Of a stretch of 35,961 bases of DNA, positions 1-35,961 are shown piece by piece. Positions within the stretch are counted from its first letter, which is position 1. Each line of letters opens with the position of its first letter. Position numbers and translations under genes: made by a program. The notes beneath the pieces are model-generated. The model was not told where the DNA came from and did not search any database. It saw only the letters and a program-made list of their open reading frames with translations. This DNA comes from Candidatus Tenebribacter davisii (GTDB lineage Bacteria; Cloacimonadota; Cloacimonadia; Cloacimonadales; TCS61): the NCBI GenBank assembly GCA_030765535.1, contig JAVCCH010000136.1:1-35961 (forward strand), read 5' to 3'.

Positions 1-1
1 T

Positions 2-253
2 GATGAAGCGATACAGCATAGATTACTTATTTTTGATGAAAATAGAGAACTTATATGGCAAAATACACCTTTAGATCGTCAGGACTTCTCAGTTCAATAC
101 CAGGGACCTCCGATTGAACCCGGAACAGTCTTGATCTGGCGGGTTGATGCCTTTGGAATACCCTATACCACGCCAAGTCCTATTGAAGGGAATAATTATA
201 CCATCTTACATGGATCTGAATCCGTAGAACGCTATCTATTCGTAGAGGAGTAA
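2..253 (+). CDS. C-terminal end of a secreted/FN3-like protein (partial)
   Basis: An open frame enters from the left edge and ends at TAA 251-253, giving about 83 residues. The readable part includes IEPGTVLIWRVDAFG, which looks like the F-G strand region of fibronectin type III-like domains ('YYWRVDA' pattern) common in secreted proteins of this group. No membrane segment or sorting domain follows, so the protein ends in this domain. The stop is 55 bases before the SLBB gene. Function cannot be assigned from the fragment. The frame and stop are certain; the domain label is inference. Confidence 0.6.
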   Translation, partial: DEAIQHRLLIFDENRELIWQNTPLDRQDFSVQYQGPPIEPGTVLIWRVDAFGIPYTTPSPIEGNNYTILHGSESVERYLFVEE

Positions 254-259
254 ATTATC

Positions 260-290
260 TTGACTTTTAACTGGAAAAAAAAATTTTAAA
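260..290 (+). promoter_or_regulatory. Candidate sigma70-type promoter for the SLBB/wzc run
   Basis: TTGACT at 260-265 resembles a -35 box. An AT-only stretch with TTTAAA at 285-290 could be a -10, but the 19-base spacing is long. It lies in the only gap before the SLBB gene and is followed by a clear ribosome binding site (AAGGAG, 298-303). This is pattern matching only. Confidence 0.3.
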
Positions 291-308
291 AATTTCCAAG
301 GAGTATAA

Positions 309-800
309 ATGAAAAAAATATTAATTATTATATTTGTTGTTGGAATGATTTTTGGATTATGGGCTCAAACTGAAGGCAGTGATTTTTCCACATATAATCC
401 AGGTGCTGTCTACCAGTATTCCGGTTCTCTTACAGGGACAGAACAGCTTAAAATAAGAACTTATATCTGGGGTCAGGTTAGAAAACCAGGTCTCTATATT
501 GTTCCCGATGATACGGACCTGCTAACGTTGATATCATCTGCAGGCGGCCCCACAGAGAATGCAAAATTATCTAAAGTTAAAATTATCCGCTCAACAATGG
601 ATGGTGATAAAATAATTGAAGTTGACCTGAAAGAATATCTGGATACTGGACAACCTGAATTGATCCCGGTATTAAAACCTGGAGATACTGTCATTATTTC
701 CGGTTCAACATATTATGCTTTTACTAAAGCAGTAAATTGGCTATCTGAGATAGCTGTTATTTTAAGTGTATATGTTGCAATATCAAATATCAGCAAATAA
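309..800 (+). CDS. SLBB-domain polysaccharide export protein, short form
   Basis: The 163-residue protein has a signal peptide (residues 1-20, ending LWAQ). An SLBB (soluble-ligand-binding beta-grasp) domain covers about residues 50-130, with IWGQVRKPGLY and a following LISSAGG. A hydrophobic segment lies near the C-terminus (about 141-157). SLBB domains occur in Wza-type outer-membrane exporters. Here the poly-export domain that normally precedes them is missing, so this is a short SLBB protein and not a full Wza. A strong ribosome binding site (AAGGAG) precedes ATG 309. It is 13 bases upstream of the Wzc-type kinase, so a shared role in capsule or exopolysaccharide export is likely. It may be a periplasmic adaptor held by its C-terminal segment, which is inference. 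Confidence 0.8.
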   Translation: MKKILIIIFVVGMIFGLWAQTEGSDFSTYNPGAVYQYSGSLTGTEQLKIRTYIWGQVRKPGLYIVPDDTDLLTLISSAGGPTENAKLSKVKIIRSTMDGDKIIEVDLKEYLDTGQPELIPVLKPGDTVIISGSTYYAFTKAVNWLSEIAVILSVYVAISNISK

Positions 801-813
801 ACTATGAGGTAAT

Positions 814-3102
814 ATGAAAGATCAATACAATCAAGTTAAATTCAACGAGGATTTTGAAGAACAAGAGATTAAATTAAGTGATTATTTAAATATAATTCTT
901 AGATTCAGATGGATAGTAGCAACAATTTTTTTAACAGTGTTTGTCATATCGTTTATATATACTGCAAAAGCACCTCGAATTTATAAGGCAACATCTAAAG
1001 TGCTTTTAGAAGAAAATATGGGCAGTAATCTACTCTTTGCTACAATGAGCAATAAAACTTCTTCTATTAATAATTACATACAGATATTACAAAGTTTCCC
1101 GGTAATGACAATAGCTAATCAAATACTTTTAAGAAATGATGGATATAAGACCTTCCCCATCTCAGAGGCTGAGATCCTTCCAGAATACTATTTAAAAAGA
1201 AACTTGTCTGTTGATACGGAGAGGGAAACTGATGTTTTGATCATAAATTTTGAATCAACTAACCCATTAGAAGCGAAAGAGGCTGCGAATGCTGCATCTC
1301 ATGCACTATTACAACAAGATACTAATTATGCCAGGATAGAATTTAGAAATGCCAAGGAATTTTTGGCAAATCAGCTTGATGAACAAGATCGTCGCTTACG
1401 TTCCTCTGAAGAAGAACTTAGAACATATAAAATTGAACAAGGAATTTCAATGCTTTCAGAAGAAACACAGAAACTTATTGAGCAATCTTCTGACATTACA
1501 GCATTATTAGCTGAAGCAGAAACTGAACTGGACGTTGTAAATAGCCAGCTTGAATTTCTGAAAAAAGAATTAGCTGTACAAGACATCTTACTTTCAGATG
1601 TCAATTCGGTATTGTCCTCACCAATTCTTGAGCAACTAAAAGGAGAAATTGTAACACTCCAAACTCAATATGTTAACTTGCTCACAAAATCTGATTACTC
1701 ACCAGACCATCCCGAACTTATAACACAAAAAGAATCAATTGAGGCTGCTAAACTAAAGCTTGGAGAAGAGATTCAAAGAATTATAAAAGTTAAATCCGGT
1801 TCTGTCGATCCCTTGATCTTCAGATCTAGTTTGATAGAACAGATCTCTACTGCTCAGATAGACCAAAATATTAAATCATCTAAAGTGATCAGTTTGCGAG
1901 CTGTTGTTGAGAAATACAATGAGAAAATGTCTCAACTCCCAGATACTGAAGTACAATTAGCCAGATTAGAACGTAATTATAAGATCAATGAAAAGACATA
2001 TACAATGCTGATTGAAAAATATGAAGAGGCGAAGATCGCTGAAAAATCAAAGATCGGTAAGATTAGAATTGTTGAGGAAGCACGTATTCCAGATGTGCCG
2101 ATTAAACCTAACAAAAAAATGAATATGATGATCGCTATAGTTCTTGGTTTAGGTCTTGGAATTGGAGCAGCACTTTTAATCAATTCACTGGATTCAAAAA
2201 TCAGAACTTTTGATGATGTTCGCAAATTCGTATCATTACCTGTATTAGGAACTATTCCTATAATCCAGACCGATGACTTCGAGCTTGATAATATTGAACA
2301 GAAAATAGCTACAGCAAAAGGACCTGAGAAAGAGATTTTACAAAAAGTCCATCAACAGATCCAGGCTAAATTAATTATGGATTATTCTCCAAAATCTTTT
2401 ACCTCAGAAGCATTTAGAATTTTACGTACGAATATATTATCCCGCAAGAAAAATTCTGATTGTACTACCCTGCTTATAACAAGTTCAGGCCTAAAAGAGG
2501 GGAAATCTACAATTCAGGCTAATATAGCTACTGCACTTGCCCAGATGGATGCGAAAGTAATTTTAGTTGATCTTGACCTTAGAAGACCTATGGTTCACAC
2601 GATTCTTGATTTCGATAAAGAAGTAGGCATAAGTGATTTCCTCATGGACAAATCTGTAAAAATTGAAAGTGTAATTAAGCAATCTAATATTAAAAATCTC
2701 GATATTATAACAAGTGGTATTATCCCACCAAATCCTTCTGAACTGCTTGCTTCCAAACGGATGGATGTTGCAATCAAAGAATTAAAAGAGAAATATGATT
2801 ATATCCTCTTCGATTCTCCTCCAGTTATTGCTGTTACAGACTCTATGGTTATGGCAAAAAAGATCGATTTACTAATTTTAGCGATTCGTGTAGACCAAGC
2901 TGATAAAAATGTTGTTAGGAGAACAAAAGAACTACTGGAAAATATTAATATTAATATTGCCGGAGTAGTAATAAATGGCATTCAACCACATAGATACTAT
3001 AATAGCTACGAATATAATTATTATTACTATTATTATTATGGAAAATCTGAAGAAAAAAAATCTAAGAATAAATTCTTCGGCAAAAATAAATCTCTTTCTT
3101 GA
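814..3102 (+). CDS. Wzc-type polysaccharide chain-length regulator with tyrosine autokinase (BY-kinase)
   Basis: The 762-residue inner-membrane protein controls polysaccharide chain length and export. It has an N-terminal Wzz domain with a membrane segment at about residues 30-50, then a long periplasmic coiled-coil region (about 180-420). A second membrane segment (about 440-460) is followed by a cytoplasmic BY-kinase domain. The kinase shows Walker A (GLKEGKST, about 559-566), Walker A' (ILVDLDLRRP, about 584-593) and Walker B (ILFDSPP, about 663-669). A C-terminal tyrosine cluster has 11 Tyr between residues 728 and 742, the expected autophosphorylation sites. GAGG lies 7 bases before ATG 814. 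The fused chain-length plus kinase layout is the Gram-negative Wzc form. The tyrosine-codon run also contains the start of ispE; the two genes overlap by 65 bases. Confidence 0.93.
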   Translation: MKDQYNQVKFNEDFEEQEIKLSDYLNIILRFRWIVATIFLTVFVISFIYTAKAPRIYKATSKVLLEENMGSNLLFATMSNKTSSINNYIQILQSFPVMTIANQILLRNDGYKTFPISEAEILPEYYLKRNLSVDTERETDVLIINFESTNPLEAKEAANAASHALLQQDTNYARIEFRNAKEFLANQLDEQDRRLRSSEEELRTYKIEQGISMLSEETQKLIEQSSDITALLAEAETELDVVNSQLEFLKKELAVQDILLSDVNSVLSSPILEQLKGEIVTLQTQYVNLLTKSDYSPDHPELITQKESIEAAKLKLGEEIQRIIKVKSGSVDPLIFRSSLIEQISTAQIDQNIKSSKVISLRAVVEKYNEKMSQLPDTEVQLARLERNYKINEKTYTMLIEKYEEAKIAEKSKIGKIRIVEEARIPDVPIKPNKKMNMMIAIVLGLGLGIGAALLINSLDSKIRTFDDVRKFVSLPVLGTIPIIQTDDFELDNIEQKIATAKGPEKEILQKVHQQIQAKLIMDYSPKSFTSEAFRILRTNILSRKKNSDCTTLLITSSGLKEGKSTIQANIATALAQMDAKVILVDLDLRRPMVHTILDFDKEVGISDFLMDKSVKIESVIKQSNIKNLDIITSGIIPPNPSELLASKRMDVAIKELKEKYDYILFDSPPVIAVTDSMVMAKKIDLLILAIRVDQADKNVVRRTKELLENININIAGVVINGIQPHRYYNSYEYNYYYYYYYGKSEEKKSKNKFFGKNKSLS

Positions 3103-3892
3103 TGTTCTTGCAAAACGTCCCGATGGATATCATCAGATTAGAACAATTTTTTCTGAAATAGAACTTGCTGATATTATAAATTTTGCTTTGACAAAAAAAG
3201 GTACTGTTAAAATTTTGTCAGACATAGATTTTGTAAGTGTAGATAAAAATCTCATTTACAAAGTTGCGGTCTTTATAAAAGAAAAATATAATGTGAAATT
3301 TGGTGTAGAAATAGAATTGCAAAAAAAAATACCTATTGCCGCAGGAATGGGTGGTGGAAGCAGTAATGCAGCAAGTACGATAATTGCTCTATCAAAATTA
3401 TGGCAACTTAACCTTAAAAAAAAAGAAATGCATGATATCGCTGAGACATTTGGTAGTGATATTAATTTCTTTTTAGAAGGTGGTTGTGCTTTGGGTGAAG
3501 ATCGAGGTGAAAAGATCCATTATCTTGATGAAATCAAGCTGGATAACATTTTCCTGGTTAATCCGGGAATAAGAATTTCCAGCAAAGAAGCCTATGAGGC
3601 TGTTTCATTAGATGATCACGAAAACAATAATTGGACTAAACTAATCAAGGACAATGACATTCAGTTGTGCTATAATAAACTTCAAGAAGGTGTTTGTAGA
3701 AAATATCCCGAAATCTTAGAGATCATAAATTATCTTGAGGATAACGGTGCAGGGAAAGCAATGCTCTCTGGTAGTGGAGCCACAATAATTGGTTTCTGCC
3801 CTGACCGAGCAACTGCAAAGAAATTTTCAATATACTATTCTAATAGAGGCTATTGGAATTACATTACTAAAACTAAAAGGAGTACAAAATGA
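3038..3892 (+). CDS. ispE: 4-diphosphocytidyl-2-C-methyl-D-erythritol kinase
   Basis: IspE phosphorylates CDP-ME in the MEP isoprenoid pathway (GHMP kinase family, cytoplasmic). With the start at ATG 3038 it has 284 residues, the normal length. Visible motifs are SSAKINLFLDV with catalytic Lys16 and RPDGYH, the ATP loop GMGGGSSNAA (103-112), and GSDINFFL with Asp141. The C-terminal GHMP motif is MLSGSGATIIG. The start lies inside the wzc tyrosine codons (overlap 3038-3102) and has no ribosome binding site. An in-frame ATG at 2975 has GGAG 9 bases upstream but would add a 21-residue Ile-rich leader. The start is therefore uncertain although the gene is not. dxr of the same pathway lies at 26274. 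The gene ends in an ATGA overlap with spoVG. Confidence 0.93.
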   Translation: MENLKKKNLRINSSAKINLFLDVLAKRPDGYHQIRTIFSEIELADIINFALTKKGTVKILSDIDFVSVDKNLIYKVAVFIKEKYNVKFGVEIELQKKIPIAAGMGGGSSNAASTIIALSKLWQLNLKKKEMHDIAETFGSDINFFLEGGCALGEDRGEKIHYLDEIKLDNIFLVNPGIRISSKEAYEAVSLDDHENNNWTKLIKDNDIQLCYNKLQEGVCRKYPEILEIINYLEDNGAGKAMLSGSGATIIGFCPDRATAKKFSIYYSNRGYWNYITKTKRSTK

Positions 3893-4299
3893 ACATTACA
3901 GATGTTAAAGTTTTTCTTAGAGAAAGTAATCAGCTAAAAGCATTCGTTAATATGGTTATAGACGATGCATTTATCATTAGAAACATTAAAGTTATTGAAG
4001 GTGATAATGGTCTTTTTGTTGCAATGCCAAGCCGAAGAGTTAGTTCAGGGGAATACCGTGACATTGCACATCCGATTAATACTGAAACTAGAACTTTGAT
4101 AGAGAATGTCATCATTGAGAAATACAAAGAAGTTCTTAAAGAAGCACTAACTTCTGCTAATGAAAGTTCTGAAAAATCAAAAGAAAAATCAAAAGAAAAA
4201 TCAACAGAAAAACCAGCAGAAGAACCAGCAAAAGAACCAGCAGAAGAACCCGCAGAAGAACCCGCAGAAGAAGTCAAAGAAGTTCCTGCTGCTGAATAA
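3889..4299 (+). CDS. spoVG: SpoVG family RNA/DNA-binding regulator
   Basis: Residues 1-84 match the SpoVG fold: MNITDVKVFL at the start, AFVNMVIDDAFIIRNIKVIEG, FVAMPSRR and YRDIAHPI. SpoVG proteins are small cytoplasmic nucleic-acid-binding regulators; the target here is unknown. A low-complexity tail of about 45 residues follows, first Lys/Glu/Ser-rich and then with repeated PAEE units, ending in PAAE. This makes the protein longer (136 aa) than typical SpoVG (about 85-100). The start overlaps the ispE stop (ATGA) and has AAGGAG upstream, so coupling to ispE is likely. An ispE-spoVG-prs order also occurs in Firmicutes and other phyla. Confidence 0.93.
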   Translation: MNITDVKVFLRESNQLKAFVNMVIDDAFIIRNIKVIEGDNGLFVAMPSRRVSSGEYRDIAHPINTETRTLIENVIIEKYKEVLKEALTSANESSEKSKEKSKEKSTEKPAEEPAKEPAEEPAEEPAEEVKEVPAAE

Positions 4300-4305
4300 A
4301 ATTGA

Positions 4306-5253
4306 ATGTATTCTAGATTAAAGATATTTACAGGAAATGCAAATATAGAATTAGCGAATGAAGTTTCAAAATATTCAGGAATTCCTTTAGGAGATGCTGA
4401 AGTTTTTAAATTTTCTAATGATAACACATTCGTTAAGATCAATGAGAACGTTCGAGGTGCTGATACATTTATTATCCAGCCTACCTGCTACCCGGTCAAT
4501 GATAATGTAATGGAATTATTCATCATGATAGATGCACTAAAACGTGCATCAGCAGCAAGGATAAATTGTATCATCCCAATATTTGGATATGCACGTTCCG
4601 ATAAAAAAGATCAACCTGGAGTTGCAATTACAGGAAAGCTGATCGCTGATCTACTCACTAAAGCAGGTGCTGACAGAATTGTGGCAATGGATCTTCATTC
4701 AGATCAAATTCAGGGATTCTTTGATATCCCAGTTGATCACCTTTATTCAACTCCGATATTTGTTAGATACTTCAAAGCAAATCTTGATTTGAATAATACA
4801 GTTGTTGTTTCACCTGATACAGGTGGAACCGCTAGAGCCAGAGCAATAGCTAAACGGCTTGATTGTACTTTAGCAATAGGTGATAAGCGCAGAATAGATA
4901 ATAATGATAATGCTGAAATATTGAATATTATCGGTGATGTCGAAGGTAAAACAGCAATTCTTTTTGATGATATAATTGATACTGGTGGTAGTTTATGCAA
5001 AATGTCACAATCGCTCATAAACCATGGAGCAAAAAAAGTTTATGCTGCTTGTGCGCATGGAGTACTTTCTGGAAATGCTATAACTAACCTGGAAAAATCA
5101 CCTATTGAAAAATTATTCATTACAAATTCCGCACCACTAAGCAAAGAAAAAGCAAAATGCAAGAAAATAGTTCAACTTTCTATCGCTGAATTATTAGCAA
5201 ATGCAATAAAAAAAATTCACATTGAAGAGTCTTTAAGTATCTTATTTAGATAG
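4306..5253 (+). CDS. prs: Ribose-phosphate pyrophosphokinase (PRPP synthetase)
   Basis: Prs makes PRPP from ribose-5-phosphate and ATP for nucleotide, His and Trp synthesis. The 315-residue length is typical. Motifs seen are DLHSDQIQGFFDIPVDHL with catalytic His131, VVVSPDTGGTARARA (167-180), and the PRPP-binding loop FDDIIDTGGSL (220-230). The N-terminal ATP/ribose site has YARSDKKDQPGVAIT. The loop reads DTGGS where many class I enzymes have DTAGT, a conservative change. It begins 6 bases after the spoVG stop without a clear ribosome binding site, so translational coupling is plausible. Cytoplasmic hexamer in the known family. Confidence 0.96.
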   Translation: MYSRLKIFTGNANIELANEVSKYSGIPLGDAEVFKFSNDNTFVKINENVRGADTFIIQPTCYPVNDNVMELFIMIDALKRASAARINCIIPIFGYARSDKKDQPGVAITGKLIADLLTKAGADRIVAMDLHSDQIQGFFDIPVDHLYSTPIFVRYFKANLDLNNTVVVSPDTGGTARARAIAKRLDCTLAIGDKRRIDNNDNAEILNIIGDVEGKTAILFDDIIDTGGSLCKMSQSLINHGAKKVYAACAHGVLSGNAITNLEKSPIEKLFITNSAPLSKEKAKCKKIVQLSIAELLANAIKKIHIEESLSILFR

Positions 5254-5290
5254 ACATAAAATCCACAGAGGGATTTCAACGGAGGAAAGA

Positions 5291-5962
5291 ATGAACATAA
5301 AAATTAATGCAGAGAAAAGAAAATTGGGAAAAAGATCTAATCTCACAGAATTAAGAGGGAAAGGTCTTATCCCTGGTATAATCTATGGGAATGGACAAGA
5401 AGGAATTAAAATTTCCTTGAATGTTCGTGAATATACACATGAATATAAAAAATCTATCGGACAAGTAGCATTCTTCGATATTACTGTTGATGGAAAAACA
5501 TATAAGACTTTCATCAAAGAAAAACAAATCCATCCATTAACAAGAGAAGTCGTACATATCGATTTCTTAGAACTTCATAAAGGTAAATCAATCACTATTG
5601 AAGTGCCAATAAATTTTACGGGCGAAGCACTTGGTATTAAAGAAGGTGGAGTTCTTGAGATTATTCAGAGATCAGTCCAGGTTACCTGCCTGCCAGAAAA
5701 TATTCCAGATGAAATTAGTGTAGATGTCTCCAAATTAAATATCGGTGATTCCATTCACTTTAGTGATATTGATGTTTCCAAGGATATTGAAACTAACTTC
5801 TCTGATGATACAACAATTGTATCTGTAGGCTTACCAACTATTATGGAAGAGCCTGAAGAAGAAGAAGAAGAAGAAATTGAAGGTGAAGAAGGCGCAGAAG
5901 GTGTTGAAGGTGTTGAAGGTGAAGCTGCTGAGAAAAAGGATTCCGAAAAAGAATCTGAATAA
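5291..5962 (+). CDS. rplY: 50S ribosomal protein L25 (long Ctc/TL5 form)
   Basis: The 223-residue protein has the N-terminal 5S rRNA-binding L25 domain (about 1-92, with LRGKGLIPGIIYG and HIDFLEL) and the C-terminal TL5/Ctc beta domain (about 98-180, with VPINFTGEALGIKEGG and LPENIPDEISVDVS). It ends in an acidic low-complexity tail of about 37 residues made of Glu runs and repeated GVE units. A strong ribosome binding site (GGAGG) lies before ATG 5291. The stop overlaps the pth start by one base, a pairing (ctc-pth) found in many bacteria. Confidence 0.95.
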   Translation: MNIKINAEKRKLGKRSNLTELRGKGLIPGIIYGNGQEGIKISLNVREYTHEYKKSIGQVAFFDITVDGKTYKTFIKEKQIHPLTREVVHIDFLELHKGKSITIEVPINFTGEALGIKEGGVLEIIQRSVQVTCLPENIPDEISVDVSKLNIGDSIHFSDIDVSKDIETNFSDDTTIVSVGLPTIMEEPEEEEEEEIEGEEGAEGVEGVEGEAAEKKDSEKESE

Positions 5963-6543
5963 TGAGACTTGTAGTCGGGCTTGGAAATCCAGGAAAAAAA
6001 TATAAATCTAACCGACATAATATTGGTTTCACTTTTCTGGATTCCTATTTTAAAGCCAAAAACCTTAAATTTAAAAAAAGAATTAAATATGATTATCTGA
6101 TTTTAGATAATGTGATCTTTATAAAACCAAAAACATATATGAATAGAAGCGGTGAAGCAGTTACTTCTATTCTAACAAAGTACCGGATTGATGAAATACT
6201 TGTCATAGTTGACGATATTCATCTACCAATCGGAGAGATCAGGATAAGGAAAAGTGGTGGAAATGGTGGTCACAACGGACTTAGATCTATTGTTAGCACT
6301 CTTGGCTCTACTGAATTTGGCAGGATCCGAATTGGCGTAGGGTCACCAGAGGAAAAAGACCTTTCCAATTATGTTCTATCCGATTTCTCAAAAGAAGAGA
6401 TATTAACTTTAAATAATGTTTTTGAAATGTTAAATATTCTACTGGAAAATTATCAAAATAATGATTTTGATCAATTGATCAATGAGTACAGTAAATATAA
6501 AAAATCCTATTCTGAGAAAATATTGAAATCTCAGGATCGATAG
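5962..6543 (+). CDS. pth: Peptidyl-tRNA hydrolase
   Basis: Pth frees tRNA from peptidyl-tRNA that drops off ribosomes. The 193 residues match family length. Seen are LVVGLGNPG at the N-terminus (Asn9), RHNIGF with the catalytic His19, KPKTYMNRSG with Asn61, the VDDIHLP acidic pair (84-85), and GGNGGHNGLRSI with Asn105. TAATG couples the stop of rplY to this start. The 43-base gap after it separates it from rpsF, which has its own strong ribosome binding site. Confidence 0.96.
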   Translation: MRLVVGLGNPGKKYKSNRHNIGFTFLDSYFKAKNLKFKKRIKYDYLILDNVIFIKPKTYMNRSGEAVTSILTKYRIDEILVIVDDIHLPIGEIRIRKSGGNGGHNGLRSIVSTLGSTEFGRIRIGVGSPEEKDLSNYVLSDFSKEEILTLNNVFEMLNILLENYQNNDFDQLINEYSKYKKSYSEKILKSQDR

Positions 6544-6586
6544 ATAGTAATAAATTTACTATCTGACAATGACCGAAGGAGGTAAA

Positions 6587-6871
6587 ATGCTTAATAAGTA
6601 TGAAAGTATGGTCGTGATCACTCCGACTCTTAGTGAAGATAATTCTAAAAAAGAGAACGAGTCAATCAAAAATTTCATCAAAGAAAACGGCGGTGAGATC
6701 CTTAACACTGACGAATGGGGAAAGAAACGTCTGGCTTTTCAGTTCCACAATTTCAAAGAAGGCTACTATTTTATCAATTATTTCACTCTCGATGCAACTA
6801 AAGTAACCGAACTTGACCGTTTCTACAGACTGCATGAATATGTTATTCGTAATAATATTCTAGTTAAATAG
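6587..6871 (+). CDS. rpsF: 30S ribosomal protein S6
   Basis: The 94-residue S6 starts MLNKYESMVVITPTL and has the family pattern with EWGKKRLAF and YYFINYF. The start at ATG 6587 is chosen because AAGGAGG (6576-6582) sits 4 bases upstream. The earlier in-frame ATG at 6569 would read through the ribosome binding site itself and add six residues not found in S6. S6 binds 16S rRNA together with S18, encoded two genes downstream. The classical rpsF-ssb-rpsR order is preserved. Confidence 0.96.
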   Translation: MLNKYESMVVITPTLSEDNSKKENESIKNFIKENGGEILNTDEWGKKRLAFQFHNFKEGYYFINYFTLDATKVTELDRFYRLHEYVIRNNILVK

Positions 6872-6880
6872 GAAGGTATT

Positions 6881-7333
6881 ATGTCAAAAGAACTTAGGTT
6901 TCCGAATATTAATTCGATAATTATTAGTGGAAGATTAACTAGAGATGTTGAATTACGCTATCTTCCAAATGGAACTCCAGTTGCAAAGCTTTCTATTGCA
7001 TTCAATCGGAATTACCAAAAAAATGGTGAATGGCAGCAAGAAACTGGTTACATCGATGTTGTTGTTTGGAGTAAACGCGGGGAACAATGTGCAGAATACT
7101 TACATAAGGGAAGCCCTGTACTCGTAGAAGGTTATTTGCGAACTCATTCTTATGTTGATAAGAACGAACAAAACCGAAAAGTGACAGAAATTATCGGCGG
7201 CAAGGTTTCTTTCCTGGAAAAGGAGAGTTATGATTCAACTTCAAAGGATGAATTCCAACCTGCTGATAAAACCAGTAACAAGAACATAAGTCAACCAGTT
7301 GCAGATGTAACTGATGATGATGTACCATTCTAG
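6881..7333 (+). CDS. ssb: Single-stranded DNA-binding protein
   Basis: The 150-residue SSB has an OB fold over about residues 9-112 (IISGRLTRDVELRYLPNG, AKLSIAFNRNY, TGYIDVVVWSKRGEQCAEYL, GSPVLVEGYL). A short flexible linker follows, then the acidic tip DDDVPF that in the known family recruits replication and repair partners. It lies 9 bases after rpsF and 19 before rpsR, the standard replication/ribosome operon arrangement. Confidence 0.96.
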   Translation: MSKELRFPNINSIIISGRLTRDVELRYLPNGTPVAKLSIAFNRNYQKNGEWQQETGYIDVVVWSKRGEQCAEYLHKGSPVLVEGYLRTHSYVDKNEQNRKVTEIIGGKVSFLEKESYDSTSKDEFQPADKTSNKNISQPVADVTDDDVPF

Positions 7334-7352
7334 AAAAATGTAGGAGATTATA

Positions 7353-7718
7353 ATGGAAGAAAAAATAGAACAAACAAAAGTACAAAATAAAGCACCAGAG
7401 ACTGCGAAGGCAAGACCTGCAAGATCATATCCACCATCAAGAGCCCCGCAAGACAGAGATAGCAGAAAGAGAACTTTCAAACCAAGAGGAAATAGATTCC
7501 TTTTTAAAAAGAAAGTATGTTTTTTCTGTAAGAATAAAGATGCCGTAATTGATTATAAAGATGTTGGTTTATTGAAGAGATTCATATCTGAAAGCGGTAA
7601 AATTACACCAAGACGTTTTACCGGTGCTTGTACAAAACATCAAAGAAAGATCGCAGTTGAGATCAAGAAAGCACGTCAGATGGGTTTACTCCAATACACT
7701 GATAAACATAAAAAATAA
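7353..7718 (+). CDS. rpsR: 30S ribosomal protein S18, zinc-binding (C+) form with N-terminal extension
   Basis: The S18 core occupies about residues 46-121 ([45 protein letters not shown]). Cys56, Cys59, Cys93 and His96 form a likely zinc site, so this is the C+ version. An N-terminal extension of about 45 residues is rich in Lys, Arg, Pro and Ala and is not part of usual S18. TAGGAG lies 7 bases before ATG 7353. It follows ssb and is 3 bases from the next gene. Confidence 0.95.
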
Positions 7719-7721
7719 GCA

Positions 7722-8588
7722 GTGATATTAATAGCTGTAATTTCAGTTGTTATTGCAACGGTATCCCCTTTCTGGGGATTGATCTTTATATTAGCATTTA
7801 GTGTTAAATACCAGAATAATAAGAAATTGTTCTTTTCTGTGTACTTTGGTTTCGCCGCTATACTCTTAATCTTTGGGGTTTTAGATGTAATTACTGCTAT
7901 GGATGTTTTAATTGGAGTAGGATTATCATCATTTCTTTATTTATGGAGTTTGCACCGCACACTTAATTACATTAATGCGATGATCTCAGTTGTTTTTCTT
8001 AATATTATTTATGCTGTGATACGAATGATCATTTTTGGAAAACAATTTGCGGAAACCATTGCTCAGGTTATGGATAAATATAAAGAGTTTGTTGCACAAT
8101 CATTTCAAAATGACAGTGAACAATTATCTTTGGCACTGAAATTCACTGAGAGTTTTCAGGAAATTTTCACAAAATATTATATGGGAATATGGGTGTTCAC
8201 AATAGTATTCTCAATTTATATAAGCTCATTAATAATCTCCAAAAAGGGAGATTTGAAATTAGAACATAAAAAGATCCGGATGCCCTTCTATATAATATAT
8301 TTTTTGATAATCTCACTCGCTGGATTCCTTATGCCCAATTTTCAGATCATTGGCATTAACGCACTTATTATGATCACACCATTGTTTTTGATCCAGGGAA
8401 TTTCAGTTATTGATTTTTACTGGGGAGATTTCTTCAGAAGATCAAAAATTTTGTTTTTTTTATTGATCTTTTCACTGGTGTTTAATTATTATATTTTAAT
8501 ATTAGTAGCTCTGGTTGGGCTTGCTGATATATGGTTGAATTTTAGAAAAATAGATACGGAGGAAATAAATGAAAATTATCTTAACTAA
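7722..8588 (+). CDS. DUF2232 (YybS-like) multi-pass membrane protein
   Basis: The 288-residue protein is almost entirely hydrophobic, with about seven to eight membrane segments and one polar stretch near residues 115-150. Sequence and position between rpsR and rplI fit the DUF2232/YybS family, which is found beside rplI in many bacteria; its role is not established. The start is GTG at 7722, three bases after the rpsR stop, because no ATG fits without losing the first membrane segment. Its 3' end overlaps rplI by 20 bases, and the rplI ribosome binding site lies inside it, so translation of the two is probably linked. Confidence 0.75.
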   Translation: MILIAVISVVIATVSPFWGLIFILAFSVKYQNNKKLFFSVYFGFAAILLIFGVLDVITAMDVLIGVGLSSFLYLWSLHRTLNYINAMISVVFLNIIYAVIRMIIFGKQFAETIAQVMDKYKEFVAQSFQNDSEQLSLALKFTESFQEIFTKYYMGIWVFTIVFSIYISSLIISKKGDLKLEHKKIRMPFYIIYFLIISLAGFLMPNFQIIGINALIMITPLFLIQGISVIDFYWGDFFRRSKILFFLLIFSLVFNYYILILVALVGLADIWLNFRKIDTEEINENYLN

Positions 8589-9012
8589 AGATATAAAGGC
8601 TTTAGGTGAAGCCGGTAAAGTTGTAAAAGTAAAACCTGGTTATGCCAGAAATTACCTTTTACCAAAAGGATTTGCAATCCCTGCAAGCCCAAGAAATCTC
8701 TCCAAAATTGAGGAGATAAAAAAACAAGCGGCTGAAGAGAAGCTTCTTTTACATAGCAAATATCAAGAGGTCGTAAAAACAATCGAAGGTGTTGAAATCA
8801 CCTTTGTTAGAAGAGCAGACGAGAATAACCATCTTTTCGGCTCTGTTTCTGAAAATGATATTGTAAAAGCACTTGCTGAAAAAGATATTGCTATTAATAA
8901 AGCAAATGTTAATATGGAAAAACATCTTAAAGACGTTGGTACATTTGAAGTTGAAATTAGTTTTACTACTGAGATTTCAACTATGATCAAAGTAAATATT
9001 GAAGTTGAATAA
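8569..9012 (+). CDS. rplI: 50S ribosomal protein L9
   Basis: The 147-residue L9 has the N-terminal rRNA-binding domain with the signature GEAGKVVKVKPGYARNYLLP, the connecting helix (about 45-70) and the C-terminal domain (DENNHLFGSVSENDIVKAL). GGAGG lies 6 bases before ATG 8569, inside the preceding membrane-protein gene. Length and motifs are ordinary. Confidence 0.96.
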   Translation: MKIILTKDIKALGEAGKVVKVKPGYARNYLLPKGFAIPASPRNLSKIEEIKKQAAEEKLLLHSKYQEVVKTIEGVEITFVRRADENNHLFGSVSENDIVKALAEKDIAINKANVNMEKHLKDVGTFEVEISFTTEISTMIKVNIEVE

Positions 9013-9038
9013 TTAAATTAAAATAATGGGAGGAAAAC

Positions 9039-9587
9039 TTGAAAAAGGTAATTAGTATTTTTGGATGGATCGTTTTATTGCTTGCATTTGCAGCTTTAGG
9101 GCTTTCTTCGGATGATCCAACATTTGGATTTTTCTTTTATCTGGCATTCTTCACTGTGGTTTTTGCACTGGTATATCTTTATATAAAAAAACATCAAAGA
9201 AAAAATGTAATTGAATCTAAAAAACTTGTAGTAGTTTATAAGATAGCTGGTATAGTTTTACTTTTAGTTGGTTTTTTTAGTCCTATCATTGCCCTAAATA
9301 AAATCGGTCTTCCCTTTCTATCAAATGTGTTAATATTCATTGCAACTATAATATTGATCGCTTTGGGTGTTCTGGCAATTAATTTAATAAATGGTTTAAA
9401 ATTAAAAAAACTACTGGGTTATATCTTGTTAATTCTCCTTGCCGCAGCACCTGCAATTTTTGCGATAACATTCCTATCGACATATTTTCCAAATGCATAT
9501 AATGCGCTTGGTACAGCATATTGGGCAATTGTTTCAGTATCAATTTTTGCATGGTGGGGAATCTCCCTCTTTTTCAAGAAGGATTAA
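9039..9587 (+). CDS. Unknown six-segment membrane protein (TTG start)
   Basis: I do not recognise this 182-residue protein. It shows about six hydrophobic segments (roughly residues 5-21, 30-49, 66-85, 96-118, 125-149 and 158-178), short basic loops (YIKKHQRKN, KLKK) and no obvious catalytic motif. The start is TTG 9039, preceded at 6 bases by GGGAGG. The ATG inside that region at 9026 is followed by an in-frame stop, which supports the TTG choice. It sits between rplI and a DciA-like gene without a terminator, so it is probably transcribed with the ribosomal run. Confidence 0.7.
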   Translation: MKKVISIFGWIVLLLAFAALGLSSDDPTFGFFFYLAFFTVVFALVYLYIKKHQRKNVIESKKLVVVYKIAGIVLLLVGFFSPIIALNKIGLPFLSNVLIFIATIILIALGVLAINLINGLKLKKLLGYILLILLAAAPAIFAITFLSTYFPNAYNALGTAYWAIVSVSIFAWWGISLFFKKD

Positions 9588-9615
9588 GCTCCTTAATTAT
9601 AGTAGTTAATATCCG

Positions 9616-9924
9616 ATGAGAACTTTCAAAACCGGTAATACTGTTAAAGACCTGGTCTTTAGTATTGCCGGTGAAGAAAACCATGATCTTATAGCAATTG
9701 CATTCGGCTGGAAAAAGATAGTTGGTAACCTGCTGGCTGAACGTGCTTCTATTGTTAAATTAGAGAAAGGTGTCCTTTTTATTGCAGTATCCAACAATGT
9801 ATGGATGCAGGAACTTGTACTCAGGAGATCACAACTTATCAGTGATATTAACAAGATATTACATGTTAAATTATCTAATATGGTTTTCTTCTTGAGACAA
9901 GAGCAAAATAGAAAATACAGGTAA
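9616..9924 (+). CDS. DUF721/DciA-like protein
   Basis: The 102-residue protein fits the DUF721 family: FGWKKIVGNLLAERASIV, then a beta region LEKGVLFIAVSNNVWMQEL, and a basic C-terminus. DciA proteins of this family load the replicative helicase DnaB in bacteria lacking DnaC/DnaI; that role is known for the family and inferred here. It is shorter than many members and has no extra N-terminal domain. No clear ribosome binding site is seen before ATG 9616. It lies 5 bases before rpe. Confidence 0.82.
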   Translation: MRTFKTGNTVKDLVFSIAGEENHDLIAIAFGWKKIVGNLLAERASIVKLEKGVLFIAVSNNVWMQELVLRRSQLISDINKILHVKLSNMVFFLRQEQNRKYR

Positions 9925-9929
9925 ATAAA

Positions 9930-10577
9930 ATGATAAAAATAGCTCCCTCTCTGCTTTCTGCGGATTTTGTTCGTTTGGAAGAAGAGATCAATAATATACA
10001 AAAAGCTGGCGCTGATATTTTGCATTTGGATGTAATGGACGGCCATTTTGTACCTAACCTTACTTTTGGTTTACCGGTTATCAAACAAATAAAAGATATA
10101 ACCAAAATCCCGGTTGATGTGCATTTGATGGTTACTAATCCGGATAAATATCTTGATACATTGGGTAAATGGAATATTGACTATGTTTCTTTTCATCAAG
10201 AAGCTGAAACTCATATTCACAGACAATTAAAAGTTCTGCAAAAATATGGTGTAAGGGCTGGTATAGCATTGAATCCCGCTACTCCGGTTGAAACTATTTT
10301 TCCTGTTGTTGCTGATCTTGATTTTGTTTTGATCATGAGTGTTAACCCTGGATTTGGGGGACAATCCTTTCTTCCGCTGGTTTATGATAAAATTGAAAAA
10401 CTTCGTAAGTTCAGTGCCGAGATCAATCCCGAACTGGAAATTGAAGTTGATGGCGGAGTTAATAAAAGTAATGCACCAAAACTTATCAGTAAAGGTACCG
10501 ATATTTTGGTTGCAGGTTCATTTGTTTTTGGTTCAGATAATTATAAAAAGCAAATACAGAGTCTTAAAAATAAATAA
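9930..10577 (+). CDS. rpe: Ribulose-phosphate 3-epimerase
   Basis: Rpe interconverts ribulose-5-phosphate and xylulose-5-phosphate in the pentose phosphate pathway. The 215-residue TIM barrel shows APSLLSADF at the start, HLDVMDGHFVPN, DVHLMV, the phosphate-binding MSVNPGFGGQ and EVDGGV. The predicted metal ligands His32, Asp34, His65 and Asp174 are all present. Its product feeds ribose-5-phosphate for Prs upstream. ffh begins 2 bases after the stop. Confidence 0.96.
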   Translation: MIKIAPSLLSADFVRLEEEINNIQKAGADILHLDVMDGHFVPNLTFGLPVIKQIKDITKIPVDVHLMVTNPDKYLDTLGKWNIDYVSFHQEAETHIHRQLKVLQKYGVRAGIALNPATPVETIFPVVADLDFVLIMSVNPGFGGQSFLPLVYDKIEKLRKFSAEINPELEIEVDGGVNKSNAPKLISKGTDILVAGSFVFGSDNYKKQIQSLKNK

Positions 10578-10579
10578 TT

Positions 10580-11902
10580 ATGTTTAATAGTTTAACAGAA
10601 CGTTTTGATTCCATTTTCCGTAAACTTAAGGGTCGAGGAAAACTCAACGAGCAGAACATAAAAGAATCAATGCGTGAAGTTCGTCGTGCTTTATTAGAAG
10701 CTGATGTTAACTTCAAAATTGTAAAGAACTTCATCAATGATGTCAGTGCCAAAGCGGTGGGAACTGAAGTGATGAAAAGCCTTACTCCCGGTCATCAAGT
10801 TGTAAAGATCGTACATAATCAACTTATTGAGCTAATGGGTAGTAAGAATTTCAAGATCAGGTTACACGATAATAAACTTAACAAGATCATGATGGTTGGT
10901 TTGCAGGGTTCAGGTAAAACTACATCCTGTGCAAAACTGGCTAGTAATTTTCGAAAACAATCCCTCTCCCCTACACTCGTTGCATGTGACGTTTACCGTC
11001 CAGCTGCTATTCAGCAATTAAGGGTTTTGGGTAAACAGCTTTCTGTCCCAGTTTTAGCTGATGAGAATCAAAAAAATGTTATCAAAATAGCTAAGAAAGC
11101 AGTAAAATTATCAGAGAATTCAGACACAAATCTTATGATCTTTGATACGGCTGGAAGATTGCATATTGATGAAAAAATGATGAAGGAATTGAAGGATCTG
11201 AAAAAACTCCTGAAACCTGATTACATTTTCTTCGTTGCTGATGCAATGACAGGGCAAGATGCTGTGAATGTTGCCAGGGAATTTAATAATCAACTTGAGT
11301 TTGATGGTGTGATCCTGACAAAAATGGATAGTGACGCTCGTGGCGGTGCAGCTCTTTCTATCAAAGCAGTTACGGGCAAACCTGTAGTATTTGTTGGTAC
11401 GGGTGAAAAAATCTCTGATTTGGAAGAATTCCATCCCGATAGAATGGCAAATAGAATTCTTGGAATGGGTGATGTCTTGAGCTTAATTGAAAAAGCTGAA
11501 GCTAACATTGATCTGCAGGAAGCCGAAAAATTGGCTAAGAAACTGCAGAAGAATCAATTCACTTTTTCAGATTTTCTTTCCCAGCTACAGCAAATACAGA
11601 AGATGGGACCCATGGATCAATTGATGGGAATGATACCAGGCATGAGCGGCAAAGCAATGAAAGGAATGAAAGTGGATGAAAAGGATATCAAACACATTGA
11701 AGCTATCATCTTTTCAATGACACCCCAGGAAAGGGAAAAACCAGCCAGTATTAATGGAAGTCGCAGAGATAGAATCGCTAAGGGAAGCGGAACTTCAATA
11801 CAGCATGTAAACAGACTTCTCAAGCAATTCGAACAGATGAAAAAAATGATGAAGCAATTCAGTAATCCCAAGTTCATGAAGAAAGGTATGCTTCCTTTCT
11901 AA
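10580..11902 (+). CDS. ffh: Signal recognition particle protein Ffh (SRP54)
   Basis: Ffh binds signal sequences and 4.5S RNA and targets proteins to the membrane. The 440 residues contain the N domain (1-95), then the G domain with G1 GLQGSGKTT (107-115), DVYRPAAIQQL (137-147), DTAGR (189-193), TKMD (247-250) and GTGEKISDLEEFHPDRMA. A Met-rich M domain runs from about 320, with SGSGTSIQHVNRLLKQFEQM and a Met/Lys-rich end. No ribosome binding site is evident at ATG 10580, which follows rpe directly. It heads the familiar ffh-rpsP-khpA-rimM-trmD-rplS group. Confidence 0.97.
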   Translation: MFNSLTERFDSIFRKLKGRGKLNEQNIKESMREVRRALLEADVNFKIVKNFINDVSAKAVGTEVMKSLTPGHQVVKIVHNQLIELMGSKNFKIRLHDNKLNKIMMVGLQGSGKTTSCAKLASNFRKQSLSPTLVACDVYRPAAIQQLRVLGKQLSVPVLADENQKNVIKIAKKAVKLSENSDTNLMIFDTAGRLHIDEKMMKELKDLKKLLKPDYIFFVADAMTGQDAVNVAREFNNQLEFDGVILTKMDSDARGGAALSIKAVTGKPVVFVGTGEKISDLEEFHPDRMANRILGMGDVLSLIEKAEANIDLQEAEKLAKKLQKNQFTFSDFLSQLQQIQKMGPMDQLMGMIPGMSGKAMKGMKVDEKDIKHIEAIIFSMTPQEREKPASINGSRRDRIAKGSGTSIQHVNRLLKQFEQMKKMMKQFSNPKFMKKGMLPF

Positions 11903-11940
11903 AACTTGGTAATTTAAGTAATAAGGATTATATGGCAAAA

Positions 11941-11979
11941 CTGTTTTATAACTTTTTACATTGCAATAAGTTAAAACAG
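11941..11979 (+). promoter_or_regulatory. Inverted repeat in the ffh-rpsP leader
   Basis: CTGTTTTATAAC at 11941-11952 can pair with GTTAAAACAG at 11970-11979, giving a 10-bp stem with a 2-base bulge and a 17-base loop. No T-run follows, so it is not a standard terminator. It lies in the 175-base gap before rpsP, the widest gap in this gene group, and could be an RNA element or processing site. Weakly supported. Confidence 0.3.
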
Positions 11980-12002
11980 TAATTTGAGTATCTAGAAAAT
12001 GC

Positions 12003-12032
12003 TTGACGATAAATGGCAAAAAAAAAATTAAT
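12003..12032 (+). promoter_or_regulatory. Candidate internal promoter before rpsP
   Basis: TTGACG (12003-12008) and ATTAAT (12027-12032) are separated by 18 bases that include a run of ten A. They lie 46 bases before rpsP. This would give rpsP-rplS its own start site within the longer run. Pattern match only. Confidence 0.35.
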
Positions 12033-12077
12033 CTTTTTTAGTAATTAATAAAAGTTCATTAAGAAAAAGGAGTCGAA

Positions 12078-12788
12078 ATGGTTAAGCTAAGGCTTAAAAG
12101 AATGGGTAAAATTGATACACCTTTTTACAGGATCGTTGTTTTAGATTCTCGTAAAAAAAGAGATGGTGCATATATTGAATCTCTAGGATATTATGATCCT
12201 AAAACTGATCCGCTAACACTTAAAGTGGATACAGATAAAGCTATTCAATGGTTAGAAAAAGGAGCACAACCTTCAGATACAGTAAGATCTTTATTTCGTA
12301 AAGCTGGGATATTAGAGAAATGGCATAATCTGAAAAACGAAATTACTGAAGGTGAAGAGAAAGAAACTAAAAAGACCACAACTAAGAAAACTGCACCAAA
12401 GAAAACAGTGAAAAAAGAGACAAAACCTGTTGCAGAGAAACTGGCTGCAAAAGCAGAGAAACTGGCTGCAAAAGCTGAGAAAACAGAGGTGAAAGCTGAG
12501 AAAAAAGAAGCAACACCTGCTGCTAAGAAACCGGCAGTAAAAGCTGTGAAAAAAGAGGTGAAAGCTGAGAAAGAAGAAGCAACACCTGCTACCAAGAAAC
12601 CAGCAGCTAAGAAAACTGAAGAAAAATCTGAACCTAAAAAAGAGAAAAAAGAAACAAAACCAGCAGAAGAAAAACCTGTTGAAAAAGCTGAAAAAATTGA
12701 AGCTGTAGTAGCAGAAAAGAAAGCTGAGAAAAAACCTGAAGTAAAAATAGAAGCAACTCCCAAGAAAAAGGAAACTGAAGAGAAATAA
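12078..12788 (+). CDS. rpsP: 30S ribosomal protein S16 with long Lys/Ala/Glu-rich C-terminal tail
   Basis: Residues 1-85 are a normal S16 ([49 protein letters not shown]). The remaining 145 or so residues form a low-complexity tail with tandem units such as [22 protein letters not shown] and its near copy [15 protein letters not shown], and no hydrophobic core. S16 is usually 80-100 residues, so most of this protein is tail. Extended basic tails on S16 also occur in Bacteroidota and related phyla. The tail is alanine- and lysine-rich like histone H1-type proteins, so it may contact rRNA or be disordered (inference). A good ribosome binding site (AAGGAG) precedes ATG 12078. khpA begins 2 bases after the stop. 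Confidence 0.94.
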
Positions 12789-12790
12789 AG

Positions 12791-13021
12791 ATGAAAGACC
12801 TTATTGAATTCATCGTAAAAGCTTTAGTTGATGATCCCGGAGAGATAAAAGTTGAAGAAGTTAAAGGTGAAAAATCTACTACTTTTAAACTTCGTTCTGC
12901 TAAAAGTGATATTGGAAAAGTTATTGGTAAACGGGGTCGTACAGCAAGTGCAATTCGTACAATTATGACAGCTGTATCTGCAAGACAAGGGAAAAAAGCT
13001 GTTTTAGAAATTGTAGAATAA
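12791..13021 (+). CDS. khpA: KH-domain RNA-binding protein KhpA (YlqC)
   Basis: The 76-residue protein is a single KH domain with the GxxG loop GKRG (46-49) in DIGKVIGKRGRTASAIRTIM. KhpA proteins bind RNA, often with KhpB/Jag, and are encoded between rpsP and rimM in many genomes, exactly as here. The stop is immediately followed by the rimM ATG with no gap. No unusual features. Confidence 0.93.
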   Translation: MKDLIEFIVKALVDDPGEIKVEEVKGEKSTTFKLRSAKSDIGKVIGKRGRTASAIRTIMTAVSARQGKKAVLEIVE

Positions 13022-13516
13022 ATGCTTATTTCTGACCTGGTTGAAATTGGCAAACTGGGAAAGCTTATGGATGAGGATGGATTTATCCCATTCAAACCCG
13101 GTATAGATTTCCAACCTGATTTTTTAGAAAATGTTTTTTTGGTCTTTAAAAATAATAGTGTGAGATATGTGACGGTAGAAGAAGTAAAAAAAAACTACCG
13201 GATAAAAATTGATGACGTTGAATCCGCAAAGCTGGCAGCAAATGAACGCAATGTGAAAGTGATGCTTCCAAAAAGTGTAGTTGAATCTTTTATCAAAACT
13301 CTTGATATTGATGATCATGTAGGAAAAGAAATTATTTTCAATTCTGAAGTGATCGGAAAAGTTGTTGAGCTCTTGAATAATTCAGTTTATGATCTACTGA
13401 TCTGTGAATTGAAAAATAAGCAGGAATTAATGATCCCGCTACTTGATAAATTCATTCTTGATATTAATGATGAAAACATTACAGTTCACGGCATCGAAGG
13501 ATTGATGGAATTATGA
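13022..13516 (+). CDS. rimM: Ribosome maturation factor RimM (divergent)
   Basis: RimM helps assemble the 30S head around S19. The 164 residues follow the expected two-domain plan: an N-terminal barrel with LVEIGKLGKLMDEDGFIPFKP and a C-terminal PRC-barrel with GKEIIFNSEVIGKVVEL, ELMIPLLDKFILDI and the end VHGIEGLMEL (family pattern '..PEGLLEL'). Sequence is divergent, and the usual GxxGIKGEV start is degraded, so the call also rests on its place between khpA and trmD. The start abuts khpA and the end overlaps trmD by ATGA. Confidence 0.85.
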   Translation: MLISDLVEIGKLGKLMDEDGFIPFKPGIDFQPDFLENVFLVFKNNSVRYVTVEEVKKNYRIKIDDVESAKLAANERNVKVMLPKSVVESFIKTLDIDDHVGKEIIFNSEVIGKVVELLNNSVYDLLICELKNKQELMIPLLDKFILDINDENITVHGIEGLMEL

Positions 13517-14187
13517 AGATTGATGTATTAACTCTTTTCCCGCAGATGTTTGAAGATTTTCTTAAAGAAAGCATGGTGGGGATAGCCATAAAACAAAAGG
13601 CATTATCTGTTACATTAACTAATATACGAGATTTTGCTTTTAATAAACACCGCAAAGTGGATGATTATCCCTACGGTGGCGGTGCTGGTATGGTTATGAA
13701 ACCGGAACCACTCTATGAAGCTATCACTAAGATAAAGGGTGATCGGGATATCCCGGTTATCTACTTCACTCCTCAAGGAAAATTACTCAATCAATCAACC
13801 GTAAATAAATTCAGCCAGATAGATGAAATGATCATAGTTTGCGGACATTACAAAGAGATCGATCAACGCATTCGAGATACACTGGTAACTGATGAATTTT
13901 CCATTGGAGATTATGTACTTTCCGGCGGTGAAATTCCAGCTATGGTGATGATAGATGCTGTGGCAAGACTTCAGGACAATGTATTGAGTAGAATTGATTC
14001 AGCTCTTTCAGATTCACATCAAGATGGTTTTCTGGGCTGCCCTCATTATACACGTCCCCCTGAATTCAAGGGGGAAAAAGTTCCAGAAGTACTTTTATCC
14101 GGGAATCATAAAGATATTGAAGAATGGCGTGAGCAGAGATCATTGGAGATAACCAGGAAAAACCGCCCGGACCTCCTGGAGGATTGA
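13513..14187 (+). CDS. trmD: tRNA (guanine-N1-)-methyltransferase TrmD
   Basis: TrmD methylates G37 of tRNAs with S-adenosylmethionine to prevent frameshifts. The 224-residue SPOUT enzyme shows MKIDVLTLFPQMF, DDYPYGGGAGMVMKPEP, the knot region MIIVCGHYKEIDQRI and FSIGDYVLSGGEIPAMVMIDA, then HYTRPPEF and a C-terminal NRPDLL. The knot motif reads GHYKEID where most enzymes have GRYEGID or GHYKGID, so Glu replaces a usual Gly; the catalytic Asp in SIGDY is kept. It overlaps rimM by ATGA and the next gene by TGATG. Confidence 0.96.
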   Translation: MKIDVLTLFPQMFEDFLKESMVGIAIKQKALSVTLTNIRDFAFNKHRKVDDYPYGGGAGMVMKPEPLYEAITKIKGDRDIPVIYFTPQGKLLNQSTVNKFSQIDEMIIVCGHYKEIDQRIRDTLVTDEFSIGDYVLSGGEIPAMVMIDAVARLQDNVLSRIDSALSDSHQDGFLGCPHYTRPPEFKGEKVPEVLLSGNHKDIEEWREQRSLEITRKNRPDLLED

Positions 14188-14735
14188 TGCAGTCGAATAT
14201 CTATCTCGGGCTGGTTCATTACCCGGTTTACAATAAACATGATGATGTTGTTACAACATCTATTACAAATCTGGATATCCATGATATTGCACGCAGCTGC
14301 AAAACATTCGGCATTACAAAGTTTTTTATTATTACACCATTGGAAACTCAGGAACTTCTTCTAAACAGAATATTAAAATTCTGGAAAAGCGATATTGCAA
14401 AAGAGTATAATAACGATAGGGTTCAAGCTCTATCACTTATTCAGTATGCAGTTGATATTGAGACTGCACAAAAACAGATAAGTTTACAGGAAGACGATTG
14501 TCTTGTAGTATCCACAACAGCAATGAAATTAAAACAGCAAATCAGTTTTAATGATCTAATAAAACTGAAAAAACCTGTTCTTCTTCTTTTTGGCACCGGA
14601 AACGGACTATGCCAAGAGATACACAAACAGGCTGATCATGTTTTAAAACCTATTGAAGGAAAGGGAAATTATAATCACCTTTCCGTGAGAAGCGCAGTTG
14701 CTATTGTGTTAGACAGATTATCTTCCGAAAAATAA
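14187..14735 (+). CDS. SPOUT-family RNA methyltransferase (PF09936-type)
   Basis: The 182-residue protein matches the SPOUT-like methyltransferase family found in trmD-rplS operons. It begins [20 protein letters not shown] and has a knot region with [13 protein letters not shown] (about 133-145) and [18 protein letters not shown] (161-178). Its RNA target is not known. ATG 14187 is preferred to TTG 14184, because GGAGG at 14178-14182 is 4 bases from the ATG but only 1 from the TTG. The ATG shares TGATG with the trmD stop, so the two are probably co-translated. Position between trmD and rplS supports a tRNA or rRNA modifying role. Confidence 0.85.
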
Positions 14736-14746
14736 AGGAGGAAAAG

Positions 14747-15094
14747 ATGGACATACTAAACGAAGTTGGAAAAGAACAAATTAGAACAGACTTGCCGGAA
14801 TTCAGAGTTGGTGATACTGTCAAAGTTCACTACAAGATCAAGGAAGGTTCAAAAGTAAGAATACAGGTGTTTCAGGGAATCGTGATCCAGAGAAGAGGAG
14901 CACTGATATCTAAGACATTTACTGTAAGAAAAATAAGTAACGGCGTTGGCGTTGAGCGGATCTTCCCGCTTAATACACCCAATATCGATAAGATAGACGT
15001 TGTGAGATTCGGTCGTGTACGTAGAGCTAAATTATTCTATCTGAGAGAAGCTAAAGGTAAAGCTGCACGTGTTAAAGAAAAAAGAAGATATTAA
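14747..15094 (+). CDS. rplS: 50S ribosomal protein L19
   Basis: The 115-residue L19 shows [51 protein letters not shown] and [10 protein letters not shown], all typical. AAAGGAGG lies 5 bases before ATG 14747. It is the last gene of the run and is followed by a strong terminator 48 bases downstream. Confidence 0.97.
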
Positions 15095-15445
15095 ATTCTT
15101 GGAATTTAAATAAGAAAATATTAATTCTTCAAAACTATATGTAAAGGGAGTTCGTTCAACTCCCTTTTTTTTGTGCTTAAATTTTCATTGCGAGATATCT
15201 AACATAAAAATTCTTACAAAGCAATCTTTTTCACTTTTAACCAAAAATTATAAAACTTTTACATAAATCAAATATTATTATAATTGCAGATATATATTAT
15301 TTTTAATTAAAATCTAAATAGAATATACGCTCAATATTGCGTTTACAACCCCCAAATTGGTAGGTGTTCGCGACGAAATTGACGGAGATATAAACATTGT
15401 ACCCTTATAAAATGCTAATAGTTGATTTAATGATGAAGGTATAAA
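15095..15445. other. 351-base gap between rplS and the accessory genes
   Basis: It holds the rplS terminator (15143-15172) and no recognisable gene. CATTGCGAG at 15186-15194 and AAGCAATCT at 15219-15227 resemble the ends of a short inverted intergenic repeat seen in many bacterial genomes. An imperfect inverted sequence lies near 15338-15372 (GCGTTTACAACC against GGTAGGTGTTCGCG). TTGACG at 15380-15385 may be a -35 box for the next gene, but no well-spaced -10 is clear. Confidence 0.5.
15143..15172 (+). terminator. Rho-independent terminator after rplS
   Basis: AAAGGGAGTT (15143-15152) pairs with AACTCCCTTT (15159-15168) around a 6-base loop, and the stem runs into a run of eight or more T. 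It ends the long ribosomal/housekeeping run. Confidence 0.92.
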
Positions 15446-16462
15446 ATGAACATTGATGCAAAAATCAATGAGACATGGAAGAAACTACATAATAAAGAAA
15501 GATTTTGTATGTTTGGAAAATGCAATGAAAAAGCAATTAACTCACATGTTTTTCAAAAGAATGGAATTTTAAGACAAATGTCTGAAAATAATCATTTAAT
15601 TCAATTATTTCCTGCTAATGCTTTTAAAGTTGAAGAAACTGGTTTAACCCAATTTAAAAAAATCGGTATAAATGATGCATATTCATTTAAAGGTTTTTGT
15701 GAAGAGCATGACACAAAATTATTTTATCCAATTGAAGCGAAAGATAAACTTGATCTATTTGATGCTTATCACCAAGCATTATTTTCATACAGAGGATTAT
15801 GCCAAGAAATCCGAAGAAAGGGAGTTTCATTAGAATTAATAAATGAAATTGCCAAGCTAGTTAATCATCAAAGAGCTAGTTCACTTTCTGACGGTTTCAA
15901 GTCAGGTATAAGAAACTTAACCTTTTTTAAGGAAGAACTGGAATCAGCAATAATTACTCAAGATTTTAGTAAATTTTATTTCTCAACTATTGAAATACCG
16001 AAAATAAATCTGTGTATATCTGTTCCACTAAATGTTGGGGATCTAGAAAATCCCAATAATCTACCTTATGATGAATGGAAAAAACATGAGCAGTTTCCAA
16101 GATCAACATCTTTTATTAACATTTTCCCATTAAAAAGTAAATCTTATTTTATTGGTGGATTTCATAAAGATTATCCATGTAATTGGACAAAAAAGAAACT
16201 AAAAAAACTAAGTTACTCAAGAAATAAAATAATACTAAAAGAACTTAGTGATTTAATTGTTTTACGTCTAGAGTTTTGGACTATGTCACCTAAGTTATTC
16301 AGACAAATTCCACAAGAAACAATTAGAAAATATAAATTAACTTTTTCTGAGAATATTTATAATCATAGTCCAAGTATGAAAACGAAAATAAATTTATTTA
16401 AGAATATTAAATTAACTAAAGAAATGAAAATTTATAAAGGGCATAACAAGCGTATCGATTAA
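15446..16462 (+). CDS. Zinc-finger/HNH-like protein of unknown function
   Basis: The 338-residue soluble protein has no signal or membrane segment. Its N-terminal part carries Cys21-x4-Cys26, then Ser33-His34 in INSHVFQKNGIL, and later Cys85-x2-His88-Asp89 in FKGFCEEHDTKLFYPIE. Two Cys pairs plus a 'SH' are the layout of treble-clef/HNH-like folds. A similar C..C-SH-GFC..HD..LF pattern recurs in uncharacterised bacterial proteins, as I recall it. No complete HNH catalytic triad is obvious. The C-terminal two thirds are basic and Lys/Ile-rich with no known motif. A GAAGG site precedes ATG 15446. It lies alone after a terminator, next to repeats, which suggests an accessory, possibly transferred gene. 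Nuclease or defence function would be inference. Confidence 0.75.
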   Translation: MNIDAKINETWKKLHNKERFCMFGKCNEKAINSHVFQKNGILRQMSENNHLIQLFPANAFKVEETGLTQFKKIGINDAYSFKGFCEEHDTKLFYPIEAKDKLDLFDAYHQALFSYRGLCQEIRRKGVSLELINEIAKLVNHQRASSLSDGFKSGIRNLTFFKEELESAIITQDFSKFYFSTIEIPKINLCISVPLNVGDLENPNNLPYDEWKKHEQFPRSTSFINIFPLKSKSYFIGGFHKDYPCNWTKKKLKKLSYSRNKIILKELSDLIVLRLEFWTMSPKLFRQIPQETIRKYKLTFSENIYNHSPSMKTKINLFKNIKLTKEMKIYKGHNKRID

Positions 16463-16470
16463 TGAATTAT

Positions 16471-16493
16471 AAATTATGAGTGTGAAAAGTGAA
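16471..16493 (+). repeat. 23-bp repeat, copy 1
   Basis: An exact 23-base match to 17760-17782 (core ATTATGAGTGTGAAAAGTG). Weaker similarity extends about 30 bases upstream (from GCATAAC at 16441 versus GCTAAC at 17731). It lies just before the membrane-protein gene at 16527, and a 17-base part (16463-16479) recurs inverted at 18972-18988. Confidence 0.8.
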
Positions 16494-16526
16494 ATCGTCA
16501 TCCTGAGCGAAGATAAAGGAGAAATT

Positions 16527-17693
16527 ATGAAATTTTCAAAATCATTGATAATTCGAATTATTCTATTTGCAATTGTTAGTGTAATTATTGTAGGGATTTT
16601 ACCGACACGAGCACAAGTTTATCTTGAAGAAAAAGACGTTGTAAAAGAAATAGCTACATTCAATTATTATGCGGAAATATCAGATAGTGTTTTTTATGGA
16701 GATTTTAGAAATACAATCCCTAAAAGCATTGAAGGTTTTGATTTTGTAAAACTACAAGAATTGGGTACAGGTATAAACGTTGATTTTAATGAGACGATAG
16801 AACTCATTAAAAAACCTTTCGGAAGTTCCTGGATCGCCCATGCCTTGGGCTTGACAGTAAATAATCTGGTTAAACAGCTTGCAGAAACAATAATTAACGC
16901 GAAAATTTCTAATATACTCTATTCAACAATTCTATCATGCATTGGAATATTAATAATATTTTTATTATTTATTTTAATATTTCCCGTAAAATTTATGATA
17001 ATCGAAAAAGAGAAATTGCTGACTGAACCGATAAAACCTGCCTGGTTCGCAACGATCCTTTCCGGTTTAAACATTATCTTATTAGCATTACTACTTGGTA
17101 TAATAACCTACATGATAGTAATTTCAATTCCAATGAGTATAAAATTTATTTCAGCTCCGCCAATTGCGAATTTTGGTCAAATATATTTTGGAATAACGTT
17201 CTATGTTACAACACTCGTTTTCCTGTTTGGAATTGTATTTTCGATCTTTCTCTTATTTTACTTTTTTAGAACAAAACAAACAGCAATAAGGAAATTCTAT
17301 TCCCTTATCTTGATAATTCCAATTATTGCTCTGGGTTATAATTTATGGTCATCTACACGATATGTTGAAAGTGTTAATGTAATAATTAATTCACATAATA
17401 TAAATTATCTTAAACCACTGATTTTAAATGATTGTAGTAAAGTAGCCTATAGTGCACGTCAATGGTTTCTAACAAATTCAGAAAAGAAAGAACTGAACAT
17501 GGATGAGTTTATCCTCCCTAAAATTGCTGTATTACAGGAAAATGAATACGGAAGATACAGTTTTTCTGTTGAAGGAAATTTACTAACCATAATTGGAAAC
17601 TTAAAACATGATGATGAAGATAGTATTTCTGATCTTGGGATAATCACTTACAATACAGAAACCGATTCGATTAACATCAAAATGGAATGGTAA
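16527..17693 (+). CDS. Unknown membrane protein with C-terminal extracytoplasmic domain
   Basis: I do not recognise this protein. From ATG 16527 it has 388 residues: a first membrane segment (about 8-26), a soluble stretch (27-128), four more segments (about 131-155, 175-203, 221-247 and 257-273), and a C-terminal soluble domain of about 110 residues. The latter contains DCSKVAYSARQWF, YGRYSFSVEGN, LGIITYNTETDS and ends KMEW, loosely like the beta part of type IV pilin-like proteins. The start at 16527 has AAAGGAG 7 bases upstream and gives a normal basic N-terminus. The longer frame from 16476 would translate repeat sequence. It sits between the zinc-finger protein and the TauE-like transporter. 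Confidence 0.75.
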   Translation: MKFSKSLIIRIILFAIVSVIIVGILPTRAQVYLEEKDVVKEIATFNYYAEISDSVFYGDFRNTIPKSIEGFDFVKLQELGTGINVDFNETIELIKKPFGSSWIAHALGLTVNNLVKQLAETIINAKISNILYSTILSCIGILIIFLLFILIFPVKFMIIEKEKLLTEPIKPAWFATILSGLNIILLALLLGIITYMIVISIPMSIKFISAPPIANFGQIYFGITFYVTTLVFLFGIVFSIFLLFYFFRTKQTAIRKFYSLILIIPIIALGYNLWSSTRYVESVNVIINSHNINYLKPLILNDCSKVAYSARQWFLTNSEKKELNMDEFILPKIAVLQENEYGRYSFSVEGNLLTIIGNLKHDDEDSISDLGIITYNTETDSINIKMEW

Positions 17694-17759
17694 AAAAGAA
17701 GAAGTGTTTGTTATTGACATAGAAGTTACTGCTAACATGTGTGTCGCTTAATAAATTAG

Positions 17760-17782
17760 AAATTATGAGTGTGAAAAGTGAA
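17760..17782 (+). repeat. 23-bp repeat, copy 2
   Basis: Exact copy of 16471-16493, in the same orientation and again downstream of an accessory gene's stop codon, in the 209-base gap before the TauE-like gene. The flanking 30 bases upstream are also partly alike. Confidence 0.8.
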
Positions 17783-17902
17783 TTATATTAAAGGATTTAT
17801 AAGAGTATGAAAAAGAAAATCTGCCATTGTTGGTGGAAAGGAAAATAAGATAGTTTTTCTCTATATATTGTAAAATTTAAAATAATTTAAGGAGAAAAAA
17901 CT

Positions 17903-18832
17903 ATGAAAAAAAAATTCATTGATAGAAATAAATTCACTATAATATTACTTGTAGTAATAATAACTGCAACCATTCTAGTATTATTATTCGATAAATCTAC
18001 TAAAGCTGGTGTTCCTGATTTTGAAGGATTCAACATCCTGATATTGTTATTAGTTGGCTTCTGTGCAGGTCTTTTAGGCGGTTGGATTGGTACTGGAGGA
18101 TGTAGCGTTATGCTTCCGGTACTTCATTTTTGGCTTGGATTTCCAGCACCTATTGCAGTTGGAACTACATTATTTGCAGTTATTTTTACTGCCATTTCAG
18201 GTGGATATGGACATCTAAAGCAGAAGAATCTAGATAAACGAGCTACAATGTGGGTAGGCGGTACAGGAATCATTGGAGTTCTAATCGGTTCTTGGTTATT
18301 TACTTTCTTATCAAATAGATCCCTATTACTCGGATTAATTATCGGTCTTGTATTTCTTTGGCCATCTATCAGGATGATTTGGGAAGGTATAAAGGGATAT
18401 ATTAAAAAATCAGGTTCTGTAAAAAAGAGTTCACCAATTAAAAATACTACCATTCCAGGGAAGCCAGTAGCCTTTTCGTTTTTTGGTACAATCGTGGGAA
18501 CTTTTACAGGTATAGTAGGATTAGGCGGTGGATATGCTTTAGTCCCCGGTTTTATTTATCTTTTCGGCGCTCCAGTATATGTAACTATGGGTACATCTTT
18601 AGCCGTTATGATCCCTATGGCTCTTGTTGGTGGATTAATTAAATTATTACAGGGCTATGTATTTTTGAGTGCAGCCCTTGTGCTTGCAACAGGAACAATA
18701 GTTGGTGCTCAAATTGGTGCGGCAACAATAAAGAAATTTAAACCAAATACTTTGAAATTGATATTTGGAATATATTTTCTGTATGTAGCAGTAAAATTCA
18801 TCACTAATTATTTTGGTGTAAATATTTGGTAA
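17903..18832 (+). CDS. TauE/SafE family sulfite/organosulfonate-type exporter
   Basis: The 309-residue inner-membrane protein has about eight to nine membrane segments. It shows the internally duplicated TauE/SafE signature: LLGGWIGTGGCSVMLPVL in the first half and GIVGLGGGYALVPGF in the second, each followed by a VGTTLFAV or MGTSLAVM stretch. Family members move sulfite, sulfoacetate, taurine or related anions; the substrate here is not determined. An AAGGAG site lies 8 bases before ATG 17903. The gene is followed by a strong terminator and stands as its own unit. Confidence 0.9.
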   Translation: MKKKFIDRNKFTIILLVVIITATILVLLFDKSTKAGVPDFEGFNILILLLVGFCAGLLGGWIGTGGCSVMLPVLHFWLGFPAPIAVGTTLFAVIFTAISGGYGHLKQKNLDKRATMWVGGTGIIGVLIGSWLFTFLSNRSLLLGLIIGLVFLWPSIRMIWEGIKGYIKKSGSVKKSSPIKNTTIPGKPVAFSFFGTIVGTFTGIVGLGGGYALVPGFIYLFGAPVYVTMGTSLAVMIPMALVGGLIKLLQGYVFLSAALVLATGTIVGAQIGAATIKKFKPNTLKLIFGIYFLYVAVKFITNYFGVNIW

Positions 18833-18840
18833 ATATATGA

Positions 18841-18876
18841 ACTACAGGAATATTTATAATATTCCTGTAGTTTTAT
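18841..18876 (+). terminator. Rho-independent terminator after the TauE-like gene
   Basis: A perfect 14-bp stem, ACTACAGGAATATT (18841-18854) with AATATTCCTGTAGT (18858-18871), has a 3-base loop and is followed by T-rich sequence. It lies between this gene and the convergent smpB and may serve both strands, though the minus side has only a weak T-tract. Confidence 0.85.
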
Positions 18877-18995
18877 TTTAAAAGGATAAATTACTATTTA
18901 TTTCTTAATAACAATGAACAACGCTTCATATAACAGAGAGAATAAGCTTCTGCTTCGCTCCGGCTCGTAATTCATAATTTATAATTCACAATTTA

Positions 18996-19436
18996 TTATT
19001 GTTTCATATCGCGCTGCATATCTCGCAGGTTATCTTTTTTCTTTATATCTTCGCGTTTATCGTATTGTCTTTTCCCTTTTGCCAGCGCAATTTTTACTTT
19101 TGCAAGACCTTTATTGTTTATATAAATTTCAGTTGGGACCAGGGTCATCCCTTTTTCTTCAATTTGAATTCTTAATTTCTTTATCTCTCTTTTATTGAGA
19201 AGTAATTTTCTTTTTCGTTCAGGTTCCGGGGCAAAATTGCTGTCATATTTATAAGGACTTATATGAAGTTTATAGAGCCATACTTCACCGGATTCAATTA
19301 CAGCATAACTGTCCTTAAAATTAAGTCTTCCTTCCCGGATCGATTTGATCTCAGAACCTTTTAAAACAAGACCCGCTTCCAGTTCCTGAACAAAAAAGTA
19401 ATCATGTCTGGCTTTTCTATTTTTAAAAACTTTCAT
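18996..19436 (-). CDS. smpB: SsrA-binding protein SmpB
   Basis: SmpB delivers tmRNA to stalled ribosomes. The 146 residues show the core KNRKARHDYFFVQELEAGLVLKGSEIKSIR (split for family comparison), EVWLYKLHISPY and the basic tail AKGKRQYDKRE with a final DMQRDMKQ. Length and motifs are normal. The minus-strand start at 19436 has GAGGA 6 bases upstream. tmRNA itself was not seen in the window. It is divergent from the WecA-like gene. Confidence 0.95.
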   Translation of the reverse strand: MKVFKNRKARHDYFFVQELEAGLVLKGSEIKSIREGRLNFKDSYAVIESGEVWLYKLHISPYKYDSNFAPEPERKRKLLLNKREIKKLRIQIEEKGMTLVPTEIYINNKGLAKVKIALAKGKRQYDKREDIKKKDNLRDMQRDMKQ

Positions 19437-19462
19437 ATTTATCCTCGCCTGTAAAAAATAGC

Positions 19463-19481
19463 GTACACATTAACCTGTCAA
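19463..19481 (-). promoter_or_regulatory. Candidate smpB promoter
   Basis: On the minus strand TTGACA (19481-19476) is an exact -35 box. A TATTTT stretch 15 bases on is a possible -10, closer than the ideal spacing. It lies 40 bases upstream of smpB. Confidence 0.35.
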
Positions 19482-19544
19482 TTTGTTAATTTCATCACCA
19501 GGATTATCCAGATCAAACTGGAAAAAATGAGTAACAGAAAGGAT

Positions 19545-19574
19545 TTGACAAAATTCTACGAATTCCATTATGGA
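19545..19574 (+). promoter_or_regulatory. Candidate promoter for the WecA-like gene
   Basis: An exact TTGACA (19545-19550) is followed 18 bases on by TATGGA (19569-19574), a poor -10. It lies 45-74 bases before ATG 19619 in the divergent gap with smpB. Confidence 0.4.
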
Positions 19575-19618
19575 CAGAGTTTCATAAGTTTCTTTGCAAT
19601 AATAATTAATGAGGATAT

Positions 19619-20692
19619 ATGAATATTATTTATGTATGTTTAAGTGTGATCACGTTATCTTTTCTCTCAGTTTACAGTATTACACCTTATATCATAAAAC
19701 TTGCTAATAAAATTAATTTTCTTGATAATCCAAATGCACGTAAAGTACATAAAAAAGCAACCCCTCTTTTAGGTGGTCTGGCAGTTTTTATCGGTTTTTT
19801 TATTCTAACGATCTACATAGTTCTTATGAATCTGCATTCTTTCAATTATCCCATTATCGGTTATCTGCTGGGTGCATTGATCATTGTATTGGTAGGGATC
19901 ATAGATGACAAAATTGGTATGAAGCCGATAACTAAACTATTAGGGCAGGCGCTTTCCTGCAGCATTTTCCTGTATTCAAATAACCTGTTTGAACTTTTTG
20001 GTCCATTCTATCTAACAATTCCAATTCTATTTCTCTGGATGATTGGACTGATGAATGCATTGAATTTTCTTGATAATATGGATGGGATAATTACCGGCAT
20101 GTCCGGGATTCTTGCCCTTGGTTTTTATGCTTTCAGTTTCATCAGTAAAACTCATGCCGTTGCAGTTCAGGCAAACTTGATGATGCTGTTATCATTAGCA
20201 TTTGCAGGATCTGTTTTTGGTTTTCTACCCTACAATTTTAATCCTGCCAAGATATTTTTAGGTGATGCGGGAAGCATGTTTATTGGATATTTCCTCTCCA
20301 CTATGGGAATCCTTGCAGGCCGTTTAGCAGTTACAAGAATGAATAATCCCATGTTCTATTTACTTCCTGTACTTTTACTCAGTTATGCAATATTTGATAT
20401 ATCACTTGTAAGTTTCATAAGAAAACGCGATGGGAGAAAATTGAGTCAGGGTGGTAAAGATCACTCAACTCATCGTATACATAATGCAATGCAATCACCA
20501 AAAGTGACAGCAATTTTTGTATATTTAATAAATCTGATAATCGTTTTAATAACAATACTCGTCTTTCAAATGGAATCTGTGCATCTATTGATAATTTCAA
20601 CAATATTATTTGCTATTGTTTTCTTATTTTTTGGAAGAAAATTAGATCAGATCCCGGTTATAATCCCAGAAAACCAATTGAAGAATAAATAA
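19619..20692 (+). CDS. WecA/MraY-like undecaprenyl-phosphate glycosyl-1-phosphate transferase
   Basis: This 357-residue enzyme transfers a sugar-1-phosphate from a UDP-sugar to the undecaprenyl-phosphate carrier, starting O-antigen, teichoic-type or other glycan synthesis. About ten to eleven membrane segments are visible. Motifs are VHKKATPLLGGLA, IIDDKIG with Asp96-Asp97, NFLDNMDG (149-156), NPAKIFLGDAGSM (Asp216), and the cytoplasmic DHSTHRIH (281-288). This set matches the WecA/TagO branch more than MraY; the sugar is unknown. GAGGAT precedes ATG 19619. It could feed the polysaccharide exported by the Wzc/SLBB pair at the left end, which is inference. Confidence 0.9.
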   Translation: MNIIYVCLSVITLSFLSVYSITPYIIKLANKINFLDNPNARKVHKKATPLLGGLAVFIGFFILTIYIVLMNLHSFNYPIIGYLLGALIIVLVGIIDDKIGMKPITKLLGQALSCSIFLYSNNLFELFGPFYLTIPILFLWMIGLMNALNFLDNMDGIITGMSGILALGFYAFSFISKTHAVAVQANLMMLLSLAFAGSVFGFLPYNFNPAKIFLGDAGSMFIGYFLSTMGILAGRLAVTRMNNPMFYLLPVLLLSYAIFDISLVSFIRKRDGRKLSQGGKDHSTHRIHNAMQSPKVTAIFVYLINLIIVLITILVFQMESVHLLIISTILFAIVFLFFGRKLDQIPVIIPENQLKNK

Positions 20693-20755
20693 ACTCATTG
20701 CTCAGATTTATTGACAGTATTAAGCTGGTTCAAGAAACTAGGTTTGTATATATAA

Positions 20756-22192
20756 ATGGAATTAAATAATAATATGAAATTGAAAATCGTTTTAATAATA
20801 ATGATATTGATCACAGCTGTTTCAAGTTACAGCTGGGTTGATAATAAATATGATACTGCTCATCAGTTATATATGAAGAGTAATTATGTAATGGCAATAA
20901 AGCATTTTGATAGTTTTTTAGAAACTTCTCAGAATGGAGCTCTATCCACACAAGCTGAATTAGAGAGATCTGACTGCTACTATCAACTTGGATCCAAGGC
21001 ATATGTAAAAGAAAATTGGCTGCTGGCTGCAAGATTATTCTTTCTTTCTAATTCAGAAATTGCTGACCTAAAGTTAGATGATTGCTATTTTATGCTGGCA
21101 CAGCAGCAACTCGAACAAAATGCCTTGAATGCTACCTTGAAGTATTATGAGAAGATAACATCCTATTTAAAAGGATCTGAACATATTCCTGAATTACTTT
21201 TTAATAGAATTAAAATTTATATTGAGATCGGTAATAATCTCGCTGCTTTTGAGGATTATCATTTCCTCTGGATGAATTATCCGGAGAGTAATTTCACAAA
21301 AGATATCCAACCATCCATTGATGATCTGATGCCGGTTTTTATTAATGATGCTCTGGCTTTAAAAGATTCTATGGAATACGATCTTGCTGTGGAATCATTC
21401 ACCAAATTAAGCCAGTATCCATCAACTTTTCAACATGAAATGTTTGTTCACATAAGTGAGTTGTATCTGCTAAAAGCAGAGATGGCTTTAGTAAATAAGG
21501 AATACACATTAGTTAGAGAAAATCTTGATCTGGCATTGGATAATAATAAGGAAATTCAAATTGAAATTGATAATATAATCAGGGATATATGCTCATCAAT
21601 AATTCAAGAGGGAAATGAACTGATCAACATATTTAAATTTGATGAAGCTATCGAAGTAATAAAGAGTTGTTATATAATGATCCCTGAGTATGAACCTTGT
21701 TTTGATCTGATAAATGATACTGAAGATAAGAAGCAGAGATACCAGGCAGCTTTAGAGCATGAAAATAGTGCGATCAATTTTGAAACAGAAAAGAATTTTT
21801 CTGCTGCTTATTCTGATTATAATAAATCGTATAATTTATTTAATACCAATAGAGTTAAAGAAAAGATATTCATCATGGGTAACTTGATACAGGCTGAAAA
21901 AGATCCTAAAGAATTTGCTATGAAGATCATAAATAGCTATAAGAATGGCATTATCCCACTTGGAGTAAGTATAGCTGAATCTTCTGTAATTGCCCAATAT
22001 GGCGATGAAGTTAAGAATTCAGGTTGGAAAGTATATTATGCAATAGGTGAATATAAATATGAAGTAAGATTTGATATACTCTCACCAGATGAAAATTACT
22101 ATTACTCCTGGCGTGTTAATCTTAAAACTCGTAAGATCACTTCCCTCAATAATATCTCTGAAGATGTATTAAAAGGTAAGGTCCATGAATAA
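20756..22192 (+). CDS. Secreted TPR-like repeat protein
   Basis: The 478-residue protein starts with a signal peptide (MKLKIVLIIMILITAVSSYS if ATG 20774 is used). It continues as alpha-helical tetratricopeptide-like units, for example AHQLYMKSNYVMAIKHFDSF near the start and YDLAVESFTKLSQYP mid-protein. The last about 80 residues form a different beta-rich domain (GWKVYYAIGEYKYEVRFDIL). No catalytic motif is seen. ATG 20756 gives the full frame; ATG 20774 gives the cleaner signal peptide and may be the true start, and neither has a good ribosome binding site. It overlaps the next gene by 8 bases. A scaffold role at the envelope is inferred from its partners, a membrane protein and a lipoprotein. 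Confidence 0.75.
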   Translation: MELNNNMKLKIVLIIMILITAVSSYSWVDNKYDTAHQLYMKSNYVMAIKHFDSFLETSQNGALSTQAELERSDCYYQLGSKAYVKENWLLAARLFFLSNSEIADLKLDDCYFMLAQQQLEQNALNATLKYYEKITSYLKGSEHIPELLFNRIKIYIEIGNNLAAFEDYHFLWMNYPESNFTKDIQPSIDDLMPVFINDALALKDSMEYDLAVESFTKLSQYPSTFQHEMFVHISELYLLKAEMALVNKEYTLVRENLDLALDNNKEIQIEIDNIIRDICSSIIQEGNELINIFKFDEAIEVIKSCYIMIPEYEPCFDLINDTEDKKQRYQAALEHENSAINFETEKNFSAAYSDYNKSYNLFNTNRVKEKIFIMGNLIQAEKDPKEFAMKIINSYKNGIIPLGVSIAESSVIAQYGDEVKNSGWKVYYAIGEYKYEVRFDILSPDENYYYSWRVNLKTRKITSLNNISEDVLKGKVHE

Positions 22193-22763
22193 AATTATAA
22201 TTATTACTCTCCTTTTATTATCAACCTTATTGGCAGCTGAAGAATTTGATATTGAGAAATTTTCTAATCCTTCCAAATATGAATGGCATAATATGAAAGA
22301 TCGATGTGAAGCCAGAGAGTATTTAAATTCAAAGCAGAAAATATTGCAAATATATGAACTGAATAAACAACAAGTTATTGGAAATATGATAAAATCTGCT
22401 TTTGCTCCCGGCTGGGGACATTATTCATCACACGATTATACAAAAGGTCATACCTTCATTGCTTCGGAAATAGTATTATTCGGCACCAGTTATTATTTTT
22501 ATAATAGAGCAATGGATGATTACCATAATTATGAGGATTCACATTATATTGGTGATATAAAACAGCTTTATCTTGATGCTAATAGTAATTATAAATATTC
22601 GCAACTTTTCTTCAGTTTAGGAGCTATCGTATGGATCTATACGATCTATGACTCTATTAGTGCAACTCAGGAATATAATCAGAATTTATGGAACGATCTA
22701 ACTAAAGAACTTAATTCCAAAAAAGTATTAATAACTCCAACAGGATTTACGGTGAGGTTCTAA
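22185..22763 (+). CDS. DUF5683-like membrane protein
   Basis: The 192-residue protein has a signal sequence or N-terminal membrane segment (MNKIIIITLLLLSTLLAAEE). Later comes the pattern MIKSAFAPGWGHYSSHDYTKG, which resembles the PGLGQ-Y-x-K-G core of DUF5683 proteins. It is followed by two hydrophobic segments (ASEIVLFGTSYYFY and FFSLGAIVWIYTIY). Function is unknown. It overlaps the TPR gene by 8 bases and the following lipoprotein start by one base (TAATG), so the three are very probably made together. Confidence 0.7.
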   Translation: MNKIIIITLLLLSTLLAAEEFDIEKFSNPSKYEWHNMKDRCEAREYLNSKQKILQIYELNKQQVIGNMIKSAFAPGWGHYSSHDYTKGHTFIASEIVLFGTSYYFYNRAMDDYHNYEDSHYIGDIKQLYLDANSNYKYSQLFFSLGAIVWIYTIYDSISATQEYNQNLWNDLTKELNSKKVLITPTGFTVRF

Positions 22764-23152
22764 TGAAAAATCTTATATTGTTTTTAATGATCCTGCTTAT
22801 TATGTCTTGTTCTCTTGATCGAACAAATCCACTTGATCCTCTTGTAAGTAATAAAGAGGCTCCCGGACGAGTTACCGGTATTCAGGTTATGACAACAGAA
22901 AACAATACCATTTTTATAACCTGGAATTCTATGCAGGCTGCTACTGGTTATTACATTTATCGTTCACAAAGTTATGATGGCTTTTATGCATTGATCATCG
23001 ACATAGAAAAAGGCTTAAACGATATACATGAATATGAAGATCTGGATGTTGATATTCCCGGCAATTTCTATTGGTACAAGATGTCTGCTTATATTATAAT
23101 AGATGAAGAACAATTGGAAGGTTACAGATCAGAGCCAATAACCTGGCATTAA
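22763..23152 (+). CDS. Lipoprotein with a fibronectin-like domain
   Basis: The 129-residue protein has a lipoprotein signal (ILLIMSCS, lipidated Cys16). The mature start is SLDRTNPLDPLV; 'TNPLDP' is a pattern often found at the start of lipoproteins in this group. A single FN3-like domain follows (RVTGIQVMTTENNTIFITW, ATGYYIYRSQSYDGFY, YWYKMSAY). It probably sits in the outer membrane. The start shares TAATG with the upstream gene, and the helicase begins 1 base after its stop. Confidence 0.8.
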   Translation: MKNLILFLMILLIMSCSLDRTNPLDPLVSNKEAPGRVTGIQVMTTENNTIFITWNSMQAATGYYIYRSQSYDGFYALIIDIEKGLNDIHEYEDLDVDIPGNFYWYKMSAYIIIDEEQLEGYRSEPITWH

Positions 23153-23153
23153 T

Positions 23154-25325
23154 ATGAATTTTCTGGATGATCTTAATCCTCAACAACGAAAAGTAGCTAC
23201 AACAACGGAAGGTCCAATATTGGTATTGGCCGGAGCAGGAAGCGGGAAAACCAGATCGATCATCTATCGAACAGCTTATTTAATTAACGTAAAACATATC
23301 AACCCATCTAATATCCTGGTGGTAACGTTTACAAATAAAGCTGCTCAGGAACTTAAACACAGACTGCAAAGATCATTTAATATTTCGACTTATTCGTTAT
23401 GGGTTGGCACATTCCATTCGGTATGTACGCGGATCTTAAGAGCAGAAGATAATTTCTTACCTTTTACAGCAGATTTCTCAATCTTTGATGATATAGATCA
23501 GAAAGCTGTTTTTAAAAAGATCTATAAAAAATTAGAGATCGAACCCAAGGATTTTCCTTTGAGAAAAGTATCTTCCGTAATCAGTAATCAGAAAAATTCT
23601 CTTATTCAGCCTGAAGATTTTTTTAATTTCAATGAAGAAAACTATTTCACAGAAACTGTACATAAGATCTACAAGGAATATCAAAAATTTCTGTCGGAAA
23701 ATAATGCCCTGGATTTTGATGATCTCTTGATGTATACTGCTCTCTTACTTCACGATAATAAAGCAGTGAGGAAAAAATATACTGAAATGTTCAAATACGT
23801 CATGATCGATGAATATCAGGATACAAATTATGCTCAATTTAAAATAATAAATCTCATTGCTAAAGAGCACCAGAATATCTGCGTTGTAGGTGATGATGAC
23901 CAGGCAATCTACAGCTGGCGCGGTGCGAATATACGCAATATTTTAAATTTTGAAAACGATTATAAGAATGTTCTTACAGTAAAATTAGAACAAAATTATC
24001 GTTCTCCAAAATCCATTCTTGATGCTGCTAACTGCCTTATCAAGAATAATTCAGAACGGCACCCAAAAGAATTATGGACGGATCTTTCTTCTAAAGATAA
24101 ACCAAAATTACTCAAACTTGAAAATGAGAAACAGGAAGCAGAATTTGTGGCAGAAATGGTTTCTCAGCTCAGATCATCAGGTACAAGTTTAAATGATTGT
24201 TTGGTATTATATCGAACAAATGCTCAATCACGTGTTTTTGAAAATTCATTCTATCAATATAAACTTAAATATCAAATTGTGGGGGGAGTAAATTTTTACC
24301 AGCGTAAAGAGATCAAGGATATTGTTGCTTACTTGCGTATTCTGGTAAATCCTCAAGATTCAAACAGTTTTGATAGAATTATTAATTTCCCTCCCCGTAA
24401 AATTGGAACTGTCTCAAAAGATAGAATTGAACGCTTTGCAAAGGATAATGAAATGAACCTATTCGATGCAGTTCAAAACGAAATATCATCCTTAACCAGT
24501 ATAACAAAACATACTGTTTTGCAGTTTGGAAAACTCTTGAAAAAATGGAAAAAACTAGCTCAGGAAATTCCCATAACTCCATTAGTTAAAAAAATAATTG
24601 ATGAGCTTGAATTAATTAAGTTTTATGATAAAAGTGATAATCCAAAAGATATAGCACGTTCAGAAAATTTGAAAGAATTCGTTACTGCAACTCAGGAATT
24701 TTCTGATAATTATGAATATGATAAGGAAAAGGCTCCTATGCTGTCAGATTTTCTTCAAAGCATATCACTGCAAACCGATATGGATAATCTAGATGAAAAT
24801 ATTGAGACAATAAAATTGATGACAATGCACAATGCAAAAGGTCTGGAATTTGATCATGTTTTCATCGTAGGACTGGAAGATGGGCTTATTCCCCATTCAC
24901 GTTCAATTGATAACATACACAAGTTAGAAGAAGAACGACGACTTCTCTATGTCGCTATAACCAGGGCAAAGAGATCTGTACATCTTACATATACAAGGAT
25001 GCGCCCGATTTTTGGCTCAATGTCAATGTCTGTTCCCAGCCGTTTTTTAATGGAGATCGATGAAAATCTCATTAATATAGAAAATAACCGCTATTATGAA
25101 TTAATGGCACCACTTCCCAAAAGGAGGAACAAGAATAAGAAACCTGTTGTTACGGAAAGTCAGAAATATTTTAAGATTGGACAAAAAATTTACCACAAGA
25201 AATTTGGTAAAGGTATTGTTCTAAACGTTGATGGCAAAGGAAAAGAAGCGAAATTATCAATTTCTTTTTCGGGTGGCCAGCTTAAAAAGATCATAGGAAC
25301 GTATGTAACAATGGGGGAAATATGA
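23154..25325 (+). CDS. pcrA: UvrD/PcrA-type ATP-dependent DNA helicase
   Basis: This 723-residue superfamily 1A helicase unwinds DNA in repair and replication restart. Motifs in order are LNPQQRKVA (Q motif), GAGSGKT (27-33), VTFTNKAA, VGTFHSVCTRIL, DEYQDTN (about 219-225), GDDDQAIYSWRGA (about 246-258), EQNYRSP, MTMHNAKGLEF (about 555-565) and LYVAITRAKR (about 599-608). The C-terminal about 45 residues form a Tudor/SH3-like domain (GQKIYHKKFGKGIVLNVDG), as in PcrA. PcrA is preferred over Rep for this tail. It is packed among envelope genes: 1 base after the lipoprotein and overlapping the PorV-like gene by ATGA. Confidence 0.93.
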   Translation: MNFLDDLNPQQRKVATTTEGPILVLAGAGSGKTRSIIYRTAYLINVKHINPSNILVVTFTNKAAQELKHRLQRSFNISTYSLWVGTFHSVCTRILRAEDNFLPFTADFSIFDDIDQKAVFKKIYKKLEIEPKDFPLRKVSSVISNQKNSLIQPEDFFNFNEENYFTETVHKIYKEYQKFLSENNALDFDDLLMYTALLLHDNKAVRKKYTEMFKYVMIDEYQDTNYAQFKIINLIAKEHQNICVVGDDDQAIYSWRGANIRNILNFENDYKNVLTVKLEQNYRSPKSILDAANCLIKNNSERHPKELWTDLSSKDKPKLLKLENEKQEAEFVAEMVSQLRSSGTSLNDCLVLYRTNAQSRVFENSFYQYKLKYQIVGGVNFYQRKEIKDIVAYLRILVNPQDSNSFDRIINFPPRKIGTVSKDRIERFAKDNEMNLFDAVQNEISSLTSITKHTVLQFGKLLKKWKKLAQEIPITPLVKKIIDELELIKFYDKSDNPKDIARSENLKEFVTATQEFSDNYEYDKEKAPMLSDFLQSISLQTDMDNLDENIETIKLMTMHNAKGLEFDHVFIVGLEDGLIPHSRSIDNIHKLEEERRLLYVAITRAKRSVHLTYTRMRPIFGSMSMSVPSRFLMEIDENLINIENNRYYELMAPLPKRRNKNKKPVVTESQKYFKIGQKIYHKKFGKGIVLNVDGKGKEAKLSISFSGGQLKKIIGTYVTMGEI

Positions 25326-26272
25326 AGACACTCAAGATCGCAATAATAATAATAATACTATTCGCAGCACTGGAATTATCTGCTACAAAGTATGCTGGTG
25401 AAATTTTTCAAATTGGTGCTGGAGTACGTAATTTTGCTTTAGGAAATTGCGGATTAACCGATGTTAATTCTTCCAGTATTGCTTATTGGAATTCAGCTTT
25501 ATTATCTAAAGTTGATCAAACAAAATTTGAATTGATGCATGCAGAAGAGTATTCGGGACTTCTCTCTTACGATACCGCAGCTGCTATTTGGGGAAAAACA
25601 AATAAATTCTCTGTAGTACTTACCAGAATTGGTATAGATGATATACCATTAACAGCACTTAATGACCCTGACGAACCAATTTCCGGAAGTAACAGACCTT
25701 ACAAATATGGATCTGTTAATAACTCTGATATCGTTGTATATTTTGGATTATCCAGGAAATTTGGTAAGTATAATATCGGGTTTACTCCTAAACTTGCTTA
25801 CCGGAATCTTGCCGATGAAAACGGTTTCGGATTTGGAGCAGATATTTCAACATTCTTTATGTTATCACAGAAAACAATTCTGGCAGTTAAATTAAGAGAT
25901 TTCTTTTCTACCCAGATACTCTGGGGAAATGGAACTCATGAGATCGTTAATCCTTCTTTAGATGCTGAGATCAATCACAGTTTTATTATACCTGTCATCA
26001 GACGTAATTCTACTGCTTATCTTCGTACAGAGATCTTTGCTGAGGGAAGAGATACTTCTTCCTCTTTAGCACTCGGACCTGTCAGCTTAGATTATCATCT
26101 AGGTTATGAGATAAATCTGCATCAAGCTTTTGACCTTTACATGGGTTACGACCTTACCAACATTACTTCAGGCCTGAAACTTAAGATCAAAAATTGGGAT
26201 ATAAATTACTCCTTTGAATATGATAACGAACTGGATAATTCTCATAGAATTTCTGTAGGTTTCAATTTGTAA
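25322..26272 (+). CDS. PorV/PorQ-like outer-membrane beta-barrel protein
   Basis: The 316-residue protein has a signal peptide (1-21, LELSA) followed by the PorV/PorQ-type start GEIFQIGAGVRNFALGNCGLT and AYWNSALL. Alternating beta strands follow, and the end ISVGFNL terminates in a hydrophobic residue typical of outer-membrane barrels. In Bacteroidota such proteins work in the type IX secretion system (T9SS) by carrying sorting-domain substrates to the sortase. A T9SS-type substrate lies at 30246-35861. Whether this is PorV, PorQ or a relative cannot be decided. It overlaps the helicase stop (ATGA) and is 1 base from dxr. Confidence 0.8.
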   Translation: MKTLKIAIIIIILFAALELSATKYAGEIFQIGAGVRNFALGNCGLTDVNSSSIAYWNSALLSKVDQTKFELMHAEEYSGLLSYDTAAAIWGKTNKFSVVLTRIGIDDIPLTALNDPDEPISGSNRPYKYGSVNNSDIVVYFGLSRKFGKYNIGFTPKLAYRNLADENGFGFGADISTFFMLSQKTILAVKLRDFFSTQILWGNGTHEIVNPSLDAEINHSFIIPVIRRNSTAYLRTEIFAEGRDTSSSLALGPVSLDYHLGYEINLHQAFDLYMGYDLTNITSGLKLKIKNWDINYSFEYDNELDNSHRISVGFNL

Positions 26273-26273
26273 T

Positions 26274-27425
26274 ATGAAAAGAATTGCAGTTTTAGGAATA
26301 ACAGGTTCCATTGGGATCTCGACTGTAGAAGTTGTAAAACAGCATTCAAATGATTTCAAAATAGTATTAGCATCATCAAATAACAATTATCATAAATTAT
26401 TTGAATTAGCTGAAGAATTAAATATTCCTGAACTTATTATCTCTAATTCTACTCTGAAACAGAAAATTACAGATATTCCTAAGAACTCTAATCTTTCTTT
26501 TGGTGAAGAAGAATTACAAAGAAAAATTGAATCCGTTGAATGCGATATAATATTGAACGCAATCTCCGGCTCAGCCGGGTTGCGTTCATCCATTACAACA
26601 TTATCCTGCGGAAAAGATCTTGCCCTGGCAAATAAGGAATCATTGGTCATGGCAGGTCATAAGATCAAAACAATGCTGGAGTATTCAGATTCTAATCTGA
26701 CACCTGTAGATAGTGAACATAGTGCAATTATGCAGGCCATGGGCAATTCTTCTCCTGAGGAGATCAGCTCAATTATTCTCACAGCATCGGGAGGTCCATT
26801 CCTGGATCTGCCATTGAATGAATTCAGGAATATCACGCTTGCAGATACACTTAAGCATCCAACCTGGGAAATGGGCGCTAAAATTACAGTTGATTCTGCC
26901 ACAATGATGAATAAAGGTCTGGAAATTATCGAAGCTCATTGGCTCTTCAACAAATCTTACGATGATATAAAGGCTGTAATTCATCCACAATCAATTGTAC
27001 ATTCATTTGTTGAATTTGTTGATGGTTCGATAATGGCTCAGCTAAGTTTTCCAACAATGAAAATACCAATTCTGAATGCACTCACTCATCCAAATCATCT
27101 CAAATCAAATATTTCAAAAACTAATATACTTGATCTCCCGAATTTGAATTTTAAAGAACTTTCAACTGAAAGATACCCTCTCTTTGCAATCGCCGTAAAT
27201 GCTGGGATTCAAGGCGGAATTATGCCAACCGTATTAAATGCTGCCAATGAAGCTGCAATCGATCTGTTCTTAAGTAAAAAAATTCAATTCGTTGACATAA
27301 GCAAAATTATTGAGAAGCAGATCAGTACATTTAATAATTTCCAGGATCCTGAAATTGAAGATATAATTAATATTAATAAAGACGTATATATTCAAACTAA
27401 GCAAAACTACAAAAACTTGATCTGA
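26274..27425 (+). CDS. dxr: 1-deoxy-D-xylulose 5-phosphate reductoisomerase
   Basis: Dxr makes MEP from DXP with NADPH, the second step of the isoprenoid pathway that also includes ispE at 3038. The 383 residues show the NADPH loop GITGSIG (8-14), ALANKESLVMAG (117-128), metal ligands in PVDSEHSAI (Asp146, Glu148), TASGGPF (170-176), HPTWEMGAKITVDSATMMNK (195-214) and Glu217 in GLEIIEAHWLF. IHPQSIVHSFVEF follows. No unusual residues. The start follows the PorV-like gene by 1 base without its own strong ribosome binding site. Confidence 0.96.
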   Translation: MKRIAVLGITGSIGISTVEVVKQHSNDFKIVLASSNNNYHKLFELAEELNIPELIISNSTLKQKITDIPKNSNLSFGEEELQRKIESVECDIILNAISGSAGLRSSITTLSCGKDLALANKESLVMAGHKIKTMLEYSDSNLTPVDSEHSAIMQAMGNSSPEEISSIILTASGGPFLDLPLNEFRNITLADTLKHPTWEMGAKITVDSATMMNKGLEIIEAHWLFNKSYDDIKAVIHPQSIVHSFVEFVDGSIMAQLSFPTMKIPILNALTHPNHLKSNISKTNILDLPNLNFKELSTERYPLFAIAVNAGIQGGIMPTVLNAANEAAIDLFLSKKIQFVDISKIIEKQISTFNNFQDPEIEDIININKDVYIQTKQNYKNLI

Positions 27426-27437
27426 TCAGGTTATTTT
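27416..27437 (+). terminator. Weak possible terminator at the dxr stop
   Basis: CTTGA (27416-27420) and TCAGG (27426-27430) can form a short 5-bp stem over the stop codon, followed by TTATTTTTT. The stem is too short to be sure. Confidence 0.25.
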
Positions 27438-27515
27438 TTCTTACAGAATCTATTTTCACTAAAACTTAATTTTTAAAAGCATCTTTTCTCACAGTATTTA
27501 TTACAGGATAGAAAT

Positions 27516-29867
27516 ATGCAAAAAAATCAACCTCTTGTTATTCCGGCTATTCTCTGGATTCTTGGTTTAACTGTTGCCAGACAGATCGCAATACCAATTA
27601 CTTTTTTAGTGATCGTAATCCCAATTTTACTGTTATTATCTTTCATTAAGAAATTACGTATTGTAATTATCTGTTTATTAATTCTATTTATGGGAATTTT
27701 ACGATTAAATATACAAACCCAATTCCCTGCTGATCACATAAAAATGATACTTGCAGAATATTCAAGTATTACTCAGCTTATCGAGGGAAGAATAATTTCT
27801 GAGGTAAAACATAAAGAAGAAAATTACTATTTTACCTTGAATCTACAAAAGGTAAACAAAAGTGAGGTTACTGGTAATATACTCTTCTATACTCAAACCG
27901 ACAACTTGAGTTATGGAGATATAATCTCTTCAGCAGCTGCTATTAAGGAACTTCCCGGTTCTACAAACCCTGCCTCCTTCGATTATAAAGAATTCCTGGA
28001 TGCAAAAAGAATATTTGGTTCCGGCTGGTCAATTTCACCAGTTAAGATAATTGGAAATAAAACTTACATCTTCCAGCAAACAGTTATCTCCATCAGGAAA
28101 TTCCTGCGGCAAAGAATTGAAGATAGATTCGGTAAACATGCAGGTTTTGTGAAAGCTATTGTGATAGCAGAAAAAGATGAGATCAATGATAAACGAAAAG
28201 TTATGTGCAAAGCCGGATTAAGCCATTTGCTTGCAGTAAGCGGACTGCATGTTGGTGTACTATCACTAATAATGCTGTCTGTTCTGAATGTATTTATTCG
28301 TAAAAGAAATATCAGCAGGATAATGATCATAATCCTACTGTTGGCTTATGCTGCTGTCTGTTTATGGGCACCTTCAGTAACCAGAGCATCCATTATGATA
28401 ATTCTATACCTTCTTACTAAAATAATTCAGCGTAAACCGGTAATCAATAATATCCTATTTGCCAGTCTTATCATAATTACAGTAATATCTCCAAATCAGC
28501 TTTTCTCAGTTGGACTTCAGATGTCCTATCTAGCTGTATTTATTCTATTGAACATTTTACCAGGATTCCGGTTTATTAAAGTTAAAAAGGAGGAAATTGT
28601 ATTACTGAGTAAAGCTAAAAAAGTATTGAATGCAATCTTGATCCTTATCTGTACATCGTTTATTCTTAATATTTTCCTGGCACCTCTCACGGCTTACAAT
28701 TTTCATCAATTCGGGTTTAATGGAATAATCGGAAATCTGTTGGGTATTCCTCTAATCGGAATTATCCTGTCATTAAGTTTAATCATTATTTTTCTTCCCG
28801 GATCATTGATCTATATTTTTCAAAACAGTTTTGATCTTATAATGCTTATCTTTGAAAAATGGACTAATTTTTCTGCTGAATTACCATTACATTTTGACTT
28901 CATTTTTGTTAAAATTATTCATTTATTCCTGCTTTATCTTATACTTACCGCAATAGTTCTTACTTTTAAATGTTTAAAAAAACATAGAAAATTTTATCTT
29001 ATCTCTATTGTTATTCTATTTAGTATTTTCATTTCATTAGGAAGAGATAATTCCAATAAACTTATTATCACTTTTTTCGATTGTGGTCTGGGTGATCTTG
29101 CTTTAGTGCAAACTCCACAGAACAAAACAATTATTATTGATACCGGTCCTCCTGAGAAAGAAGTAAATTCCTTTATTCGTTCAGCTCTTCCCTATCTACA
29201 GGAAAATGGCATAAAAAAAATAGATCATGTTCTTATAACACATGCTCATAATGATCATTATGGTGGTATATTCAGTGTATTTGAAGATGTTGAAGTAAAA
29301 GACCTGATTGTAACCGATAACTTTAAAACTAGAAAGATATGGAATAATATTGCAAAAAAAGTTGAGATCGAGAATTGTACAGTATCTACAATATCCGATA
29401 CAACTCACATATATTTTGATGATATCAAGGTTAAGATCATTCATCCCGACAGATCATATGAAGACAATAATATCAACAATCTTTCAATTGTTGTACGTTT
29501 AGATTACCGCGAATTATCTGTGCTTTTTACAGGTGATCTCGAACATGAAGGAGAACAATATCTCATAACAAATTATCCTGAATTTCTGGATTGTGATATT
29601 TTAAAAGTTGGACATCACGGCAGTAAAACAGCCAGTTCTCTTTCCTTTATTAAAGCAGTTGATCCTCAATATGCAATAATTTCTACAGCTAAGAAAAACA
29701 GATTTAATTTTCCCCATAAGATCACTTTGGAAAGATTCAATTATCTTGGTAATAATTTGATGGTAACCGGTTATGATGGCGCTTGTAAAATAGTTTCGGA
29801 CGGTAATTCTGCACAGATAACAACCATCGTATCAAAGAAAAATATTATTGATAATGATCTGAACTGA
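27516..29867 (+). CDS. comEC: ComEC/Rec2 family DNA-uptake channel
   Basis: The 783-residue inner-membrane protein is the channel for incoming single-stranded DNA in natural transformation. It has an N-terminal segment with DUF4131-like sequence, then the Competence domain with GLSHLLAVSGLHVGVLS (about 233-249) and roughly ten membrane segments. A C-terminal metallo-beta-lactamase-like domain contains FFDCGLGDLALVQTP, IIIDTGPP, THAHNDHYGG (His576, His578, Asp580, His581), LFTGDLEHEGE and GHHGSK (about 699-704). All metal residues are present, so it is the full-length form with an intact nuclease-like domain. The ribosome binding site is weak (AGGAT). It converges with the giant secreted protein gene. 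Confidence 0.9.
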   Translation: MQKNQPLVIPAILWILGLTVARQIAIPITFLVIVIPILLLLSFIKKLRIVIICLLILFMGILRLNIQTQFPADHIKMILAEYSSITQLIEGRIISEVKHKEENYYFTLNLQKVNKSEVTGNILFYTQTDNLSYGDIISSAAAIKELPGSTNPASFDYKEFLDAKRIFGSGWSISPVKIIGNKTYIFQQTVISIRKFLRQRIEDRFGKHAGFVKAIVIAEKDEINDKRKVMCKAGLSHLLAVSGLHVGVLSLIMLSVLNVFIRKRNISRIMIIILLLAYAAVCLWAPSVTRASIMIILYLLTKIIQRKPVINNILFASLIIITVISPNQLFSVGLQMSYLAVFILLNILPGFRFIKVKKEEIVLLSKAKKVLNAILILICTSFILNIFLAPLTAYNFHQFGFNGIIGNLLGIPLIGIILSLSLIIIFLPGSLIYIFQNSFDLIMLIFEKWTNFSAELPLHFDFIFVKIIHLFLLYLILTAIVLTFKCLKKHRKFYLISIVILFSIFISLGRDNSNKLIITFFDCGLGDLALVQTPQNKTIIIDTGPPEKEVNSFIRSALPYLQENGIKKIDHVLITHAHNDHYGGIFSVFEDVEVKDLIVTDNFKTRKIWNNIAKKVEIENCTVSTISDTTHIYFDDIKVKIIHPDRSYEDNNINNLSIVVRLDYRELSVLFTGDLEHEGEQYLITNYPEFLDCDILKVGHHGSKTASSLSFIKAVDPQYAIISTAKKNRFNFPHKITLERFNYLGNNLMVTGYDGACKIVSDGNSAQITTIVSKKNIIDNDLN

Positions 29868-29942
29868 GCCATTTCCTTTCTTACAATGTAAAGTGATCTG
29901 CCAGATTGCTTCAACCAACCTTGCAAACTCTTTTTCTATCTT

Positions 29943-30065
29943 ATAAAAAAATAGCCCCAAATTACCGGGGCTATTCGCTAACTGCTAATTGCTAACAGTT
30001 AATTTCATCAGTTAGAAAAAGTTGCCCCTTCCCACTAAAGGTCGGGGCGAAATTTTCTTATTTCA
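29943..30065 (-). repeat. 123-bp duplicated segment, distal copy
   Basis: Matches 30131-30253 at 122 of 123 positions (only 29959 A versus 30147 G differs), same orientation, 188 bases apart. It contains two minus-strand terminator-like hairpins and, at its right end, TTATTTCA, equivalent to the last codons and stop (..M K stop) of the giant gene, but here with no gene attached. Confidence 0.95.
29945..29975 (-). terminator. Minus-strand terminator in the distal copy
   Basis: On the minus strand AATAGCCCC pairs with GGGGCTATT (9 bp) and runs into seven T. It is the same as the copy at 30133-30163, with one base change at the base of the loop. Confidence 0.75.
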
Positions 30066-30106
30066 AAAAGAAAAAAAGTTGCCAAACTGCTTTTAAGCAG
30101 TCTGGC
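30066..30106 (-). terminator. Minus-strand terminator between the two copies
   Basis: Minus strand: GCCAGACTGC (30106-30097), loop TTAAAA, then GCAGTTTGGC (30090-30081), with one G-T wobble pair. The stem is followed within 3 bases by a T-run from 30077 leftwards. It lies in the 65-base spacer between the repeats. Confidence 0.8.
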
Positions 30107-30132
30107 TAAATTATAATTTCTTCAATCATGAT

Positions 30133-30163
30133 AAAAAAATAGCCCCGAATTACCGGGGCTATT
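30133..30163 (-). terminator. Strong minus-strand terminator in the proximal copy
   Basis: A perfect 10-bp stem on the minus strand, AATAGCCCCG (30163-30154) with CGGGGCTATT (30147-30138), has a 6-base loop and a seven-T tail. It lies 83 bases past the stop of the giant gene. Confidence 0.88.
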
Positions 30164-30202
30164 CGCTAACTGCTAATTGCTAACAGTTAATTTCATCAGT
30201 TA

Positions 30203-30236
30203 GAAAAAGTTGCCCCTTCCCACTAAAGGTCGGGGC
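30203..30236 (-). terminator. First minus-strand terminator-like hairpin after the giant gene
   Basis: GCCCC (30236-30232) can pair with GGGGC (30216-30212) around a 15-base loop that itself has CCTT/AAGG pairing, followed by a T-run at 30208-30204. It is only 9 bases from the stop codon. The stem is short, so this one is less certain than the next hairpin. Confidence 0.5.
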
Positions 30237-30245
30237 GAAATTTTC

Positions 30246-33200
30246 TTATTTCATCAGTATCATTTTCTTAGTGCTGTTATAGTTTTGTGTTTTCATTTTA
30301 TAGAAGTAAACACCACTTGCTACTGATTTGTTAGAGTTATCTCTACCATTCCATACGATCTCATAATAATCATTCTCAAGTTCATTATTTACAAGAGTCT
30401 TAACAAGCTGTCCTCTCATGTTGTAAATATTAATTGAGACAGGACCTGCTTCTTTTATTGAGAAGCTGATCTTTGTTGTTGGATTAAATGGATTTGGATA
30501 GTTGCCGGTAAGAGCTGTTACTGTAGGCTTAAGTATATCATCACCAGCATCAATAGATACATTAACAATGTTTGAAAATTCTGATTCTCCATCAGGATCT
30601 TCATAAACAGCTGTTACATTATAAGTATATTCACCACCTGGTACAGCCAAATCTAAATAGAATAGACCTGTACCTGTTGTTGAATCATGATAAATACCAT
30701 CGCGATAGATATTGTAATGAGCAAGAGCTCTAGAATCTGTTTCAACTATAGCTGGTCTAAGAACTCCTTTATCGTTCATACTAACTCGTGCAGGTGCAGA
30801 AATCGGATGTGTTCCAATTGTTCTGCCAGAAGAAGAGCCAACGTATACGTTATCAATGCCTGTATCGGCGTTATCATTTCCTACAACGTTAAATCCGATT
30901 AATACATCTTCACCAGAATAAGCTGCAAGGTCGAGTGAAGTTTCATACCAAGTAAAGTTGTCCCAAACGCCTATATCGCCAAATGTCCAAATAGGATCCC
31001 AAGTTGTTCCACCGTCAATTGAAACCTGGATAAACAGATCACAGTTATCATTCGGATCTACACTCCAGTAGTAGCTACCTTCCCAAGCAAAGGAAACAAT
31101 GTGGTCATCATCAACTGATATTTCAGGAGTTATCAACCATGTATCAATGGTATATCCCCATGATACTGCAGCACCGTAAACACCTTCGAAAGCATAAGCA
31201 TCGGAAATTTCCCATGAATTAGAAGCACCTGTAACCAATTCCCATTCATCAATAAATACACCAGTTTCGAAATCATCTTCGAACATCACATTGCCAACTG
31301 GAGGAGCAGGTACTTCCCATGTTAACATTACATTGTCAACATTAAGAGTTGCCTCTAAGTTTTGTGGTACCCATAAAATCAATTCCATTTCGATATTATA
31401 TTCAACAATATCATTTTCAATAACCACTACAGAACCTTCAAACTCTACATAACCATCAGCAACACATACTACAGGCTGTGTTCCAGGATCTGCTATGATT
31501 GAATAAATTCCATCTGCAGCGGTAGTACCACTGGATGTTCCAACTGTAACTACAGCACCCTCAATAGGATCTGTACCATCAGTTACAATACCATTCACAG
31601 TACCTGAAGCTACAGGAATCAATTCAGCTACAGCTCTGAAATGAAGATCTGTATCACCCCAGAATAACCATGTATCACTGGCTCCATCATAAGTGTATGA
31701 GTTTGTAAAGCTACCAGGCTGAGTGATAGTACAATGAACCTTTCCGAATTCACCACCTTGATTTACCAGGAATCCAATAAAGAAGTTACCTTGAATGTTT
31801 TCAAGCTCAGTAGCGTAAGGACGAAGGTCGATACGTGTCATAGCACTTGTGTTACTGTAACTTGCTTCTGGTTCAACTATAATTGGAGTGATTAAATCTA
31901 CTCCTGGTAGATCATCAACACTAGACCAAACGTGGAATTCATATGGGTCGTTATCTTGACCAGACTGGTCTGTATAGTTTCTAATTAAAGCATAAGCCAG
32001 GTTCAGTTGGTTTCCAGCAGGATTGATGATCAATTCTGCAGCACCAGCACCTTCATTAAATACAGTATAGAAATCTACAAAACCATTATCATAAATGAAA
32101 GGTGTTCCTGCGATATAAACAAATCCTTCAAGTAAACCAGTGTTTGGTTCAGCAGCAGCATCAATAGCTTCTACAGCATAATCTACTTGAGCTCCAGCAT
32201 CTTGAGCTGGAATAGTAAATGTATATACGTCGCCTGTGAAAGATGTATATGGAAGACTAAGAGGATCACCTTCATCAACTGTATAAATCACGTTAGCTTC
32301 GGCAACACCGGAAATATCAATGATAGTGGCATCAAACACATAATCATCAGGTGTTCCTGTATAGAATTCAGGACCTGTATGAGCTATGAATGGTGGGAAT
32401 GTATCTTCGTCGTATGTAGTAAGAATAACATCATCGATCAACATACCAACAGTTACATATCCAGCATCACTTACAAAGTGGAATCTGATAGAAACAGTTT
32501 CATAACCTACTCCTACAAATCCACCAATTGGAATAGTAGTTTGCTGCCATGCACCATCTTCTTCATCGTATGTAGCAAGGTTAGCCCAATCTGTTCCATT
32601 AGTAGAAATATCAAGATACATGTAATCGAATGCTGTTTCTATATCAGACTTATACCAGAAAGATAATTCCGCACCAAAGACTGCAGAGAGATCCCATGGA
32701 ACAGCTAATGTAGAAGAGATATCCCAGTCTAAGCCATAGTCTTCATTAGGGCTTTCTGTCATAGAATGAGTAGGTGAATTTGCACCTTCGTCAGTAAGTC
32801 CCCAAGTACCTTCAAATACCCAGTTGTCAGGTCCACCTTCAAAATCATCAATAAAGGCAATAGTTCCACCAGCTGCTACCAGACTGAAATCAATTATAGT
32901 GTTTCCACCATCTGTAATTTCAGCAGATACAGGAGTTGCAAGTTCAAATCCTGCTGCAGAACATGTAACTTCATAAGTTCCGATTAGCATATCTCCGATA
33001 AGATATGTTCCATCAGCGATTGTAGCAGTAGAATATTCTCCTGCAGCAACAATAGCACCTTCAATAGGATCTGTACCATCAGTTACTGTACCGCTAAGAT
33101 CTCCAAATGCAAAGTTAACTGTAGCAGTATTAGATGCATCTGATTCTCCGAAGTTCCATAAAGCTGTAGCATGATAAATATATTCGCCAGCTGGAACAGC

Positions 33201-35861
33201 AAGATCAACATAAGAAACATCATAAACTGGTTCTGTATTAAGTTGAACAGCATCACGGAAAACATTGAAGCTTAAAAGATCTCTTGAATTATCTGTTGGA
33301 GCTAATTCATCAATCTTAACTGAGTCTAATCTTCTATTTACTTTAGAGCTAAATGTTGGTAGTGCTGCTTCCTTACTGTATGTAAGAAGTTCAGTTCCTT
33401 CACCGCCCATAATATAAACTAATGTTGCCCAATCATATTCAGCTTCACCCCAATCTCCTGGAGTACCTGCATATCCGTGAAGATTTGTAGTAGCACCACT
33501 AAAGAGACTTGATGGGAAACCTGTTGTAGCATTTGTAACAGCTACAGAAACCCAGAAATTATCTGTAACTGTGATAGGTGTAGCTAGAGTATGAAGTGTT
33601 TCATCCCATTGTTCGAGTGCTGTAATCACTTCAGATTCATAAAGAACTGTAGTGCCATCAGCATCATATATTTTGAACGTAAAGGTAGTATCATCTCCCC
33701 ATGGATAAGCAGAATGATGATAAAAACCATGAGATAACTGGCTTAATTCCATTGGATATGAGAAGCCAAAATCTGTTACATCATAGAAAGTTGCTCTTTC
33801 TGGAGTAACCCAAGTTAATGAAGAAGGACCTTGATAATAACTATTCCAACCCCACTGAGTTGGAGCAGTCCAGGCAACGTTTACACCGGAAACATCGACT
33901 TCTGCAGTAAGGTTAACTGGAGGCCAGAGAGTTTCTGGAATCACTATAAGATCAAAATCAACTGTACTAACTACACCAACAACACATTCAACACCAGTTG
34001 TTGTCATTACATCATAACCTGGCATGTCAGCTACTACATCATATGTTCCAGGAACAATATTCATAAAATAGAATCCTGTTTCATCAGCATATACTGAATA
34101 CACATCTTCACCAACTTCAACAGAAATTTCTGTATCTGTAACATCTCCAAATGCATCTAGAGTAACCACACCTGAAATGTAACTTGGTTCAATTATGTGC
34201 CAGCCAAGGAATCCGAATGTATCCTCATCGTTTACAATCCATTCAGAATCATCTGCATTTGTACCGGCAGAAGCAACCCAGTCTGTATTACCAAGAGTAA
34301 TGGCATCTTTTCTTACAAGTGTATGGTTCTTTGTAGCATCTGCTATACCAGCTACTTCCCAACCGTCTCCAGGATCAACCAGATCATAAAGACCAATAAA
34401 ATCAATAATTATAGTGTCACCTTGTGCAATATAACCTAAAGCACGAACATCATCACCATTAAATGCAGTCATATACCATGGGTCACCATAAGCAAAAACC
34501 ACATCAGCCTGATTCAATATTGCTTGATCAGCTTCATCGTTTGCAAGTACATATACATCACCTGCTTCAACAATAGTTTCAGCCTCAAATGGATATATTT
34601 CGCTCCAGGGATTCCCATTGTAGTTTCCATAAATTACAAAGTTCGCTAAATCTATTGTTTCTTCAGTACCATTATAAATTTCAATCGCTTTATTGTTACT
34701 GCTTCCTTCAATATATTCAGAGAAGAATACATTTGGTATTACAACTGCACCAACTATAAAGCTATAAGAAACTTCAGGAGGAGCAGGAGAAGTATAAATT
34801 ACAACATCTTCTTCATTAACGATAACATATGAGTTTTCTCCAGGATAAGAACCTGCTGTGTAATCAACAAGTACAGTTTCGTCATCTTCAACCAAGAAAG
34901 TGAATGTTTCTGGACCAGCTCCTGAAATTATTGTAATATCATCAAGAACGAGAACACCTTCAACAGAAAGGTCTACCATACCACCATTCCAGCCATCACC
35001 ATAACTATCTATTAAGTCGATAGTAAAAGGTACAGCTGTCTCGGAAATAGTTTCAAATTCCCAGATATCATAACCTGTAGTGGTTCCGAAAGCATTGTAT
35101 GGTACTACTGCCCAATAATAGGGTGTTAAAAAACCAAGGTCAGTAAAACTATAAGATGTTACATTACCTAAATCTGTACCATTCTCGATATCAGTAGGAT
35201 CTGTAGTTCCGCCACCATCTGAACCAAAGTAAAGGTAATAGCCGTCAGCACCTGAAGCTGCATTCCAAGAAAGATCTCCATTAACAGGAAGTCTGCTTGC
35301 AAGATCTGCAGGAGCAATTAGTGTTGTAGGATCTGGAGCTGCTGGAACAACATAAAGTTCAGGTCCAGCAACATCATCAACATACATATAATACTGATAA
35401 TTGCTGTAATAATGTATTGCAACATATAGTGTACCAACAGGTAAATCTGCCTTTGTGTATTGTTGCCAATCTGTTGTAGCATCACTTATCTCATCAGACC
35501 ATGTAAAGTCAGTTGCTACATCCATACCTGTAGAAGACCATCCAACTTTGAATAATTCAGTACCATAAGTAGACTTTTGATACCAAAATGATACCGTTTG
35601 ATCACCCACTGCAGTAACAAGCTGAGGTGTGATCATATATTCATCATAAGCGGAGGCAGAGGTATAAGATGAAAATCGTGCTGAATAACTACCTGTATAA
35701 GATTCAGTAGCAGTTTGGGTAATATCATTTGTCGGACTATCAGGGCCCTGAACAATCGTCCAATCTACAGGAGGCCAAGTTTCAAAACCTTCGGTTAATG
35801 CTTGAGCAAAAACCAAAGTTGCGATGAACATCATCATTGTAAATAATAAAATCTTTTTCAT
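30246..35861 (-). CDS. Giant multidomain secreted protein with T9SS-type C-terminal sorting domain
   Basis: The 1871-residue protein has a signal peptide (1-19, LVFAQ). I read the domains as follows. Choice-of-anchor J/cleaved-adhesin type: 22-173, 1000-1150 and 1525-1678 (WPPVDWTIVQG, FIDDFEGGPDNW, FEDDFETG). FN3-like: about 175-275, 645-690, 850-918, 1498-1520 and 1700-1772. A DSYGDGWNGG domain lies at 278-370 and a lamin-tail-like domain at 374-557 (FFSEYIEGSSNNKAIEIYNG). Carboxypeptidase-regulatory-like domains are at 560-640, 918-998 and 1418-1495; the last two share the unit TDGTDPIEGA. The end (1786-1871) is the FlgD-like sorting domain, with GNYPNPFNPTT, NIYNMRGQLVKTL and SGVYFYKM. 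No protease or glycosidase site is seen, so adhesion or surface-layer roles are inferred. AGGAG precedes the start. Confidence 0.93.
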   Translation of the reverse strand: MKKILLFTMMMFIATLVFAQALTEGFETWPPVDWTIVQGPDSPTNDITQTATESYTGSYSARFSSYTSASAYDEYMITPQLVTAVGDQTVSFWYQKSTYGTELFKVGWSSTGMDVATDFTWSDEISDATTDWQQYTKADLPVGTLYVAIHYYSNYQYYMYVDDVAGPELYVVPAAPDPTTLIAPADLASRLPVNGDLSWNAASGADGYYLYFGSDGGGTTDPTDIENGTDLGNVTSYSFTDLGFLTPYYWAVVPYNAFGTTTGYDIWEFETISETAVPFTIDLIDSYGDGWNGGMVDLSVEGVLVLDDITIISGAGPETFTFLVEDDETVLVDYTAGSYPGENSYVIVNEEDVVIYTSPAPPEVSYSFIVGAVVIPNVFFSEYIEGSSNNKAIEIYNGTEETIDLANFVIYGNYNGNPWSEIYPFEAETIVEAGDVYVLANDEADQAILNQADVVFAYGDPWYMTAFNGDDVRALGYIAQGDTIIIDFIGLYDLVDPGDGWEVAGIADATKNHTLVRKDAITLGNTDWVASAGTNADDSEWIVNDEDTFGFLGWHIIEPSYISGVVTLDAFGDVTDTEISVEVGEDVYSVYADETGFYFMNIVPGTYDVVADMPGYDVMTTTGVECVVGVVSTVDFDLIVIPETLWPPVNLTAEVDVSGVNVAWTAPTQWGWNSYYQGPSSLTWVTPERATFYDVTDFGFSYPMELSQLSHGFYHHSAYPWGDDTTFTFKIYDADGTTVLYESEVITALEQWDETLHTLATPITVTDNFWVSVAVTNATTGFPSSLFSGATTNLHGYAGTPGDWGEAEYDWATLVYIMGGEGTELLTYSKEAALPTFSSKVNRRLDSVKIDELAPTDNSRDLLSFNVFRDAVQLNTEPVYDVSYVDLAVPAGEYIYHATALWNFGESDASNTATVNFAFGDLSGTVTDGTDPIEGAIVAAGEYSTATIADGTYLIGDMLIGTYEVTCSAAGFELATPVSAEITDGGNTIIDFSLVAAGGTIAFIDDFEGGPDNWVFEGTWGLTDEGANSPTHSMTESPNEDYGLDWDISSTLAVPWDLSAVFGAELSFWYKSDIETAFDYMYLDISTNGTDWANLATYDEEDGAWQQTTIPIGGFVGVGYETVSIRFHFVSDAGYVTVGMLIDDVILTTYDEDTFPPFIAHTGPEFYTGTPDDYVFDATIIDISGVAEANVIYTVDEGDPLSLPYTSFTGDVYTFTIPAQDAGAQVDYAVEAIDAAAEPNTGLLEGFVYIAGTPFIYDNGFVDFYTVFNEGAGAAELIINPAGNQLNLAYALIRNYTDQSGQDNDPYEFHVWSSVDDLPGVDLITPIIVEPEASYSNTSAMTRIDLRPYATELENIQGNFFIGFLVNQGGEFGKVHCTITQPGSFTNSYTYDGASDTWLFWGDTDLHFRAVAELIPVASGTVNGIVTDGTDPIEGAVVTVGTSSGTTAADGIYSIIADPGTQPVVCVADGYVEFEGSVVVIENDIVEYNIEMELILWVPQNLEATLNVDNVMLTWEVPAPPVGNVMFEDDFETGVFIDEWELVTGASNSWEISDAYAFEGVYGAAVSWGYTIDTWLITPEISVDDDHIVSFAWEGSYYWSVDPNDNCDLFIQVSIDGGTTWDPIWTFGDIGVWDNFTWYETSLDLAAYSGEDVLIGFNVVGNDNADTGIDNVYVGSSSGRTIGTHPISAPARVSMNDKGVLRPAIVETDSRALAHYNIYRDGIYHDSTTGTGLFYLDLAVPGGEYTYNVTAVYEDPDGESEFSNIVNVSIDAGDDILKPTVTALTGNYPNPFNPTTKISFSIKEAGPVSINIYNMRGQLVKTLVNNELENDYYEIVWNGRDNSNKSVASGVYFYKMKTQNYNSTKKMILMK

Positions 35862-35902
35862 AAAAATCTCCTAAATAATTTTGGTTAACAATTAAATTCC
35901 AT

Positions 35903-35953
35903 AAATTCGATAGTAACGGTTTTGATTAAAAAAACTCTAAAATTCGATAGTAA
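35903..35953 (-). repeat. Two direct 14-bp repeats upstream of the giant gene
   Basis: TTACTATCGAATTT (minus strand) occurs exactly at 35953-35940 and 35916-35903, 37 bases apart. Two exact copies this close to a start codon suggest a protein-binding site, but chance cannot be excluded in AT-rich DNA. Confidence 0.65.
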
Positions 35954-35961
35954 TTGGTCAA
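35934..35961 (-). promoter_or_regulatory. Candidate promoter of the giant gene
   Basis: On the minus strand TTGACC (35961-35956), a 16-base spacer and TAGAGT (35939-35934) resemble a sigma70 promoter. The first 14-bp repeat lies inside the spacer, where a bound protein would block or alter polymerase. The window ends here, so upstream elements are not visible. Confidence 0.35.

Follow-up and report, generated by a model that had tools for sequence, protein, structure and literature searches.

A long overlap between the predicted tyrosine-autokinase gene wzc and ispE, conserved across Cloacimonadota

Long same-strand gene overlaps in phase 1, in which the upstream gene ends inside the downstream one, are a described class. 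They are held to originate through stop loss in the upstream gene, are typically translationally uncoupled, and are retained since they cannot be shortened to overlaps of 4 or 1 nt (PMC10666635). Coupling by termination–reinitiation belongs to overlaps or gaps of about -8 to +6 nt (PMC10666635). Coupling across longer overlaps is known from phage coat–lysis pairs, which are coupled at -38 and -50 nt, whereas synthetic pairs are uncoupled at -25 nt (PMC12548453). On the protein side, the nearest known counterparts of the kinase described here are Escherichia coli Wzc and other BY-kinases with C-terminal tyrosine clusters.

The locus lies in a 35,961-nt stretch of DNA, here called the window, from a Cloacimonadota metagenome-assembled genome of 3.0 Mb in 218 contigs (Candidatus Tenebribacter davisii). 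Two named Ca. Tenebribacter species are among its close relatives, whose IspE proteins are 78–84% identical to that of the window. The relevant features are as follows.

309..800, + strand: SLBB-domain protein (Pfam SLBB), upstream partner of wzc; this order is kept in loci L146, L147, L148, L154 and L155.
814..3102, + strand: wzc, predicted polysaccharide co-polymerase and BY-type tyrosine autokinase, 762 aa (Pfam Wzz, GNVR, AAA_31).
2975..2977, + strand: alternative in-frame ATG for ispE, with GGAG at 2962-2965; judged not to be a start.
2995..3039, + strand: tyrosine cluster of wzc, 11 Tyr in 15 codons (codons 728-742, YYNSYEYNYYYYYYY).
3038..3102, + strand: wzc/ispE overlap, 65 nt; ispE lies in the +1 frame, its codon positions 1/2/3 being wzc positions 2/3/1.
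3038..3892, + strand: ispE, 284 aa; most likely start ATG 3038, without a Shine-Dalgarno (SD) sequence.
3040..3099, + strand: Lys-rich Wzc tail of 20 residues, following the Tyr cluster; the final KNKSLS is IspE AKINLFL read out of frame.
3074..3103, + strand: IspE SSAKINLFLD motif; its Lys aligns with Lys10 of E. coli IspE.
3100..3102, + strand: wzc stop TGA; its T is the last base of IspE L21 (CTT) and its GA opens D22 (GAT).
3889..4299, + strand: spoVG (Pfam/NCBIfam SpoVG), overlapping ispE by 4 nt (ATGA).
19619-20692: wecA-like gene.

Both overlapping frames encode recognizable proteins. The wzc product scores 178.2 bits against TIGR01007 (cut-off 108.05), aligns to E. coli Wzc structures, and carries readable Walker A (GLKEGKST), A' (ILVDLDLRRP) and B (YILFDSPP) motifs; with Wzz and GNVR co-polymerase domains, a tyrosine-autokinase P-loop domain and a C-terminal Tyr cluster, it has the make-up of a Wzc-type BY-kinase. 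Its C-terminal end reads HRYYNSYEYNYYYYYYYGKSEEKKSKNKFFGKNKSLS. The IspE product, which begins MENLKKKNLRINSSAKINLFLDV, scores 212.7 bits against TIGR00154 (cut-off 138.7) and has the N-terminal AKxN motif of its family; PDB alignments of IspE cover it from SSAKINLF onward. A search of the source genome for wzc paralogues with a similar tail returned none, only weak matches to P-loop ATPases. At the far end of the window, a 1871-aa protein (30246-35861, - strand) combines choice-of-anchor J and carboxypeptidase-regulatory repeats with a type IX secretion tail (Por_Secre_tail/FlgD_ig).

The arrangement is widespread in the phylum. IspE was searched in 196 genomes and junction DNA was then retrieved, giving a census of 108 Cloacimonadota genomes with an ispE 5' end and upstream DNA. 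In 104 of these, a wzc with a Tyr cluster lies directly upstream of ispE and overlaps it, in identical phase every time (104/104) and without a single case of a wzc stop before the ispE start. The overlap mostly measures -41 to -74 nt, against -65 in the window; being longer than 10 nt, of length 3n+2 and shared by two real genes, it is a long phase-1 same-strand overlap. At 21 ispE loci from other phyla, wzc was never found upstream (0/21). A literature search on the wzc/ispE pair and on Cloacimonadota tyrosine kinases returned nothing relevant.

Four of the 108 genomes lack the overlap (G014, G020, G054, G059). In G054, wzc has been relocated elsewhere in the genome, while a full Wzc was not found in G014, G020 and G059, whose genomes are 73%, 96% and 64% complete. 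Between the S4/CinA gene and ispE, both G014 and G020 lack the PorU–PorV–lipoprotein–SLBB–wzc block. In the IspE tree, three of the four exceptions stand apart from one another and are nested within overlap-bearing groups, which argues that the overlap is ancestral. Separation or loss of wzc with retention of ispE appears to have occurred in at least three lineages. Many forks of this tree are weakly supported; two or more independent events are required by the starred branches.

The block itself, with PorU (a C25 protease), a PorV/Q-like protein, a lipoprotein, SLBB and wzc, is found upstream of ispE in several Cloacimonadota families (L146:5320-12725, L147, L148, L154 and L155; positions 2-800 of the window) and puts type IX secretion genes beside a polysaccharide kinase. 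The Tyr cluster and tail also vary in size. Loci of family f10, such as L048 and L050, have Wzc Tyr runs of about 12, exceeding that of the window, and the distant relative L110 (G111) has the longest Wzc tail (YAYISEEDDGKKK...SKS), with extra acidic residues past the Tyr cluster, still overlapping ispE.

A sequence-only reading of the window had described the 11 Tyr in 15 residues at 2995-3039, the ATG at 3038-3040 and the 65 shared bases, and had named a sequencing error in the Tyr repeat as a possible flaw. These coordinates and counts all hold, and the same arrangement in the same phase in 104 of the 108 genomes rules out both chance and sequencing error. The same reading held that the two genes constrain each other and called for a comparison of synonymous sites, and here too the substitution patterns agree.

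Substitutions were counted on codon alignments. Within the genus, variation at wzc third positions, which are ispE second positions, is 0.145 over the overlap vs 0.413 in the wzc body, and none of the 442 wzc body windows is as low, which is a strong indication rather than an exact probability, as body windows overlap one another and the genomes share ancestry. For the first part of the overlap alone, the value is 0.234, below any of 450 body windows. Over SSAKINLFL, differences in the genus fall almost entirely on ispE wobble bases, and in the genus, in the window's family f1 and in f10, most of the variation in the motif affects wzc position 1, which is ispE position 3.

The wzc stop follows the same logic. 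It lies inside the IspE AKINLFL[DE] codons in 93 of 104 genomes, at +5, +11 or +23 from the A of AKIN, and is formed via ispE wobble bases: GCT-AA at +5, ATT/CTT/GTT-AA at +11 and CTT-GA at +23. As the stop is thus set by silent ispE bases, the Wzc-terminal KNKSxS is a shadow of IspE AKINLFL. The part of the tail upstream of the ispE start behaves differently. Ahead of the likely ispE start in f10, the ten tail codons show variation of 0.13/0.09/0.61 at wzc positions 1/2/3, and amino-acid identity in the tail (0.73) is near that of the wzc body (0.77), a pattern suggesting selection on the Wzc tail as protein. In G054, the relocated Wzc has retained a Lys/Arg-rich tail, GDSKKKRAFWKRLFRKR, and lacks KNKSxS. 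A role for the tail is suggested by substitution patterns.

The position of the IspE start is less constant than the overlap. In the window, the last Tyr codon TAT (3037-3039) and G 3040 make up ATG 3038-3040, 14 codons before the A of AKIN. In f1, the Tyr run ends in TAT-GGN, giving an ATG, in 27 of 32 genomes, and this junction ATG is the sole canonical start before the motif in 13 of the 32, the window included. In three relatives without an adjacent wzc, an ATG that IspE could use lies 13-15 codons ahead of the A of AKIN. The likely start in f10 lies about 10 codons further on, mostly as an ATG or GTG at a distance of 6 codons from that A; it is placed there because variation at wzc-synonymous sites remains free (0.61) as far as this codon. 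In G018 (L020) and G030 (L018), a TAA in the ispE frame just past the Tyr run excludes the junction ATG, so that IspE must begin at a later ATG, while wzc continues to +44. The ispE of L065 (G059), where wzc is non-adjacent, has no ATG, GTG or TTG in the stretch that runs from the nearest preceding in-frame stop to the motif; it may use a start other than NTG or reflect an assembly fault.

The idea that the last Tyr codon is specially used as a start was considered and rejected: TAT occurs there in 27 of 32 f1 genomes vs 143 of 219 codons at other Tyr positions, a weak enrichment (p 0.04, uncorrected for relatedness). The overlap is thus general, whereas a start within the Tyr run comes as a by-product of Tyr-Gly codons, mainly in one family, and its position is not conserved outside that family. 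A special part for the run as a start is unsupported: its ATG falls out of TAT-GGN and gives way to other starts elsewhere.

How ispE is translated allows several readings. Ribosomes translating or finishing wzc might start ispE, so that IspE output would be tied to Wzc and the overlap kept for that purpose; we regard this as possible but doubtful. It would fit the SD energy of +3.6 at ATG 3038, the worst of the starts tested in the window, most others being well below 0 (calculated with the usual anti-SD sequence, which may differ from that of the source genome's 16S), and it would fit the lack of an SD at most ispE starts across the phylum. Retention of the overlap in every wzc-adjacent genome (104/104) and the weak pairing of the ispE start in a 91-nt fold (z -1.58) are also in line with coupling, but a 71-nt fold offers no structure to melt (z +1.40). 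The phage pairs provide a precedent, which is offset by the uncoupled synthetic pairs and by the typical uncoupling of long overlaps, and -65 nt is outside the range of termination–reinitiation. Moreover, the separated ispE genes of L017, L031 and L046 likewise have no clear SD, and an open frame alone would suffice for coupling, yet the Wzc tail is conserved as protein. Both coupling and independent initiation in A/T-rich RNA are consistent with the SD-less start. A phylum-wide form of the idea, in which SD-less IspE initiation depends on translation of the overlapping kinase gene and the start mostly precedes the end of the wzc stop by 41-74 nt, strikes us as rather unlikely; if it were true, IspE dosage would follow kinase synthesis.

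Metabolic coordination and alternative products of the ispE frame are much less probable. Undecaprenyl phosphate is supplied through the MEP pathway, to which IspE belongs, and polymers built on it are governed by Wzc-type kinases. The sequence-only reading suggested that the overlap could couple the kinase's control of exopolysaccharide to precursor supply, and the wecA-like gene in the window would suit such a link. However, the overlap has apparently come apart or disappeared three times or more while ispE stayed in place, the pair is flanked by PorU/PorV/SLBB and, on its other side, by housekeeping genes, and no sequence evidence points to such feedback, which makes the proposal very improbable. 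Similarly improbable is that IspE starts at ATG 2975 or arises by a +1 frameshift out of wzc, giving an Ile-rich leader or a Wzc-IspE fusion. A GGAG stands nine bases ahead of ATG 2975 (SD energy -6.1) and no stop interrupts the ispE frame from there on, but this ATG is missing in most genus mates (L003, L004, L005, L007, L008, L010) and was rejected as a start. Against a leader or fusion stand also the ispE-frame stop between the Tyr run and the motif in G018/G030 and the freedom of wzc-synonymous sites in f10 until the later ATG; no frameshift signal was recognised, by inspection rather than a dedicated search. The Ile-rich reading of the Tyr run, which had been put forward as a product, lies upstream of the likely IspE start and is therefore probably never made.

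We consider it probable that the locus is an ancient read-through overlap held by passive lock-in, together with selection on the Wzc tail as protein. Before Cloacimonadota diversified, a wzc directly upstream would have read through into ispE. The gene would then have ended at the first chance stop in its frame, within the invariant AKINLFL[DE] codons of IspE. Selection on the Lys/Arg-rich stretch that follows the Tyr cluster, as a part of the kinase, would have kept any earlier stop from being accepted, leaving the final Wzc residues and the exact stop to be dictated by silent ispE bases. In the window's family, Tyr-Gly, usually written TAT-GGN, would supply the ATG used as IspE start. Overlaps in this phase (-8, -11 ... 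-65) cannot shrink to the usual 4 or 1 nt, so the arrangement would have persisted. Wzc and IspE would act as an ordinary BY-kinase and an ordinary IspE, and ispE would initiate without an SD in A/T-rich RNA, independently or helped by ribosomes translating wzc. Two observations count against passive lock-in: the conserved lack of an SD and of any wzc stop before the ispE start also fit selection for coupling, and the overlap has survived phylum-wide, longer than might be expected of a passive feature.

The locus is a clear example from nature of a long overlap maintained across a phylum, in which ownership of the shared and flanking bases is visible: the tail ahead of the ispE start belongs to the kinase, the shared motif to IspE. 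For annotation it carries a warning, since a conserved protein end such as Wzc KNKSxS can be the shadow of a neighbouring gene. The three separated genomes are natural controls for long-overlap translational coupling in bacteria, outside phages.

Downstream, the gene order ispE-spoVG-prs-rplY-pth resembles that of the ispE/spoVG/prs/ctc/pth region in Bacillus subtilis; unlike that region, the window has SLBB and wzc upstream, with wzc overlapping ispE. Cloacimonadota Wzc shares with E. coli Wzc and other BY-kinases the domain order Wzz, GNVR, kinase and Tyr cluster, but whereas the aligned E. coli structure sequence has about 5 residues past the last Tyr, Cloacimonadota have 11-34, mostly 20-24, and Lys/Arg-rich. 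In phage MS2/fr coat–lysis, the downstream start lies 38-50 nt before the upstream stop, similar to the 41-74 nt typical of wzc/ispE; the phage coupling is proven by mutation (PMC12548453), whereas that of wzc/ispE is only possible, and no strong regulatory hairpin was found at wzc/ispE. With the long phase-1 unidirectional overlaps, wzc/ispE shares the strand, the phase (-8/-11/.../-65), an upstream gene ending inside the downstream one, and a match to the published account of stop-loss origin and retention (PMC10666635). It differs from them in being conserved across nearly a whole phylum while start and stop shift, and in joining a kinase tail to the invariant N-terminal motif of a usually essential enzyme. 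The wzc/ispE overlap is thus a new, well-conserved example of an already known type of long overlap.
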